From Comamonadaceae bacterium (GTDB lineage: Bacteria; Pseudomonadota; Gammaproteobacteria; Burkholderiales; Burkholderiaceae_C), in NCBI GenBank assembly GCA_947372745.1, contig CANBUY010000001.1, forward strand, positions 1 to 64,000: a stretch of 64,000 bases of DNA, read 5' to 3'. Below the pieces are notes generated by a model. The model saw only the letters and a program-made list of their open reading frames with translations, was not told the DNA's origin and did not search any database. Shown piece by piece: positions 1-64,000 of this stretch (position 1 is its first letter; each line of letters begins with the position of its first letter). A program made the position numbers and the translations under genes.

Positions 1-345
1 ACTGTATGGACGCGGTTTTGAAACAGCCTCAAAAAGCCAGAAACTATGAAAAGGTATTACCCCGGCTTGCCATGCCTCTGTAGCTCGTGAATCGAATCTG
101 TTCAGCCTACCAACTGTGCATAGTTTCAAACTGTGCATAGGCAGCGTAACCGGACCTTCGTCAGGAACCTGGATTTTTTGTAGAGTTCTCTTGAGCAGTC
201 ATTGCCAATTCAGGTCCAGTTTTGGTATTTCCAGGTCCACGACACTCGAAATCTGTCGCTCACTAGATTATTCCGGCATTTTGGGCTGAACGGCACTTGA
301 GCAGCGGTTTCGTCCCATGCAGCAATAGAGTTTAGGATCCGTCTA
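1..345. other. Left flank of the insertion sequence, no gene seen
   Basis: No reading frame here resembles a protein. The only structure noticed is a 12-bp direct repeat, AACTGTGCATAG, at 112-123 and 129-140 (17-bp period). The TA at 344-345 is the likely target dinucleotide of the adjacent IS630-type element. The stretch may be remnant mobile DNA, but nothing identifies it. Confidence 0.4.
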
Positions 346-377
346 GTACATCAACACGCAAGTTTAAAAACATAATG
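346..377 (+). repeat. Left terminal inverted repeat of the IS630-type element
   Basis: Begins GTACATCAACACGCAAG directly after TA. It pairs with the other end, whose complement begins GTACATTGACACGTAAA. The TGA that would end the undamaged transposase frame (351-353) lies inside this repeat. Confidence 0.6.
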
Positions 378-1465
378 TCGACCTAATTTTCTATCGGCAT
401 CCTGCCGGGTAAAGTTCCACTCGATGGTTCGTTTTTCTTCGTTGCGTACTTGCTGCTATGCGGCAACCTCAGACTCCAGTAATTCACGATTGGCAATGCG
501 CCGATCCAGGCATTGACGACTAAGGATGCCAATCTCAATCTCTGCCATGTTCAGCCAGCTCGCGTGCTTCGGGGTGTAGTGAAATTCCACGCGACGCAGG
601 AGCTTGGCGGCCGCACGCGTACCAAGCACATCGTCAAAACACTTTCTGAAATGCGTGTTCAGGTTATCGAGAACCAAGTGAATTCGTCGCGCTTTGGCGT
701 ATGCGCCCGTAAGCAATTCTTTGATGAAGGCGACGAAGTCAACCTTTCCTCGACGCTCGGTGACAGATACGATTCGCTGCCCACCCTTTGGCTCGACCGC
801 TACGAATAAATTGGTGGTGCCGTTGCGCACGTACTCATAGTCATTTTTGGCTGGGCTGTTGGCTGCCATAGCCAATGGCACTCGGCTGTGAGCGATAAGT
901 TGCAAGCTTTTTTCGTCGATGCAAATGACGGGTTCAGCTTTGGATTTCGGGCGGGCGTAAAGTTCGAGCAAGGCATACATCCGAGCACGGTACTCATCAG
1001 TCAGCGTCCCAATGCACCACATTACCCGGCGCCAGGGCTTGAGATCGTTTTTTTGAGCATGCGTCGAACGGTTTCCCTGCTTACGGATTGCATGCCAGAT
1101 TCTTGGCGAGCGGCGCGTTCGAGTTCGACCATTGTCCAGCGCTGGCGTCCCTTGGGCGGGGTTGAGCAGGCCAATGCAATCACATGGGCCTCGGCGTTGG
1201 TGTCGTACTGGCGTGGGCGTCCTGAGCGTTGCACATCGAACACTGCCAATTCCACCCCGCCTTGCAGGTATGCGGCGCGAGCGCGCCACACAGCCGTGCG
1301 GCCAATGCCAAGCACGGCCATGATCTGAGACTCCGGAATGTCGCGATCCAGACAGGAAAGTACATGGGCGCGATTGACTTCGCGCGCCTGATGCACCCCT
1401 TTGCTGCGAATTGCTTCGATGGTCGAGCGATCCTCCTCGCTCAAGTTCAGTTCTGTTTGACGCAT
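351..1465 (-). pseudogene. IS630-family transposase, split by a frameshift and an amber codon
   Basis: The first part (1465 to 1022) is a helix-turn-helix DNA-binding half containing MAVLGIGRTAVWRARAAYLQ. The second part (about 1053 to 456) is the DDE catalytic half, with ICIDEKS, HLVLDNLNTHF and the HYTPKHASWLNMAEIEIG block that carries the final acidic residue. The halves are in different frames and join at a run of seven A on the minus strand (1048-1054), where a -1 slip gives a continuous protein. Many IS630 members use such a slip, so this break alone may be normal. The second lesion is not: at 456-458 a TAG replaces what should be TGG. Beyond it the same frame continues for 34 family-like residues (NEEKRTIEWNFTRQDAD) to a TGA at 351-353. 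Confidence 0.8.
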
Positions 1466-1505
1466 GACTACTCCAAGGTATGCTGGTAAGCGGCTTACGG
1501 AGTAT

Positions 1506-1537
1506 ATTAATGTTTCGTTATTTACGTGTCAATGTAC
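1506..1537 (-). repeat. Right terminal inverted repeat of the IS630-type element
   Basis: Read on the minus strand it begins GTACATTGACACG and it is followed outward by TA at 1538-1539. It lies about 40 bp upstream of the transposase start and probably contains or adjoins its promoter. Confidence 0.6.
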
Positions 1538-1701
1538 TAGTGATTTTTCCAGTCGAAGAAACCTGATGCGTAAGGAACGACTTATGTGCGGCACTTGATA
1601 CGGTTTATTGAGAATCGGCAACTCATAAGCACTTCAACAAACCCAAAGTATTCAATTGGCGAAACGTTAAAGACAACGCCAGTCTTTCTTGGAGTAAGGC
1701 T

Positions 1702-2133
1702 ATGAAAATCATTTCAAACAGCAGCAGGGGACAATGCCATTGGGCGAAAGGTATTTTGATCGTAACAACGACCTTGTTGTCCATGAGTTCCCCGATACAG
1801 GCGCAACTCGAACATCGAGTCAGCCCCCCCAAAGTGGAATGGAGAAATTAACAGGTTCCATGAGCATGACTGGGATCTCTGGTAGGGCGGTCATTAGGCG
1901 CACGCCCGTCACCGAGGGCGCATGGGTTGGTGGCGGGTCCTGGGGGCCAGTTGGTACTTTTATCCCACGCCGGTTTATCCCTACCCCAATCGAGCCGCCC
2001 CCCGCCGTTTTGTTAGCGCCACCTGTCGGCACGGCACCACCACCGACTCAATACTGGTATTACTGCGAAGCATCACGCAACTACTACCCTTTCATAACGT
2101 TTTGGTGCCAGCGCAGGTTGGAAATTTTGGTGA
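1702..2133 (+). pseudogene. Small secreted proline-rich protein, broken by two indels
   Basis: A ribosome site GGAG at 1691-1694 precedes ATG 1702, which opens a signal peptide (hydrophobic GILIVTTTLLSMSSPIQAQ). That frame stops after 49 residues, just past a run of seven C at 1824-1830. The next frame continues sensibly with a Gly/Pro-rich segment and QYWYYCEASRNYYPF, the end motif of a family of small envelope proteins. A second shift near 2096-2107 would restore GASAGWKFW and a stop at 2131-2133. One lost and one gained base explain all three frames. It lies just outside the insertion sequence. Family and function are unknown. A sequencing error or slippage at the C run could explain the first shift but not the second. 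Confidence 0.5.
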
Positions 2134-2202
2134 ATAAATCCGCGTTTCACTAGCAGTGCATGTATTCCAGAGGAAATATGGTGCCGACTTACGCTTATGC
2201 CA

Positions 2203-2926
2203 TTAGCCGGTAACCATCCCATCAACCACCTCGATAGTCTTGTCACACCGGCCAGCCAGTGCGGCGTTGTGGGTCACAAACAGCACGGTCGTGCCATGTT
2301 CACGGTTAAAGCGGCGCAGCAGTTCAAACACCGTATCGGCGCTTTTGGTATCCAGATTGCCCGTAGGCTCGTCGGCCAGTAACAGCGCTGGGTTCATGGC
2401 CAGCGCTCGGGCAACGGCCACGCGCTGCTGCTGGCCGCCACTCATGTTGCCGGCGAGATTGTTTTGCCAGGTCGTCAAACCAACGCTTTCGATCAGGGCA
2501 GCTGCGCGTTCCCGCATCGCCTGATTTGGAAATTCTGCTGCACCCAGCATCGGAATCATCACATTCTCCAGAGCGGTAAAGGCCGTTATCAAGTGGTGGT
2601 ACTGAAACACAAAGCCGATATTGTGTCCGCGAAGCCGCGTGAGCGCATGGTCATCCAGCCGGGTGGTTTCTTCACCACACACTTGCAAGGCGCCCGCCGT
2701 GGGCCGGTCCAGCAGCCCCACGATATTGAGCAGCGTACTTTTGCCGGAACCCGACGGCCCCATCACGGCGCAAAACTCGCCCTTGTGGAGCGTCAGATCA
2801 ATGCCTTGCAGTACCTCCGTCTCAATTGGCAAGCCGACGTTGAAGGATTTTCGCACCCCAGTCAATTGCACCACCACCTCAGGCGCGGCCACGGTTGCGT
2901 TATTGGCAAACACTGGCAACGGTGAC

Positions 2927-2934
<8 letters not shown>
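2203..2934 (-). CDS. ABC transporter ATP-binding protein, MacB/LolD type
   Basis: The nucleotide-binding subunit of an envelope ABC system. It has a Walker [10 protein letters not shown], a Q-loop FVFQYHHL, the signature [15 protein letters not shown], a Walker [14 protein letters not shown] and a switch histidine in LFVTHNA. This set and the spacing are those of the LolD/MacB-ATPase/FtsE group. The frame is open to ATG 2982, but that would overlap the upstream permease by 56 bases. GTG at 2932-2934 overlaps its stop codon region by only 8 bases and leaves a normal N-terminus before the conserved [10 protein letters not shown], so I prefer it. It is the last gene of a three-gene minus-strand operon after the adaptor and permease. 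The substrate cannot be told from sequence; a macrolide, peptide or lipid exporter is likely. Confidence 0.9.
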
Positions 2935-4168
<1,234 letters not shown>

Positions 4169-4179
4169 GCTGTTCGCTT

Positions 4180-5403
4180 TCAGTCCGTCGAAGCTGTCGC
4201 CCGCACCCGTGCCCCTGCCGTGATGCCCGCCGATGCGGGTATCACCAGATCGCCTGCACTCAAACCATCCACCACTTCGGCAAAACCTGCGCTGCGCAAT
4301 CCGAGTCGAACCGGGTGCCGTCTGGCCCGGCCATCCTGCAGGCGTAAAACCCAGGGCGCAGCGCTGTCAGCGTCGTGGAGGGCATTGCTGGAAATCACGA
4401 CGGCGTTGGGCTGTCGCGCGACCTCAATATCCACCGAGACAGTCATATCCTGCTTGAGAAATTTGGGTGGTGCGGGCACATCCAGCTTGACCTTCACCGC
4501 ACCCGTCTGCGCGTTTACTCCCGGGTTGATGTAGACCAGTTCGGCCGGAAATCGTTGCTTTGGATACGCATCTGCGGAAACCAGGGCCTTTTGTCCAAGG
4601 GACAGCAGACGAAGATTCTTCTCATCGATTTCCACCACCATCTGCGTGCTGCCATCAGGCGATAGCATCATCAGCACCTTGCCTGGCTGCACCACATCGC
4701 CGACTTCGACACTGCGACCAATCAAGGTGCCGTCCACCGGCGCACTGATCACAGCGTAGCGAGTGCGGGCATGTGCAGCCTCAACGTTGGCCTGCGCTTG
4801 AACAACCGCAGTTTCTGCCAGAGCATAGTCACTGCCAGTAGGACGAACGGTTTCGACTTGTTTCTGGCTTGAGCGCAGTTGGGCATCTGCCAGTTCAACT
4901 GCCTTTCGAGAGTCTTCCAACGCCGCAGCCCCAATAAAATTTTTATCGAATAGTTCCTGATTGCGGTGTAGGGCTGATTGCGCGTTGTCCAGGTTGACCA
5001 TGGCCTGGCGCTGCGCTTGCTCTGCTACCGGCGCCTGCACTTCACGCAATTGTCGCAAGTGGGCTTGCGCCTGAAGCACGGCTGCGTGAGCTTGACGTTC
5101 GGCGGCTTGCAACTCGGCAGACTCCAATTCAATCAGGGTTGCGCCCGCCTGCACACTTTGGCCTTCTGAAACTGGTATGCGAACCACTGTACCCGTCATC
5201 TGTGCACCAATGTCAACCCGGTGTGGCGTCTCGACATGTCCACTGGCTACCACGGATTGAACAAAATCACGCTTTAAAACAGTCTGCGTGACGACCATAG
5301 GCCCGAGCCACCAGCGCACGGCCAATGAAGTGAGCACCACAACCATAAGCAGTACAAATAGAAGCTTCCAGCGGTACTGGCGTATGAATGTTGAGATAAC
5401 CAT
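4180..5403 (-). CDS. Periplasmic adaptor (membrane fusion protein), MacA/HlyD type
   Basis: The adaptor of the ABC exporter encoded downstream. A single membrane anchor (WKLLFVLLMVVVLTSLAVRWW) is followed by the biotinyl-lipoyl half GHVETPHRVDIGAQMTGTV, a long coiled-coil hairpin (AAERQAHAAVLQAQAHLRQL onward), the second lipoyl half APVDGTLIGRSVEVGDVVQ and a beta-barrel with INPGVNAQTGAVKVKLDV. The frame extends upstream to 5490, but those 29 residues are unlike the family, so ATG 5403 is preferred; no strong ribosome site marks it. The C-terminus contains VIPASAGITAGA, encoded by a small CCCGC/GCGGG hairpin near 4222-4240. Confidence 0.87.
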   Translation of the reverse strand: MVISTFIRQYRWKLLFVLLMVVVLTSLAVRWWLGPMVVTQTVLKRDFVQSVVASGHVETPHRVDIGAQMTGTVVRIPVSEGQSVQAGATLIELESAELQAAERQAHAAVLQAQAHLRQLREVQAPVAEQAQRQAMVNLDNAQSALHRNQELFDKNFIGAAALEDSRKAVELADAQLRSSQKQVETVRPTGSDYALAETAVVQAQANVEAAHARTRYAVISAPVDGTLIGRSVEVGDVVQPGKVLMMLSPDGSTQMVVEIDEKNLRLLSLGQKALVSADAYPKQRFPAELVYINPGVNAQTGAVKVKLDVPAPPKFLKQDMTVSVDIEVARQPNAVVISSNALHDADSAAPWVLRLQDGRARRHPVRLGLRSAGFAEVVDGLSAGDLVIPASAGITAGARVRATASTD

Positions 5404-5900
5404 TGCAAATGCTTTGGGTGCGTATTGATCCAATTTGATGAATTGCAAGCCATGTTGAATTAAGACGCGATGTATAACAATCAAGAACAAACCGATTTAG
5501 ATCGGCGGTAGTTGTCAGTCACCCTGCATCAATTTTCCGGTCGAACATATTCTGAATGTCAAACGCATTGACTCTGTCGTTTGATTGGCCCAAAACTCGT
5601 TGCTCTTTGGTATGTTTTTGTATGGCAAAAGCAAGCTTTAATTTTGACTTTGGGTCTACAAAATTGCTTGCGAATTCTCAACGGAATCGATGTCCTTGCG
5701 AAGGTCGCTTGAGGGCAATGCTTAACGAGCTTGTAACCGCCATTGGATTCTCGACTTCCAATGGTTTTATTCGCCTGAATAATGTTTATAAAAATTGCCA
5801 ATTACCGATCACTCTTTACCATCGCTTCATTGAATTGGTACAAAGGGGCACATTTCCAAGTTCAAGATAGATGGCAAGAACCTAATCAGTGAGTGAATCC
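5404..5900. other. Divergent intergenic region, no convincing gene
   Basis: About 500 bases between the minus-strand adaptor gene and the plus-strand glycine-zipper gene. An open frame of 104 codons at 5556-5870 has no family resemblance, signal sequence or good start context. The region must hold promoters for both directions. No riboswitch or clean operator was recognised. Confidence 0.4.
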
Positions 5901-6467
5901 ATGAAAAAACTACTTCTTTTGTCTGCGTCTCTGGCGGTGTCAGGTCTTTGCCTGGCGCAGGAGATGGCGCGCGTGATGTCGGCCAGCCCGGTCATTCAGC
6001 AAGTCAGCGTGCCGCGCAAAGTGTGTTCCAGCGAACAGGTGGCGGTTCAGCAGCCCAAATCCGGTGCCGGAGCTCTCATGGGTGCCATAGCAGGTGGCGC
6101 CATGGGTAATGCGGTGGGTGGCGGCAATGGCAAGGCTGCAGCGACCGTGCTGGGTATCTTCGGCGGGGCAGTGGTCGGTGACCGGATTGAGGGAGCACCC
6201 GAGGCGCAGCTTCAAAATATTCAGCACTGTTCGATGCAAAACTTTGTTGAGAACCGCACTGTCGCGTACAACGTGGCGTATGAATATGCGGGCAAGCACT
6301 ATTCAGTGCAAATGCCGTTCGACCCGGGTCCATCCATCCAGGTGCAAATCACGCCTGTGATATCAGGTCCGCAAACGGCATCCCCTGTCAACGCTCAGGG
6401 TTACCCGCCACAGGTTTATTCCCAACCGCCTGTAGTTGAATACCGGCAGGGATATCGCAGGTACTAA
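5901..6467 (+). CDS. Glycine-zipper 2TM envelope protein
   Basis: A secreted protein of about 188 residues. The signal peptide MKKLLLLSASLAVSGLCLAQ starts at ATG 5901, preferred over GTG-like starts upstream at 5889 because it gives a standard n-region. The core GALMGAIAGGAMGNAVGGGN and TVLGIFGGAVVGDRIEG is the paired glycine-zipper of the SlyB / Rickettsia 17-kDa type family, thought to insert in or lie against the outer membrane. The C-terminal third is Pro/Gln/Tyr-rich and probably flexible. There is no lipobox cysteine, so it is not an obvious lipoprotein. It precedes an HtrA protease on the same strand by 63 bases and may be part of the same envelope-stress group. Confidence 0.8.
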   Translation: MKKLLLLSASLAVSGLCLAQEMARVMSASPVIQQVSVPRKVCSSEQVAVQQPKSGAGALMGAIAGGAMGNAVGGGNGKAAATVLGIFGGAVVGDRIEGAPEAQLQNIQHCSMQNFVENRTVAYNVAYEYAGKHYSVQMPFDPGPSIQVQITPVISGPQTASPVNAQGYPPQVYSQPPVVEYRQGYRRY

Positions 6468-6530
6468 ATTTCAACGAAATATCGGCTTTTCATCTTTAAA
6501 GCAGTCTCCATAGTGCAATTTATTCACAAC

Positions 6531-8012
6531 ATGAAATACAAACTTCAAGCCCGAAATCGCCCGACAAAAACCGCGGCGATCTTGTTTTCGGTAGGGCTTG
6601 CATGCTTGGCAGCTTGCGAAATCAGCAGCGCCCAAACGATCTCCAGTACGACAACCGTGGCCCGAATCCCTGGCGCACTGCCAGACATAACGAGCATCGC
6701 TGAAAGTCTTTCGCCAACGGTCGTGAACATCAGTGTGCGTGGGACGCGCAAAGTATCGACCGCCGCTGAAACATCGGGAGACAAAGGCAACGACGCGCAG
6801 AGCTCGCCAGAAGAAAATGCAATGAACGATTTTCTGCGTGAATTCCAACAGCGTTTTGGCGGTCTGCCGCCCTTGATTCAAATGCCCGTGAGGGGAGAAG
6901 GCTCTGGTTTTGTTGTTCGCGCTGATGGGATCGTCCTGACCAACGCACACGTTGTCAGTGATGCTGAGGAAGTCGTTGTTAAATTTACGGATCGGCGTGA
7001 GTTCATCGCCAAGGTGTTGGGGTCAGATAAGTTGACGGATATTGCGGTCCTCAAGATAGAGGCCAGCAATCTTCAGGTGGCTGCGCTCGCACCCACGTCA
7101 CCGCTTCGCGTCGGTGAATGGGTTCTTGCCATCGGATCGCCGTTTGGCTTCGAAAGCACCGTAACCGCAGGGGTCATCAGCGCCACCCGACGCTCACTCC
7201 CCGGTGATGGATCCGTCCCGTTTATTCAGACTGATGCCGCCATCAATCCAGGGAATTCAGGAGGTCCGCTGATCAATATGCGGGGCGAGGTCGTTGGCAT
7301 CAATTCTCAAATCTATACCCGTACCGGGGGCTACCAAGGTTTGTCGTTTGCCATCCCGATTGATGTGGCGCTGCGTATCGAGCAGCAAATTCTGAGTTCG
7401 GGTCAGGTTCATCACGCCAGGCTTGGCGTGGAAGCGCAGGATGTCGACCAGACCTTGGCGGAGTCGTTCAAGCTCGCCAAGCCGACAGGCGCCTTGGTCG
7501 TCAACATCGAAAAAGACAGTGCGGCCCAACGCGCGGGCCTGCTGAGTGGCGACATTGTGCTGACATTTAATGGGCATCATCTCGAATTTGCGGGTGATTT
7601 ATCTGCAAGCGTGAGTCAGGCTCAGCCGGGGGAGAAAATCGACCTTGAAGTATGGCGTTTGGGAGCGCTGAAGACTTTGCATGCGCAACTGATGGATGCC
7701 AAATCACCGGCACCAGCAACTTTCGACGTTGAAATCTCGCTGCCATCGGGCCGCTTTGGTCTGGCGCTCCGTCCTGCGAAACCCGAAGAGTTACATGGTT
7801 CCGGCGTTGTTTCGGCCTTGCTCATTGAGCGTGTCAGTGGGCCCTCCGAGCGGGCGGGGATATTGCCTGGCGACTTGTTGCTGGCCATCGATGGATTGCC
7901 CGTGGCGACCGTGGCACAAGTGAATGTTGTCGCGGCTCGGTCAATCAAGTCGGCAGCGCTGCTTGTGCAACGGGCAGGAATGAAAATTTATGTTCCGATG
8001 CGATTGCTATAA
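6531..8012 (+). CDS. Periplasmic serine protease/chaperone, HtrA (DegP/DegQ) family
   Basis: A trypsin-like protease with two PDZ domains. Counting from a possible GTG at 6513, the triad is His146 (LTNAHVV), Asp176 (LTDIAVLKI) and Ser249 (INPGNSGGPL); subtract 6 for the preferred ATG 6531. PDZ1 follows from about residue 300 (ARLGVEAQDVDQTLAESF) and PDZ2 from about 410 (GVVSALLIERVSGPSERAG). The N-terminus is a signal peptide ending SSAQT. Length (493) matches DegP/DegQ. It degrades or refolds damaged envelope proteins. The next gene is a Spy/CpxP-like protein, which fits an envelope-stress role. No sigma-E promoter was recognised. Confidence 0.93.
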   Translation: MKYKLQARNRPTKTAAILFSVGLACLAACEISSAQTISSTTTVARIPGALPDITSIAESLSPTVVNISVRGTRKVSTAAETSGDKGNDAQSSPEENAMNDFLREFQQRFGGLPPLIQMPVRGEGSGFVVRADGIVLTNAHVVSDAEEVVVKFTDRREFIAKVLGSDKLTDIAVLKIEASNLQVAALAPTSPLRVGEWVLAIGSPFGFESTVTAGVISATRRSLPGDGSVPFIQTDAAINPGNSGGPLINMRGEVVGINSQIYTRTGGYQGLSFAIPIDVALRIEQQILSSGQVHHARLGVEAQDVDQTLAESFKLAKPTGALVVNIEKDSAAQRAGLLSGDIVLTFNGHHLEFAGDLSASVSQAQPGEKIDLEVWRLGALKTLHAQLMDAKSPAPATFDVEISLPSGRFGLALRPAKPEELHGSGVVSALLIERVSGPSERAGILPGDLLLAIDGLPVATVAQVNVVAARSIKSAALLVQRAGMKIYVPMRLL

Positions 8013-8122
8013 GACGCGTGTAGTCGGCCCGCAGCGGTAACACCACACGCGACTTCGCCAAAACATCAACGGGCATTCGTCGCACCAATCGGTGCACGAG
8101 GAAGCACCTACTATGAAAACAT

Positions 8123-8689
8123 ATGAAAAAATTGATTTGTTTGCTACTTGTTTGGGGCCCGCTCATGGGGCAGGCGCAATTGGCTGAGAAAGACGCAGTG
8201 ATGCAAGGCGTAAAAACAACCGGCAGCAGCCATATGACTCCATCTCTCGCCAAGCCCATCGTGATGTACGACCTCAGTTTGGATCAGCTTCATGATCGAC
8301 TGGTATTGACTCCGCAGCAACAAGATTTTTGGATCGCTTACGAAAACAAGGTGACTGCCTACACAACTGCGTATTACCGACAAAGACCGGTGCTGCCATC
8401 GTCCGATGTTGTCGCCCCGCTTCAAGTCAGCAGACTGGTTGATAATTTGCAGAACCGACTGGCCGCATTGGAAGATGTTGAGTCTTCGGCAAAAATACTT
8501 TACGCGAATCTGATGCCTGAGCAGCAAATCATCGCTAATCAAATGTTGCTACTGACGATTCCAACATTCTCACCATCCAACCTGCCTGCTGAAGATACGC
8601 ACCGCAAAGACTCGAAGGCAGAAGTAAACAAACGTTCACGCCGTGGTGGTGCTGGAACTGGCATGGGCGGACCGATGTTGGGGAACTGA
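8123..8689 (+). CDS. LTXXQ-motif (Spy/CpxP-like) periplasmic protein
   Basis: A 188-residue secreted protein (signal peptide MKKLICLLLVWGPLMGQAQ). It has two copies of the LTXXQ-type motif, LTPQQQDFWIAYENKV and LMPEQQIIANQML, in a predicted all-helical fold, as in Spy, CpxP and ZraP. These are ATP-independent periplasmic chaperones or stress regulators. The C-terminus is basic and Gly-rich (KRSRRGGAGTGMGGPM). It follows the HtrA gene by 110 bases. The gap contains a short hairpin, GCACC-AATC-GGTGC at 8082-8095, without a T run, so partial read-through from htrA is possible. Confidence 0.72.
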   Translation: MKKLICLLLVWGPLMGQAQLAEKDAVMQGVKTTGSSHMTPSLAKPIVMYDLSLDQLHDRLVLTPQQQDFWIAYENKVTAYTTAYYRQRPVLPSSDVVAPLQVSRLVDNLQNRLAALEDVESSAKILYANLMPEQQIIANQMLLLTIPTFSPSNLPAEDTHRKDSKAEVNKRSRRGGAGTGMGGPMLGN

Positions 8690-8817
8690 TTCGAGTCGAA
8701 TTTTTGTAAATTAACTCAGTCTCAAAGGGATGGCTGTCTGTCTTTTGTTAAATTGTTTTTAATGCTCTCAAAAATCAATTGATACGGCAAACCCGTACTA
8801 TTAACCCGGTAATTTTA

Positions 8818-10350
8818 ATGACTCCGCTCCCCGATAGCTCAACTGGTTCACTCATCTTAAGCAAGGGCGCGTGGGCGCGACTTTCGCAGCTTGGACGTGC
8901 TTGGCCTTGGCTGCTAGCAACCTTGCTGGTGGCGGGTGGCGGCGGGTTCTGGTTGTGGAAAGCGCAAGCGAATGATCCAACCAAAGTAACGTCGACCCCG
9001 ACGACCAACACACCAACAGCTGGAGGACGGCGTTTCGGAGGCGGTAACAATGCGCAACCGGTGTCCATCGAGTTGGTTCGGCGGCAAGACATTCGGGCCA
9101 CGGTCAGCGCTATCGGCAACATTACAGCATCCAACACGGCAACCGTGCACGCGCAGGTGAGTGGTGTTTTGCAGAGTCTCAATTTCACGGAAGGCCAGCA
9201 GGTCCGGGCTGGTCAGTTGATCGCACAAATTGATCCGCGCGCTTTTCAGGCCAATGTGAACCAGGCGGAGGGGAGCCTGGCGCGAGACCAAGCGCAGTTG
9301 GACAACGCCAAAATTGACCTTGCCCGCTACCGCGACTTGCTCGCTCAAGATGCGATTCCCAGGCAGCAGCTCGACACCCAAGCGGCACTGGTGCGCCAGC
9401 TTGAAGGTACCCTTAAGCTGGATCAGGCGGCCGTGGAAACGGCCCGACTGCAACTGTCCTACGCTCACGTCACGGCCCCCATTTCTGGGCGCGTTGGCCT
9501 CAAGCAAGTCGATTTGGGCAACGTGGTGCAGCCAGGGGATGCGAACAGCCTAGTGTCGATCACGCAAACCCGTCCCATTGCACTGATATTTGCCGTCCCT
9601 GCGGCTAATTTACTCGGCATCACCGCTGGGTTGAAGGGCAAACAGCCCATGATGGTTCAAGCTTGGGATCGCTTTGGCAAAAAGCAACTGGCTGAGGGCA
9701 AAGTTGCATCGATCGACAACGCAATCGACCCCACCACAGACACCATCAAGATCAAGGCCTTGTTTGCCAATACGGACGACACCTTGTTTCCTAACCAATC
9801 GGTCAGCGTCTCCCTGCAACTGGCCACTTTGAGCCAGGTGTTAGCCGTGCCGCAAGCCGCCGTTCTGCGTGGTGCGCAGGGTTTCTATGTGTATGTGGTC
9901 AACCCGGATAACTCGGTCAGCACTAGGGTGGTCACGCCTGGCACCGTCGATGGCGGCTGGATGGCCGTGGACGGACCGCTACAAAGCGGCGACAAGGTGG
10001 TGATTGACGGCACCGACCGCCTGCGCGAGGGCGCCAAAGTGGAAGTGATTGACGCAAGCACCGCCGCCAGGGGGGTTGCCAAAGCTGGCAAACGAGGTGT
10101 TGACCGCGCTTCTGCGCCCGCTGGTTCGGCCAGCGCAATCGCGGCCGATGTCGGCGCAAGCGCGGGCAGCCGTGTCACGGCGACTCCACCCGCGACGCCG
10201 GATGCCGCTGTCAACAAGCCCGAGCGAGGCCGCTGGATGGAGGGCCTCAGCCCTGAGCAGGTTGAAAAAGTCAAAGCCATGAACCCGGATGACCGCCGTG
10301 CCTGGATTCGTCAGCAGCGACAGCTTTCTGGCGATTCCGCAAGCCGCTGA
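8818..10350 (+). CDS. mdtA: RND efflux periplasmic adaptor, MdtA type
   Basis: First gene of a tripartite efflux operon. Layout: short cytoplasmic N-terminus, membrane anchor ([19 protein letters not shown]), the lipoyl half [20 protein letters not shown], a helical hairpin, the second lipoyl half [17 protein letters not shown], beta-barrel and membrane-proximal domain ([15 protein letters not shown]). An Ala/Arg-rich extension of about 90 residues ends with [20 protein letters not shown], longer than E. coli MdtA. The frame is open from a TTG at 8779, but ATG 8818 gives a normal short leader. Ten bases separate it from the first pump gene. The mdt name is by analogy; drug range is not predictable. 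Confidence 0.9.
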
Positions 10351-10360
10351 GCCGCGTTCC

Positions 10361-13300
10361 ATGAACCCCTCACGCCTCTTTATTGAACGTCCGGTTGCCA
10401 CCTCATTGCTGATGCTGGCCATCTTGCTGGCGGGCCTGCTGGCTTACCGGCTGATGCCCTTGTCGGCGTTGCCGGAGGTGGACTACCCCACCATCGAAGT
10501 CACCACGCTTTACCCAGGCGCCAGCCCGGACGTGATGTCCACCACCGTGACCGCGCCACTGGAGCGCCAGTTTGGCCAGATGCCGGGGCTGAACCAGATG
10601 ACCTCCACCAGCTCGGGTGGGGCCTCCATGATCACGTTGCGCTTCTCCTTGGGTCTATCCCTGGATGTGGCCGAGCAGGAAGTGCAGGCCGCCATCAACG
10701 CCGGGGCCAACTTGTTGCCCAGCGACTTGCCCATGCCCCCGATCTACAGCAAGGTCAACCCGGCCGATGCGCCGGTGCTGACGATTGCCATCACCTCGCC
10801 CTCGATGCCGGTCATCAAGCTGCATGATCTGACCGAGAACCGGTTGGCGCCCAAGCTCTCGCAGGTGGATGGCATCGGGCTGGTGAGCATTGCCGGTGGT
10901 CGGCGTCCGGCCGTGCGCATTCAGGGTGACCCGCAAAAATTGGCATCACTGGGCCTCTCGCTCGATGACGTGCGCACGGCGATAGCTAGCGCCAATGTGA
11001 ACCAGGCCAAGGGCAGCTTTGACGGCGCACAGCGTGCAAGCACCATTGATGCCAATGACCAACTCAAGTCGGCCGCCGAGTACCAGAACCTCATCATTGC
11101 CTGGAAGAATGGCAAGCCACTGCGGCTCAACGATGTCGCCACCGTCGTGGATGACGCCGAAAACCTGCGCCTGGCCGCCTGGTCTGACCGCACGCCGGGG
11201 GTCATCCTGAACGTGCAGCGGCAACCCGGCGCCAACGTGATCCAGACCGTGAATCGGGTCAAGGCCCTGCTGCCCAAGTTGCAAGCCTCGCTGCCGGCCT
11301 CGGTCGATGTGCAGATCATTGCGGACCGCACCACTACCATCCGCGCGTCTGTCGACGACACCGAGTTTGAATTGCTGCTGTCAGTCGCGCTGGTAGTGAT
11401 GGTGATTTTTATGTTCCTGCGCAGTGCCAGCGCCACACTGATTCCGAGCGTGGCCGTGCCTTTGTCCTTGGTGGGCACCTTTGGTGTGATCTATATGGCG
11501 GGATTTTCGATCAACAACCTGACGCTGATGGCGCTGACCATTTCAACTGGTTTTGTGGTGGACGATGCCATTGTGATGATCGAGAACATTGCCCGTTTTG
11601 TCGAAGCGGGCGATTCCCCGATGCAAGCGGCGCTCAAAGGCTCCAAACAAATTGGCTTCACCATCATTTCGCTCACGGTGTCACTGATTGCGGTACTCAT
11701 TCCACTGCTTTTCATGGGTGACGTGGTTGGGCGTCTGTTCCATGAATTTGCCATTACCCTGGCGGTGGCCATTTTGATCTCGGCCTTTGTCTCGCTCACA
11801 CTGACCCCGATGATGAGCGCGCGGCTATTGCGCCCGGAACACGAGGCCAAGCACAGCCGGTTGGGGGCCTGGAGTGCCAGTGCGTTTGATGGCATGGTTG
11901 CGCAATATGGTCGGGCACTGGACTGGGTACTGGACCGTCCACGTGCCACGATGGGCGTGTTTGCGGTGACTTTGGCGTTGACTGCGGGGCTTTACGTGAT
12001 GGTGCCCAAGGGGTTTTTTCCGGTGCAGGACACCGGGCTGATCCAGGTGATCACCGAGGCCACGCAAACCACCTCGTTTGAGTCCATGGCAACACGCCAG
12101 CAGGCGCTGGCCGATGTCATTCTGAAAGACCCGGATGTCGATCACCTTGCTTCTTTCATTGGTGTCGACGGTGCTAACCCGACGCTCAACACCGGGCGCA
12201 TGCAGATCACCCTGAAAGACTTTGCCAAACGCACCGCATCGGCCAGCGAGATCATCATCCGCCTGACCGTGGCCACTTCGCACGTGCCTGGCATCACGGC
12301 TTTCATGCAACCGGTACAAGACCTGACCATTGAAGACCGGGTGTCCAAAACCCAGTACCAGTTTCTGCTGAGTTCGCCCGACATGAAAGACCTGAGCACC
12401 TCAACTGCCAGACTATTGGAAAAGCTCAAAGCACTGCCCGACCTGCGCGATGTGGCGAGTGACCTGCAAAACGAGGGTCAGCAGGCCTTTGTGCAGATTG
12501 ACCGCGAGGCCGCAGGCCGCCTTGGCGTCACCGTGGCAGAAATTGACACTGCGTTGTACAACGCCTTCGGCCAGCGCTTGATCTCCACCATTTACACCCA
12601 ATCCAGCCAATACAGGGTGGTGCTGGAGGCGGCACAACAGGGTGCGCGGCGAGGCCCGGCAGCGCTTGAAGGGCTGTATTTGCCCGGCGTGACGAGCACC
12701 GTCAATGGCCTCAGCAGCACCGTTCAGGTGCCGATGACGGCTGTGGCTCAAATCATTGAGCGGTCTGCGGCGCTGGCGATCAACCACGTGGCGCAGTTCC
12801 CTTCCGCCACCGTGTCGTTCAACCTGGCACCGGGGGCGTCACTCGGGGCGGCCGTCGAGGCCATCAAATTGGAAGAGGCAAAACTGAACCTGCCGCCCAG
12901 TGTAGAGACCAGTTTCCAGGGGGCTGCTGAAGCCTTTCGCGCCTCCTTGTCCAGCACTTTGCTGTTGATTCTGGCGGCGGTGGTCACCATGTACATCGTT
13001 CTGGGGGTGCTGTATGAGAGCTACATTCACCCGCTCACCATTTTGTCCACCTTGCCCTCGGCCGGCTTGGGCGCCTTGTTGGCCTTGTTGCTGGCGGGGC
13101 AGGACTTGGGCGTGGTGGGCATCATCGGCATCGTGCTGCTGATCGGCATCGTCAAGAAAAACGCCATCATGATGATCGACTTTGCCTTGTATGCCGAGCG
13201 CGAGGAAGGACTGGCGCCGCGTGCGGCAATCCACAAAGCCTGTCTGTTGCGCTTTCGGCCGATTTTGATGACCACCATGGCCGCGCTGCTGGGTGCCCTG

Positions 13301-13489
13301 CCACTGATGTTGGGCACCGGTGCCGGGCATGAAATGCGCCATCCCCTGGGGGTGACCATGGTGGGTGGCTTGCTGGTGAGCCAGTTGCTGACCCTCTTTA
13401 CCACGCCGGTGATTTACCTGGGCTTTGCCAGATTGGTGGCGCGCTTCAAACCAGCCATCCCGGCCACGCCCTTGGAAGGCGTTGCTTGA
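10361..13489 (+). CDS. mdtB: RND multidrug efflux transporter, MdtB-like
   Basis: A 1042-residue proton-driven pump of the HAE1 family. ATG 10361 starts [18 protein letters not shown]; upstream in-frame codons overlap the previous gene and look unlike the family. Twelve membrane helices are expected. The TM4 proton-relay acidic pair is in [13 protein letters not shown], and the TM10 lysines in [17 protein letters not shown]. Two large periplasmic loops carry the porter and docking domains. The next gene is a second RND pump. As in E. coli MdtBC, the pair probably forms a heterotrimer, in which typically one subunit binds drug and the other moves protons. Confidence 0.93.
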
Positions 13490-16400
13490 ACATCTCGGCG
13501 CCGTTCATCGCCCGGCCCGTCGCCACCACGCTGGTCACTCTCGGGGTGGCGCTGGCGGGCGTGCTGGCTTTCTTTTTGCTGCCGATTGCACCGCTGCCGC
13601 AGGTGGATTTTCCGACCATCTCGGTCAGTGCGTCCTTGCCGGGGGCCAGCCCTGACACCATGGCCGCCACGGTGGCAACACCGCTGGAGCGGGCTTTGGG
13701 CAACATTGCCGGGGTCAGCGAAATGACGTCTCGCTCGTCGCTGGGCGCCACCAGCGTCACCTTGCAGTTTGACTTGAACCGCGACATCAACGGTGCTGCG
13801 CGGGATGTGCAGGCGGCCATCAATGCGGCGCGCACCTTGCTTCCCACGGGCATGCCAAGCAACCCGACCTACCGCAAAGTGAACCCGGCCGATGCGCCGA
13901 TCATGATTTTGGCGCTGACCTCCGCCACCCTGACGCGGGGTCAGATGTACGATGCGGCCTCCACCGTGTTGGCGCAGCGGCTGTCGCAAGTCAAGGGGGT
14001 CGGACAAGTCACCATTGGTGGTGGCGCGCTGCCTGCCGTGCGGGTCGAACTGGACCCGGACAAACTGGCTGCCAAGGGCATTGCACTGGATGTGGTGCGC
14101 ACAGCGCTGACCGCAACCAACGCCAATCGGCCCAAGGGTTCGGTGGAGCAAGACGGCCACAGCTGGCAAATCGGGGCCAATGACCAGGCCCTCACGGCTG
14201 CCGAGTACGCGCCGGTCCTGCTCAGCTACGTCAAGGGCGCCGCCGTGAGGCTGCGTGATGTGGCGCAGGTCATGGATTCGGTACAGGACGTGCGCAACTA
14301 CGGTGTGGCCAATGGCAAACCGGCGATTGTGCTGTTTATTCTGAAGGAGCCCGGTGCCAACATCATCGAGACCGTCGAACGGGTGCGCGAGATTTTGCCG
14401 CGCCTCCAAGCCTCCATTCCAGCGGCCATCGATGTCCAGGTACTGAGTGACCGCACCCCCACCATTCGAGCCTCGTTGCTTGCGGTGGAACACGCCATGG
14501 CAATCGCCACCGGCTTGGTGATTCTGGTCGTGCTGCTGTTTTTGCGCAACTGGCGCGCCACCCTGCTACCGGCCATCGCGGTGCCGGTGTCGCTGGCGGG
14601 CACCTTGAGTGTGATGTACCTGGGTGGCTACAGTCTGGACAACCTCTCGGCCATGGCGCTGACGGTGGCCACCGGCTTTGTCGTGGACGATGCCATTGTG
14701 GTGCTGGAAAACATCACCCGCTACCTTGAGCAGGGCCTGTCACCGCGCGAGGCGGCCCTCAAAGGCGCACGCGAGATTGGTTTTACCGTGTTGTCGATCA
14801 GCTTGAGTCTGGTGGCGGTGTTCATCCCGCTGCTGGCCATGGGCGGCGTAGTCGGGCGGCTGTTTCGTGAGTTTGCCGTGGTGTTGACGGCCTCGATCCT
14901 GGTGTCGATGCTGGTGTCGCTCACCACCACGCCCATGATGGCTGCCGTGCTACTTAAAAAGCATAGCCCCCAGCGCATGCCAGGCCCGCTTGAGCGGGTA
15001 TTTTCGCGTTTTGGCCACCGGGTGCTGCTGGGCTACCGCCGCTCCTTGATCTGGACGCTGCGTCACCAACCGGTCGCGATGCTGGCGCTGGTGGCGGTGG
15101 TGGGGCTCAACGTCACGCTTTACATGACGATTCCGAAGACGTTTTTTCCGCAACAAGACACCGGCGTGCTCATAGGTGGCGTGCAGGCCGACCAGGGCAG
15201 CTCGTTTCAGATGATGCAGGCGCGGGTCGACAAGTTCATGAAAATTGTCGGGTCTGACCCGGCGGTGGCCAATATCAGCGGCTCCACCGGCGGTGGGCAG
15301 CGCAACTCGGCCAACTTCTACATCGCCCTCAAGCCACTGGCCGAACGCGATGCCTCCGCCGATGCGGTGATTGCCCGCCTGCGCGGCAAGCTGTCGCACG
15401 AGGCCGGAGCCAATTTGTTTCTGGTGCCGGTGCAGGACATTCGCATTGGCGGACGCCAGTCCAATTCGCAATACCAGTACACATTGCAGGCCGATGACGC
15501 TGACACCTTGCGCCTCTGGGAGCCGCGCCTGCGGGCCGCTTTGTCGGCCTTGCCCGAGCTGACCGATGTCAACACCGACCAGCAGGACAAGGGCATGCAA
15601 ACCTCGCTGCTGATTGACCGTGATGCAGCCGCGCGCCTGGGGGTCACCGTCAGCAACCTCGACACCACCCTGAACGATGCGTTTGGCCAGCGCCAGGTGG
15701 GCGTGATCTACAACCCGCTGAACCAGTACCGGGTGGTGATGGAACTGGCGCCGGAGTTTTTGCAAGGCCCAGAGACGCTCAAACGCCTCTACATCACCAA
15801 CAAAACCGGTGTGCAGGTTCCGCTGTCATCGTTGGCCCGCATCGAGACCACCAACACGCCGTTGTCGGTGAATCACCAGGGCGGCGCGCCGGCATCGACC
15901 ATCAGCTTTAACCTGCCGCTCGGGGTGTCGCTGTCGGAGGCGACCGCCGCCATCCACAATGCCATGGCCGAACTGGGCGTGCCGGTGTCGGTGCGCGGCA
16001 GCTTTGCCGGCACGGCCAATGCGTTTCAGCAGTCGCTGGCCTCGCAGCCTTGGCTGATTGCGGCGGCCATCATCACCATCTACCTGGTGCTGGGCATGTT
16101 GTACGAGAGTCTGATCCACCCGATCACGATTTTGTCGACCCTGCCCTCGGCCGGCGTGGGGGCCTTGCTGGCCCTGATGTTGTTCAAAAGCGAGTTTTCC
16201 ATCATTGCGCTGATTGGCATCATTTTGTTGATTGGCATTGTCAAGAAGAACGCGATCATGATGATCGACTTTGCAATCTCACGCCAGCGCGCCGGGCACA
16301 GCTCCGCCGGTGCGGCCATTTACCGTGCCGCCAATTTGCGCCTGCGGCCGATCCTGATGACGACTTTTGCGGCCATTTTTGGTGCCGTACCGCTGGCCCT

Positions 16401-16605
16401 GGGCACGGGCGACGGGGCCGAGATGCGCCAACCGTTGGGCATTGCCATTGTTGGCGGCCTGGTCCTGAGCCAGTTGCTGACGCTCTACACCACGCCGGTG
16501 GTATTTGTGCTGATGGACCGGCTGCGGGGTCTGCCATGGCCCTGGCGAAAAGCCCTACCCAAAACCTTCAATGTCGTCTCAACCACTTTGGGCCATGCTT
16601 CATGA
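13486..16605 (+). CDS. mdtC: RND multidrug efflux transporter, MdtC-like
   Basis: The second pump subunit, 1039 residues. It starts at TTG 13486, sharing TTGA with the stop of the upstream pump gene. No other start would keep the conserved N-terminus [19 protein letters not shown], so a TTG with a 4-base overlap is the best reading and implies translational coupling. TM4 carries [13 protein letters not shown] and TM10 carries [17 protein letters not shown]. Sequence is clearly homologous to the previous gene but diverged, as expected for an MdtB/MdtC pair and not a recent duplication. Its stop shares ATGA with the outer-membrane factor gene. Confidence 0.93.
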
Positions 16606-18047
16606 TGATCCTGCGCTACACCCTGCTGCCGCTGGCAGCCGCCTTATTGCTGTCGGCCTGTGCCGTCAGTCCCGTTGCACCGCCAGCAGCGCTCGCAGCC
16701 CCAGCCCAGTTCAAAGAAGTCGGCCCCTGGCAACGCGCCAGCAGCGCGGCTTCGCCCATCGTGCCGGATGCCTGGTGGACGCTATTCAAAGACCCGGTGC
16801 TGGACGACCTGCAGCAGCGGCTGGTCATTGGCAACGAAACGCTGAAATCCTCCGTGGCGGCCGTTGCCAGTGCCCGTGCGGTGCTGACCGCCAGCCAAAG
16901 TGCCGTGTTTCCCACGCTCTCTGCGGGCGTGTCGGGTGCGCGCAATGGCAGTCCAACAGCGACCACCTCGCTTGCTGCGCAAAATCCAAATAACAGCGCG
17001 TCCTTGTCCCTGAATGCCAGTTGGGAAGTTGACCTGTGGGGTCGGCTGTCGCAAGCCAGCCGGGGTGCCACATCGGCGCTGCAGGCCAGCGCTGACGACT
17101 TGGCCTCTGCGCGTCTCTCGGCGCAGGCCACCTTGACCCAGACCTATTTTTCTTTGCGCACCGCAGAGGCACAAGCGCAATTGTTGGAGCGCAGTGTGAC
17201 TGCCTACCAGCGTTCGCTCGACTTGACCCAAGCCCGCTATGACGGAGGTGTGGCGCCACGCACCGATGTGCTGCAAGCGCAAACCCAGCTCAGCAGCGCG
17301 CAAGGGCAGCTGGCCGAATTGACCGCCCAGCGTGGGCAACTCGAACATGCCATTGCGGTGCTGCTGGGCTTGTCGCCTTCAGTGTTGACGCTAGCCCCGA
17401 CAGCGTTGTTGCCTGATACGCTGCAGGTGCCGGCCCGCCTGCCGGCCACGCTGCTGGAGCGTCGCCCGGACATTGCTGCGGCGCAAGCCCGGGTGGCGGC
17501 CAGCTACGCGCAGATCGGCGTCACGGACGCCGCGTTTTTCCCGGCACTCACACTGTCTGGCGGGACCGGTTTCAGCAACTCGTCCCTGGTCAACCTGGTC
17601 AACACACCAAATTTATTTTGGTCGCTGGGTTCGGCGCTGGCCGTGTCGATTCTGGATGGTGGCCAGCGAAAACAAGCCAGTGCCCAGGCCCGCGCCAGCG
17701 CCGACCAGGTGACCGCCAGTTACCGCCAGGTGGTGCTCACCGCCTTGCAGGAGGTGGAGGACAACCTGGTCCTTGGCTACCAGTTGCAGCAGGAGTTGAA
17801 TTGGCAGGCGCAGGCGCTGCAATCTGCGCAGCGCAACCTCGAGATCACACTTGACCAATACCGTGCGGGTACCGTGAGCTACCTCAATGTGGTGGTGGCG
17901 CAAACCGCCGCCCTGGGCGTGGAGAGCAATCTTTTCGGGGTTCGCAACCGCCAGTTGGCAGCCGTCAACCAGTTGCTGAAAAACATTGCCGGTCGCTGGG
18001 AGCCCATCGAGCTGACAAAGCCAGAGCAAGCCAGCGTCGCTCAATGA
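16602..18047 (+). CDS. Outer-membrane efflux lipoprotein, NodT/OprM (TolC-like) family
   Basis: The outer-membrane channel of the operon, 481 residues. ATG 16602 overlaps the pump stop (ATGA). The N-terminus [20 protein letters not shown] ends in a lipobox, so the mature protein starts with an acylated cysteine, as in OprM. Two outer-membrane efflux repeats follow: the first contains [17 protein letters not shown] and [14 protein letters not shown], the second contains [20 protein letters not shown] and [13 protein letters not shown]. Each provides two beta strands and a long helical hairpin. It closes the adaptor-pump-pump-channel operon. Confidence 0.93.
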
Positions 18048-18074
18048 GCAATTCAGATATTTCTGAGCTCAAAT

Positions 18075-18095
18075 TCGGGCTTGACGTCAGCCCGA
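18075..18095 (+). terminator. Possible terminator or processing hairpin after the efflux operon
   Basis: TCGGGCT-TGACGTC-AGCCCGA forms a perfect 7-bp GC-rich stem 27 bases after the stop of the outer-membrane factor gene. No run of T follows, so it is not a standard intrinsic terminator. It may protect the mRNA 3' end or help Rho-dependent ending. Confidence 0.35.
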
Positions 18096-18115
18096 TCATC
18101 AGACACCTTTCACTT

Positions 18116-18143
18116 CGTTGCTCGTTGCTCGTTGCTCGTTGCT
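18116..18143 (+). repeat. Tandem heptamer CGTTGCT, four copies
   Basis: Four perfect head-to-tail copies of CGTTGCT (18116-18122, 18123-18129, 18130-18136, 18137-18143), followed by one further C. Heptamer tracts can change copy number by slippage. No reading frame crosses it, so any effect would be on transcription or RNA. Confidence 0.9.
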
Positions 18144-18526
18144 CAGGTCAATTGACGGTAAAAGTCATAGGAGTTAGGACATAACTTCGGAAAAATTCTT
18201 CTGCTAAAGCAGTCTCTTGGAGCGTATTTTGTTACAGGAATAACTGTAACTATTGATCGTCAATCAAGTTGGATTATTTGTGCGTATGGGTCCGATGCCA
18301 GCAGCAACGAATGGCGTTTGACTGATATGTCATAAATTGAAATTTAGTAACCAAAAAGCTGTAGTCAACTAATACCCGCTCCCGTGACCCTTGAGTTTTG
18401 AAAATATGAAAACTGGCATCCCCGTTTGGCTGACTGCTTCCAAGTTTTCTCACTGATTATGAGCTACTGCTTCCGGGAAAATTGATCGTCAGCTTTTGAT
18501 AATCCGCTGAATATCATGGGTTTTCT

Positions 18527-18563
18527 GCGAATGTCGGCAATGGGTCTGGTGCCGACATTTCGC
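18527..18563. repeat. Long imperfect hairpin
   Basis: GCGAATGTCGGC (18527-18538) pairs with GCCGACATTTCGC (18551-18563) with a single bulged base, leaving a 12-base loop. No T run follows on either strand. It resembles REP-type dispersed hairpins more than a terminator. No second copy was seen in this window. Confidence 0.6.
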
Positions 18564-18686
18564 ACGAGTTGAAAGAGCAACTCCGTGCAATTTTTTCAGA
18601 GCTCAAAAATCAACAACTTAGACCCAACCTGAATTGAATGTCGAATTGCGGCGCACCGGCAGGATTTCCCGACGCTTTTGATGCGA

Positions 18687-18716
18687 TTGCATACCTCAAT
18701 CAAATCATTTTATGAT
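18687..18716 (+). promoter_or_regulatory. Candidate fic promoter giving a very short leader
   Basis: TATGAT at 18711-18716 matches five of six positions of the -10 consensus. TTGCAT at 18687-18692, 18 bases upstream, is a weak -35. Transcription would start about 5 bases before ATG 18728, leaving no room for a ribosome binding site, so the mRNA may be nearly leaderless. Confidence 0.4.
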
Positions 18717-18727
18717 ACGATTAAGGC

Positions 18728-19891
18728 ATGCAATCATATCAACGATGGATCTGGCAGTTGCCAGAATGGCCAAACCTCACATTTGAAGCTGAGGCTTGTC
18801 AGGCGCCCCTTGCAAAAGCCAGGCACACACAAGGCCTGCTTTTGGGTAAGGCCAGCGCCATCGGCCTAGAGGGTTTGCAACCGCACATGCGAGATGCTTT
18901 AACCGAAGAAGCCCTCACCACCGCGGCTATAGAGGGAGAAAAACTTGATCCCCAAAGCGTTCGCTCATCGATAGCCTGGCGCTTGGGCCTAGACGCTGAT
19001 GGTGTTCCTTCTATCGAAGGAAAACGCAATATTGAAGGACTGATTGACGTACTGCAGGATGCGACGCTCAACACACAAAACCCTTTAACTGTTGACCGCT
19101 TGTGCAACTGGCATGGCGCGCTCTTTCCGACGGGCTTTTCCGGCATGACACGCATTGCGGTCGGCGAGCTACGCAGCGTTCCTATGGATATAGTGAGCGG
19201 CCCCATTGGGCGCAGCAAAGTGCATTATTCGGCGCCACCCGCAGATATCTTGAAAGATCAAGCTGATGAATTCGTGAGTTGGTTTAACGAGTCACATCCA
19301 AGATTGGGATCGCAGCCCATGGACGGGCTTTTGCGAGCAGCTTTGTCACACCTATGGTTTGAGACTTTGCACCCGTTTGAAGACGGCAATGGCCGAATCG
19401 GCCGAGCGATCATGCAGCTCGCCATGGGACAGGACATGGGGCAACCTGGTCGGATTGTGACGCTGTCGCGGCAAATCGAATCCCACAAGGACCAATATTA
19501 CAAAGAACTTGAAAGGGCTCAGCGCAGCCACTCCGCCGATGTCACGCCATGGATGTGTTGGATGCTCGAGCAGATTTCCTCAGCCAACGATTTTGCAAGT
19601 CAGACCATAGACCATTCGCTACAACGCATTCAGTTTCAGGCATCCATGTCGCGGCAGGCACTCAATGAGCGCCAACTCAAGACCATGAAAAAGCTTCTCG
19701 ATGCGGGGCCCAAAGGCTACATCGGCGGCATGACGACGCGCAAGCATGAGCAAATATCAAAAACTTCAAAGCCCACGGCCGCTCGTGATCTGATTGATCT
19801 TGAGCAGCGTGGCCTACTGGTTAAAAAGGGAATGGGCCGCTCCACTCGCTACTATCCCGCTATCGATGGATGGGCAGAGGAGCTGCGCTAG
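18728..19891 (+). CDS. Fic family AMPylating protein, class II (DUF4172 N-terminus)
   Basis: A 387-residue Fic protein. The N-terminus MQSYQRWIWQLPEWPNLTF is the DUF4172 signature, which fixes the start. An inhibitory helix motif T65-AAI-E69-G70 fits the (S/T)xxxE(G/N) pattern, whose glutamate blocks ATP in the correct orientation. The catalytic motif H215-PFEDGNGRIG-R226 is complete, so AMP transfer (or a related nucleotide chemistry) is expected when the inhibitory glutamate moves. The C-terminus (about 330-387) is a winged-helix-like domain (TTRKHEQISKTSKPTAARDL) typical of these proteins. Targets are unknown. It stands alone, with no antitoxin-like partner next to it, and is followed by a terminator. 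Related proteins are often in accessory DNA, which fits the AT-rich flank. Confidence 0.92.
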   Translation: MQSYQRWIWQLPEWPNLTFEAEACQAPLAKARHTQGLLLGKASAIGLEGLQPHMRDALTEEALTTAAIEGEKLDPQSVRSSIAWRLGLDADGVPSIEGKRNIEGLIDVLQDATLNTQNPLTVDRLCNWHGALFPTGFSGMTRIAVGELRSVPMDIVSGPIGRSKVHYSAPPADILKDQADEFVSWFNESHPRLGSQPMDGLLRAALSHLWFETLHPFEDGNGRIGRAIMQLAMGQDMGQPGRIVTLSRQIESHKDQYYKELERAQRSHSADVTPWMCWMLEQISSANDFASQTIDHSLQRIQFQASMSRQALNERQLKTMKKLLDAGPKGYIGGMTTRKHEQISKTSKPTAARDLIDLEQRGLLVKKGMGRSTRYYPAIDGWAEELR

Positions 19892-19894
19892 CTT

Positions 19895-19939
19895 CACCCC
19901 CCTTGCGAACGCGCAACTGCTGAGCGGGGGTGGTTTTTT
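19895..19939 (+). terminator. Possible intrinsic terminator after fic
   Basis: CACCCCC (19895-19901) pairs with GGGGGTG (19926-19932), and GTTTTTT follows immediately. The loop is long at 24 bases, so folding is less certain than for a compact terminator. Confidence 0.5.
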
Positions 19940-19979
19940 AAACTAAAGCGGTGTTACACCAAGTTACAAGCCCGCATTC

Positions 19980-21443
19980 ATGAGTCTGCAATCGCAAGCC
20001 TTGTCAGGCTTTCGCTGGAGCGCCGGTCTCAAGTTGGTCAGCCAGATCATCACTTGGGCGATCACGATTTTTGTGATCCGCCTGCTCACCCCGGCAGACT
20101 ATGGTTTGCTGGCGATGGCCACGGTGTTTGTCTCCTTCCTCACCATGTTCTCCGAGATGGGGCTGGGCGCGGCTGTGGTGCAACAGTCCACCGTCGAGGA
20201 GCCCTTGCTGCGCCGCGTGATGGGGGTGGTTCTGGTGCTGCATTTTTTTCTGGCAGCACTGCTGGTACTGGTGGCCCCGCTGGTGGCGGATTTTTACAAT
20301 GAGCCCCGGGTCACGCCGATCTTGCGCGTGCTCTCCTTGCAATTTATTCTGGCCGCATTTGCAGTCATGCCCAATGCCCAGTTGCAGCGGCGCATGGCGT
20401 TTCGCAACCGGGCCTTGCTGGACTTGCTCAGCGCCCTGATTACCAGCGGCACCACACTGGCCCTGGCGCTGCAAGGCGTCGGTGTGTGGGCCTTGGTCGT
20501 GGGCACTTTGCTTGGCCAGTGCTGCAAAACGATGGGACTGAACTGGCTTTTCCCCTGTCGGTTTTGGCCTGAATTTTCCGTCAAAGGCCTGCGTGCCCTG
20601 CTCCGGTTTGGCGGCCAATTTACCGCCATTCAGGTGTTTTGGGTGTTTTTGTCGCAAGTGGATATCGTGATTGGAGGTAAATGGCTAGGCCACGAAGCCC
20701 TTGGTTTTTATTCGGTGGCCACCCATTTCGCCTCATTGCCGGGCCAGCGCATTTCAAGCCTGGTTAACCAGATCGCCTTTCCCGCCTTTGCCCGCCTGCA
20801 AAACGAGGTGGCGCAAACCGGTGCGCATGTGCTCAAAGGGGTGCGCATGCTGAGCTTTTTTGCCTTTCCTGTGCTGTGGGGCTTGTCCAGCGTGGCCACG
20901 GAAAGCGTTGAGGTTGTTTTGGGCAGCGCGTGGGCGCAGTCGGCCTTACCCTTGCAGGTGCTCACCTTGATTATTCCGCTGCGAATTGTGAGCAACTTTG
21001 TCAGCACCGCGCTGCAAGGCATCGGGCGTTCTGACATCGTTTTACGCAATGTGCTGTGGGCATCCTTGATGACCCCCCCTGCCTTGCTGATTGGGGTGAA
21101 CAACTGGGGGCTTGCGGGCCTCTCATTGGCGTGGCTGGTGGTCGCGCCTCTGGTTTTTTTACAGGGCATGCTGCGCGGCCTGCCGGTTTTGGGTTTGCAT
21201 TGGGGGCAACTGCTGGCCGCCATGGCTCCGGCTGCGGGGGCCAGTCTTTTTATGGTCGGCGCCGTGACGGCGATGCGGCATTGGGTGATGGATGGGCAGG
21301 ACAGCATTTGGCGACTGTGCGGGCTGGTTGGGGTTGGCGCCCTGGCTTATTGCGTGGTGTGGCTTGGCCTGAACCGCAGCGGCGCACGCGAAATTTTGAA
21401 CCTGATGAAAAACATTGCAACAGTGAAGCCACAAACGCTATGA
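19980..21443 (+). CDS. Lipopolysaccharide/polysaccharide flippase (Wzx/WzxC-like, MOP superfamily)
   Basis: A 487-residue, very hydrophobic inner-membrane protein with about 12-14 helices and the polysaccharide-synthesis domain start SGFRWSAGLKLVSQIITWAI and FVIRLLTPADYGLLAMATVF. Such proteins move undecaprenyl-linked sugar units across the inner membrane for O-antigen, exopolysaccharide or colanic-acid-type polymers. No glycosyltransferase or polymerase gene accompanies it, so it is an orphan and its polymer cannot be guessed. ATG 19980 follows shortly after the fic terminator, so it probably has its own promoter. Confidence 0.87.
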   Translation: MSLQSQALSGFRWSAGLKLVSQIITWAITIFVIRLLTPADYGLLAMATVFVSFLTMFSEMGLGAAVVQQSTVEEPLLRRVMGVVLVLHFFLAALLVLVAPLVADFYNEPRVTPILRVLSLQFILAAFAVMPNAQLQRRMAFRNRALLDLLSALITSGTTLALALQGVGVWALVVGTLLGQCCKTMGLNWLFPCRFWPEFSVKGLRALLRFGGQFTAIQVFWVFLSQVDIVIGGKWLGHEALGFYSVATHFASLPGQRISSLVNQIAFPAFARLQNEVAQTGAHVLKGVRMLSFFAFPVLWGLSSVATESVEVVLGSAWAQSALPLQVLTLIIPLRIVSNFVSTALQGIGRSDIVLRNVLWASLMTPPALLIGVNNWGLAGLSLAWLVVAPLVFLQGMLRGLPVLGLHWGQLLAAMAPAAGASLFMVGAVTAMRHWVMDGQDSIWRLCGLVGVGALAYCVVWLGLNRSGAREILNLMKNIATVKPQTL

Positions 21444-21482
21444 CGCTTCTCAAACGACGGCCGCAGTCCGCATTCATGGCGC

Positions 21483-24400
21483 TTAAGTGAGCCCGCCCGC
21501 CAACAAAGCCGCATTCCCACCCGCTGCGGTCGTGTTCACGGTGATCGTCTGCTCGGCGCAAAAGCGGTAGAGGTAATGCGGCCCGCCTGCTTTGGGGCCG
21601 GTGCCACTCAGGCCTTCGCCGCCAAATGGCTGCACCCCCACCACCGCACCAATCTGGTTGCGGTTGATATAGACATTGCCAATGTGGGCCGCTTGGGCCA
21701 GTGCTTGGGCGCGTGAGTCGATGCGGGTTTGAATGCCCAGCGTGAGGCCGTAGCCCAGCGCGTTGATCTGCTCAATAACCGCCAGCGGGTCACCGCGCCA
21801 ACGCACGATGTGCAGCACCGGGCCAAAGATTTCTTGCTGCATGTCGGCGATGGTCTTGATCTCAAAAGCGTGGGGCGGTATCAGATTCGCCAGTGGCCGC
21901 CCCACCCCGTCATTGCGAGCGAAGCGCGGCAATCCATCTTCGCGGGCTAAGCCAGTAGGGGGCAGCAGTGGTTTGGCAGTTTGGTTCAGGCGCGCTAGGT
22001 GGGCACTGATGCCGTCAAAGGCTTCGCGGTCAATCACCGGCCCCAAGTCGGTGGAGAGGTCGGCGGGGTCGCCAGCCACCAGCTCTTGGGCGGCGCCTTG
22101 AATCATCTCGATCACGCGCTCGGCAATTTCCTCGTGCACGCACAGCAAACGCAAGGCCGAGCAGCGCTGGCCGGCGCTCTTGAACGCGCTTTGCATCACG
22201 GCGTCCACCACCTGCTCGGGCAGGGCACTGCTGTCCACCAGCATGGCGTTGATACCGCCGGTCTCGGCAATCAGCGGCACGATCGGTCCGTCTTTGGCGG
22301 CCAGCGCGCGGTTGATGATTTTGGCAACTGCCGTAGAGCCGGTGAACACCACCCCCGCCACGCCGGGCTGCGCCACCAGCGCCGAGCCCACCGTCTCGCC
22401 CGGGCCGTGCAGCAATTGCAAAGTGCCTTCAGGCACCCCGGCGGCGTGCAAGAGTTGCACGGCAGCCCAGGCCACGCCGGGCGTTTGCTCGGCAGGCTTG
22501 GCCAGCACCGTGTTGCCGGTGACCAGCGCAGCGGCCACTTGCCCCATAAAAATAGCCAGCGGAAAGTTCCACGGGCTGATGCACACCCACGGGCCACGGG
22601 CAACGAGTCGCAACTCGTTGCTTTCGCCCGTCACGCCCAGCGCCACGCCATCCTGCACACCCGGGAGCGCGATGGGTGCCATGAGGCGCTCGGCCTCGCC
22701 GGCGTAATAGCGCAAAAAGTCGATAGCCTCGCGCACCTCGCTGAGCGCATCGCCCCAAGTTTTAAAGGCTTCTTTCACCAAGAGCGCGCAGAACATGGGC
22801 GTCTGGCTTTCCAGTGCATCGGCGGCTTTACGCAAAATAGCGGCACGTTCAAAGACGCTTGTTTTGCTCCATTTTTTATAGCTGGCTAAGCTCGTATTCA
22901 TTGCCTCACAGGCCATTTTTTTATTAAATAAGGGTACGAGGGGCAGCACCACGTTTTTCAAAGCCGCCAGCAGAGGCTCGCGCATGTCGGGCACGGTCAA
23001 GTCCAGGCCTAAGCTGTTTTTGCGGGTCGTGCCAAAAATGGCCGCTGGCAGGGGCAGCGAGGGCTGGGGTGAGAGGCGCAGTGGCGAAATCAGCAACTCT
23101 TGCATGCCCACGGACTCATCGGCCAACTGGTGCACAAACGAGGAATTGGCGCCGTTTTCCAGCAGGCGGCGCACCAGGTAGGCCAGTAGGTCTTTGTGCG
23201 CACCTACCGGGGCATACACGCGGCAGGCGATCAAAGGATTTTTGAGCACCTCGCGGTACACGCCCTCGCCCATGCCGTGCAGACGCTGCAGCTCAAAGGG
23301 CGCGCCGCTCTTGGCGCCCATTTGCAAAATGGCCGCTATGGTGGCGGCGTTGTGTGTGGCAAATTGGGGGTAAATGGCGTCAGGCGCCCCCAGCAGCGCC
23401 CGGGCGCAGGCCAAATAGGACACATCGGTGTGGTGTTTGTGGGTGAACACCGGGTAGTGGCTCAGGCCCAACTCTTGGGCGCGCTTGATCTCGGCATCCC
23501 AGTACGCCCCCTTGACCAGGCGGCACATCAGGCGCACCTGGTGGCGCCGGGCCAAGGCGGTGACGTGCTCAATAAGTTCGAGCGCCCGCGTTTGGTAAGC
23601 CTGCATGGCCAGGCCCAGACCGCTCCACTGGGGGAAATGCTGGGCCACTTGCACCACCAAAGCCTCCAGCACGTCCAGCGAGAGCTCCAAGCGTTCGACC
23701 TCTTCGGCGTCGATGGTGAGGTTGATGTTGGCGCGAGCGGCTTCTTGGCACAAACCCCACACGCGGGGCACCAGCTCGGCCATGACGCGGGACTTGTGGG
23801 CGTCTTCATAGCGTGGGTGCAGCGCGCTGAGCTTGATGGAAATACCATCATTAAGCTCGCAGGCGCACGTCGAAATTGCTTGACCAGCTATAGACTTTAT
23901 AGCGTTTTGGTAGCTGACCAGGTAGGTCAAGGCGTCCGCTTCGGTGCGTGCGCCTTCGCCCAGCATGTCGTAGCTGTAGCGCACATTAAGGCTTTTCCCC
24001 TTGGCGGAGGTCGCCTCAGACAGGGCATCGCGGATGGTTTGGCCCAGCACAAACTGGCGGCCCAGCAACTGCACGGCGCGCAGCGTGGCAGCCACCACAG
24101 AACGCGCGCCTAGTTTGGCCAACATGCCCGTGGGGGCTTCGCTGTCGGGCAAAAACTTTTTGCTCAAAGCAATGGCGTGGCTGCTCAGGCGCGCCAAAGT
24201 CTGGTCGCCCGAGGCTTCAAAGTCGGCGCGGCCCAGTTGATCGGCGGTGAGCGCAATGGCCGTCTCGGCGTCAGGCACGCGCAGCAGCGCTTCAGCCAGG
24301 CGCATCAGGGCCAGACCTTCGGCACTGGAAATGGGGTATTCCTTGAGCAAGCTCTCCATCGCCCAAAACGGCGGCGGGTTTTGGCGCACCGCCTGCACCC

Positions 24401-24521
24401 AAGGCGCAGCCACACGGGCAGCGTCAGCCCAGTCCAGCGCCTGCGCCAAGGCGCCCAAGCGGTGGGCAACGATGTCCGACTCAGGACGGTAAGGGTTGGG
24501 CAGATGGGAAGTGGCAAACAT
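21483..24521 (-). CDS. putA: Bifunctional proline dehydrogenase / P5C dehydrogenase PutA
   Basis: Oxidises proline to glutamate in two steps. The N-terminal FAD proline dehydrogenase has GISIKLSALHPRYE, RLVKGAYWDAEIKRAQ and YPVFTHKHHTDVSYL. The C-terminal NAD aldehyde dehydrogenase has PWNFPLAIFMGQ, the general-base region LIAETGGINAM and the cysteine nucleophile in SAGQRCSALRLL. At 1012 residues it lacks the N-terminal ribbon-helix-helix DNA-binding domain of E. coli PutA, so it should not repress its own gene; the divergent Lrp-type gene is the likely regulator. Three places look built from dispersed repeats: about residues 209-226, 533-550 (near the domain junction) and 859-872 (LAREDGLPRFARNDGVG). 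The catalytic motifs are intact around them, so the enzyme is probably active. Confidence 0.95.
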   Translation of the reverse strand: MFATSHLPNPYRPESDIVAHRLGALAQALDWADAARVAAPWVQAVRQNPPPFWAMESLLKEYPISSAEGLALMRLAEALLRVPDAETAIALTADQLGRADFEASGDQTLARLSSHAIALSKKFLPDSEAPTGMLAKLGARSVVAATLRAVQLLGRQFVLGQTIRDALSEATSAKGKSLNVRYSYDMLGEGARTEADALTYLVSYQNAIKSIAGQAISTCACELNDGISIKLSALHPRYEDAHKSRVMAELVPRVWGLCQEAARANINLTIDAEEVERLELSLDVLEALVVQVAQHFPQWSGLGLAMQAYQTRALELIEHVTALARRHQVRLMCRLVKGAYWDAEIKRAQELGLSHYPVFTHKHHTDVSYLACARALLGAPDAIYPQFATHNAATIAAILQMGAKSGAPFELQRLHGMGEGVYREVLKNPLIACRVYAPVGAHKDLLAYLVRRLLENGANSSFVHQLADESVGMQELLISPLRLSPQPSLPLPAAIFGTTRKNSLGLDLTVPDMREPLLAALKNVVLPLVPLFNKKMACEAMNTSLASYKKWSKTSVFERAAILRKAADALESQTPMFCALLVKEAFKTWGDALSEVREAIDFLRYYAGEAERLMAPIALPGVQDGVALGVTGESNELRLVARGPWVCISPWNFPLAIFMGQVAAALVTGNTVLAKPAEQTPGVAWAAVQLLHAAGVPEGTLQLLHGPGETVGSALVAQPGVAGVVFTGSTAVAKIINRALAAKDGPIVPLIAETGGINAMLVDSSALPEQVVDAVMQSAFKSAGQRCSALRLLCVHEEIAERVIEMIQGAAQELVAGDPADLSTDLGPVIDREAFDGISAHLARLNQTAKPLLPPTGLAREDGLPRFARNDGVGRPLANLIPPHAFEIKTIADMQQEIFGPVLHIVRWRGDPLAVIEQINALGYGLTLGIQTRIDSRAQALAQAAHIGNVYINRNQIGAVVGVQPFGGEGLSGTGPKAGGPHYLYRFCAEQTITVNTTAAGGNAALLAGGLT
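21907..21945 (+). repeat. GTCATTGCGAG-type palindromic repeat inside putA
   Basis: Contains GTCATTGCGAGCGAAGCGCG and continues through the rest of the unit, the same element found between genes at 24.7-25.0, 28.3 and 59.3 kb. Read through in the putA frame it encodes about 14 residues (REDGLPRFARND) in a loop of the aldehyde dehydrogenase domain where related enzymes have unrelated variable sequence. Confidence 0.75.
22872..22926 (+). repeat. ATAGCTG-type repeat inside putA, copy A
   Basis: Matches the pattern ATAGCTG, CTAAGC, GTATT, ACAGGCC, ATTTT shared with copies at 23.9, 25.7, 44.9 and 50.3 kb. It encodes part of the linker between the two PutA domains (ACEAMNTSLASYKKW). Confidence 0.5.
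23846..23898 (-). repeat. ATAGCTG-type repeat inside putA, copy B
   Basis: On the minus strand it reads ATAGCTGGTCAAGC, then a GCCTGCGAGC arm and GTATTT. It is the most diverged of the five copies. It encodes residues around 209-226 (GQAISTCACELNDG), just before the conserved GISIKLSALHPRY. Confidence 0.4.
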
Positions 24522-24656
24522 GGGCAGTCTCGGTCAAAATGGAGGAATGTGTTATTTTTACGGTTTTCACGGTTAATATTTCACCAAAAATATCAACATA
24601 ATTAGATTAATAAACACCTATATCCTCGGAAATACTTACGCCGTTACTTCAACTTC

Positions 24657-25020
24657 CTCTCCCCGTCACTGCGAGCGCAGCGCGGCAGTCCATCGTACCG
24701 AGCCCAACCCATTTGCCGAAAATTAAACCTCGCAACTCGACGGTGGATTGCCGCGCTTCGCTTTTCATGAACATATGGTTTTATATCCAGTTTTTCCATT
24801 GCCACTATTGTCTCGGTATCCAAAATCAGCCACACACCAGACCCGTCATCGCGAGCGAAGCGCGGCGATCCATCTTCGAATTGCGAGAGTTTGCCTGTTG
24901 AAAGGAGTTTGGCTCGGCAAGATGGACTGCCGCGGCCTATGGCCTCGCAGTGACGAGCTTTTGTTCATGGTCTGTGTGCGGTATCGGCCCGATTCAGGAA
25001 ACTCGCAATGACGAGGAGCG
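24657..25020. repeat. Cluster of GTCATTGCGAG-type repeats between putA and its regulator
   Basis: At least five full or partial units in alternating orientation: forward at 24661-24703, reverse partial at 24740-24765, forward at 24840-24880, reverse at 24911-24958 and a reverse half at 25001-25020. Opposed neighbours could form long hairpins. They fill most of the divergent putA/lrp promoter region (24522-25083), so transcripts or regulator binding must coexist with them. No other gene was seen here. Confidence 0.8.
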
Positions 25021-25083
25021 GTTGACCTTCACGGAGCAAGTGAGGGTCGCTAAGTAGTTACAAAAACAGATTTAAATAATCCT

Positions 25084-25554
25084 ATGTCTTCAGAAACACT
25101 CGACCGCACGGACCTCAAAATCCTCGAGGCCCTGCAAACCGATGGCCGCTTGTCCAACCTCAAATTGGCCGAAAACGTGGGCCTGTCACCCACTGCGGTG
25201 CTGGCGCGGGTGCAGCGGCTGAGCAAAGACGGCTACATCCTGGGCTTTGAAGCGCGCCTGAACCCGCTCAAACTGGGGGCGGGGTTGATGGTGTTTGTGG
25301 AGGTGTTGCTAGACAAAACCACGCCCAACGTGTTTGAAGCCTTCAAAGCCGCCGTGCAGGTGCGTGACGAGATCATGGAGTGCCACATGGTGGCGGGTGG
25401 CTTTGACTACCTGCTCAAAACCCGCATGGCCGACATGACGGCCTACCGCGAATTTGCCGGCACCGTGCTGTGGCAACTGCCCGGTGTGCGCGAAACCCGC
25501 ACCTACGCGGTGATGGAAGAAGTCAAAAACACCACCCGCCTGCCGCTGCGCTAA
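25084..25554 (+). CDS. Lrp/AsnC family regulator, probable putA activator
   Basis: A 156-residue feast/famine regulator. The N-terminal helix-turn-helix (LDRTDLKILEALQTDGRLSN and AENVGLSPTAVLARVQRL) is followed by the RAM ligand-binding domain (LMVFVEVLLDKT, MVAGGFDYLLKTRM). It is transcribed divergently from putA. This is the arrangement of PutR/BkdR-type activators, which bind the amino acid and switch on the neighbouring catabolic gene. Proline as ligand is inferred from that position only. The intergenic region is full of dispersed repeats. Confidence 0.9.
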   Translation: MSSETLDRTDLKILEALQTDGRLSNLKLAENVGLSPTAVLARVQRLSKDGYILGFEARLNPLKLGAGLMVFVEVLLDKTTPNVFEAFKAAVQVRDEIMECHMVAGGFDYLLKTRMADMTAYREFAGTVLWQLPGVRETRTYAVMEEVKNTTRLPLR

Positions 25555-25567
25555 GGGCAGAGCGTTT

Positions 25568-26260
25568 TTAAGCCGGGTAAGACCGCCCACCAAAAATAGC
25601 GCTCCCCACCCGCACCATCGTGCTGCCGGCGTGGATGGCGGCTTCCAGGTCGGCGCTCATGCCAATGGACAAGGTATCCAGACCTAGCCCTTCTGCATTT
25701 AATTCATAAAATACGGCTCTAACCGCCGTCAGACTTGCTAGAGCAGCTATGAAATTAGGGGCAGGCTCCGGGATGTTCATCACCCCGCGCAAACGCACAT
25801 TGGGCAAGTCGGCCACTTCTTTGGCCAGTGCCAGCGCCTCCTGCGGGGGCACGCCTGACTTGTTGTCGCCGCCATCCACATTCACCTGCAAACACAGCTG
25901 CAAGGGCGGCAAATGCGCGGGGCGCTGCTCGCTCAGGCGCTGCGCAATTTTCAGGCGATCGATAGTGTGCACCCAGTCAAAGTGCTCGGCCACCAGGCGG
26001 GTCTTGTTACTTTGTATCGGGCCAATACAGTGCCACTGCAGCGGCAAATCGCGCAGGGCAGCTATTTTCTCTACGGCCTCCTGGATGTAGTTTTCCCCAA
26101 AGGCGGTTTGCCCGGCGGCATAAGCCTCTCGAACCGCATCAGGCCCGAACGTTTTGGAAACAGCCAGCAAGGTCACAGCGTGGGAATCACGGTTGGCGGC
26201 TTGGCAAGCAGCGTCAATTCTTGCGCGAACCGCAAGAAGCCGGGTTTGAATAGTGCTCAT
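25568..26260 (-). CDS. yggS: PLP homeostasis protein, YggS/PROSC family
   Basis: A 230-residue single-domain alanine-racemase-fold protein that binds pyridoxal phosphate and buffers its level without catalysing a known reaction. The PLP lysine is K36 in LLAVSKTFGPDAV, at the same position as in E. coli YggS. GENYIQEAVEK, QWHCIGPIQSNKTR and the phosphate-binding LSIGMSADLEAAI are present. Residues about 169-186 (NFIAALASLTAVRAVFYEL) are encoded by a copy of the ATAGCTG repeat, in a segment that varies between family members. It diverges from pilT with about 35 bases between starts. Confidence 0.92.
   Translation of the reverse strand: MSTIQTRLLAVRARIDAACQAANRDSHAVTLLAVSKTFGPDAVREAYAAGQTAFGENYIQEAVEKIAALRDLPLQWHCIGPIQSNKTRLVAEHFDWVHTIDRLKIAQRLSEQRPAHLPPLQLCLQVNVDGGDNKSGVPPQEALALAKEVADLPNVRLRGVMNIPEPAPNFIAALASLTAVRAVFYELNAEGLGLDTLSIGMSADLEAAIHAGSTMVRVGSAIFGGRSYPA
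25704..25756 (-). repeat. ATAGCTG-type repeat inside yggS, copy C
   Basis: On the minus strand it reads CATAGCTGCTCTAGC, then GGTTAGAGCCGTATTTT. It is in frame with yggS and replaces the variable stretch just before LGLDTLSIGMSAD. Confidence 0.6.
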
Positions 26261-26295
26261 AATGTTTCCAAGCGTAACAAATGACGAGGTACTTT

Positions 26296-27342
26296 TTGGA
26301 TATTTCTCAACTTCTGGCCCTCAGTGTCAACCATCAGGCCTCAGACCTGCACCTCTCGGCGGGTCTGCCCCCCCTGCTTCGCGTCCATGGCGATATGGCA
26401 CGCATGGACGCCCCCGCGCTGGACCACGCCGCCGTGCTGGCCTTGGTGCACAGCACCATGAACAAGACCCAGCGCCAACTGTTTGCGCAAAGCCAGGACC
26501 TTGATTATTCGTTTGAAATTGAAGGGTTGGCCCGGTTTCGGGTCAATGCGTTCAACCACCTGCGGGGCGCCGGGGCGGTTTTTCGCACCATTCCCAGCAA
26601 GGTCTTGACGCTGGAAGAACTCAAAGCCCCCCGCATTTTTGCTGACCTGGCCCTCAAACCACGCGGCCTGGTGCTGGTCACCGGCCCCACCGGCTCGGGC
26701 AAGTCCACCACGTTGGCGGCGATGGTCAACCACCGCAACGAGCATGAGAAGGGCCATATTCTGACCGTCGAAGACCCGATTGAGTTTGTACATGAATCGC
26801 ACATGAGCCTGATCAACCAGCGCGAGGTCGGGGCGCACACCCAAAGCTTTGCCTCCGCCTTGCGCGCCGCACTGCGCGAAGACCCTGACGTGATTCTGGT
26901 CGGCGAAATGCGCGACCTTGAAACGATCAAGCTGGCCATAACGGCGGCTGAAACCGGGCATTTGGTGCTGGGCACGCTGCACACCTCCAGCGCGGCCAAG
27001 ACCATTGACCGCATCATCGATGTGTTTCCCGGTGACGAAAAAGAGATGATCCGCGCCATGCTGTCCGAGTCGCTGCAAGCGGTTATTTCGCAAACCCTGT
27101 GCAAAACCAGTGACGGCCAGGGTCGCGTGGCCGCCCACGAGATCATGCTGGGCAGCAACGCCATACGCAACCTGATCCGCGAGGGCAAAGTGGCGCAGAT
27201 GTACTCCACCATGCAAACCGGCAGCAGCGTAGGCATGCAAACACTGGACCAGAGCCTCAGCGATTTGCTTAAACGGAACATAATCTCTTCGGCTGAAGCT
27301 CGCAGCAAAGCCAAAACACCCGAGAATTTCACCGCCAATTAA
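26296..27342 (+). CDS. pilT: Type IV pilus retraction ATPase PilT
   Basis: A hexameric ATPase that depolymerises type IV pili (twitching, DNA uptake). Motifs: Walker A GPTGSGKSTTL, Asp box ILTVEDPIEFVHE, Walker B VILVGEMRDLETI, His box HLVLGTLHTSSAAKTIDR, and the C-terminal GREGK-type region. The frame opens at ATG 26281, but TTG 26296 has a GAGGT ribosome site 5 bases upstream (26286-26290). It also gives LDISQLLALSV, which matches the usual PilT start MDITQLL, so I prefer TTG. A pilU gene often follows pilT in related bacteria; here an oxidoreductase follows instead. Confidence 0.93.
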   Translation: MDISQLLALSVNHQASDLHLSAGLPPLLRVHGDMARMDAPALDHAAVLALVHSTMNKTQRQLFAQSQDLDYSFEIEGLARFRVNAFNHLRGAGAVFRTIPSKVLTLEELKAPRIFADLALKPRGLVLVTGPTGSGKSTTLAAMVNHRNEHEKGHILTVEDPIEFVHESHMSLINQREVGAHTQSFASALRAALREDPDVILVGEMRDLETIKLAITAAETGHLVLGTLHTSSAAKTIDRIIDVFPGDEKEMIRAMLSESLQAVISQTLCKTSDGQGRVAAHEIMLGSNAIRNLIREGKVAQMYSTMQTGSSVGMQTLDQSLSDLLKRNIISSAEARSKAKTPENFTAN

Positions 27343-27362
27343 CCCCCTGAAGCGCCTCATTC

Positions 27363-28277
27363 ATGTCCAACATCAACGCGAAAACTTACGACTCCACCCC
27401 CTCCCTCAAAGTCGCCTTTTTAGGCTTGGGCGTCATGGGCTACCCCATGGCTGGGCACTTGGCACAAGCTGGCCACCAAGTCACGGTGTACAACCGCACA
27501 GCGGCCAAATCCGTCGCTTGGTGCGCCGAGTTCCCCGCATCAGGTGCTTCAAAGCACGCTGAAACTCCCCGCCTTGCGGCTCAACATGCCGACATCGTGT
27601 TTTGTTGCGTGGGCAATGACGACGACTTGCGCAGCGTCACCCTGGGCGCCGATGGTGCGTTTGCCGGTATGCAAAACGGTGCCGTCTTTGTGGACCACAC
27701 CACCGCATCAGCCAGCGTAGCGCGTGAATTGTTTACCGCTGCCAAAAACCTGGGGCTTAATTTTGTCGACGCCCCCGTGTCAGGCGGCCAGGCCGGCGCG
27801 CAAAACGGCCTGCTCACCGTCATGTGCGGTGGCGATGCCGCCCCCTTTGCTGCGGCGCAGCCTGCAGGCATGGCCTTCTCCAAAGCCTTCACTTACCTGG
27901 GCGAGAGCGGCTCGGGTCAGCTGGCCAAAATGGTCAATCAGATTTGCATAGCCGGCCTAGTGCAGGGCCTGTCTGAGGCCGTGGCCTTCGGCCAACAAGC
28001 TGGTTTGGATATGAATCAGGTGCTGGACGTCATTGGCAAGGGCGCCGCGCAAAGCTGGCAGCTCGACAACCGGGGCAAAACCATGGTGGCCGATAAATTC
28101 GACTTTGGTTTTGCCGTGGACTGGATGCGCAAAGACCTTGGACTGGTGTTGGATGAAGCCAAGCGCAATGGCGCCCGCTTGCCGGTGACCGCGCTGGTCG
28201 ACCAGTTTTATGCCGATGTGCAGCACATGGGCGGCCAGCGCTGGGACACCTCCAGCCTGATCAAGCGCCTGCGCTAA
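27363..28277 (+). CDS. NAD(P)-dependent beta-hydroxyacid dehydrogenase
   Basis: A 304-residue member of the 3-hydroxyisobutyrate / tartronate semialdehyde reductase family. The Rossmann start is FLGLGVMGYPMAGHLAQAGH; the substrate loop is VDAPVSGGQAGAQNGLLTVM; the catalytic lysine is in GQLAKMVNQICIAG. It is a paralogue of the glxR product at 40.3 kb. Substrate is not predictable: 3-hydroxyisobutyrate, tartronate semialdehyde, glyoxylate or succinic semialdehyde are all possible. It starts 20 bases after pilT and may share its transcript, with no evident functional link. Confidence 0.88.
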   Translation: MSNINAKTYDSTPSLKVAFLGLGVMGYPMAGHLAQAGHQVTVYNRTAAKSVAWCAEFPASGASKHAETPRLAAQHADIVFCCVGNDDDLRSVTLGADGAFAGMQNGAVFVDHTTASASVARELFTAAKNLGLNFVDAPVSGGQAGAQNGLLTVMCGGDAAPFAAAQPAGMAFSKAFTYLGESGSGQLAKMVNQICIAGLVQGLSEAVAFGQQAGLDMNQVLDVIGKGAAQSWQLDNRGKTMVADKFDFGFAVDWMRKDLGLVLDEAKRNGARLPVTALVDQFYADVQHMGGQRWDTSSLIKRLR

Positions 28278-28287
28278 GTCAAAACAA

Positions 28288-28326
28288 AGTCATGGACTGC
28301 CGCGCTACGCTCGCAGTGACGGGGTA
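28288..28326 (-). repeat. GTCATTGCGAG-type repeat between convergent genes
   Basis: One unit in reverse orientation (ATGGACTGCCGCGCTACGCT, then GCAGTGACGG) between the hydroxyacid dehydrogenase and dolP stops. Convergent gene ends are a common place for REP-like elements and it may act as a terminator for both. Confidence 0.75.
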
Positions 28327-28343
28327 GACGCCAAGAGCAGTTA

Positions 28344-28985
28344 CTATTTTTTGACTTCAACCGGGGCGGGTTTGGGCATCAGGTCCTGCAACTCCTCCTC
28401 GGTGATGATCTCCAGCACGCGAACCACTTTTGAAACGCCTGTTGTGCTGCGTGCAATGTCGGTGGCACGGTTCGCTTCGCGCTGGGTCACGCGGCCCATC
28501 AAATAAACAGTGCCCCGGTCAGTCACCACCTTGAAGGCATTGGCAAACAGGTCTTTGGTATCCACCAAACCGGCTTTAACCCGGCCAGTGGTGATCGTGT
28601 CATTGGTGCGCTGGCTTAATGAGGCGTTGCCCGCCACACCAATTTCGTTGACGATCGCGCGCACGTTCTCCACCTTGGAGACCACTTGCTCGGCCAGAGC
28701 CTTGTCTTTGGCCGTGGCTGCCTCGCCAGTCAACAACACCTGACGGTTGAAGCTGGTCACGTTGATGTGCGCACGCTCACCAAGGTTATCGCGGAGTCGG
28801 TTGGCCGAGCGCAACTCAATGCCTTCGTCTTCCACCTGCGTGCCCGTCGTGCGGCGGTCAGTCGCCACAAACGAGCCCATCACAGCGCCGCCAACAATCA
28901 TCGGCGCACAGGCGCTCAAGCCGCCACCCAGGGAGGCGGTCAACACGAGCAGCGATACGAGTTTTTGGGGGGTAAATTTCATCAT
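28344..28985 (-). CDS. dolP: BON-domain outer-membrane lipoprotein DolP (YraP)
   Basis: A 213-residue lipoprotein (signal peptide then lipobox LSAC) with two BON domains: about residues 55-115 (LRDNLGERAHINVTSFNRQV, LTGEA) and about 130-195 (GRVKAGLVDTKDL, VYLMGRVTQREA). DolP sits at the inner face of the outer membrane, binds anionic phospholipid and supports envelope integrity. Its first ATG shares a base with the stop of the SIS gene upstream (TGATG), so the two are translationally coupled. Together with diaA and yraN it reproduces the E. coli yraN-diaA-dolP order. Confidence 0.9.
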   Translation of the reverse strand: MMKFTPQKLVSLLVLTASLGGGLSACAPMIVGGAVMGSFVATDRRTTGTQVEDEGIELRSANRLRDNLGERAHINVTSFNRQVLLTGEAATAKDKALAEQVVSKVENVRAIVNEIGVAGNASLSQRTNDTITTGRVKAGLVDTKDLFANAFKVVTDRGTVYLMGRVTQREANRATDIARSTTGVSKVVRVLEIITEEELQDLMPKPAPVEVKK

Positions 28986-29578
28986 CAGACTTCCTGGTCG
29001 CCAAGTAGCAGCGTGTCCACAGCATCACAAATGCAGTGCAGCGCCAAAATATGAACCTCTTGCACGCGTGCGGTGCGCTCGTGGGGTACGCAAATATGCA
29101 CATCGGTGTCGCGCAAGGCCTGGTTCATCTTGCCGCCGCCGCGTCCGCTCAAACCCACCACCACCATTTCGCGCTCATGCGCCGCCTCAATGGCGGCCAG
29201 CACGTTGGCAGAGTTGCCGCTGGTGGAAATCGCCAGCAAGACATCGCCGGGCTGGCCCAGCGCACGCACCTGGCGTGAAAAAATCACGTTGAAGTCGTAG
29301 TCGTTGGCGATGGCCGTAATGATAGAGCTGTCGGTGGTGAGCGCAATGGCCGCCAACTCGGGCCGCTCGCGTTCGTAACGCCCCACAAATTCGGCTGCGA
29401 AGTGCTGCGCGTCAGAGGCCGAGCCCCCATTGCCGCAGGCCAGCACTTTGCCGCCGCTGGTGACACAGGTCAACATAGCCTGTACAGCGTCAGCAATGGG
29501 TTTGCTAAGGACTTGCGCGGACTGGTATTTCAAGTCGGCGCTGTCAATGAAGTGTTGTTGAATTCGTTGTTCTAACAT
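28985..29578 (-). CDS. diaA: SIS-domain protein DiaA / phosphoheptose isomerase (GmhA-like)
   Basis: A 197-residue SIS protein: GGKVLACGNGGSASDAQHFA, FVGRYERERPELAAIAL, ISTSGNSANVL and VQEVHILALHCICDAVD. Two close relatives share this sequence: DiaA, which helps DnaA at the replication origin, and GmhA, which makes heptose for LPS. The neighbourhood (yraN before, dolP after, rsmI divergent) is that of diaA in E. coli. However, the retained catalytic-looking residues mean heptose isomerase activity cannot be excluded. Many betaproteobacterial genomes annotate this gene as gmhA. Confidence 0.85.
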   Translation of the reverse strand: MLEQRIQQHFIDSADLKYQSAQVLSKPIADAVQAMLTCVTSGGKVLACGNGGSASDAQHFAAEFVGRYERERPELAAIALTTDSSIITAIANDYDFNVIFSRQVRALGQPGDVLLAISTSGNSANVLAAIEAAHEREMVVVGLSGRGGGKMNQALRDTDVHICVPHERTARVQEVHILALHCICDAVDTLLLGDQEV

Positions 29579-29613
29579 GGCGTAATGATACCCGGAGCGA
29601 TTTGGTGCAAACC

Positions 29614-30003
29614 TTAATACGCGTCAAATGCCCCCTGCAGCCAGCTGATCTCGCCCATCTCAATCAACACCACATCAAAACGACACGGTGGCGGCTCGCG
29701 CAGGCGCATCAGGTAGTGGCGGGCGGCAAATATGATGCGCCGCTGCTTCAGCGCACTGATGCTGGCGCCCGCCCCGCCGTGGCTGGCGCTTTTGCGCTGG
29801 CGCACCTCGACAAACACCGTGGTGCCGTCGGGCGTGCGCATGATCAGGTCGATTTCTCCACCGCCGCGCCCGGGCGTCCGATAATTGCGCTCAAGAAGGC
29901 GCAAATTAGCCCGCTGCAAATAGTGCAGCGCCGCATCTTCAGCCGCATCACCGACTTGCTTGCTGGTGGGCCGCAATAACGCCTTGATTTGGGGAAATAC
30001 CAT
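29614..30003 (-). CDS. yraN: UPF0102 nuclease-like protein YraN
   Basis: A 129-residue member of the YraN family with a restriction-endonuclease-like fold: GDAAEDAALHYLQRANLRLL, NYRTPGRGGGEIDLIM and TVFVEVRQRKS. The E, D and ExK-type positions of the fold (GEIDLI, VEVRQR) are visible. Function is unknown. The family nearly always sits beside rsmI, and it does so here. The ATG (30003-30001) shares base 30003 with the divergent rsmI TTG. It is followed by diaA after 35 bases. Confidence 0.9.
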   Translation of the reverse strand: MVFPQIKALLRPTSKQVGDAAEDAALHYLQRANLRLLERNYRTPGRGGGEIDLIMRTPDGTTVFVEVRQRKSASHGGAGASISALKQRRIIFAARHYLMRLREPPPCRFDVVLIEMGEISWLQGAFDAY

Positions 30004-30929
30004 TGAGTTCTCATTACGCCTCTGCTTATGCCGCCGCCTTGGGTGCCGCCTCCGATGCAGCCTCTGGCCAGAATTATCCGCCCGGCTCGCTCTACGTGGT
30101 GGCCACGCCCATCGGCAACCTGGCTGACATCACTCTGCGCGCCCTGCATGTGCTGCAACTGGCCGACACCATTGCCTGCGAAGACACGCGCCACACCCAA
30201 ACGCTCTTACGCGCCTACGGCATTGACAAAACCAGCGCCCAACTGCTAGCGGTGCACCAGCACAACGAGTCCGAAGCCGCGCAAACCGTCATTGACCGCC
30301 TGAACCAGGGCCAGCGTGTGGCCTACGCCAGCGACGCTGGCACGCCCGCCATCAGCGACCCCGGTGCGCGCTTGGTAGCTGCTGTGCGCCGTGCCCACTT
30401 GCCCGTGGTGCCCTTGCCGGGCGCCAGCAGCGTGACCACCGCCCTGAGCGTGGCCGGCATTACCGATGACGGCGCCCAACAAGGCGCTTTTGTGTTCATC
30501 GGCTTCTTGTCCTCCAAAGCCACCGAGCGCGCCAACGCCATTCAAACCCTGTCGTTTGAGGCGCGCGCCATCGTCTTGCTGGAAGCCCCACACCGCATCG
30601 AGGCGCTGGCCACAGCGCTGGCCGTGCTGGGCGATCGCCTAATTACCATCGGGCGTGAGCTAACCAAGCAGTTTGAAGAAATTGCCACGGTCAAGGCCAG
30701 CGACTTCCCCGGCTGGATGAGTGCTGAGTCCAACCGCAGCCGGGGTGAATTTGTGCTGGTGTTGCACCCAGCCGTGGTGGCCGTCGAATCAGGCGCAGAG
30801 TTGCGTGTGCTGAAACTGCTGCTGGCCGAGCTGCCTTTGAAAACGGCTGTCAAACTGGCTGCAGACATCACCGGTGCGTCTCGCAATGTGTTGTACGAGG
30901 CGGCACTGGAGCTGAAGAAGGAGGCGTAG
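30003..30929 (+). CDS. rsmI: 16S rRNA (cytidine1402-2'-O)-methyltransferase RsmI
   Basis: A 308-residue SAM-dependent methyltransferase of the tetrapyrrole-methylase fold that modifies C1402 in the ribosomal decoding centre. Motifs: LYVVATPIGNLADITLRAL, ACEDTRHTQTLL, AYASDAGTPAISDPGA, LPGASSVTTALSVAG, FIGFLSSK and LLEAPHRI. The start is TTG 30003. A GGGGAA ribosome site at 29991-29996 lies 6 bases upstream, and relatives have the same Ala-rich leader before LYVVATP. Its promoter must lie within yraN, which diverges from the same base. Confidence 0.93.
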   Translation: MSSHYASAYAAALGAASDAASGQNYPPGSLYVVATPIGNLADITLRALHVLQLADTIACEDTRHTQTLLRAYGIDKTSAQLLAVHQHNESEAAQTVIDRLNQGQRVAYASDAGTPAISDPGARLVAAVRRAHLPVVPLPGASSVTTALSVAGITDDGAQQGAFVFIGFLSSKATERANAIQTLSFEARAIVLLEAPHRIEALATALAVLGDRLITIGRELTKQFEEIATVKASDFPGWMSAESNRSRGEFVLVLHPAVVAVESGAELRVLKLLLAELPLKTAVKLAADITGASRNVLYEAALELKKEA

Positions 30930-30954
30930 CCTTCAGGGCTGCAGGCAACGATTA

Positions 30955-32625
30955 TCAGACTCTGGGCGTAGCACGCGCAATGAGCGCCGCCGTGTCTACA
31001 CCGCGCGGGAGCGCACCGTAGTTGTGGTGCCCTTGCTGACCCAGTCGTGACTGACAAAATGCGTCACTGACAAACGCCGGGGCGTGGCGCAGCAGCAAGG
31101 AGGCTTGCAAAGCCAGCGCCATGCGGTCCACCACATCGCGCGCCCGATATTCCAGGTCTTGCGTATCCCGCAGGTCACGCGCCAAGTGCTCGGTGTAGCG
31201 GTCCAGCAGCGCACTGGTGCCACGGGCTTGGGCTACTTCAGCAAAATAGGCCTCCACCACGGCAGGGGTTTTGGCGATGGCCCGCAGGACATCCAGACAC
31301 TGGACGTTGCCACTGCCCTCCCAAATGGCGTTGACCGGGGCTTCTCGGTAGAGGCGAGGCATCATGCTGTCTTCCATCACACCACTGCCGCCAATGCACT
31401 CCATAGCTTCGTAGGCCAGGCCGGGGGTGCGTTTGCATATCCAGTATTTACCCACGGCGGTCACCAGGCGCACCAGCAAATCTTCCTGTTCGCTGGCCCG
31501 CTGGTCCATGGCGCGCGCCATGCGAAAGGTGAGCGCCAAAGCAGCTTCACTCTCCAGCGCCAGGTCGGCCAGCACGTTTTGCATGAGCGCTTGCTGGTTG
31601 AGCACTTTGCCAAAGGCAGAACGGTGCGCGCAGTGGTGTAGCGCCTGCGAGGTGGCCATGCGCATGCCGGCGCTAGAGCCGATCATGCAGTCAAAGCGGG
31701 TCATGCTGACCATCTCGATGATGGTGGCCACACCTCGGCCCTCCTCACCCACACGCCATGCCAAAGCGCCACGCAACTCAGTCTCAGAAGAGGCGTTGGA
31801 GGCGTTGCCCATCTTCTTTTTAAGCCGCAGGATTTGCATTGGGTTTTTGCTGCCATCGGGGCGCCAGCGGGGCATCAAAAAACAGGTCAGCCCACGCGGG
31901 GTCTGGGCCAGCACCAAAAAGGCATCGCACATGGGGGCCGACACAAAATACTTGTGCCCCACCAACTCATAGGCTTCGCCCGGCCCCTCTTTACCCAGGG
32001 GATAAGCTTGTGTGCTGTTGGAACGCACGTCAGAGCCACCCTGCTTTTCAGTCATCGCCATACCGAGGGTGACACCCTGCTTTTGGGAGTCGGGCACATT
32101 GCGCGGGTCGTAAACGCGCGCGGTTATTTTGGGCTCCCAGGCTGCGGCCAACTCGGGCTGAAGCCTTAGCGCGGGCACCGCCGCAAAGGTCATGGTAATA
32201 GGGCAACCGTGCCCGGCCTCCACCTGGGTGTGCAGATAGGTTTTTGCGGCGCGGGCCACATGGGCGCCCACGCCCGGCGCGGTCCAGGGCGAGGCGTGCA
32301 GGCCGTGCTCAATGCTGGTGGTCATGAGCTGGTGGTAGGCGGGGTGAAACTTGACCAGGTCAACCCGGTTGCCAAAGCGGTCGTGGGTATCAAACTCGGG
32401 GGTAAATTTGTTGGCCAGATGGCCCAACTCCAGGTAGTCGGCAGCGCCGGTCATGGCTCCAAATGCCGCCAACTCACCTTGTGCCCAAGCAGCGCCTTCG
32501 CGTTGCACCGCCTCGGTCAGCGCCTTGTCTTCGGCATACATATTGAAGTTGCTCAACTCGCAGGAGACATTGCTGACCTCGTGCGTGTCGGCTAGGTAGG
32601 GCGAGGTGTGGGCGGGTCGATTCAT
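30955..32625 (-). CDS. AidB-like acyl-CoA dehydrogenase
   Basis: About 556 residues. It belongs to the AidB / long acyl-CoA dehydrogenase group: N-terminal domain with DTHEVSN and NMYAEDKALTEAV, FAD/middle-domain TLGMAMTEKQGGSDVRSN, and the C-terminal YREAPVNAIWEGSGNVQCLD with the position of the catalytic glutamate. AidB in E. coli is made in the alkylation response, binds DNA and has weak isovaleryl-CoA dehydrogenase activity; most non-enteric relatives are probably catabolic. ATG 32625 is preferred because the 10 codons before it (MTYTQALETG) are unlike the family. It may be co-transcribed with the FIST gene, 53 bases upstream. Confidence 0.88.
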   Translation of the reverse strand: MNRPAHTSPYLADTHEVSNVSCELSNFNMYAEDKALTEAVQREGAAWAQGELAAFGAMTGAADYLELGHLANKFTPEFDTHDRFGNRVDLVKFHPAYHQLMTTSIEHGLHASPWTAPGVGAHVARAAKTYLHTQVEAGHGCPITMTFAAVPALRLQPELAAAWEPKITARVYDPRNVPDSQKQGVTLGMAMTEKQGGSDVRSNSTQAYPLGKEGPGEAYELVGHKYFVSAPMCDAFLVLAQTPRGLTCFLMPRWRPDGSKNPMQILRLKKKMGNASNASSETELRGALAWRVGEEGRGVATIIEMVSMTRFDCMIGSSAGMRMATSQALHHCAHRSAFGKVLNQQALMQNVLADLALESEAALALTFRMARAMDQRASEQEDLLVRLVTAVGKYWICKRTPGLAYEAMECIGGSGVMEDSMMPRLYREAPVNAIWEGSGNVQCLDVLRAIAKTPAVVEAYFAEVAQARGTSALLDRYTEHLARDLRDTQDLEYRARDVVDRMALALQASLLLRHAPAFVSDAFCQSRLGQQGHHNYGALPRGVDTAALIARATPRV

Positions 32626-32678
32626 GCCTGTCTCCAGAGCTTGTGTGTAGGTCATGCCGTCGGGCAGACGTGTAAAGT

Positions 32679-33956
32679 CTATTGCGTCGTAAAAACAGTC
32701 AATACCCCGGTGTAGCCATAAAGATGGTTGCGGGCAATCTCACCTCCGGCGAAAAAGCCGACCAGCGGCACATCACCCAAAGCGCGGCGCACAATTTGTA
32801 ACTCGGCACTGGGGCCGCCAAAATGCGGACCGCCCCGGCCAGAGCAGCTGACATAAATAGCCCCAGCAATGCCCCGTGCCGGGTGCGGGGCGGCTTCTGC
32901 CTCGGAGGCGGCCAAGGCCATGACGGCCTCAATGGGCAACTCTTGGGGCTCCAGTTCTTCACGAATTTCAGCGCAAACACGCATCAAATCTGCCTTGGCC
33001 GCCTGAACATTGCGCTGGCAAAAGGCCAGTTGCATACCTGTCTCCAATTCGGCTGACACCGCCACGCCACGGCGGGCGGGGTCCAGGCCAATGATGTGGC
33101 GCACGATCACATCGCTGCCAAAGTTGCCCGTGCGACTCACGGCAGACGCATCGCCTGCAATACCCGCGCTATCTGCCGGGCTCATTAGCCCAACCAAGGT
33201 GGCACGCACCGCTTTGAGTGCCTGCTCGGGTTGCGCCAAGGTCACCTTCAGCTCCCGCAACATGACGTCTAGCGCGGGTTCTCCGTCCAGCTCGGTCACC
33301 ACATTGCGCTCGGACGCCGTCACTTGGTGGGCGCGGGCCAGCGGCAAACAGCCTTGGGTCACGCGCGACACGAGGCCTATGCCCTCGCCAAACGCCACCC
33401 CACTCAAGCCCCCGCTGAAGACCCCACCAGCGGCGCCGTGCCCGCTGATATTGCCGTTGCCCGCGACGGCAAATTGCACAGAAGGCCCGCGGCTGGCGGA
33501 CAGACCGCCAAACAAATAACCTGAATCAGTACGCAGGGACATTTCATTGATGAGCTCAGCCAGGTCAGGCGTCTCGCCATCGGCATGAATCAGCGCCGTG
33601 TGGGCGTCAAACCCCAGGCCCAAGGGTGCTACGCCTGAGAACACCCGATACTGGTCGGTGGGCAATTCGCACAGCATGACGGCCAAGGCAGGTTCGTCAA
33701 AATATTCGACGTTGTTGGACGCGATACCCACGCCCACCGTGCCCGACCAGTCGGTGATCTCTGGTAATTCGGCACTCAAATGGTCCAGAATTTCCTGCGC
33801 CTGACTGGCGTAGTGGTCGGTGATGTAGAGCAAGGCCAGCGTGGGGTTGCTGGCATAGCCGTGCAGCGCCATTTGTGCGCGCAACTGCGCCAGCACCAAG
33901 CCTGCCGCCATGGGCCACTTCGGGTGGGTGGCGTGGCCGTAGGGAAACAATTTCAT
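32679..33956 (-). CDS. FIST-domain sensory protein
   Basis: A 425-residue soluble protein made only of FIST N and FIST C domains (N: LALLYITDHYASQAQEIL, VGVGIASNNVEYF; C: FCQRNVQAAKADLMRVC, ALGDVPLVGFFAGGEI). FIST domains are thought to bind small ligands such as amino acids and are often fused to chemotaxis, kinase or cyclase modules. Here there is no output domain, and no signalling gene is adjacent. The conserved end VGFFAGGEIARNHLYGYTGV is intact. It lies between phaM and the AidB-like gene on the same strand with short gaps. Confidence 0.88.
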   Translation of the reverse strand: MKLFPYGHATHPKWPMAAGLVLAQLRAQMALHGYASNPTLALLYITDHYASQAQEILDHLSAELPEITDWSGTVGVGIASNNVEYFDEPALAVMLCELPTDQYRVFSGVAPLGLGFDAHTALIHADGETPDLAELINEMSLRTDSGYLFGGLSASRGPSVQFAVAGNGNISGHGAAGGVFSGGLSGVAFGEGIGLVSRVTQGCLPLARAHQVTASERNVVTELDGEPALDVMLRELKVTLAQPEQALKAVRATLVGLMSPADSAGIAGDASAVSRTGNFGSDVIVRHIIGLDPARRGVAVSAELETGMQLAFCQRNVQAAKADLMRVCAEIREELEPQELPIEAVMALAASEAEAAPHPARGIAGAIYVSCSGRGGPHFGGPSAELQIVRRALGDVPLVGFFAGGEIARNHLYGYTGVLTVFTTQ

Positions 33957-33995
33957 GAGGGCAATTCTGATAGCGCAGCCTGTTCGGCTGCCACC

Positions 33996-34721
33996 TTATT
34001 TTTTGATGACTTTTTTGGCGGCTTTTTTGGCCGGGGCTTTGGCAGGCACTTTTGCCGCAGTTTTGCTGGCCGCTTTGGAGGCGGCTGGTTTGATGACTTT
34101 GGCCGACTCTTTGACAAAGCCGCTGGCCATGCTTTTGGTCAGGTCCATCGCTGCATTGCCGCCCACGTCTTTCATGGCCGATGCCGCAATAGTTTGAAAC
34201 TGTTGGGTCAACGAGCCCCAGAGCTGCATGGGGTCGACCAAGCCCGCTGTGGCAGCCGTTTCGGGTTCAGCAGGCTTTTCAGCCTGGGCTGCCTGGCTTA
34301 CTTTTTGGGCCAGTGCTTCAGCCTCTGCGGCCATCTCGGCGATGGTTTTGGACGTGGTAGCGGCTTTTTCAGATACTTTTTGAACGCCAGAAAACAAGGT
34401 TTCTTCGGCTTTCATTTTCATGGCATTGGCCATTTCGCCAATGTTGAAATTCATGCCTTTGAGGGTGGCGAGCGTCATTTTTTGCACTTCCAGGGCCTGC
34501 ACGGTGGCACCCAGAGCTTTGGCGTTTTGTTCTAGCCAGAAATGGACTGTTTTGAGCTCGGAGATGCGCTTGTCCAACTCTTCCACATTGAGGGTGGGCG
34601 CAATCCAGTTGGTCAGATTGGGCATCTGAGGCGCTGCATCAGAGGCGCCCTTGGCCAGGTTTTGAAGAAAATCAAAGCCTGGAATAAATTTACCGAAACC
34701 AGCGTTTTGTGAATCACTCAT
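33996..34721 (-). CDS. phaM: PhaM-type polyhydroxyalkanoate granule regulator (phasin family)
   Basis: A 241-residue protein. The N-terminal half is the PhaM signature (FGKFIPGFDFLQNLAKGAS, LDKRISELKTVHFWLEQNA, LEVQKMTLATLKGMNFN). An Ala/Glu-rich coiled-coil middle and a lysine/alanine/proline tail (AKVPAKAPAKKAAKKVIKK) of histone-H1-like character follow. In Ralstonia eutropha PhaM activates PHB synthase and tethers granules to the nucleoid through such a tail, so PHB storage is expected in this organism. No pha synthesis genes lie in this window. Confidence 0.9.
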   Translation of the reverse strand: MSDSQNAGFGKFIPGFDFLQNLAKGASDAAPQMPNLTNWIAPTLNVEELDKRISELKTVHFWLEQNAKALGATVQALEVQKMTLATLKGMNFNIGEMANAMKMKAEETLFSGVQKVSEKAATTSKTIAEMAAEAEALAQKVSQAAQAEKPAEPETAATAGLVDPMQLWGSLTQQFQTIAASAMKDVGGNAAMDLTKSMASGFVKESAKVIKPAASKAASKTAAKVPAKAPAKKAAKKVIKK

Positions 34722-34819
34722 AGCATCTCCAAAGGGTTAGCCAACATTGAACCCATGTCAGCTTACCCGAATGTTACCGCTATGGTGAACCACATTTACC
34801 CTTGTTTTGTCATGGGACG

Positions 34820-36481
34820 TTAATGAACGACCATCAGCGTGAAAGGGAATACATAGGCTTGCAAGGTGACAAGCACGCCCACCAGGCTGGCCAGCACCAG
34901 AGAATGCCAGAACACGAAGCGCAGGATGTCGCCTTCGTGGTTGAACCAACGCGTGGCCGTGCTGGCCACCACGATGGATTGCGCATCGATCATCTTGCCC
35001 ATAACGCCGCCCGAGCTATTGGCCGCGCCCATCAGGTTGGGGCTCAGGCCCAGCTGTTCAGCCGCCACTTTTTGCATGCCGCCAAACAGCACGTTGGACG
35101 CTGTATCAGAGCCCGTCATGGCTACGCCAATCCAGCCCATCAGGGTGCCAAAGAAGGGGTAAAACCATCCGGTGTTGGCAAAGGCCAGACCCAGCGTGGT
35201 GTCGGTGCCCGAAAAGCGGGTGAGCGTACCCAGTGCCAGCATGAGCACGATAGTGATCAGTGAGTAACGCACCAGCCAGAAGGTTCGGAAATAGTTCGCC
35301 ACGATCTGGACCGGGCTGTATTTCATGATCAGCGCGCTGATGATGGTGGCCAACAAAATGCCCGTGCCGGTAGCCGAGAGCAGATTGAGCATGTAAACCG
35401 CCGACTCAAAGTGAGGCGTGGGCACCACGGGCGGCACCTTCTGGATCACGTTGTGCAGGCCGGCCATCGGAAAGGCTGGCGCAAAGATGCTGTTGAGGAA
35501 AGCCTTGACCGGCGGCAGACCCCAGGTGAACACGAACAAGGAGAGGATCGCCCAGGGCGTCCAGGCCCGCACCAAATCAGCCTTTGAATGCAGCACAGTG
35601 GGCTGCGGTGGCTTGGCTTCATGCGCGCTGATGTCGCGCCCACGCATGGAGGGCGAGGTCCAGATCTTCTTGGGCTGCCAGACACGCAGAAACAGGATCA
35701 AGGAGACCATGGAGACCACGGCGGCAATGATGTCCACCAGCTCGGGGCCGATGAAGTTGCTGACCAGGTACTGGGGAATGGCAAACGACAGGCCGGTGAC
35801 CAAAATGGCGGGCCAGATTTCCATCATGGCCTTGCGCCCGGCAAAGGCCCAGATCAACCAGAAAGGAACAATCAATGAGAAAAAGGGCAACTGGCGGCCG
35901 ATCATCGCGCTGACTTCCATCACGTCGTAGCCGTGCACCTTGGCCAGCGTAATAACGGGCGTACCCAAGGCGCCAAAAGCCACCGGGGCCGTGTTGGCAA
36001 TCAAGCTCAGGCCCGATGCCGCCAGTGGCGAGAAGCCCAGACCGATCAGGATACCGGCAGTGACCGCTACCGGCGTGCCGAAACCGGCAGCACCTTCAAA
36101 AAAGGCACCAAAGCAAAACGCGATGAGCAACAGTTGCAGGCGCCGGTCTTCGGTGATGCTGGAGAGTGAGTCCTGCAGAATTTTGAAGCTGCCGTTCTTA
36201 TCGCACAACTGTTGCAAGAAGATGATGTTTAGCACAATCCAGCCAATCGGCAGCAAGCCGGTGAAGCCCCCGAACAGGGCGGCTTTGCCTGCTAGTTCGG
36301 CAGGCATGCTGTAGGCAAAAATAGCCACCAGCACGGCGGCGATCAGACCCATGCCAGCCGCAATATGCGCTTTGATGTGAAAAAATCCTAATGCGACAAG
36401 CATCACAACCACGGGCACTGCGGCCAGTAAAGTTGAAATGATCATGTTGCCGAAAGGGTCGTATATTTGTTGCCAAACCAT
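34820..36481 (-). CDS. lldP: L-lactate/glycolate permease, LctP family
   Basis: A 553-residue transporter of the lactate permease family with 12 or more helices (VVMLVALGFFHIKAHIAAG, FCFGAFFEGAAGFGTPVAVT, LTRFSGTDTTLGLAFANTGW, MTGSDTASNVLFGGMQ). E. coli LldP and GlcA take up both lactates and glycolate by proton symport. The gene follows a LysR regulator on the same strand by about 160 bases. That regulator diverges from the glyoxylate carboligase operon, so glycolate, which is oxidised to glyoxylate, is a reasonable alternative substrate. The gap contains the inverted repeat CTGCTG-N9-CAGCAG (36517-36537). Confidence 0.9.
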   Translation of the reverse strand: MVWQQIYDPFGNMIISTLLAAVPVVVMLVALGFFHIKAHIAAGMGLIAAVLVAIFAYSMPAELAGKAALFGGFTGLLPIGWIVLNIIFLQQLCDKNGSFKILQDSLSSITEDRRLQLLLIAFCFGAFFEGAAGFGTPVAVTAGILIGLGFSPLAASGLSLIANTAPVAFGALGTPVITLAKVHGYDVMEVSAMIGRQLPFFSLIVPFWLIWAFAGRKAMMEIWPAILVTGLSFAIPQYLVSNFIGPELVDIIAAVVSMVSLILFLRVWQPKKIWTSPSMRGRDISAHEAKPPQPTVLHSKADLVRAWTPWAILSLFVFTWGLPPVKAFLNSIFAPAFPMAGLHNVIQKVPPVVPTPHFESAVYMLNLLSATGTGILLATIISALIMKYSPVQIVANYFRTFWLVRYSLITIVLMLALGTLTRFSGTDTTLGLAFANTGWFYPFFGTLMGWIGVAMTGSDTASNVLFGGMQKVAAEQLGLSPNLMGAANSSGGVMGKMIDAQSIVVASTATRWFNHEGDILRFVFWHSLVLASLVGVLVTLQAYVFPFTLMVVH

Positions 36482-36640
36482 AACTTGTCTCCTAACTATT
36501 TGCGTTTATCTAAGGTCTGCTGTTTAGAAATCAGCAGGCAACAGAATGTATTTGCAAAAAGCAAGATCCAAGTTGAAGTTAATTCACCGCTTCATTTAAA
36601 AAACTTATCTGGCCATTTTTCAATAAAATTAGCAATCAAT

Positions 36641-37549
36641 TCAGCTTTGACCGATCCACCAGGATTCGCCAAACTGGCCTTGCAGCCACTCCACAAAACT
36701 ACTCACTTTGGCAGGCACCATACGCGGCGATGGATAGACTGCATGAACCTCTTGCGAGGGCAAGGACCATTCGGCTAGGAGGGGTTGGATGGCATCACTT
36801 TTGACGGACTCATGCGCCACATACCAGGGCAGTGCGGCAATGCCCATGCCAGCCCGCGCAGCTGAAAGCAAGGCCGATAAATTATTGGAGCGCAACGGAC
36901 CCCTAACTGGTGTAGCGACAGTTTTCCCATCGGCCCCCGTGAAGTGCCAGCGGGCATCGCCCTGCACGGTGCTGTAGATCAGGGCATCGTGCGTGGCGAG
37001 GTCAACGGGCGCATTAGGAATGCCACGCGCTTGCAGGTAGCTGTCTGAGGCCACCACCACCCAGGGGTTGAGCCCCAGGTAGCGCGCACCCAATGTAGAG
37101 TCGGCCAAACGGCCCATGCGGATGGCGACATCAATACCCTGTTCCACCAAATTGACGTAGTGGTCTTCAAAGATCAAATCGATGTGCAGCTTGGGATTAA
37201 GCGCCATGAAACGCATCACCAGCGGCACCATCACGCGCCGGCCAAATGCCACTGAAGTGCTGATACGCAGCGCCCCTTGCACCTGCGAATGCAGCAAGGT
37301 AGACACGGTCTCAGCCTCTTCAATATGGTGGGCAATGAGCTTGCATTTCTCGTAGTAAAGCGCTCCGATTTCAGTCGGCATGACACCATGGGTTGAGCGA
37401 TGCAGCAGGCGCGAGCCCAGCTTTTTTTCCAGCTGTGCAACCAGCTTGGTGGCCGTGGGTTGCCCGATGCCCATGTCTGTAGCAGCCTTGCTGAAAGAGC
37501 CCAGATCAACGACGCGAATGAAGAGCCTGACGGCTTGAAAACTATCCAT
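36641..37549 (-). CDS. LysR-family regulator, probable regulator of the gcl operon
   Basis: A 302-residue LysR protein of the CrgA/DmlR-like subgroup. The helix-turn-helix is in residues 1-60 (FSKAATDMGIGQPTATKLVA, LEKKLGSRLLHRSTHGV) and the co-inducer domain spans about 90-295 (LRISTSVAFGRRVMVPL, EQGIDVAIRMGRLADS). It diverges from gcl with 137 bases between, and a perfect inverted repeat lies there. A glyoxylate-pathway metabolite is the likely inducer, by position only. Confidence 0.88.
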   Translation of the reverse strand: MDSFQAVRLFIRVVDLGSFSKAATDMGIGQPTATKLVAQLEKKLGSRLLHRSTHGVMPTEIGALYYEKCKLIAHHIEEAETVSTLLHSQVQGALRISTSVAFGRRVMVPLVMRFMALNPKLHIDLIFEDHYVNLVEQGIDVAIRMGRLADSTLGARYLGLNPWVVVASDSYLQARGIPNAPVDLATHDALIYSTVQGDARWHFTGADGKTVATPVRGPLRSNNLSALLSAARAGMGIAALPWYVAHESVKSDAIQPLLAEWSLPSQEVHAVYPSPRMVPAKVSSFVEWLQGQFGESWWIGQS

Positions 37550-37582
37550 GACTTCAGTAGACCACGACTTGGTATTTTTGGT

Positions 37583-37601
37583 TTATTCCCGTATGGAATA
37601 A
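37583..37601. promoter_or_regulatory. LysR-type operator between the regulator and gcl
   Basis: TTATTCC-CGTAT-GGAATAA is a perfect inverted repeat with 7-bp arms and fits the T-N11-A rule of LysR boxes. A second half-site TATTCCC lies at 37621-37627, 59 bases before gcl. Together they resemble a recognition site plus an activation site. Confidence 0.6.
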
Positions 37602-37686
37602 GCGTAATGCATGCAAGGGGTATTCCCTAAAAAGTTTTGCAAACAGACACTTCAGGCCATTCAGCAAGTTCAACCGGAGAAATGAT

Positions 37687-39477
37687 ATGGCAAAAATGAA
37701 GGCCGCCATGGCCGCCGTCCTCGTGATGGAAAAAGAAGGAATTACCCAAGCGTTTGGTGTGCCCGGTGCGGCCATCAACCCTTTGTACTCTGCACTGCGC
37801 GATCACCAGGGCATCTCGCATATCTTGGCCCGCCACGTCGAAGGCGCCTCGCACATGGCCGAGGGCTATACCCGCGCCAAAGCCGGCAATATCGGCGTCT
37901 GCATTGGCACCAGCGGCCCGGCAGGCACTGACATGATCACCGGCTTGTACTCAGCCATTGCCGACAGCATTCCTATTTTGTGCATCACCGGCCAAGCACC
38001 GCGCGCCCGCTTGTACAAGGAAGATTTCCAGGCGGTGGATATTGAGTCCATCTCCAAACCGGTGACCAAATGGAGTGTGACTGTGCGCGAGCCCGCTTTG
38101 GTGCCGCGTTCGTTCCAGCAAGCCTTTCACCTGATGCGCTCAGGCCGCCCAGGCCCGGTGCTGATTGACTTGCCGTTTGATGTGCAGATGGCCGAGATCG
38201 AATTTGACATTGACACCTACGAGCCACTGCCGGTGTACAAGCCAGCGGCCACCCGCAAGCAGATCGAAAAAGCGCTCGATATGATGATGGCGGCAGAAAA
38301 GCCACTGATCGTCGCCGGTGGCGGCATCATCAATGCCGACGCCAGCGACCTGCTGGTGGAGTTTGCCGAACTAATGGGCGTGCCCGTGATCCCGACGCTG
38401 ATGGGCTGGGGCACCATTCCCGATGACCACCCGCTGATGGCCGGCATGGTGGGCTTGCAAACCAGCCACCGCTATGGCAATGCCACTCTGCTGGCGAGCG
38501 ACTTTGTGCTGGGCATTGGCAACCGCTGGGCCAACCGCCACACCGGCTCCCCCGAGGTCTATTGCAAAGGGCGCACCTTTGTGCACGTTGACATTGAGCC
38601 CACCCAGATTGGCCGCGTGTTCAACCCCGACCTTGGCATTCCGAGTGACGCCAAAGCGGCGCTGGAGATGTTCATTACCGTGGCGCGTGAGCGCAAGGCC
38701 GCCAACGCCCTGCGTGACTACAGCGAATGGGCCGCACGTTGCACCGAGCGCAAAACCCTGATGCACCGCAAGAGCCATTTCACCGAGACCCCCATCAAGC
38801 CGATGCGGGTCTACGAAGAGATGAACAAGGTGTTTCCACGCGACACCATTTACGTCACCACCATTGGGCTGTCGCAAATTGCCGGTGCCCAGTTTCTGAA
38901 TGTGTTTGGCCCGCGCCAGTGGATCAACTGCGGCCAGGCCGGCCCCCTGGGCTGGACCATGCCCGCCGCTTTGGGCGTGGTCGCGGCTGACCCCACACGC
39001 ACGGTGGTGGGTTTGTCGGGCGACTATGACTTCCAGTTCATGGTGGAAGAGTTGGCCGTTGGCGCGCAGTTTCGCCTGCCCTATGTGCATGTGCTCGTCA
39101 ACAACAGCTACCTGGGCCTGATCCGTCAGAGCCAGCGCGGCTTTGAGATGGATTACTGCGTGCAACTGGCGTTTGACAACCAGAACGTGACCGACCCCAC
39201 GCTGCAGAGCTACGGCGTTGACCACCAGGCGGTGGTTCAGGGCCTGGGCTGCAAGTCGCTGCGGGTGACCGATCCTGAAAAGCTGGAAGCCGCCCTGATC
39301 CAGGCGCAGGCGATGGCCCTTGAATTCCGTTTACCCGTGGTGGTTGAGGTGATTCTTGAGAAGGTCACCAACATCGCCATGGGCACCGAGATTGACAAGG
39401 TCAACGAGTTTGAAGACATCGACTGCCGCCACCCCGAGGGCCGCGAAGGCTTGGCGCAGGCCGGACTGCTTGAATAA
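37687..39477 (+). CDS. gcl: Glyoxylate carboligase (tartronate-semialdehyde synthase)
   Basis: A 596-residue ThDP/FAD enzyme that joins two glyoxylates to give tartronate semialdehyde and CO2. It has the acetohydroxyacid-synthase layout. The diagnostic feature is valine 51 ([14 protein letters not shown]) in place of the otherwise universal ThDP glutamate, exactly as in E. coli Gcl. The cofactor loop is [17 protein letters not shown] followed by [13 protein letters not shown] 37687 has a GGAG ribosome site just upstream (37675-37678). It is first in an operon with hyi, glxR, glycerate kinase and pyruvate kinase. Confidence 0.96.
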
Positions 39478-39504
39478 ACCCCCATAAGAACCCGAGGAGA
39501 CACC

Positions 39505-40281
39505 ATGGCTAAATTTGCTGCCAACCTTTCCATGCTTTTTACCGAGCTGCCTTTTCTGGACCGCTTTGAAGCGGCCGCCAAGGCCGGCTTCAAAGCCGTA
39601 GAATTTTTATTCCCCTACGCCTGGACGGCTGAAGAAATTAAACAGCGCCTGGACGAGCACGGCTTGACGCTGGTCTTGCACAACCTGCCCGCAGGCGACT
39701 GGGACGCCGGTGAACGCGGCATTGCCTGCCACCCGGACCGGGTGGAAGAGTTCCGCGCTGGTGTGGTGAAAGCCGTCGCTTATGCCAAGGTGCTGGGCGT
39801 TGGCCAATTGAACTGTCTGGCGGGCAAAGCCCCTGCGGGTGTGAGCGACCCTTTGTTGCACCAAACGCTGGTTGACAACCTGAAGTTTGCTGCGAACGCC
39901 TTGCAAGCGGCAGGCCTGCGCTTGCTCATTGAGCCGATCAACTCGTTTGATATTCCTGGCTTTTACCTCAACTTCACCTCGCAGGCGCTCTCTATTCTGG
40001 ATGAAGTGGGTGCTAACAATGCATTTGTGCAGTACGACATTTACCACGCGCAGCGCATGGAAGGCGAACTGGCCGCAACGATGCAAAAGCACTTGGCGCG
40101 CATTGGCCATATTCAATTGGCCGACAACCCAGGGCGCAACGAACCCGGCACCGGCGAGATTAACTACCCGTTCTTGTTCAAGCACCTGGAGCGCATTGGC
40201 TACAGCGGCTGGATTGGCTGCGAATACAAACCCGCCACTACCACTGAAGCCGGCCTGGGCTGGCTTCAACAAGCCGCCTGA
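39505..40281 (+). CDS. hyi: Hydroxypyruvate isomerase
   Basis: A 258-residue TIM-barrel protein of the xylose-isomerase-like fold. It interconverts hydroxypyruvate and tartronate semialdehyde. The start MAKFAANLSMLFTELPFLDRF and metal-binding region (EPINSFDIPGFYL, QYDIYHAQRMEGEL, HIQLADNPGRNEPGTGEINY, IGCEYKP) match Hyi. An AGGAG ribosome site precedes ATG 39505. It sits between gcl and glxR, the order seen in E. coli and many betaproteobacteria. Confidence 0.94.
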   Translation: MAKFAANLSMLFTELPFLDRFEAAAKAGFKAVEFLFPYAWTAEEIKQRLDEHGLTLVLHNLPAGDWDAGERGIACHPDRVEEFRAGVVKAVAYAKVLGVGQLNCLAGKAPAGVSDPLLHQTLVDNLKFAANALQAAGLRLLIEPINSFDIPGFYLNFTSQALSILDEVGANNAFVQYDIYHAQRMEGELAATMQKHLARIGHIQLADNPGRNEPGTGEINYPFLFKHLERIGYSGWIGCEYKPATTTEAGLGWLQQAA

Positions 40282-40312
40282 TCAACCCACCCACACTATT
40301 TAAGGAAACAGC

Positions 40313-41218
40313 ATGACGTCCAACGCACTCAAAATTGGTTTTATTGGCCTCGGCACCATGGGCTCGCCTATGGCAGAGCACCTCATCAAAGCGGGCCACC
40401 AGCTCTACGTTTACACCCTCGGAAAAATGCCCGAGGCGATTGCCACCAGCAGCGCCACCCAGTGCATCACCTCCAAGGGTGTGGCCGAGCGCGCCGACAT
40501 CATCTTTCTGATGGTGCCCGACACCCCTGATGTAGAGGCTGCCCTGTTTGGCGAGCACGGCATTGCAGCGGGCTTGAGCGCCGGCAAAGTGGTGGTGGAC
40601 ATGAGCTCTATCTCACCAATTGCTACCAAGGTTTTTGCCAAGAAGATCAACGACCTGGGCTGCGACTACCTCGATGCACCCGTTTCGGGTGGCGAAGTGG
40701 GCGCCAAGAACGCCACGCTGTCGATCATGGTGGGCGGCTCAGAGGCGGTGTTTGAAAAAATCAAACCCCTGTTTGAGTTGATGGGTAAAAACATCACGCT
40801 GGTGGGTGGCAACGGTGACGGACAAACCGCCAAAGTGGCCAACCAAATCATTGTGGCGCTGAACATTGAAGCGGTCGCTGAGGCCTTGCTGTTTGCGTCT
40901 CGCGCAGGTGCCGACCCGGCCCGCGTGCGCTTGGCGCTGATGGGCGGTTTTGCCTCCAGCAAAATTCTTGAGGTGCATGGCGATCGCATGGTCAAGCGCA
41001 CGTTTGACCCCGGCTTCAGAATCGAGCTGCACCAGAAGGACCTGAACCTGGCGCTCTCCAGCGCGCGGGCTCTGGGTGTCTCCTTGCCCAACACGGCCAC
41101 GGCACAAGAGTTGTTCAACTCCTGCGTCGCGCACGGCGGACGCGCCTGGGACCACTCGGCGATGGTGCGCGCGCTTGAGAAGTTGGCCAACTTCGAGATT
41201 GGCCAAAAAGCAGATTGA
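40313..41218 (+). CDS. glxR: Tartronate semialdehyde reductase (2-hydroxy-3-oxopropionate reductase)
   Basis: A 301-residue beta-hydroxyacid dehydrogenase: NAD-binding GFIGLGTMGSPMAEHLIKAGH (first 20 shown in part), substrate loop LDAPVSGGEVGAKNATLSIM, catalytic lysine in GQTAKVANQIIVALNIEAV and the C-terminal FDPGFRIELHQKDLNLAL. It reduces tartronate semialdehyde to D-glycerate, the product used by the next gene. An AGGA ribosome site precedes ATG 40313. Confidence 0.94.
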   Translation: MTSNALKIGFIGLGTMGSPMAEHLIKAGHQLYVYTLGKMPEAIATSSATQCITSKGVAERADIIFLMVPDTPDVEAALFGEHGIAAGLSAGKVVVDMSSISPIATKVFAKKINDLGCDYLDAPVSGGEVGAKNATLSIMVGGSEAVFEKIKPLFELMGKNITLVGGNGDGQTAKVANQIIVALNIEAVAEALLFASRAGADPARVRLALMGGFASSKILEVHGDRMVKRTFDPGFRIELHQKDLNLALSSARALGVSLPNTATAQELFNSCVAHGGRAWDHSAMVRALEKLANFEIGQKAD

Positions 41219-41238
41219 TTGATCCACCGACGCATGCC

Positions 41239-42546
41239 ATGACCCTTCTAAAAGCCAACCCTGAAACGAAGCCCGAGGCCTTGCTGCGGCGCCTGTTTGC
41301 GGCCGCCATTGCCAGCGCCCAACCTGCCCTGTGCCTGCCGACGCATTTGCCGACGCCGGAGTCCCTGGGCGGGGGTCGCCTCATTGTGATTGGTGCGGGC
41401 AAGGCGTCTGCCGCTATGGCCCGGGTGGTGGAAGACCACTGGCCGGCGCCCCTCAGCGGGCTGATCGTGACACGTTACGGCTACGGCGTGCCGTGTGCAC
41501 GGATTGAGATTGTGGAGGCTTCGCACCCATTGCCGGATGAGGCTGGGCTGCATGCAGCCCAGCGCATGCTCAAGTTGGTGGAGGGACTGCGCGAAGACGA
41601 TCTGGTCTTGTGCCTGATCTCAGGTGGTGGCTCTTCTTTATTGCCGCTGCCTATTGACGGTATAACGCTGGAAGACAAACAGGCCGTGAACCGCGCCTTG
41701 CTGGCATCGGGCGCCACCATCAGCGAGATGAACTGCGTGCGCCGCCACCTGTCCGCCATCAAAGGGGGGCGTCTGGCCGCCGCCTGCCACCCGGCGCGCG
41801 TGCTCACGCTGCTAATTTCCGATGTGCCGGGCGACTCGCCGATGGACATTGCCTCGGGCCCCACGGTGCCCGACCCCACCCGCTGCGATGAGGCCCTGGC
41901 CATCATCCGGCGCTATCAGATCACCTTGCCTGCGGCTGTGCTTGAGGTGCTTGAAAGCGGACGCGGTGAATCCGTCAAACCTGGTGACCCCCGTCTGGCG
42001 CGGTCTGAAGTACGCATGATCGCCACGCCCCAAATGGCGCTGGAAGCGGCGGCACAGGAGGCGCGCCAAGCAGGTTTTGCGGCCCATATTTTGGGTGATG
42101 CACTGGAAGGTGAAGCGCGTGATGTGGGCAAAGTGCTGGCCGGTATGGCGCTGCAGGTGGCGCAGCGCAGCCAGCCTTTTGCCAGCCCCTGCGTCTTGCT
42201 TTCGGGCGGGGAAACCACCGTCACCGTGCGCGGCGATGGCCGGGGCGGGCGCAATGTGGAGTGCCTGCTGGCCGCAGCCATTGCCCTGAACGGCCACCCG
42301 CGTATTTATGCCCTGGCTGGCGACACCGATGGGGTGGACGGTCAGGAAGAAATAGCGGGTGCCACGCTGGCACCCGACTCGCTGGCCCGGGCGTGGTCTC
42401 TGGGCCTCAAGCCCAAGGACAGCCTGGCCAACAACGATGGGCATGGTTTCTTCGGGGCGCTTGGCGACTCGGTGGTGACCGGCCCTACCCTCACGAATGT
42501 GAATGATTTTCGTGCCCTGTTGATCACGGCACACGACGAGACCTGA
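41239..42546 (+). CDS. Glycerate 2-kinase, MOFRL family (GckA/TtuD type)
   Basis: A kinase of about 435 residues that phosphorylates D-glycerate to 2-phosphoglycerate. The DUF4147 N-domain has IVIGAGKASAAMARVVEDHW and ISGGGSSLLPLP; the MOFRL C-domain has LSGGETTVTVRGDGRGGRN and YALAGDTDGVDGQEEIAGA. The frame is open from TTG 41215 inside the glxR stop region, but ATG 41239 (MTLLKANPETKPEALLRRLF) is more natural. It is unrelated to the GarK/GlxK kinases of enteric bacteria. Its product enters lower glycolysis one step before enolase. Confidence 0.92.
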   Translation: MTLLKANPETKPEALLRRLFAAAIASAQPALCLPTHLPTPESLGGGRLIVIGAGKASAAMARVVEDHWPAPLSGLIVTRYGYGVPCARIEIVEASHPLPDEAGLHAAQRMLKLVEGLREDDLVLCLISGGGSSLLPLPIDGITLEDKQAVNRALLASGATISEMNCVRRHLSAIKGGRLAAACHPARVLTLLISDVPGDSPMDIASGPTVPDPTRCDEALAIIRRYQITLPAAVLEVLESGRGESVKPGDPRLARSEVRMIATPQMALEAAAQEARQAGFAAHILGDALEGEARDVGKVLAGMALQVAQRSQPFASPCVLLSGGETTVTVRGDGRGGRNVECLLAAAIALNGHPRIYALAGDTDGVDGQEEIAGATLAPDSLARAWSLGLKPKDSLANNDGHGFFGALGDSVVTGPTLTNVNDFRALLITAHDET

Positions 42547-42549
42547 ACC

Positions 42550-43968
42550 ATGCGCAGAACCCGTAACGCCAAAATTGTGGCCACCCTTGGCCCCGCCAGC
42601 TCCAGCAAAGACACCGTGCGCCAGTTATTTCTGGCCGGGGTCGATGTCTTTAGACTCAACTTCAGCCACGGCAGCGCCGACGACCACCGCGCCCGTTTTG
42701 CCACTCTGCGCGAGCTAGAGCAGGAAACCGGTCGCCCGATTGGCATCTTGGCCGACTTGCAAGGCCCCAAGCTGCGCGTGGGCACTTTTGCCAACGGCCC
42801 CGTGATGCTGATTGAAGGCCAGCCCTTCCGGCTCGATCTGGACGCCACCCCCGGTAACGCCGAGCGTGCGGGCATGCCGCACCCGGAAATATTTGCCGCG
42901 CTAGTGCCCGGTGCCGAGTTGCTGCTTGACGATGGCCGCCTGCGTTTGGTGGTGGAGACCTGCGGCCCCGAGTTTGCCCAAACCCGCGTGCTGGTCGGCG
43001 GAAAATTGTCCGAGCGCAAAGGTGTGAATGTGCCCGGCGTGGTGCTGCCTTTGACAGCCCTGACCGCCAAAGACCGGCGCGACCTAGCCTTGGCCCTGGA
43101 GCTGGGCGCTGACTGGATTGCCTTGTCTTTTGTGCAACGGCCAGAAGATGTGCTGGAGGCCCGCGAACTGATTGGCAACCGCGCCGCGATTGTCTCCAAA
43201 CTTGAAAAACCCTCGGCCATTGAGCGCCTGGACGAGATCGTGGCCTTGTCCGATGCGGTGATGGTGGCGCGTGGCGACCTAGGCGTTGAGTTACCTGCTG
43301 AACGCGTGCCCGCGATACAAAAACGCATTGTGCGTACCTGCCGCCGCTTGGGTAAACCGGTCATTGTGGCCACGCAGATGCTGGAATCGATGGTGGACAG
43401 CCCGGTGCCGACCCGCGCTGAAGCCTCGGATGTGGCCACCGCCATTTATGACGGTGCTGACGCCGTCATGCTGTCAGCCGAATCGGCCTCGGGCAAACAC
43501 CCGATTGAAGCGGTGGAGATGATGAACCGCATCATTGAAGAGGTGGAGTCAGACCCGCTGTACCGCCAGTTGATTGACGCTTCGCACACCTCGGCCCGCC
43601 CGGGTGGCGATGTGGCCGAAGCGGTTTGCTGCGCCATGCGCCGCGCGGTGGGCTTGCTGCAAGCCGCCGCCATTGTTTGCTACACCAGCTCAGGCCACAC
43701 CAGTTTGCGCGCCGCGCGTGAACGACCTGAAGCGCCGGTGTTGAGCCTGACGCCCAACATCGACACCGCACGGCGCCTGGCGCTGGTCTGGGGTATTCAT
43801 TCGGTGCACATTCATGATGTGGATGACGTGCGGCAAATGACCACCATTGCCTGCGAGATTGCACGGCGCGAAGGTTTTGCCGAAGTGGGGCAGACCATTG
43901 TGGCAATAGCTGGCATGCCCTTTGGCACGCCTGGCACCACCAACCTGATGCGCATCGCGACGGTTTAA
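42550..43968 (+). CDS. pyk: Pyruvate kinase
   Basis: A 472-residue pyruvate kinase: RNAKIVATLGPASSSKDTV, FRLNFSHG, ADLQGPKLRVG, the active-site region MVARGDLGVEL and VIVATQMLESM, and a C-terminal regulatory domain (VCYTSSGHTSLRAARERP). It starts 4 bases after the glycerate kinase stop, so it is almost certainly part of the gcl operon. This makes a route from glyoxylate to pyruvate with only enolase encoded elsewhere. Whether another pyk exists in the genome cannot be seen. It ends 5 bases from the convergent copper chaperone gene, with no terminator between. Confidence 0.95.
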   Translation: MRRTRNAKIVATLGPASSSKDTVRQLFLAGVDVFRLNFSHGSADDHRARFATLRELEQETGRPIGILADLQGPKLRVGTFANGPVMLIEGQPFRLDLDATPGNAERAGMPHPEIFAALVPGAELLLDDGRLRLVVETCGPEFAQTRVLVGGKLSERKGVNVPGVVLPLTALTAKDRRDLALALELGADWIALSFVQRPEDVLEARELIGNRAAIVSKLEKPSAIERLDEIVALSDAVMVARGDLGVELPAERVPAIQKRIVRTCRRLGKPVIVATQMLESMVDSPVPTRAEASDVATAIYDGADAVMLSAESASGKHPIEAVEMMNRIIEEVESDPLYRQLIDASHTSARPGGDVAEAVCCAMRRAVGLLQAAAIVCYTSSGHTSLRAARERPEAPVLSLTPNIDTARRLALVWGIHSVHIHDVDDVRQMTTIACEIARREGFAEVGQTIVAIAGMPFGTPGTTNLMRIATV

Positions 43969-43973
43969 AACGC

Positions 43974-44462
43974 TCAGTGCTTGCTGTGGTCCATGGCGGG
44001 TTTGTCACCCGCCTTGGCAGCAGGTGCGCCAGGGGCTACCGCCGCCACAGGCACTTTCAGTTCCACTTTGCTCTCCACGCCTTTGGCGTCCTTGAACACC
44101 AGGGTGAGGGGCACAGTGCTGTCTTTGGGCAAGGCGGCTTTCAGGTCCATCAGCATGACGTGGTAGCCACCGGATTTGAGTTCCACGGTTTTACCTGCGG
44201 GCAAGTCCAGCCCACCGACGACCGCGCGCATTTTCATGACGTCGCCTTCCATTTTCATTTCGTGCACTTCGGCAACACCCGCCGCAGGCGATGACGCTGA
44301 GACCAGCTTGCTGCCTTCTTTGGCGGTGATTTTCATGAAGGCGCCGGTGGCTTTCTGGCCCGGCACGCTGGTTCGCACCCAGGCGTCTTTCACCTCGACC
44401 GTTTGGGCAAAAGCGCTGACAGAAGCCAGGGCGGCGATGAGAGCGATAGTTTTCAGTTTCAT
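43974..44462 (-). CDS. Periplasmic copper chaperone PCu(A)C
   Basis: A 162-residue secreted Cu(I) carrier that supplies cytochrome oxidase. The signal peptide is MKLKTIALIAALASVSAFAQ. Copper ligands are spaced much as in the family motif: H67 with M69, M78, then H101 and M103 (EVHEMK, MKMRAVV, YHVMLMDL). An extra C-terminal tail ends DKPAMDHSKH, which could bind additional metal. It is the last gene of the minus-strand TonB/thioredoxin operon. That position is the main reason to read the operon as copper-related. Confidence 0.92.
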   Translation of the reverse strand: MKLKTIALIAALASVSAFAQTVEVKDAWVRTSVPGQKATGAFMKITAKEGSKLVSASSPAAGVAEVHEMKMEGDVMKMRAVVGGLDLPAGKTVELKSGGYHVMLMDLKAALPKDSTVPLTLVFKDAKGVESKVELKVPVAAVAPGAPAAKAGDKPAMDHSKH

Positions 44463-44489
44463 GGAGTTTCCTTAACAGTTAAAAAGGGT

Positions 44490-45020
44490 TCAGGCCAGCC
44501 AGGCTTTGAGCTGGGCGGCGCTGGGGGGACCAATGCTGCGCTGTACCGCGCCTTGGCGATCGATCAGCACGATGTAGGGGGTGACGTTGCGCCACTTCGG
44601 GTCAACGGTCTGGCGAATTTCGGGCTCAAAACCGTCAAAGGCGTAGATGCGCGTGGCGCCCGCGTAGTGGTGGGCATGGGCCAGCGCACGGGCGCCGGTC
44701 ACGTCCATCACGACAGCGGCCAATTCCACCTTTTTGTGGGCCGCCACCACCGCCTCGTTCAGGGCCTCAAAGGCCTCGGGGCAGGTGGGGCAGTAGGTGG
44801 TGGTGAACACATAGGCCGCAGGCCGGGGGCCATCACGCAGCAGTCGGAGCCAGGTGGACTTGTCAAACGGCACTACTTTTTTAATAGCTGCACTAGTATG
44901 TTGTGATTGGGCTAGAGAACTATTTGTTATAAAAATAGCTGCTGCTGCCGCTAGCCAAGTGCGACGCCCCACCGGTGCGGCGCACACCGGGGCTTGGACC
45001 TGTTTAAAAACGGAGGTCAT
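44490..45020 (-). CDS. Thioredoxin-like periplasmic protein
   Basis: About 176 residues. ATG 45020, with a GGAG ribosome site overlapping the end of the upstream gene region, gives MTSVFKQVQAPVCAAPVGRR. A hydrophobic segment with a possible twin-arginine motif (GRRTWLAAAAAIFI) follows. The mature part has a thioredoxin-like CxxC (YVFTTTYCPTCPEAFEAL) and a TPYIVLIDRQGAVQ strand. It could reduce or load copper sites, as Sco/TlpA proteins do, but its partner is not known. Residues about 31-47, covering the likely signal cleavage site (SSLAQ), are encoded by an ATAGCTG-type repeat. It overlaps the preceding gene by 17 bases. Confidence 0.75.
   Translation of the reverse strand: MTSVFKQVQAPVCAAPVGRRTWLAAAAAIFITNSSLAQSQHTSAAIKKVVPFDKSTWLRLLRDGPRPAAYVFTTTYCPTCPEAFEALNEAVVAAHKKVELAAVVMDVTGARALAHAHHYAGATRIYAFDGFEPEIRQTVDPKWRNVTPYIVLIDRQGAVQRSIGPPSAAQLKAWLA
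44881..44930 (+). repeat. ATAGCTG-type repeat in a signal-peptide region, copy D
   Basis: Reads AATAGCTGCACTAG, then GGGCTAGAG and CTATTT. It is opposite in orientation to the gene it interrupts and encodes ITNSSLAQSQHTSAAIK of the thioredoxin-like protein. Confidence 0.6.
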
Positions 45021-46251
45021 GGACTTGCACCTCTTTGACGTTGCGCCACACCACGGCCATGCGGGCGCCTTGCTGAACCAATCGGGGATGGTCGTTGTCA
45101 CCCGTGACCTGGCCCAGAACGACCAAGCGGAAACTTTGGCCGCTGTCTTCAGACAACCAGGCTTTCAGTGTGCTGGTGGCACCGCTCACGCTGCGCCACA
45201 CCACGGCGACGCGGGTGCCCCAGGCTTTCACATCGGCGTGTTCGGCAAACTCATCCGGCAGCACACGCACGGTCTCTGGGCGCGGGCTGCCATCGGGCAT
45301 CAGGCGGGCATAGCGCACGGCGGCCACGTCCTCGCCCCCCTCTTTTCGCTGGCCAAACCACACCGTGTGAAAACCACCGTCAGCGGCCAGCGCCAGGCCG
45401 GGGCCGTGGTGCGGGCAGGCGTCAATATGCCAGTCGTCAAAGCTGGCGCGTACCACGGGCGCAGCGTCTGCTGTGTTGAGCATGGCAAAGCCGTGGTCGC
45501 GCACGTTGGCGCCAAACACATGTCGCCACATCGCACGCAGCACGCCGTCTGACCCGGGGGCCAGCGCAATGCGGCAGCACTCACAAGAGTGGTCAGCAAG
45601 TTTGAGGTCGGGGCCAAAGGTAGCACCGCCGTCGAGGGACTCGTTGCGGTAAATGGCTGCGCCCACGTAGCTGGTTTTTTTGCCCACTTTGGGGGCCAGC
45701 AGCATGTCGCGCTTGTCGACCCACAGCGTGTGCAGCACGCCTTGGGCGTCAAAGGCAATCGACTCGAAGCGGTGGGTAATTTCTTGGCGGTCTGCGTGTA
45801 CGGTGAAAGGCGCGGAGAACGTTTGACCGCCATCGGTGGAGCGCAGCATGCGAATCATGCCGGTGTAGGGCTTGGCCAGAGGCTGCGTGTAGCTGATGAC
45901 CACCCAACCCTTGGGTCCAAAAGCGAGCTTGGGCCAGTTTTCACCATCGGCAGACAGGGCGTCTGTGCCGGTTGCAATGATCTGCGGCGCCGTCCATTGC
46001 GGCTTGGCCCCGGCAGCACTTGGGCTGCTTTGTACAAACAGCTTGTTCTCTGCATTGAGCCCGGTGATCCACAAACGGCCATCGGGTGAAAAAGCGGCCC
46101 CGGTGGCCAGTTGCAGGCGCGCCGGATGCGCCCAAGCCGGGTTGCCGCTCAGGACCAAAGCGGCCAGGCAAGCAAGACAAAACCGCCAAAACGCATAGAT
46201 GGCCGCGCTTCGCTCGCCATGACGGGCTTGAGTTGAAAGGCGTGCGTTCAT
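45004..46251 (-). CDS. Sialidase-fold (BNR-repeat) exported protein with Cys/His motifs
   Basis: A 415-residue exported protein. A signal peptide with core FCLACLAALVLSGNPAWA is followed by a predicted six-bladed propeller with Asp-box-like strands (STDGGQTFSAPF, SEDSGQSFRLVV). It is unlikely to be a true sialidase because no catalytic Arg/Tyr set was recognised. It carries SCECCRIALAP and DACPHHGPGLA, cysteine and histidine clusters that could bind copper. Its place between exbD and a thioredoxin-like gene in a PCu(A)C operon supports a metal role. The start shares ATGA with exbD. Residues 9-22 (ARHGERSAAIYAFW) are encoded by a GTCATTGCGAG-type repeat and form the n-region of the signal peptide. 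Confidence 0.78.
   Translation of the reverse strand: MNARLSTQARHGERSAAIYAFWRFCLACLAALVLSGNPAWAHPARLQLATGAAFSPDGRLWITGLNAENKLFVQSSPSAAGAKPQWTAPQIIATGTDALSADGENWPKLAFGPKGWVVISYTQPLAKPYTGMIRMLRSTDGGQTFSAPFTVHADRQEITHRFESIAFDAQGVLHTLWVDKRDMLLAPKVGKKTSYVGAAIYRNESLDGGATFGPDLKLADHSCECCRIALAPGSDGVLRAMWRHVFGANVRDHGFAMLNTADAAPVVRASFDDWHIDACPHHGPGLALAADGGFHTVWFGQRKEGGEDVAAVRYARLMPDGSPRPETVRVLPDEFAEHADVKAWGTRVAVVWRSVSGATSTLKAWLSEDSGQSFRLVVLGQVTGDNDHPRLVQQGARMAVVWRNVKEVQVHDLRF
46190..46228 (-). repeat. GTCATTGCGAG-type repeat at the start of a coding sequence
   Basis: On the minus strand it reads CGTCATGGCGAGCGAAGCGC followed by GGCCATCTATG. It lies 24 bases into the sialidase-fold gene and supplies 13-14 codons before the hydrophobic signal core. 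Confidence 0.75.
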
Positions 46252-46667
46252 GGGGTGGGCTCGGTGATGAAGCCGATTTTCTTGATGCCGGTCTTTTGGG
46301 CCAAGGCCATGGCGCCTGCTACGCGCTCGTAGCGCACGGCTTTGTCGCCGCGAATATGCAGTTCAGGCTGCGGCACGCGGGTGCTGGCGGCTTGGAGTTG
46401 CAGAGCCAGGCCGGCGTCATCAACAGGGGCTTCGTTCCAGTAATACTGGCCGGTGGCATCCACACTCAGGCGAATGGTCTCGGGCTTGGCGTCCTGCGGC
46501 TGGTTGCTGGCCCGGGGCAGGTCAATAGTGACCGCGTGTTTCATCACTGGCACGGTGATGATGAAGATGATGAGCAGTACCAGCATGACGTCCACGAGTG
46601 GTGTCATGTTGATTTCGTTCATCACCTCGTCGGTGTCATCCTGGGTTCCAAAAGCCATGGTGGTCAA
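46248..46667 (-). CDS. exbD: Biopolymer transport protein ExbD
   Basis: A 139-residue inner-membrane protein with one N-terminal helix. The proton-path aspartate is D26 in MTPLVDVMLVLLIIFIITVP. The periplasmic domain includes PELHIRGDKAVRYERV. With ExbB it turns proton flow into force on TonB. The start overlaps the exbB stop by 4 bases (ATGA), and its own stop overlaps the next start in the same way. Confidence 0.93.
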   Translation of the reverse strand: MTTMAFGTQDDTDEVMNEINMTPLVDVMLVLLIIFIITVPVMKHAVTIDLPRASNQPQDAKPETIRLSVDATGQYYWNEAPVDDAGLALQLQAASTRVPQPELHIRGDKAVRYERVAGAMALAQKTGIKKIGFITEPTP

Positions 46668-47407
46668 CCTTTGCGCTTGGGCAGCACTTGGGCGCCGTGG
46701 CCAAAGGAGGCACTGGTGCCGACCCGGGCACCGGTCACAAACAACGCGTGCAAGTCGTAGGCAAAGCGGTTGAGCTTGCCGATGACGCCCTTGTTGCCCC
46801 GCACCAGTGCGTTGTAGCCCAGCACGGCGGGAATCGCCACAGCCAAGCCGAGCGCGGTCATGATGAGCGCCTCGCCAATCGGACCGGCCACTTTGTCGAT
46901 GGTCGATTGCCCGGCGGCGCCAATGGCCAGCAGCGCGTGGTAAATGCCCCAGACCGTGCCAAACAAACCGACAAACGGCGCTGTAGAGCCGACCGAGGCC
47001 AGCACCGCCAACCCCGATTGCAGCTCGGCCGTGGCGTGGTCAATTGAGCCCCGCAGGCAGCGCGTCACCCAGTCGTTGCGGTCCAGTGAGTCAATCAGTT
47101 GGCGATTGCCCTCATGCGGCAACAGATGCGCATCCGCTTCTTGCGCGGTGATGGCCAAGTGGCGAAAGGGGTTGGACGCTTCGTCAGCCAACTGGGTCAA
47201 GCCTTGGGCAAAGTCCGGGGCATGCCAGAACTGCTCAAGAGCCAAGGCCTGCTTGGCGGCCTGGCGCAAACCCAGCGCCTTGATGAGGATCACCACCCAG
47301 GACGCCAAAGACATGGCCAGCAACAGCAAGGCCACCGTGCGGGTCACGAGGTCGCCCTGGGTCCAAAGAGACATCAAACCAGATTCAGCATTCATTAAAT
47401 AAGTCAC
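46664..47407 (-). CDS. exbB: Biopolymer transport protein ExbB (MotA/TolQ family)
   Basis: A 247-residue protein with three helices: one near residues 20-45 (VALLLLAMSLASWVVILIKAL) and two in the conserved C-terminal half (STAPFVGLFGTVWGIYHAL; GEALIMTALGLAVAIPAVL). The cytoplasmic loop lies between the first and second. It is the pentameric motor partner of ExbD. ATGA overlaps join it to tonB upstream and exbD downstream. Confidence 0.93.
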   Translation of the reverse strand: MTYLMNAESGLMSLWTQGDLVTRTVALLLLAMSLASWVVILIKALGLRQAAKQALALEQFWHAPDFAQGLTQLADEASNPFRHLAITAQEADAHLLPHEGNRQLIDSLDRNDWVTRCLRGSIDHATAELQSGLAVLASVGSTAPFVGLFGTVWGIYHALLAIGAAGQSTIDKVAGPIGEALIMTALGLAVAIPAVLGYNALVRGNKGVIGKLNRFAYDLHALFVTGARVGTSASFGHGAQVLPKRKG

Positions 47408-48036
47408 TCCAAAACAAAATTAATCGGCACGTTAAACCACATGGCCTCGGCCACGCCACCACGCTTACCGGGCACATAGCGCCAGCGTTGCGCCGTCATT
47501 AAAGCCGCTTGGTCCAGCCGCTCAAAACCGCTGGACTGGCGGATTTCAGCTTTTTGAACCACGCCGTCCACCCCTATCAGCACCCGCACCACCACCTTGC
47601 CCTGCTCGCCCAAACGCTTGCTCATGCCCGGGTAGGCGGGTTTGGGGTTTTGCAGGTAGTCGGCGTCGCTGGAAGGGAGCTCGACTTTGGGCGCCGCCAC
47701 CGGAGCCGGTGGGGCCGTGATGGCGGGCAGTGGCACGGCCCGCGCCACAACGCCCACTGGCGCATTCGGGGCAGGGGTCGGCTCGGCAATAGCCAGCGGC
47801 ATCGGCGGCGGCGTCTCGGTTTTGCGCACCACCGGTGCCGCCACCACTTTGGGCAGCACCGGCGGTGGAATCACCCGGGGCTTGGGCGGCTCGATGAATT
47901 CACTGAGCATTTGCACTGGCACCAGCACTTCCACCACGCGGCGGATCAAGCCCGTTTGCAAGGCCCACAGCGCCGCCCCATGGAACAGCAAAACGCTGGC
48001 CACGATAAGGGTGTTGCGGGAGAGGGGTTTGGACAT
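47404..48036 (-). CDS. tonB: Energy transducer TonB
   Basis: A 210-residue protein with one N-terminal anchor (LIVASVLLFHGAALWAL), a proline-rich periplasmic stretch (EPPKPRVIPPPVLPKV onward) and the TonB C-terminal domain (PAYPGMSKRLGEQGKVVVRV, SGFERLDQAALMTAQRWRY). It spans the periplasm to drive TonB-dependent receptors. It lies 7 bases after a receptor gene, so this TonB is probably dedicated to, or at least co-made with, that receptor. Confidence 0.94.
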   Translation of the reverse strand: MSKPLSRNTLIVASVLLFHGAALWALQTGLIRRVVEVLVPVQMLSEFIEPPKPRVIPPPVLPKVVAAPVVRKTETPPPMPLAIAEPTPAPNAPVGVVARAVPLPAITAPPAPVAAPKVELPSSDADYLQNPKPAYPGMSKRLGEQGKVVVRVLIGVDGVVQKAEIRQSSGFERLDQAALMTAQRWRYVPGKRGGVAEAMWFNVPINFVLE

Positions 48037-48043
48037 GGTTAGA

Positions 48044-50290
48044 TTAGAACCTGACTTTCACGCCCACATTCAAGGTGCGCGGAGAGGACAAGGTTTGACT
48101 GTAGGTTTGACCGTAGGTGTAGGCATTTTCAGAGTAAACCTTGTCCAGCACATTGACCACACTGAAGGTCAGGTCGGTGTCTTTGCTGAGTGCGTATTGG
48201 GCACTGACATCAAATACCGTGATGCCGCCCTGCTCATAAGAGACCCCGGCTGAAGTCGTCTCAATGATCATGGGCCCAATATAGCGCGCCTGCAAATGGG
48301 TGCGCAACTGGCTCTGGGCTTGCCAACTCACGCTCAGATTCGCCATATTCTCTGGTGTGGCCGCCAGTTGGATGCCCACCAGACTGGTCACGCCTGAACC
48401 CACATGCGTGTAAGTACTCAGGGTGCGGGTGAAGGCGGCGTTGAGCTGCAGCTCCTTTGACACCTCCCACAGCGCCGTGAGTTCCAGACCGTGCGATTGG
48501 CCATCTTGGTCGTTGGTGTAAAAGCTGGCATAGCCGGCTGCAGTGGGGCTCTTGCAGTTCACAAAGCCCACACCGCAAATCGCTTGTACCAAGGCAGGCG
48601 CCGTGGCGTAGTTGCTCACCCTGTAGGTGGCAATCATGTTCGTGATGTCGTACTCAAAATAGGTGGCGCCCACACTGAACGGGCCTTTGCTGTAATCAAG
48701 CCCCAGTTCGCGGCCCGTCAGATTCTCAGGCCCCACATCCGGATTGGCAATCGTGGGGTTGGGCGAGCCATAGGTACGGGTGGTGTTGTTAAAGCCTGGT
48801 GCGCGAAACGACTTGTAAGTGGCGGCCCGCAAGGCCAGGTCAGGGGTCACGACGTAGCGACCAGCCAGGCTCGGGTTCAGGCCCGTCATGCTGCTGTCCG
48901 CTTGTGCGCCTCCGGTAGGCTGACCGGTGCCCATGGTGCGGGTGTTGGTGCGGTCGGTGTTGGTCCAAGCGTCATAGCGCGCGCTCATGGTGAGCTCTAA
49001 TGCCGGCGATGGCGAGAGGGTGGTTTGCGCAAACAAACCGGTAAAGGCCTGGTCGGCTTTGCCATAGGTTGAACTATTTGCCACGTTATTGGCCGTGTTT
49101 TGAAACTGCGTCAAAGCCGTTGGGGCACTGTAAAAATACTCCTGATCGGTGGCCGCCAGATGACGGTAGTCCATGCCGACTTGCAAGCTGCGCCAGAAGC
49201 CGCCGATTTCTTTCGCATAGATCGCCGAGGCGCCTTGTTCGCGGTAGCGTTGTGAGCCGTACTGCGTGTAGTACTGTTTGATTTGGTCGTTGATTTGACT
49301 GGTCGAACTTGTGCTGGGGCACTTGGTGGAAGCGGTGGCCTGCCAATAACAAGCGGCCCCGTTGAACTTTTCAAAACTCACATACTGCGCCCAAGCGGTG
49401 CCGGTGAGCGTGGTTTTGTCGTCCAGTTTTTTAACGAAATTGCCTGAAATATCAGGGCTTTCCTGCAGGTTGCTGCCGAATTGGTAGCTGATGTCCTGGT
49501 CCTGAATGTGGTAGCCCAAACGCAGGTAGCCGCTCAAATCCGAAGAAGGCTTGAAGTAGGTGGTGAGCTGCACATTGCTGTCTTTGGCATTGGCCGGGGC
49601 TTTGCCCGGAAAACGCCAAGCCTGGTCGGCGGGGGTTGCATCATAGCCTTGGGCATTGAGCTGGTCGACCGCCAGATTGAAACTCAGTGCGTCAGACAGT
49701 ACCCAGTTTTTACTCAGGCTTAACTTGCTGCTGCCGCGCGAGCCCACGCTCACCGAGGCTTCACCCGCGTTGTCGTTGGCGCGTTTGGAGACGATGTTGA
49801 CCACACCGGCCACAGCCATATTGCCCCACAAGCTGGAGTTGCCACCGCGCACCACTTCAACCCGCTCAATGTTGGACAAGGGCACCTTGAACCACTGGGT
49901 GGTGAGGTAAAACGGGTCCATGATCGGCACGCCGTCCAGCAGCACCAGCACCTTGGCATTGCCCATGCCGCGCATTTTGGTGGAATGTCCCGTGGGGTCG
50001 GATTGGGTGGTCGGCACGCCGGTGAAGTTCAGGCCCGGCACATCACGCAACAACTGGTCCAGTGTTTGCGCGGCCGACTTTTGAATGTCTTCCTGTGACA
50101 CGATGGTGGTGTGCAAAGGCATTTGCTCAACCCGCGCTTGGCTTCGGCTGGCAGAAACAACCACCGGTGCCAGTTGGGGTGATACCTCTGCAGGTGTTGG
50201 CACAGCAGCTTGCGTTTGAGCACTGACAGACACGACAAAAGCCAAAGGAAAAGCGGCGGCAAGCGCCAATGAAATACGATTTTTCCGCAT
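48044..50290 (-). CDS. TonB-dependent receptor, probable copper (or other metal) uptake
   Basis: A 748-residue outer-membrane receptor. After a signal peptide (LAAAFPLAFVVSVSAQ) come a TonB box-like region (APVVVSASRS), the plug (TLDQLLRDVPGLNFTGV, VLVLLDGVPIMDPF, IERVEVVRGGNSSLWG) and a 22-strand barrel ending in F (TLNVGVKVRF). Extracellular loops carry cysteine pairs (GAACYWQ and TKCPST; AICGVGFVNCKSP). The ligand is inferred from context: a DUF2946 gene directly upstream and PCu(A)C downstream, an arrangement known around copper receptors of the OprC kind. No methionine-rich copper motif was seen, so cobalamin, siderophore or another metal chelate remain possible. Confidence 0.85.
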   Translation of the reverse strand: MRKNRISLALAAAFPLAFVVSVSAQTQAAVPTPAEVSPQLAPVVVSASRSQARVEQMPLHTTIVSQEDIQKSAAQTLDQLLRDVPGLNFTGVPTTQSDPTGHSTKMRGMGNAKVLVLLDGVPIMDPFYLTTQWFKVPLSNIERVEVVRGGNSSLWGNMAVAGVVNIVSKRANDNAGEASVSVGSRGSSKLSLSKNWVLSDALSFNLAVDQLNAQGYDATPADQAWRFPGKAPANAKDSNVQLTTYFKPSSDLSGYLRLGYHIQDQDISYQFGSNLQESPDISGNFVKKLDDKTTLTGTAWAQYVSFEKFNGAACYWQATASTKCPSTSSTSQINDQIKQYYTQYGSQRYREQGASAIYAKEIGGFWRSLQVGMDYRHLAATDQEYFYSAPTALTQFQNTANNVANSSTYGKADQAFTGLFAQTTLSPSPALELTMSARYDAWTNTDRTNTRTMGTGQPTGGAQADSSMTGLNPSLAGRYVVTPDLALRAATYKSFRAPGFNNTTRTYGSPNPTIANPDVGPENLTGRELGLDYSKGPFSVGATYFEYDITNMIATYRVSNYATAPALVQAICGVGFVNCKSPTAAGYASFYTNDQDGQSHGLELTALWEVSKELQLNAAFTRTLSTYTHVGSGVTSLVGIQLAATPENMANLSVSWQAQSQLRTHLQARYIGPMIIETTSAGVSYEQGGITVFDVSAQYALSKDTDLTFSVVNVLDKVYSENAYTYGQTYSQTLSSPRTLNVGVKVRF

Positions 50291-50315
50291 GGAAAATCTC
50301 CGAAAAATATTAACG

Positions 50316-50366
50316 AAATACGGCTGTAGCCTTTTAAATACAGGCTTGAGCAGCTATCAATTCAAT
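50316..50366 (-). repeat. ATAGCTG-type repeat between genes, copy E
   Basis: On the minus strand it reads GATAGCTGCTCAAGC, then GGCTACAGCCGTATTT. It is the only one of the five copies outside a gene and lies between the DUF2946 gene and the first receptor gene, close to the receptor start. Confidence 0.6.
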
Positions 50367-50369
50367 AGT

Positions 50370-50726
50370 TCAGGAGAAAGCGGGGGGACCACGCGCGGGC
50401 GGTGGCGCAGCGGTGAGGGCGGCGATGATGGCCGCAGGAATGCTTTGCAGCACATAGGCCAGTGGCTGCACCGGTTCAACCGCCAAAGACGCTGCCGGAG
50501 GCGGAGCGCTGCTGGTCGCACACAAAGGGCAATCCAGAGATTTGACGCTAAGGTCTGTCGACCCATCATCGCCCTGAATCTGCAACTTCATCACCCCCAT
50601 GCTGGAGCAAATCAGCTCCATAGCCTGCGATTTGACCAATGGTGAGGCAATGGCCACACCCACCGACAAGGCGAACCACACCAGCACGAAGCGGGCGAGA
50701 AGGTGGGCGTTGCGCAGGGTTTGCAT
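50370..50726 (-). CDS. DUF2946 family protein
   Basis: A 118-residue small protein with an N-terminal hydrophobic segment (LLARFVLVWFALSVGVAIAS) and two cysteine sites typical of DUF2946 (MELICSSMG and LDCPLC). Members are commonly found next to copper receptors and copper chaperones and are suspected of metal handling, but no activity is established. The C-terminal third is Ala/Pro-rich. It sits between two receptor genes on the same strand. Confidence 0.75.
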   Translation of the reverse strand: MQTLRNAHLLARFVLVWFALSVGVAIASPLVKSQAMELICSSMGVMKLQIQGDDGSTDLSVKSLDCPLCATSSAPPPAASLAVEPVQPLAYVLQSIPAAIIAALTAAPPPARGPPAFS

Positions 50727-50769
50727 GGAGTTGGATTATGGCATTGAGCAGTTTGGGCCTGGCGCCTGA

Positions 50770-52926
50770 TTAAAGTGGCAAGACCAGCCGCAAGCCCAAG
50801 CTCCAGTTTCTGCCGGGCGCAGGTTCGTAAAACTGCGAATAAGCCTGATTGACAATGACCGAGCCCACATAGCGCTCATCGGTCAGGTTGTCGATGCGGG
50901 CGTAGGTGGTCAAACTGCCCGAACCCAGCGCCCAACCGTGGCTGGCCTTGAGGTTCAAGGTGGTGTAGCCCTCCGCCGAGGCGGTGTTGCTGTCGTTGGC
51001 AAACAGGCGCCCTGCCTGCGTCAACTCAATCCCCGCCTGACTGCCCAGCGTCTTGCCAACTTTGCCGCCGTCCATTTTCTGGCCCGTCCAGAGCAATTCG
51101 GAAAACAGAAAACTCTGGGGGATGCCGGGGAGTTTGCTGCCGGCTGAAACAGGGGTGGAGCCAATCGCTGTCACGCTGGTGAAGCCCTGTGAATAGTGGG
51201 CATCAATGCTGGAAGCTGAAACAGTGGCCTTAAGGTGAGGGCTAAACAAGGTGCTGCCCGACAATTCCCAACCCGTGCGGGAAGTACCCGGTGCGTTTTG
51301 GTAGGCGGTCTGCCCGCTTTTACTAACTGCCACCACAATCTCATCGGTCGATTTGATTTGGTACACCGTGAAATCAAGCCTCGAACCGGCACTGGGCGCC
51401 CACTTGGCGCCCAATTCATAATGCTGGCTGCTTGATGCATTGAGTGAGGGGTTGAATGCAGCCACGGGGGTCGAGGTGCCATCGTACTTGTAAGCCATCT
51501 CCGACAAGGTGGGGGTTTCAAAGCCCTTGCCATAGTTGGCGTACACATTGAGTTGTTCACTGGCGTGGTAGGTCATGCCCAGTACGGGGCTGCTTGACTG
51601 GTAGCGTGTCGTCCCTGAACCCTGGCCGCTGCCAAAAATATCATCGCTTGCAAAGCTGACCGTGCTGTAGCGCAAGCCTGTCACCAGTGAGATTTTCTCT
51701 GACACGAGTGCCGTGGCCTGAATGAAGCCATCGCTGTTGTCAGACTGGTTCACTTCGTTGCGGGTCAGCGTGTCTTTCTCTCCCAGCTTTGTAGCACCTG
51801 CAGCGCCTGCTTGGCGCGTTTCACTGGAGCGATCATATTCGTAACCGGCCACCCAGTTCACCAGCGTTGCGCCCAGGCTTGTTTTGGCGTTGTACTGCAA
51901 GCCGGTGCCGTAGTAAGTGCGGGCCAAGCCGGTCCAGGCGCCCGTGACGTTGCCCGTGGGTGAGCCGACCTGGAATTGCAGGTTATCGCGGGTGCCGTAA
52001 TACAGACGCGCCGTCAGCGATCGATCGGCGTCGATCTCGTGCTTGACCGAGGTGCCCAACTGGTTTTGCAACACCGCTTTACGCACCCGGAAATCGGCGG
52101 CCGTGGTGGTGTCTGGCACGTAGGTCAACCCAACCTTTTTTATTTTCGTCCCCGCCTGGGTTGGATCAGCCGCCATCTGGGCGGCTGTCAACCCCAGCGC
52201 ATCCTGCGCCAAGGGCATATCAAATTGGTTAAACACCATATTGACATGTGTTTTCTCAAAGGCATCAAAACTCAGCTTGCCGTTGAACTGCTTGCGCTCG
52301 GCCTTGCTGTTGACGCGGTAGCCCTCAATATCAAAGGTGCTGTAGTCAGCCACCAGACCGACTTCACCCACATGCCCGGCATATTGCCAGTCGCTGCGGC
52401 GCATGCCAAATGAGCCGGTGTACAACTGGGCACCAAACTCGGGTTTCTCAGGCGCATCGCGGGTAAAGGCTTGTATGACCCCGCCTGAAGAATTGCCATA
52501 CATCTGCGCCAAGGGGCCCCGCAGCACTTCAATGCGTTCGGTGGAAGGCAAGCTGATGGACGAACTCTGACCCTGCCCGTCGGGCGTGGTAGCCGGAATG
52601 CCGTCAATCAGCAAACGCACGCCCCGCATGCCAAAGGCTGAGCGGGCGCCAAAACCCCGGATAGAAACTTGCAGGTCTTGCGCGTAGTTTTGGCGGTTCA
52701 GAATGGTCAAGCCTGGCACCCGGTTCAACGACTCGGAGAGATTGACCTGCGGTCCTGCATTCTCAATGGTGGTGCGGTCAATCGTCTGGATCGAGGCCGG
52801 GGTGTCAAAACTGCGCTGCTCGGTGCGCGATGCAGAGACCACCACATCGGACAAAGTCTGTGCATGGGCCGTACTTACCAATGAAGTTACGAGGCCGGCA
52901 AACGCTAGCGCTGATTTTTTTTTCAT
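50770..52926 (-). CDS. TonB-dependent receptor resembling the PQQ receptor PqqU (YncD)
   Basis: A 718-residue receptor. It matches what I recall of E. coli PqqU/YncD along the plug (VNLSESLNRVPGL, NRQNYAQDLQVSIRGFG, GVRLLIDGIPATTPDGQGQS) and at the barrel end (RIDNLTDERYVGSVIVN, FYEPAPGRNWSLGL). PqqU imports pyrroloquinoline quinone. The gene upstream on the same strand is a soluble PQQ-type dehydrogenase and the one between is a cytochrome c, so PQQ is a coherent ligand here. The signal peptide is MKKKSALAFAGLVTSLVSTA. Ligand identity remains an inference until aligned and tested. Confidence 0.85.
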   Translation of the reverse strand: MKKKSALAFAGLVTSLVSTAHAQTLSDVVVSASRTEQRSFDTPASIQTIDRTTIENAGPQVNLSESLNRVPGLTILNRQNYAQDLQVSIRGFGARSAFGMRGVRLLIDGIPATTPDGQGQSSSISLPSTERIEVLRGPLAQMYGNSSGGVIQAFTRDAPEKPEFGAQLYTGSFGMRRSDWQYAGHVGEVGLVADYSTFDIEGYRVNSKAERKQFNGKLSFDAFEKTHVNMVFNQFDMPLAQDALGLTAAQMAADPTQAGTKIKKVGLTYVPDTTTAADFRVRKAVLQNQLGTSVKHEIDADRSLTARLYYGTRDNLQFQVGSPTGNVTGAWTGLARTYYGTGLQYNAKTSLGATLVNWVAGYEYDRSSETRQAGAAGATKLGEKDTLTRNEVNQSDNSDGFIQATALVSEKISLVTGLRYSTVSFASDDIFGSGQGSGTTRYQSSSPVLGMTYHASEQLNVYANYGKGFETPTLSEMAYKYDGTSTPVAAFNPSLNASSSQHYELGAKWAPSAGSRLDFTVYQIKSTDEIVVAVSKSGQTAYQNAPGTSRTGWELSGSTLFSPHLKATVSASSIDAHYSQGFTSVTAIGSTPVSAGSKLPGIPQSFLFSELLWTGQKMDGGKVGKTLGSQAGIELTQAGRLFANDSNTASAEGYTTLNLKASHGWALGSGSLTTYARIDNLTDERYVGSVIVNQAYSQFYEPAPGRNWSLGLRLVLPL

Positions 52927-52955
52927 GGTGTGTTAAAAAATTATTTGTTAAAAAA

Positions 52956-53270
52956 TCAAGGGGTTTCAACGCTGACTTTGATGGCACTAAACCATGCACC
53001 AAGATGAGAAATTTCTGAGTCTGTCAAATTTTTTGCGATCATGTTCATCACCTCGTTCTGGCGTTTACCGCTGCGGTAATTGCGTAATTGCTCCACCACA
53101 TAAATGGCCTGTTGCCCTGCCAGGTTCGGGGCATTCGGCAGCGTAGAAAGACCGTTGACGCCGTGACACAAAGCGCACGCGGTATCAGCTTTGGCGCGAC
53201 CTGCCGCCACGTCATCGGCATAGCTGTTGAGTGAAGAAAATATGAGGTAAATAACAATAAAAATTTTCAT
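52956..53270 (-). CDS. Small periplasmic cytochrome c
   Basis: About 104 residues. The signal peptide (MKIFIVIYLIFSSLNSYA) starts at ATG 53270, preferred over 53300 because the extra 10 residues would spoil it. One haem site, CALCH, lies near the N-terminus, with an axial methionine candidate in NEVMNMIAKNL. The fold pattern (LAGQQAIYVVEQLRNYRSGK) is that of cytochrome c553/c4-half type carriers. It lies between a PQQ-type dehydrogenase and a PqqU-like receptor, so it is the likely electron acceptor of the dehydrogenase. Confidence 0.88.
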   Translation of the reverse strand: MKIFIVIYLIFSSLNSYADDVAAGRAKADTACALCHGVNGLSTLPNAPNLAGQQAIYVVEQLRNYRSGKRQNEVMNMIAKNLTDSEISHLGAWFSAIKVSVETP

Positions 53271-53291
53271 GATGCGTTCGTCTAAATAATT

Positions 53292-53311
53292 GGGGCCCAC
53301 GCATGGGCCCC
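53292..53311 (-). terminator. GC-rich hairpin upstream of the cytochrome gene
   Basis: GGGGCCCA-CGCA-TGGGCCCC is a perfect 8-bp stem. On the minus strand it is followed by AATTATTT, which is not a full T run. It could end most transcripts of the dehydrogenase gene or protect the processed mRNA ends. Confidence 0.5.
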
Positions 53312-53324
53312 CTATTTCATTTCA

Positions 53325-53345
53325 TCAAAGGCACAGAGCCTTTGA
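53325..53345 (-). terminator. Second hairpin just after the dehydrogenase stop
   Basis: TCAAAGGC-ACAGA-GCCTTTGA is a perfect 8-bp stem 11 bases beyond the dehydrogenase stop codon. With the hairpin at 53292-53311 it makes a tandem pair in an 86-base gap, consistent with partial termination or mRNA processing between dehydrogenase and cytochrome. Confidence 0.5.
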
Positions 53346-53356
53346 TTTAAACCCGA

Positions 53357-54634
53357 TCAGGTGCCGCTGTAGCTAATCCGATAGAGTGCGCCAGCGTAGT
53401 CGTCAGACACGAGGATAGAGCCATCTGGCAGATTGACCACGTCTACAGGTCGGGCCAAGGCGCGACCCGTCGTTTTATCCAGGAAGCCGTCTGCAAATAC
53501 TTCGGAAGCACCCGCATTGCCGTCTGCTTTGATCGGCACAAAGTTGAGCAAGTAGCCACTAGGTACGGTACGGTTCCAGGAGCCGTGGGATGCCACAAAC
53601 AAACCGCCCTGGTACTTCTTCGGAAACGCTGAACCCGTGTAGTGCGTCAAGCCTAGCTGAGCTTGGTGAGCAGGAAATTCAACTTGTGGGTAGATGTGGC
53701 CAGCAGGTTCTTTCATGTCCTTCAGGTCAGGGGCTGCCGCTGAGCCCGCCACCTTGAAGTGACCGTTGTAATAGGGGAATCCGAAGTGCTCCCCCTCTTT
53801 GCTGATTTTGTTCAACTCACCTGGTGGAATGTCATCACCCAATCCGTCCACTTGGTTGTCAGTCGCCCAGATGTCGCCCTTGGGTCCGATGGACAGACCG
53901 GCGGGATTACGCATGCCTTTGGAGTAGACCGTGCGACCGGTTCCGTCCAAGCCGTTGTAGCGCACGATGCCGCCAATACCCAAACTCTCATACAGCGCCA
54001 CTTTGTCTGCGGGTTGCACGTTGTGGGGTTGGCCCAAGTTGACAAAAATTTTGCCATCTTTGTCAACCTTGCAAACGCGTCCTGTGTGGTTGAAAGACTG
54101 CTCTTCTACGGGAATCAGCTTGCCTTCGGGGACGATCACGCCCACAGCAACGTCCGGACCTTCATAGAAGTATTCGGCTGCAGGAAAGTGCAGGATGCGG
54201 TTTGACTCAGCAACGATCAGGAAGCCGTCTTTCGTAAAGCAAACGCCGTTGGGGTTGCTGAATTTAATGGACGGTGCAAACGCTTTTACTTCTGTAGCCG
54301 CATCGCCGTTGTTGCGGTTAGTCACGGCCCAAACCGTGGTTTTTCGCGTACCAACAAAAAGCATGTTGGTCGATGGGGCTACGGCCATGTAGCGGGCATC
54401 AGGCACCACCGCATAGAGCTCAATCTTGAACCCATCAGGCAACTTGACCTTTTTCAGATTCGCCCGGATGGCATCAGCGTTTTTACCCTCTTGGGCAACC
54501 GTCGCAATGTTCATGTTGGTGGCGGTGTTGCCCATACGCTGAAGCGTCGACAGGTTTTGGTCCTGCGCATAGGCGACGTTCGTGCCCAGTGAGGCAACGG
54601 CAACCGCAAGTGCGGCAAGCTTAAAAAATTTCAT
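53357..54634 (-). CDS. PQQ-dependent sugar dehydrogenase (sorbosone dehydrogenase-like)
   Basis: A 425-residue exported protein (signal peptide MKFFKLAALAVAVASLGTNV) of the soluble glucose/sorbosone dehydrogenase propeller family. Segments: LPDGFKIELYAVVPDARYMA, FVGTRKTTVWAV, GMRNPAGLSIGPKGDIWATD, GEHFGFPYYNGH, LGLTHYTGSAF, GLFVASHGSWNR and ARPVDVVNLPDGSILVSDD. Family members bind PQQ and calcium in the propeller centre and oxidise sugars or sugar aldehydes in the periplasm. The substrate is unknown. A cytochrome c and a PqqU-like receptor follow on the same strand. A promoter candidate lies about 100 bases upstream. Confidence 0.88.
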   Translation of the reverse strand: MKFFKLAALAVAVASLGTNVAYAQDQNLSTLQRMGNTATNMNIATVAQEGKNADAIRANLKKVKLPDGFKIELYAVVPDARYMAVAPSTNMLFVGTRKTTVWAVTNRNNGDAATEVKAFAPSIKFSNPNGVCFTKDGFLIVAESNRILHFPAAEYFYEGPDVAVGVIVPEGKLIPVEEQSFNHTGRVCKVDKDGKIFVNLGQPHNVQPADKVALYESLGIGGIVRYNGLDGTGRTVYSKGMRNPAGLSIGPKGDIWATDNQVDGLGDDIPPGELNKISKEGEHFGFPYYNGHFKVAGSAAAPDLKDMKEPAGHIYPQVEFPAHQAQLGLTHYTGSAFPKKYQGGLFVASHGSWNRTVPSGYLLNFVPIKADGNAGASEVFADGFLDKTTGRALARPVDVVNLPDGSILVSDDYAGALYRISYSGT

Positions 54635-55035
54635 GGAATTTCCTTCGTTTGGGGTGATTGCGTTTAAGGTGAATTTAGAAATAAGATTTTTTTCTAGATC
54701 ACATTGATTACTTTATCCATGACGATTAAGCCGATTTATAGGGTAAACCCGTCACTTGTCACGTGAGTGTCAGAAAAATTCGTTTATTTTTTCTAATTAA
54801 TTTAAAAAAAATTTCAATTGACCAACTGATGAATTTTGCTGATTATTTTTTCGCGAATATAGGCTTGCTATGCTTTTGTAAAAGAAGAACAAAAAAAATA
54901 GGCCGCTGGAGCGCTGCTTCTTGCTCAAGTTGTAGTCACCAAATCGTTTCTGAACGGGCTTCTAAACTTGACTATGGTCAAAGCCCCCCGGACTTCGTCG
55001 GCGCATGATGAACGCTCTTACCCTGAAAGTTTTTC
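54635..55035. other. AT-rich divergent promoter region
   Basis: About 400 bases between the dehydrogenase (minus) and the DksA-like gene (plus). It is strongly AT-rich between 54770 and 54900. It contains the CACGTG palindrome at 54760-54765 and the promoter candidate at 54735-54762. No protein or RNA gene was recognised. Confidence 0.45.
54735..54762 (-). promoter_or_regulatory. Candidate sigma-70 promoter for the PQQ dehydrogenase operon
   Basis: On the minus strand GTGACA (54762-54757) and TATAAA (54740-54735) each match five of six consensus positions, with a 16-base spacer. The start codon is about 100 bases downstream. A CACGTG palindrome overlaps the -35 and could be a regulator site. 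Confidence 0.45.
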
Positions 55036-55389
55036 ATGACCACTCAACTCACCGCCCCTTTCAAAAAACAGTTGCTTGATCAGCGCGCCACCTTGCTGGA
55101 GCAGCTTCGCAGTTTGCGCGGCGGGGCCGTGGGGCGCGCTGAAGCGTCGGCTGAGCACTTTGGTCACCCCGAAGACTCTCCAGCGCAGATGAACACGGAA
55201 CGCGATCTTGAATTTGCGTTGGATGAACAAGACACGGCCGAACTCAGGCTCATCGACGCCGCCCTGGGCCGCCTTGATGCTGGCACCTACGGTCAATGTG
55301 TGGACTGCGGCGTCTCCATTCCAGCAGCCCGACTCCACGCAGCCCCGGCCGCAGCGCGCTGCATCAGCTGCCAGGAAAAAGTCGAGTAA
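55036..55389 (+). CDS. TraR/DksA family zinc-finger protein
   Basis: A 117-residue DksA-like protein: N-terminal coiled coil (KKQLLDQRATLLEQLRSL), then the C4 zinc finger CVDC...CISC at the C-terminus. DksA proteins bind in the secondary channel of RNA polymerase. The coiled-coil tip is not the classic DxxDxA of DksA itself, and the protein is shorter than DksA (about 150). It is therefore an accessory DksA/TraR protein and probably not the main ppGpp partner. It stands alone before marC. Confidence 0.85.
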   Translation: MTTQLTAPFKKQLLDQRATLLEQLRSLRGGAVGRAEASAEHFGHPEDSPAQMNTERDLEFALDEQDTAELRLIDAALGRLDAGTYGQCVDCGVSIPAARLHAAPAAARCISCQEKVE

Positions 55390-55463
55390 CCCTGCACGGC
55401 CTGCTATCCTGAGGGGATGCGCCCCTCATTCCCCCTTGGTTTTTGCCACCCCCTACGAGCCAA

Positions 55464-56069
55464 ATGAACTACACCTTTGCCTCGGCCACGATTTTGCTGA
55501 TTTTGATCACCGATCCGGTCGGCAACATCCCGATCTTTGCCAACGCACTCAAACACGTCGCCCCCGAGCGGCGGCCGTTTGTCATCATGCGCGAGGTCTT
55601 GATTGCTTTTTTGCTGCTACTGACCTTCATGTTTATTGGCGAAGGGTTTTTGCGCCTGATGAACCTGAGCGAGTTGTCGCTGCAAATTGGCGGCGGTGTT
55701 ATTTTGTTTTTGATCGCCCTGCGCATGATCTTCCCGCCGCCGCACGGGCACGAGCCACCCGAGGGCTTAGGTGAGCCACTGATTGTGCCGCTGGCTATTC
55801 CCGCTCTGGCCGGCCCATCGGCCCTCGCCACGGTCTTGCTGCTGGTCTCTCAGGCGCCCGAGCGCCGCTTGGAGTGGGTGGCCGCCTTGTGCGTCACCAT
55901 GGCCGTGAGCGCCGTGGTGCTGGTGCTGGCCGAGCGCATTCAGCGCGTGGCAGGTGACCGTTTTGTAGTCGCCATCGAGCGGCTGATGGGCTTGGTGCTG
56001 GTTGCGGTGTCGATCGAGATGTTGCTGCGCGGCATCAAAACCTTTGCCAAGCAACTGGCAGGGGCTTGA
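55464..56069 (+). CDS. MarC family integral membrane protein
   Basis: A 201-residue protein with six predicted helices in the MarC/YhgN family: FASATILLILITDPVGNIPI, GGGVILFLIALRMIF, VPLAIPALAGPSALATVL. The start is ATG 55464; the seven codons upstream (MPPPTSQ) look untranslated. Function is unknown; early links to antibiotic resistance for MarC were not upheld. It ends next to the convergent vapC stop with no spacer. Confidence 0.88.
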   Translation: MNYTFASATILLILITDPVGNIPIFANALKHVAPERRPFVIMREVLIAFLLLLTFMFIGEGFLRLMNLSELSLQIGGGVILFLIALRMIFPPPHGHEPPEGLGEPLIVPLAIPALAGPSALATVLLLVSQAPERRLEWVAALCVTMAVSAVVLVLAERIQRVAGDRFVVAIERLMGLVLVAVSIEMLLRGIKTFAKQLAGA

Positions 56070-56474
56070 CTACCAAATTTCCAGACTCAAGCGCTCAGCG
56101 GGCACTTGTGCGAAGGCTTTGTCCCGGCTGACCAGGGTGGCATTCACAGCCACCGCATGGGCGGCGATCATCATGTCGAAGTCGCTTAAGTTGATGCCTT
56201 GGGCTTCCAAAGTGGCACAAAACTCACCATAGCAAGTGGCCACAGCTTCATCCCAAGGCAACACGTCCATGCGAAGCAGCACTTGAGTCAGCGCGTTTCT
56301 CAGCCGCACGGGCTGGCCTTTGCGATGCAAGCCATACTCCAACTCAGCCAAGGTAATGCTGGATATCACAACCTGCCCTACAGGTACCTGCGTCAAACGC
56401 GCGAGTAACAGGGCATCGCGCCCCTGCATGATGTGGCTAATAACATTGGTATCAAGCAGATAGCGCGCACTCAT
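56070..56474 (-). CDS. vapC: VapC-type PIN-domain toxin
   Basis: A 134-residue PIN ribonuclease. Acidic residues: D8 (YLLDTNVISHIM), a glutamate in SSITLAELEYGLHRKG, and the aspartates of LSDFDMMIAAHA and LVSRDKAFAQV. VapC toxins cut tRNA or rRNA. Its start overlaps the vapB stop by 4 bases, the normal antitoxin-first arrangement. The active-site set looks complete, so the toxin should be functional. Confidence 0.92.
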   Translation of the reverse strand: MSARYLLDTNVISHIMQGRDALLLARLTQVPVGQVVISSITLAELEYGLHRKGQPVRLRNALTQVLLRMDVLPWDEAVATCYGEFCATLEAQGINLSDFDMMIAAHAVAVNATLVSRDKAFAQVPAERLSLEIW

Positions 56475-56722
56475 TCGGCCATGCCCTCAAAGGGGTCGCG
56501 CCGCGTGTGGGTTTGGCGGCGCTCAATCGATGAGTCTTCGTCCGCGTTCAGGGCCACAGCGTCCAGCAAGCCTTGCCAGTCGGTCGGCTTGCGCGACAAC
56601 ACCACATCGCCCGTGAAGGGATCGCGTCGGATGAAGACTTCGGCCACGTCAAAGCGAAACTCCAGTGGCAAACGCACCGCCTGGCTGCGGCCTGTGGCAA
56701 ATATTTTGGCTGTTTGATGCAT
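56471..56722 (-). CDS. vapB: VapB-type antitoxin (AbrB/SpoVT fold)
   Basis: An 83-residue antitoxin. The N-terminal swapped-hairpin DNA-binding half (TAKIFATGRSQAVRLPLEF, AEVFIRRDPFTGDVVLSRK) is followed by a toxin-binding tail (ERRQTHTRRDPFEGMAE). It should neutralise VapC and repress the pair by binding the upstream inverted repeat. Confidence 0.92.
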   Translation of the reverse strand: MHQTAKIFATGRSQAVRLPLEFRFDVAEVFIRRDPFTGDVVLSRKPTDWQGLLDAVALNADEDSSIERRQTHTRRDPFEGMAE

Positions 56723-56741
56723 ATTGAAGCTCCATTTCCCG

Positions 56742-56772
56742 ATTGATATGTCTCATGGTATGCATCATCAAT
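56742..56772. promoter_or_regulatory. Candidate VapBC operator
   Basis: ATTGATATG ... CATCATCAAT is an imperfect inverted repeat centred about 35 bases before the vapB start. The position and symmetry suit autoregulation by a VapBC complex. Confidence 0.4.
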
Positions 56773-56785
56773 GGGGCTGTCAAGC

Positions 56786-57787
56786 TCAGAGCTTCTTGCC
56801 CAACTCAGGCAGCGGCACCACCTCTTGCTCGATCGCGCCAAAGAGGCTGCGCCCGTCGCGGCCTTTCATCTCTATGCGGATGGTGTCGCCGTACTTCATG
56901 AATTCGGTGACGGGTTGGCCGTCTTGGATGGTCTCAATGGCGCGTTTTTCGGCAATGCAGCTATAGCCGTGGCTCCAGTCTTTGTTGCTCACAGTGCCTG
57001 AGCCAACAATGGTGCCGGCGCGCACATTGCGGGTTTTGCACAAGTGGGCGATGAGCTGGCCGAAGTGAAAGGTCATCTCCGGCCCGGCGTCGCACAAGCC
57101 CACGCGGCGGCCGTTCCAGGTGCTTTGCAGGGTGAGGTTCAGGCGGCCTTGGCTCCAGGCGTCGCCCAACTCGTCGAGCGTGACGGCGACCGGGCTGAAG
57201 GCGGTGGCGGGCTTGCTTTGTAAAAAGCCAAAGCCTTTAGCCAACTCAGCCGGAATCAGGTTGCGCAGGCTCACGTCATTGGCCAGCATGACGAGCCGAA
57301 TGCTGTCCAAGGCTTGCTCAGGCGTGGCGGCCATGCGCACGTCGGCGGTGATGACGGCCACCTCGGCCTCAAAATCAATGCCGAAGGCTTCCGAGGCGCA
57401 GACCATGTCGTCGCAAGGGCCACAAAAGTCGTCGCTACCGCCCTGGTACATCAGGGGGTCGGTGTAAAAACTGGCGGGCACTTCGGAGTTTCTGGCCTTG
57501 CGCACCAACTCGACGTGGTTGATAAAAGCAGAGCCGTCAGCCCATTGGTAAGCGCGCGGCAGGGGCGCCATGCATTGCTTGGGGTCAAAAGGAAAGGCGT
57601 GGCGGGTTTTGCCGCTGTTCAAAGCGTCAAACAGGTCTTGCAACTGGGGCGAGAGAAAATTCCAGTCATCCAACACTTGCTGCAAGGTGTTGGCGATACC
57701 GGTCGCATAATGCGCGGTGGCCAAATCGCGGGAGACGACGACCAGTTGACCGTCACGCGATCCGTCTTTGTAGGTGGCAAGTTTCAT
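56786..57787 (-). CDS. Fumarylacetoacetate hydrolase family protein
   Basis: A 333-residue FAH-fold enzyme with an extra N-terminal domain, as in true fumarylacetoacetases of some Proteobacteria. Visible features: HVELVRKARNSEVPASFYTDPLMYQG region, metal site DFEAEVAVITADV, LANDVSLRNLIP, LQSKPATAFSPVAVT and the C-terminal GTIVGSGTVSNKDWSHGYSC (quoted in part). It probably cleaves a 2,4-diketo acid or fumarylacetoacetate. No homogentisate dioxygenase is adjacent, so the pathway is uncertain. It is divergent from the DUF3108 gene. Confidence 0.85.
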   Translation of the reverse strand: MKLATYKDGSRDGQLVVVSRDLATAHYATGIANTLQQVLDDWNFLSPQLQDLFDALNSGKTRHAFPFDPKQCMAPLPRAYQWADGSAFINHVELVRKARNSEVPASFYTDPLMYQGGSDDFCGPCDDMVCASEAFGIDFEAEVAVITADVRMAATPEQALDSIRLVMLANDVSLRNLIPAELAKGFGFLQSKPATAFSPVAVTLDELGDAWSQGRLNLTLQSTWNGRRVGLCDAGPEMTFHFGQLIAHLCKTRNVRAGTIVGSGTVSNKDWSHGYSCIAEKRAIETIQDGQPVTEFMKYGDTIRIEMKGRDGRSLFGAIEQEVVPLPELGKKL

Positions 57788-57789
57788 GG

Positions 57790-58884
57790 GTGAAGGGTGG
57801 GGAATTGAAAAGCAATCATAACGGTCAAAATTTCAAAGCCTTGCTGAGCTTGACCGTGGTTGTCTTGCTGGTGCACATCGCATTGTTAAACACCGCCCCC
57901 TTGTCACTCGGACCCAGCCAGCCCCCGCCTGCAAAGCCTTTCATCACCCGCACCGTGGTGGCCAGCAGCAGCCCGACCAGGGCACCCAAAGCCGCCAAGC
58001 CACCCGCCACGACCCAGTCAATCAACAAAACCCAGGTGCGCCCTCGTCCTGTGAAAGCCCCTGCTGCTGACACTGTGACGGCAAGCCGCACACCCGACTC
58101 GGTGCCTGAAACCGCCGCCCCAGAGCCCGCGCCCGCAGCGTCAGCCCCAGCACTCCCCGCTGCACCGATCGAGGCCATCGCACCAGAACCTGTGGTGGAA
58201 GTCGCCGCTGCGCCGCGTGCCGCACGGGAGTTGAGCACCCAAACTGGGGCCGTGCGCTTGCCGGGGTCGGCGCTGGTGAAATACAAAGTCGAGGCCAACA
58301 AGTTTCCCTTTAGCGCCAATGGCGAGTTGTTGTGGCAGCAAGAGGGTCAAGCCTATAAAGCCCGGCTGTCTTTCAGTGCGTTCGGCCAAACCCGGCTGCA
58401 GACCAGCCAGGGAAACATCACCTCTGAGGGGCTGTCCCCGGTTCGCTTTGCTGACAAATACCGCAGTGAAGTGGCGGCGCACTTTAACCGTGAGCAAGGC
58501 AAAGTGACCTTCAGCGCCAACACGCCCGACGTGCCCTTGCTGGCTGGCGCGCAAGACCGCTTGAGCGTGATCCTGCAATTGGCCGCCCTGATTGCGGCCA
58601 ACCCGGCGCAATTCACCCCGGCCACCACGGTGACGATTCAGGTGGTGAGTGCGCGTGATGCCGACATCTGGCTCTTTACCGTGGGCGAAGAAGAAACGCT
58701 CAGCCTGGCCGGCGGTGAGCAGCGTGCAGTCAAACTGGTGCGCAACCCGCGCCAACCGTATGATCAAAAAGTAGAGCTGTGGCTGGGCACCCGCCTGGAC
58801 TACCTGCCGGTTCGGCTCAAAATTACCGAAGCCAACGGCGACTTTATCGACCAAAAATGGCAAAGTATTGAAGCAGCGCCCTAA
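57790..58884 (+). CDS. DUF3108 domain protein with Ala/Pro-rich spacer
   Basis: About 364 residues: an N-terminal membrane anchor or signal (LLSLTVVVLLVHIALLN), an Ala/Pro/Thr-rich spacer of about 110 residues resembling TonB-type linkers, then the DUF3108 domain (VKYKVEANKFPFSANGELLW, ITSEGLSPVRFADKYRSEV, VELWLGTRLDYLPVRLKITE). The domain is a periplasmic beta-rich fold of unknown function. The start is uncertain: GTG 57790 or, with a better GGGTGGGGAA site, TTG 57805. Such genes often sit beside purine biosynthesis genes in betaproteobacteria; a purU gene is 2 kb away. Confidence 0.8.
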   Translation: MKGGELKSNHNGQNFKALLSLTVVVLLVHIALLNTAPLSLGPSQPPPAKPFITRTVVASSSPTRAPKAAKPPATTQSINKTQVRPRPVKAPAADTVTASRTPDSVPETAAPEPAPAASAPALPAAPIEAIAPEPVVEVAAAPRAARELSTQTGAVRLPGSALVKYKVEANKFPFSANGELLWQQEGQAYKARLSFSAFGQTRLQTSQGNITSEGLSPVRFADKYRSEVAAHFNREQGKVTFSANTPDVPLLAGAQDRLSVILQLAALIAANPAQFTPATTVTIQVVSARDADIWLFTVGEEETLSLAGGEQRAVKLVRNPRQPYDQKVELWLGTRLDYLPVRLKITEANGDFIDQKWQSIEAAP

Positions 58885-58952
58885 GCCCTGCCCTTTTAAT
58901 TGTGATCTGCAGCCCCAAGTCAAAGCCAACAATGATTGAGACATAATTGCTT

Positions 58953-59264
58953 ATGCATACGCTTTACGACTCTGACACCTACTCTGTGACCCACATGCTG
59001 GCCAACGCCTCAGACACCGAACAGGCCACGGATGCGGCTGGCAAAAAAGCGCCCAAGAAGCCGGCAGTGCCTACCCTGGCCCGCCACGGGTTTGAGATTG
59101 TGGACAAGCGCAACAACAAAGAGGTCTACCTCGATGGCTCCTGGGCCGAGCTATTTCAGTTGCATATTTCAGCCTGGCAGCAAAACACCCCTTCGCAAGA
59201 AGAGGTGGAGGACACGCTGGAGCAATACGCCGAGCTGGCCCAAAACCCGGTGATTGTTCACTGA
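58953..59264 (+). CDS. DUF3567 family protein
   Basis: A 103-residue cytoplasmic protein starting MHTLYDSDTYSVTHM at ATG 58953, with GFEIVDKRNNKEVYLDGSWA and the C-terminal half EEVEDTLEQYAELAQNPVIV. The family is largely restricted to Betaproteobacteria, which supports the taxonomic reading. An Ala/Lys-rich insert (ATDAAGKKAPKKPAVP) separates the two conserved parts. Function is unknown. Confidence 0.8.
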   Translation: MHTLYDSDTYSVTHMLANASDTEQATDAAGKKAPKKPAVPTLARHGFEIVDKRNNKEVYLDGSWAELFQLHISAWQQNTPSQEEVEDTLEQYAELAQNPVIVH

Positions 59265-59289
59265 CGTAACAAGCGCTGCGGCTGCAAGT

Positions 59290-59410
59290 TTCTTTCCCTG
59301 TCACTGCGAGCGTAGCGCGGCAGTCCATCTTCCCGAGTCACCTACAAAGCCATAGACTGCCGCGCTTCGCTCGCAGTGAAGAATACAACGCGGCAGTCTC
59401 AGTGACGGAT
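59290..59410. repeat. Opposed pair of GTCATTGCGAG-type repeats
   Basis: A forward unit (59293-59341, GTCACTGCGAGCGTAGCGCG) is followed by a reverse unit (59345-59386, ACTGCCGCGCTTCGCTCGCA) and a fragment (59387-59408). The two would fold back on each other as a long hairpin between convergent genes, a likely bidirectional terminator. Confidence 0.8.
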
Positions 59411-59427
59411 TCAGGGGTATTTAGACA

Positions 59428-60768
59428 TCAAGCGTGCTGTTTGATGGCATCGGCCAAGACGCTCACCATGAGCTCAATCTGGGCTTTGTCCACGATATAA
59501 GGCGGCGCCAACACCAAGTTCTCACCGGCTGGGCGCACTAAAACGCCCTTGTGGTAGCAGGTCATGAAGATATCAAAAGCGCGCTTGCCGGGCAAACCGG
59601 CGATGCTGCTCAACTCTACGGCACCGGCCAAGCCCAGTGTGCGAATGCCGATCACGTTGGGGAGGCCCTTCATGGCGGTGTGCATGCTGTCACCCAGAAA
59701 CCTGCCCATTTCGCCAGCACGGGCAAACAGGTTTTCTTCTTTAAACAAGTTCAGTGTGGCAATGGCCGCCGCGCAGGCGACCGGGTGGCCGGAGTAGGTG
59801 TAACCGTGGAAAAACTCGATGGCGTGCGCCGGGCTTTTCTCATTGGCGCCCATCAGGGTTTCGTACAAATGGTCGCGGCAAATGACGCCGCCCAGCGGAA
59901 TCACGCCGTTGGTTACGCACTTGGCAAAATTCAGCATGTCGGGCACCACACCATAGTAATCAGAGGCGAAATTAGTGCCCATGCGGCCAAAGCCGGTGAT
60001 CACTTCGTCAAAAATCAGCAAAATGCCGTGCTTGTCGCAAATCTCGCGCAGGCGTTTCAAGTAGCCCTTGGGCGGCAAGTACCAGCCCGCGCTGCCTGCG
60101 ACCGGCTCCACAATGACGGCGGCAATGTTGCTGGCATCGTGCAGGGGCAAAATGCGGTTTTCCAGCTCCAGCAAGATGTCTTCCTGCCATTCGGGCTCTA
60201 CGCCATTGATGTAGGCATGGTTGACCGGATCGTGAATAAAACGCAGGTGGTCCACCCGTGGCAGCAGCGCCGTGCCGTAAACCTTGCGGTTGGCGGGAAT
60301 GCCGCCCACGCTCATGCCACCAAAACCCACGCCGTGGTAGCCACGCTCGCGGCCAATGAACACATTGCGGTGGCCTTCGCCCCGGGCACGGTGGTAGGCC
60401 AACGCCACTTTCATGGAGGTATCGGCGGCTTCACTGCCTGAGTTGCAAAACAGCACCTTGTTCAAGTCACCCGGCGCCATACTGGCAATCAGCTCAGCAG
60501 CCTGAAAGGCTTTGTCGTTGCTGGCGTTGAAGGCGGTGGCGTAATCGAGCGTGTCGAGCTGCTTTTTAATGGCTTCGTTGATCTGGGCGCGCTTGTGGCC
60601 AGCCCCCACACACCACAGACTCGAAATTCCGTCGATGACCTTTTTGCCATCGTGTGTGGTGAAGTACATGCCATCTGCCGCCACAAAGACGCGCGGATCC
60701 AACTTGAACGTGCGGTTGGGGGTAAAGGGCAGCCATTGGCTGTCCATATTGAAGTCAAGCATGCTCAT
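59428..60768 (-). CDS. Class III aminotransferase, omega-amino acid:pyruvate type
   Basis: A 446-residue PLP enzyme. The PLP lysine is K283 (LNFAKCVTNGVIPLGG) and the ring aspartate D254 (LIFDEVITGFGRMG). Phosphate contacts lie in FCNSGSEAADTSMKVAL and GYHGVGFGGMSVGG. The start LDFNMDSQWLPFTPNRTFK and the tryptophan/cysteine motif ISSLWCVGAGH match beta-alanine:pyruvate aminotransferases. Beta-alanine, GABA or taurine are plausible donors. It stands alone and is divergent from purU. Confidence 0.9.
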   Translation of the reverse strand: MSMLDFNMDSQWLPFTPNRTFKLDPRVFVAADGMYFTTHDGKKVIDGISSLWCVGAGHKRAQINEAIKKQLDTLDYATAFNASNDKAFQAAELIASMAPGDLNKVLFCNSGSEAADTSMKVALAYHRARGEGHRNVFIGRERGYHGVGFGGMSVGGIPANRKVYGTALLPRVDHLRFIHDPVNHAYINGVEPEWQEDILLELENRILPLHDASNIAAVIVEPVAGSAGWYLPPKGYLKRLREICDKHGILLIFDEVITGFGRMGTNFASDYYGVVPDMLNFAKCVTNGVIPLGGVICRDHLYETLMGANEKSPAHAIEFFHGYTYSGHPVACAAAIATLNLFKEENLFARAGEMGRFLGDSMHTAMKGLPNVIGIRTLGLAGAVELSSIAGLPGKRAFDIFMTCYHKGVLVRPAGENLVLAPPYIVDKAQIELMVSVLADAIKQHA

Positions 60769-60851
60769 CGCTATCTCCCGGACGGTTGGTGTTTAAAGGT
60801 TGATTCTGGCACTAAAACTCAAGAACAACATGCTGCGACAATTCAGGCACT

Positions 60852-61700
60852 ATGAATTCTGCTTATATATTGACCCTTTCTTGCCCTGACCGCCTCGGTC
60901 TGGTCCATGCGGTATCCGGTTTTTTACTGGAACGCAGCGGCAACATCGAAGAAGCCGCCCAGTACAACGACAGCGATACCGGCCTTTTTTTCATGCGCGT
61001 GCAGTTTGCGTGCAGCCAGTTCTCGCACGATGAGTTGAAGGCGCAACTGGCTGACTTTGCCGAGCCCTTTGGCATGAACTGGCGCCTGCATGCCCGCTCT
61101 CAGCCGATGCGCACGGTGCTGATGGTGAGCAAAGAAGGCCACTGCCTGAACGACTTGCTGTTTCGCTGGAAAAGCGGTTTGCTGCCGCTCGACATCCGCG
61201 CGATTATTTCCAACCACCGTGAGTTTTACCAATTGGCCGCCAGCTACAACGTGCCGTTTCACCACCTGCCCGTCACCGCGGCGACCAAGCCGCAGGTGGA
61301 GGCCAAGCAGTTTGAAATCATCCAGAATGAAGGCGCCGAACTGGTGGTGCTGGCCCGCTACATGCAGGTCTTGAGCGACGACCTGTGCCGCAAGCTCTCT
61401 GGCTGCGCCATCAACATTCACCATTCGTTTTTGCCCAGTTTCAAAGGTGCCAAGCCTTATTACCAGGCGCATGACCGGGGCGTGAAGCTCATAGGCGCCA
61501 CCGCCCACTACGTCACAGCCGACCTGGACGAAGGCCCGATCATTGAGCAAGACGTGGCCCGCGTGGACCACAGCAAAACCGTGGAAGACCTGACCACCTT
61601 GGGCCGCGACACCGAAAGCCAGGTGTTGGCTCGGGCCGTGAAGTGGCACAGCGAGCACCGCGTGCTCATCAACGGCCACAAAACGGTGATCTTTAAGTAA
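60852..61700 (+). CDS. purU: Formyltetrahydrofolate deformylase PurU
   Basis: A 282-residue enzyme that hydrolyses 10-formyl-THF to formate and THF, balancing one-carbon and purine metabolism. The N-terminal ACT domain (residues 1-80, LSCPDRLGLVHAVSGFLLE) senses glycine or methionine in E. coli. The formyltransferase-like domain has VSKEGHCLNDLLFRWKSGLL, INIHHSFLPSFKGAKPYYQA, TAHYV and DLDEGPIIEQDV with the catalytic N, H and D. The end overlaps the convergent crotonase gene by 8 bases. Confidence 0.95.
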   Translation: MNSAYILTLSCPDRLGLVHAVSGFLLERSGNIEEAAQYNDSDTGLFFMRVQFACSQFSHDELKAQLADFAEPFGMNWRLHARSQPMRTVLMVSKEGHCLNDLLFRWKSGLLPLDIRAIISNHREFYQLAASYNVPFHHLPVTAATKPQVEAKQFEIIQNEGAELVVLARYMQVLSDDLCRKLSGCAINIHHSFLPSFKGAKPYYQAHDRGVKLIGATAHYVTADLDEGPIIEQDVARVDHSKTVEDLTTLGRDTESQVLARAVKWHSEHRVLINGHKTVIFK

Positions 61701-62478
61701 AGAGCGGACGCTGCGTGTAATGCGCGTGGCGTTTTTCCAGAAAGGCGTTGAAGCCTTCCTGGGCATCGGGCGTCATGGCGGCACTGGCCATGCGCGCGCC
61801 GGCCAAAGCATAGGCTTGGGCTTGCGGCAGGCCCACTTGCTCGTAAAAACCCTCTTTGCCCAGCCCCTTGGACATCGCACTGCCCCGGCTAGCACGGGTG
61901 ATCAAGTCCAGCACGGCGGCATCCAGCTGATCAGCGGGCACCGCCCGGTTGATCAAGCCCCAATCGGCCGCAGTGGCCGCATCAATCGGGTCGCCGGTTA
62001 AAGCCATTTCCAACGCCCGTTTGCGCCCCATGGCGCGCGCCACAGCCACCAGCGGGGTGTGGCAAAACAGGCCAGCCTTGCCGCCCGGAATGGCAAATGA
62101 CGCGGTATCAGCAGCAATCGCCAGGTCGCAGGTGGCCACCAACTGGCAGCCTGCCGCTGTGGCGAGGGCGTGCACCTTGGCAATCACGGGTTGGGGCATG
62201 GCTTGCACGGCGTCCATCATCTCGGTGCAGACCGCAAAGAGTTTTTGAGCCTCTTCCAGACTGGCCCCCGCCATGTCGCCAAAGTTATGCCCGGCGCTAA
62301 ACACCGGGCCTTTGGCCGCCAGAATCACGCCGCAGGCCTCGCTTTGGGCCACCGCCCGCAAGGCATGGGTCAACTCCAACATGACCGGCATAGCCAGGGC
62401 GTTGCGCTTGGCCGCGTGGTTCAGGGTGATCGTGGTGATGGGGCCGTCAGTGGAGATGAGCAAGTAGAGGTAGTTCAT
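61693..62478 (-). CDS. ECHDC3-like crotonase-family protein lacking catalytic glutamates
   Basis: About 261 residues of crotonase fold, starting at ATG 62478. The oxyanion-hole segment (VFSAGHNFGDMAG) is present. The two positions that carry glutamates in enoyl-CoA hydratase are different: HALATAAGCQLVATCDLAIA has Gln where GCE is usual, and FAIPGGKAGLFCHTP has Gly where PE is usual. This matches the ECHDC3 group, whose function is unresolved. It is therefore probably not a normal hydratase despite the usual automatic name. It lies 34 bases after psd on the same strand. Confidence 0.85.
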   Translation of the reverse strand: MNYLYLLISTDGPITTITLNHAAKRNALAMPVMLELTHALRAVAQSEACGVILAAKGPVFSAGHNFGDMAGASLEEAQKLFAVCTEMMDAVQAMPQPVIAKVHALATAAGCQLVATCDLAIAADTASFAIPGGKAGLFCHTPLVAVARAMGRKRALEMALTGDPIDAATAADWGLINRAVPADQLDAAVLDLITRASRGSAMSKGLGKEGFYEQVGLPQAQAYALAGARMASAAMTPDAQEGFNAFLEKRHAHYTQRPLFT

Positions 62479-62512
62479 CTGCACATTGTGGCAGCCCACG
62501 TTTTACTCTGCT

Positions 62513-63358
62513 TTATTCGGCGTGGTTGGCCATGACCTCGCCCATACGAATCGCGCCGCCGGGTGCCCAGGCGGGATTAAAGGCCAGCGGGCCTTTGGGG
62601 AACAGCATGACCACGGTGGAGCCGAGCAAAAAGCGGCCCATTTCCTCGCCCTGCTTCAAGACCAGTTCCAGCTCGAAATTCCAGGTACGGATCTCACCGG
62701 CGCGGGGTGGGTTCACCACACCATGCCAGACGGTCGCCATGCTGCCCACGATGGTGGCGCCCACCAGCACCAGCACAAACGGGCCCCTCTCAGACTCAAA
62801 CACGCACACCACGCGCTCGTTGCGGGCAAACAAGCCCGGCACACCCCGGGCTGTGGTCGGATTAACCGAAAAAAGCTCGCCGGGCACATAAATCATGCGG
62901 CTCAGGCGACCCTCCATCGGCATGTGGATGCGGTGGTAATCCTTGGGGCTCAGGTAAAGCGTGGCAAAACTGCCGCCTTCAAAGCGGGCGGCCAGCGCGG
63001 CATCGCCCCCGACCAGCGCGGTGCTGGAGTAGCTGTGGCCTTTGGCCTGAAAAATCTGATCACCCACCATCGGTCCAAACTGGCTGATGGCGCCATCCAC
63101 CGGGCACACCAGATCAGCCGGCGCCAGGGGGCGGGCATTGCCTCGGAGCGAGCGGGTGAAAAAGTCGTTGAAGGTGGCGTAACTTGCAATATCCGGGTTG
63201 GCGGCCTCCGCCATGTTGACGCCGTAGCGACCTACAAACCACTTGATGAGGCGCGTGGTCAAACGCCCACCACGGGCCGAGGCGATACGCCCGGCCAAAG
63301 CGGTAAGGGCTTGCTTGGGAATGAAATACTGCGGCAGCACGGAGAGGCGGTCTGACAT
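62513..63358 (-). CDS. psd: Phosphatidylserine decarboxylase proenzyme
   Basis: A 281-residue inner-membrane enzyme that makes phosphatidylethanolamine. The self-cleavage motif LGST (serine about residue 247) will give the pyruvoyl group of the alpha subunit. Other motifs: FNDFFTRSLRGNARPL, CPVDGAISQFG, YLSPKDYHRIHMPM and FARNERVVCVFE. ATG 63358 gives the usual start MSDRLSVLPQYFIPKQALT; an upstream ATG at 63424 adds unlikely sequence. It is the E. coli-type, membrane-associated form. Confidence 0.95.
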   Translation of the reverse strand: MSDRLSVLPQYFIPKQALTALAGRIASARGGRLTTRLIKWFVGRYGVNMAEAANPDIASYATFNDFFTRSLRGNARPLAPADLVCPVDGAISQFGPMVGDQIFQAKGHSYSSTALVGGDAALAARFEGGSFATLYLSPKDYHRIHMPMEGRLSRMIYVPGELFSVNPTTARGVPGLFARNERVVCVFESERGPFVLVLVGATIVGSMATVWHGVVNPPRAGEIRTWNFELELVLKQGEEMGRFLLGSTVVMLFPKGPLAFNPAWAPGGAIRMGEVMANHAE

Positions 63359-63430
63359 GGGGGCTACCTTTGTTGGGATGGGCGGGATTGTACTAAGCAT
63401 CCCACTGCACCATGAGTGTGACAATAGCCC

Positions 63431-64000
63431 ATGTCTATTACCCGAATTCCTCCCATTCAGTGTTTATTGACTTTTGAGACGCTAGCCCGCTTGCGAAGCG
63501 TGACTCAAACGGCGGAAGAACTCTGCGTGACGCCGAGTGCGGTGAGCCACCGGGTCAAGCAGCTGGAGCAAATCATCGGTACCAAGCTGTTTGGCCGGGC
63601 CGATTTTTCACTCACCACCGAGGGCAGCGAGTATTTGGCCCATGTGCGTGAAGGGCTGACCACGCTGCAAAAGTTTCCCACCCTGTCCACCACGACCACC
63701 AGCAAGCGCAAGCTGCGCCTGGCGGTGACGCCCACTTTTTCGCGCTCCATCCTGATGCCGCGCCTGCGCCAGTTTATTGAGGCTTACCCCGAGATTGACC
63801 TGACGCTACAGGTTTCCATCCCCTTGCTGGACGTGGTGGCCGAAGACGCCGACTTGCTGATCCGGTTTGGCACCGGCCGCTACGCGGACCTGGAGCATGT
63901 GTGCCTGATGAAAGACGAAGTGACCCCCATGGCTTCACCGGCCTATATTCGCGAACACGGGCCTTTCACCTCTCCTGAAGACCTGGAAGGTGAAAACCTC
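63431..64000 (+). CDS. LysR-family regulator, GcvA-like, cut by the window end
   Basis: The first 190 residues of a LysR protein, beginning MSITRIPPIQCLLTFETLAR. The helix-turn-helix is in residues 15-60 (SVTQTAEELCVTPSAVSHRV, EQIIGTKLFGRADF). The effector domain starts LRLAVTPTFSRSILMPRLRQ and reads DVVAEDADLLIRFGTGRYAD. The start and fold resemble GcvA/AmpR-type members. It diverges from psd with 72 bases between. The 3' end is beyond the window. Confidence 0.9.
   Translation, partial: MSITRIPPIQCLLTFETLARLRSVTQTAEELCVTPSAVSHRVKQLEQIIGTKLFGRADFSLTTEGSEYLAHVREGLTTLQKFPTLSTTTTSKRKLRLAVTPTFSRSILMPRLRQFIEAYPEIDLTLQVSIPLLDVVAEDADLLIRFGTGRYADLEHVCLMKDEVTPMASPAYIREHGPFTSPEDLEGENL

Follow-up and report, generated by a model that had tools for sequence, protein, structure and literature searches.

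The window analysed here, a stretch of 64,000 nucleotides from a Comamonadaceae bacterium, carries contiguous genes for a dehydrogenase, a cytochrome c and a TonB-dependent receptor, all on the minus strand. Coordinates, strand and gaps were checked, and the three genes lie exactly where an earlier note on this DNA had placed them, with the cytochrome c and the propeller protein directly ahead of the receptor. The features of the region are as follows.

54635..54900, minus strand: AT-rich leader upstream of the dehydrogenase gene (sequence reading)
53357..54634, minus strand: predicted AA12-like soluble quinoprotein dehydrogenase, 425 aa (Pfam GSDH, fold, aligned PQQ/Ca residues)
53292..53311, minus strand: 8-bp GC-rich inverted repeat between the dehydrogenase and cytochrome genes (sequence scan)
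52956..~53270 (ATG), minus strand: small cytochrome c with one heme (CALCH), which would accept the electrons (Pfam Cytochrom_C, one CxxCH)
52940..52969, minus strand: promoter-like site, 10/12, directly ahead of the receptor gene (promoter scan)
50770..52926, minus strand: PqqU-type TonB-dependent receptor, 718 aa (sequence, residue signature, tree, fold)
46248..48036, minus strand, same direction as the unit: TonB (47404-48036), ExbB (46664-47407) and ExbD (46248-46667), the last two presumably so, as named from their sequences

The cytochrome and receptor genes are separated by 29 bp, and the dehydrogenase and cytochrome genes by about 86 bp. The cytochrome scores 34.6 bits against Pfam Cytochrom_C, over the cut-off, and has a single CxxCH motif. 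Downstream of the receptor lies a copper-type run, with DUF2946, second receptor, TonB and PCuAC genes directly after it. The TonB gene matches Pfam TonB_C, and the TonB-ExbB-ExbD genes are possibly the energiser of the receptor or else part of the copper-type run; TonB and ExbB matches also trail the enzyme-cytochrome pair in the related loci L040, L061 and L084. The leader is probably the promoter region, and the promoter scan gave no minus-strand promoter-like match within it. Promoter-like sites in the region are close to chance in number (6 vs 4.5 expected), so the site ahead of the receptor, the sole one scoring 10/12, weighs little; a genuine promoter there would allow the receptor to be transcribed separately from the enzyme, and the site counts weakly against one transcript. 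Terminator-like sites likewise occur at the chance number (16 vs 15.3 expected), which makes the inverted repeat weak evidence for the processing or attenuation site that it might form. Both scans are near chance overall and do not define the limits of the operon.

The resemblance of the receptor to E. coli PqqU, on which the earlier note had built, is far beyond chance: the best PDB sequence matches are 6v81 (YncD) and 9c4o (PqqU), with E values of about 1e-110 and the next match at 7e-12, at 36% identity to E. coli PqqU. The NCBIfam PqqU model NF041535 is the top model, with 472 bits, below its equivalog cut-off of 1200; a second PqqU copy in the same assembly (contig C106) scores 504.7 bits against this model. 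The published PqqU survey relied on a residue signature and not on that cut-off, as its text describes, namely an aromatic residue at Y99 together with R304 and R365 (Munder et al., 2025; PMC12124388). The receptor has F98, R313 and R371 at these positions, and the signature occurs in 113 of 113 PqqU rows, a set chosen by similarity, whereas 0 of the 11 other receptors compared, which include the second receptor of the window, show it. The comparison of PQQ-contacting residues that the note had proposed came out in its favour: the contacts Q84, Y99 (as F), Q121, K274, R304, Q308, Q310, R365 and Y481 of the E. coli protein are kept, and two are changed, R536 to Q539 in loop 8 and N477 to S475. 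The R536 position is described in the survey as less conserved and was not required there (PMC12124388).

In a quick tree, built without bootstrap and with long outgroup branches, the receptor and E. coli PqqU fall in one clade of 109 rows (SH-aLRT 99), and FhuA, FepA, CirA and BtuB lie outside it; the grouping with siderophore receptors that would have spoken against the note did not appear among the receptors sampled. The predicted structure is closest to the PqqU-PQQ complex 9c4o (E 1.7e-65, TM 0.85/0.92), with the first non-PqqU structure at 1.5e-39. The reading as a siderophore or B12 receptor was rejected on tree, signature and fold. The wider alternative, that the receptor takes some other ligand (siderophore, heme, B12 or a copper chelate) and stands beside the enzyme by chance or through co-regulation with the copper-type run, draws on the DUF2946, second receptor, TonB and PCuAC genes directly downstream, on the missed NCBIfam cut-off and on the caution in the survey that overall similarity is a poor guide to what a TonB-dependent receptor transports (PMC12124388). 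We give it very little credence, as the phylogeny, the signature (seen in none of the 11 other receptors, the neighbouring one included), the fold match, the recurrent linkage to quinoprotein genes and the inverse relation to pqqE reported below all stand against it.

The note had named the propeller protein a soluble PQQ enzyme of the sorbosone dehydrogenase type. Its membership of the GSDH family held (43.6 bits vs a cut-off of 25, and the only family that Pfam gives), whereas its closest relatives by fold are of the AA12 or fungal pyranose dehydrogenase type and not classical sGDH. The predicted model (pLDDT 85.6) aligns with the AA12 structures 6i1q, 6i1t, 6jt5 and 6h7t at Z 38.7-39.1, compared with 29.7-32.8 for other PQQ sugar dehydrogenases and at most 26.0 for other propellers. 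Classical sGDH was accordingly rejected as the nearest relative, the fold favouring AA12 (Z ~39 vs ~30) although Pfam gives only GSDH. Judged by eye, the N-terminus has a signal-like segment. In the alignment to 6jt5, read with a manually derived offset of 239, H183, R242, N243, H323, H350, W353 and N354 correspond to the PQQ contacts H363, R430, N431, H539, H560, W563 and N564 of CcPDH, and D263 to its Ca ligand D451, the roles of the CcPDH residues being those described in PMC6881789; H183, R242, N243 and D263 lie in a weak segment of this alignment and the remaining PQQ contacts in a strong one. CcPDH R273 aligns, in a weak segment, with N129 and is not kept, and R621 was paired with R395 by motif reading only. 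An alignment of 34 sequences shows no variation at R242, N243, D263, H323, W353 and N354, and at least 90% conservation of H183 and H350. These alignments and the modelled fold support an AA12-like enzyme with most of a PQQ/calcium site.

It could be argued that this AA12/GSDH-like propeller no longer uses PQQ and that PqqU serves another quinoprotein, for example the alcohol dehydrogenase encoded on C106. The protein is only about 20% identical to PQQ enzymes of known structure, R273 is lost, the genome encodes further PQQ_2-domain proteins, and AA12-like genes occur in genomes in which PqqU was not detected (17 of 44, and 9 of 9 genomes of genus g26). We consider this unlikely given the conservation of the PQQ/Ca residues across the 34 sequences, the cytochrome gene that adjoins the dehydrogenase gene in 79 of 80 related loci, and the presence of PqqU or pqqE in 43 of 44 enzyme-bearing genomes.

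The source of PQQ was approached through the synthesis genes. The note had found none in the window and had proposed a genome search for pqqABCDE; the search, run for pqqB and pqqE, covered the genome with the window included and gave no match for pqqB and none over the cut-off for pqqE (best 45.6 vs 381 bits). The assembly searched consists of 217 contigs and is 85.8% complete and 6.4% contaminated, so that missing pqq genes are no proof of absence and contig C106 might be foreign. Across the genus, pqqE exceeded the cut-off in none of 36 genomes (the window's and 35 congeners), 17 of which are >95% complete. That the organism makes PQQ from an operon that the incomplete assembly lacks, the receptor merely recapturing leaked PQQ, would fit the 85.8% completeness, the joint presence of PqqU and pqqE in 10 of 44 genomes and the 11 of 87 PqqU loci with pqqE nearby; we grant it hardly any credence, in view of the genus-wide absence of pqqE matches over the cut-off, the 17 near-complete genomes and the lack of a pqqB match in the window's own genome. 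Four genomes of the genus encode the long enzyme, and in all four PqqU is its neighbour.

Among the related loci, PqqU is adjacent in 35 of 80; where there was room on both sides, 28 of 52 loci have the enzyme without adjacent PqqU, including all 13 with a 70-80% identical enzyme. Rhodoferax lacus IMCC26218 and Limnohabitans sp. Jir72 (loci L035 and L055) are among the bacteria that carry the unit. The 44 enzyme-bearing genomes comprise 17 with PqqU only, 16 with pqqE only, 10 with both and one (L101) with neither. The relation between PqqU and pqqE is inverse (two-sided Fisher p=1.6e-4), in counts that are not phylogenetically independent; independent pairs, for PqqU or adjacency vs pqqE, number five, too few (median p 0.25-0.5). 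pqqE is missing in 13 of 15 genomes with adjacent PqqU vs 5 of 29 others (p=1.2e-5), and the PqqU-pqqE relation is not significant in the 29 loci without adjacent PqqU (p=0.13). Where importer and client are linked, PQQ synthesis tends to be absent, and import and synthesis mostly stand in for each other as PQQ sources of this enzyme.

Taken together, the locus is quite probably a cofactor-scavenging respiratory unit, composed of a PqqU-type importer, a PQQ client enzyme and a cytochrome acceptor. The suggestion of the note that external PQQ may be captured for the neighbouring dehydrogenase is supported by the residues, the absence of pqqB and pqqE matches and the phylogeny. The receptor, powered by TonB-ExbBD, would bind scarce external PQQ and bring it into the periplasm, where PQQ and calcium would load the apo-dehydrogenase; the enzyme would then oxidize a sugar or aldehyde-like substrate, and the cytochrome c would reoxidize the reduced PQQ and pass electrons to the respiratory chain. 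An outer-membrane cofactor importer would in this way be tied to its likely client enzyme and electron acceptor.

The components have known counterparts in other settings. Family, fold and most PQQ contacts are common to the receptor and E. coli PqqU (YncD; 9c4o, 6v81; Munder et al., 2025, PMC12124388), from which PQQ import is inferred, whereas E. coli pqqU adjoins yncE and not a dehydrogenase gene. The propeller fold and the PQQ/Ca equivalents are common to the enzyme and AA12 (CcPDH of Coprinopsis cinerea, 6jt5; T. reesei, 6i1q); CcPDH, as described in PMC6881789, has a fused cytochrome b domain, in contrast to the separate c-type cytochrome gene of this bacterial locus. The sGDH/Asd quinoproteins (PF07995; 1c9u, 2g8s, 7cdy) are of the same Pfam family with lower structural similarity than AA12, and PQQ use is expected of them and of the window enzyme alike. 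On C106, the second PqqU likewise adjoins a cytochrome c and a PQQ alcohol dehydrogenase (TIGR03075; with TIGR03866 and TIGR03864 matches), a larger PQQ_2-family client unlike the AA12-like propeller. PqqU itself is known, and its arrangement in a receptor-client-cytochrome unit is new; no PqqU-AA12 or PqqU-GSDH unit appeared among the published matches listed, which are mostly open literature without supplements.

Order-wide, 28 of 87 PqqU loci have a quinoprotein gene at most 3 kb from the receptor gene vs 0 of 20 control receptors (one-sided p=0.0011), and the other 59 have none within that distance; 72 of the 87 have 3 kb on both sides. We tentatively propose, rating it slightly below even, that in Burkholderiales PqqU has repeatedly been set beside soluble AA12/GSDH quinoproteins as lineages lose PQQ synthesis, and that 'orphan' PqqU receptors, including those of ammonia oxidizers, have overlooked clients in these enzymes, which fall outside the Pfam families of the survey. 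In its boldest form, each receptor copy would be dedicated to one client and hand PQQ directly to the neighbouring apo-enzyme. The survey reports no PQQ-dependent enzyme in 40 PqqU-bearing Nitrosomonadaceae, having searched PF01011, PF13360, PF13570 and one published profile, and the GSDH family is absent from the Pfam list as its text gives it (Munder et al., 2025; PMC12124388). Genus g27, which belongs to the same family as the amoA-bearing genome G050, has PqqU and an AA12-like gene in 22 of 22 sampled genomes, at least 160 kb apart or on different contigs, and in six g27 PqqU loci (~1.5 kb of flank) neither the PQQ-ADH nor the GSDH query matched. GSDH-type matches near receptors of this family offer a testable answer to the missing PQQ enzymes of Nitrosomonadaceae: in one genus, 18 of 20 receptors have such a match no more than 6 kb away, and the enzyme beside PqqU in G050 itself belongs to the sGDH/Asd quinoproteins (PF07995).

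The propeller protein, the cytochrome c and the receptor lie on the minus strand in the order first read from the sequence, the receptor coming directly after the other two, and past the receptor same-direction genes run on to about 43974:

54634 to 50770, minus strand: propeller, then cytochrome c, then receptor, with short gaps
50370-50726, minus strand: DUF2946 protein carrying a CPLC and an RGPP motif at a distance of 42 residues
43974-50290, minus strand: second TonB-dependent receptor, TonB, two genes that we take to be ExbB and ExbD, BNR-like, DsbG-like (weakly) and PCuAC

The propeller is 425 aa long and the TonB-dependent receptor 718 aa; the cytochrome c has one heme (motif CALCH), and its start is most likely the ATG at 53270. 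A promoter-like site (10/12 matching) lies directly ahead of the receptor gene and such sites occur across the region in about the chance number; one transcript may cover all three genes, or the receptor may have a promoter of its own. The DUF2946 protein with its two motifs resembles CruR, a copper-sensing upstream reading frame in the available text of PMC9426467, and the genes from DUF2946 to PCuAC probably form a copper-uptake run that starts right behind the PQQ unit.

The receptor and the enzyme are members of known families. The likeness of the receptor to E. coli PqqU, proposed in the earlier note, is borne out by its best PDB sequence match (YncD/PqqU, E about 1e-110; next entry 7e-12), and its predicted model (pLDDT 83.5) is closest to the PqqU-PQQ structure 9c4o (E 1.7e-65; first other receptor 1.5e-39). 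The best family model is NCBIfam PqqU, at 472 bits, under that model's cut-off of 1200 bits. Residues Q, F, Q, K, R and Q of the receptor align with E. coli positions 84, 99, 121, 274, 304 and 308, and Q, R, S, Y and Q with 310, 365, 477, 481 and 536. The comparison of PQQ contacts finds F, R and R at 99, 304 and 365, in agreement with the signature (aromatic at 99, R304, R365) given in the available text of Munder et al. 2025 (PMC12124388). This signature is present in 113/113 PqqU-set rows, themselves chosen by profile or BLAST similarity, vs 0/11 other receptors (alignment, n = 124). A quick maximum-likelihood tree places the window receptor and E. coli PqqU in one 109-row clade (SH-aLRT 99), with FhuA, FepA, CirA, BtuB and the window's second receptor outside; four receptors from the family of the amoA-bearing genome G050 branch off immediately next to this clade, and support is 84 for the branch that unites the full set of 113 PqqU rows.

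The propeller is assigned to GSDH by Pfam (43.6 bits), and its predicted model (pLDDT 85.6) has its best structural matches among AA12 enzymes (Z 38.7-39.1), vs 29.7-32.8 for Asd and sGDH structures and at most 26.0 for other propellers. In a profile alignment with CcPDH, the AA12 pyranose dehydrogenase of Coprinopsis cinerea, PQQ contacts match H183, R242, N243, H323, H350, W353 and N354 and the calcium ligand matches D263, with H183, R242, N243 and D263 in a weak-scoring segment and residue roles as in the available text of PMC6881789. Across 34 aligned enzyme sequences, conservation is complete at R242, N243, D263, H323, W353 and N354 and at least 90% at H183 and H350. CcPDH R273 is not kept (N129), and the equivalent of R621 is probably R395. 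CcPDH oxidizes sugars and one homologue has 2-keto-glucose dehydrogenase activity, according to the portion of PMC6881789 consulted.

Among the best 80 of 114 named enzyme loci, the cytochrome is directly downstream of the enzyme in 79, the remaining locus ending at a contig edge. A PqqU-type receptor lies within 2.5 kb in 35 of these 80 (29 downstream, 6 divergent upstream), and in 24/52 of those with enough flanking sequence on either side. Receptors from another PqqU branch occupy the position beside the enzyme-cytochrome pair in Hydrogenophaga and in some Limnohabitans. PqqU was detected in 86/250 genomes of the order Burkholderiales. Order-wide linkage was assessed at 87 PqqU loci from 85 genomes, the window's own left out, counting quinoprotein matches above 100 bits; a quinoprotein gene lies within 3 kb at 28/87 loci (72 of which have 3 kb of sequence on both sides) vs 0/20 control receptor loci (one-sided p = 0.0011), and within 5 kb at 29 loci vs one control locus (p = 0.007). 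The 28 neighbours are AA12 (18), GSDH (6) and PQQ-ADH (4). The AA12-linked label requires 16 changes on the receptor tree, at least 14 counting well-supported branches, so the linkage was gained or lost many times. One locus (L225, 2-5888) has a single PqqU gene with an AA12-like dehydrogenase and cytochrome c on each side.

The window was noted earlier to lack pqq biosynthesis genes. In searches of whole assemblies, pqqE exceeds the cut-off in 0/36 genomes of the genus, the window's own among them, and a pqqB search of the latter found nothing. In whole-genome searches of 44 of the 80 enzyme-bearing genomes, a sample picked partly by adjacency, with many fragmentary genomes and one congener (L024) already in the 36-genome count, PqqU only (above 300 bits) was found in 17, pqqE only in 16, both in 10 and neither in one (two-sided Fisher p = 1.6e-4, relatives not being independent). 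Genomes without pqqE make up 13/15 of those with adjacent PqqU vs 5/29 of those without (p = 1.2e-5, with the same dependence among relatives); within the latter 29 loci the PqqU-pqqE relation is not significant (p = 0.13), and a pair test, on five pairs only, has the same direction and is not significant. Order-wide, pqqE matches occur in 11/87 PqqU loci, up to about 9 kb off, and in none of the 29 with a quinoprotein gene. The available text of Munder et al. gives PqqU-pqqE synteny in four Burkholderiales genomes by its own criteria (PMC12124388). At L111 (8599-12325), pqqE lies beside PqqU on the same strand. Jezberella montanilacus (L101) has the enzyme and cytochrome, with neither PqqU nor pqqE found in the whole-genome search; its PQQ may arrive by diffusion or another receptor.

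The comparisons show that the genes lie together, that this is conserved, that residues and folds match those of the known proteins, and that the unit is related to pqqE presence or absence. In the proposed mechanism the receptor would import PQQ, the imported PQQ would load the periplasmic enzyme, and the enzyme would pass electrons to the cytochrome. Such a receptor-client-cytochrome unit may account for the puzzling cases of 'PqqU without quinoprotein'; no earlier description of the unit or of this answer was found in the literature searched. The genus has other PqqU arrangements, including one elsewhere in the window's assembly:

contig C106, locus L103, 45-10105: second PqqU, 79% identical to the window receptor

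This PqqU is divergent to a PQQ alcohol dehydrogenase (745 vs an NCBIfam cut-off of 480) and adjoins a cytochrome c; close by are a propeller associated with PQQ catabolism and an ABC gene. In two congeners (G012 and G001) a PQQ alcohol dehydrogenase directly follows PqqU.

Ammonia oxidisers offer a related case. The amoA gene was found in 1/24 order representatives (G050, three copies), whose family we infer to be Nitrosomonadaceae and of which 61 genomes were sampled. In its genus g16, a PqqU match above 500 bits is present in 20/22 genomes (interrupted by an internal stop in one), and 18 of the 20 also carry a GSDH-type match within 6 kb on the same contig and strand. These GSDH-type matches came from the AA12 profile, mostly weakly (37-48 bits), and the assignment was checked by Pfam in G050 (478.8 bits) and by phmmer in G078 and G070. 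In G050 the receptor is followed immediately by the open frame of the dehydrogenase, which scores 361 bits against the solved glucose dehydrogenase 7cdy and 320 against 2g8s. For 40 PqqU-bearing Nitrosomonadaceae, the available text of Munder et al. reports no PQQ enzyme, and its Pfam list omits PF07995 (PMC12124388). Genus g27 (22 genomes) has both the receptor and an AA12-like gene, not close together, and in g26 AA12-like genes occur in 9/9 genomes, all without PqqU. At L122 (8047-11475) and in the G050 family, PqqU has E replacing K274 and is followed by a GSDH-type quinoprotein; the same text proposes metal co-transport for the K-to-E change at 274 (PMC12124388).
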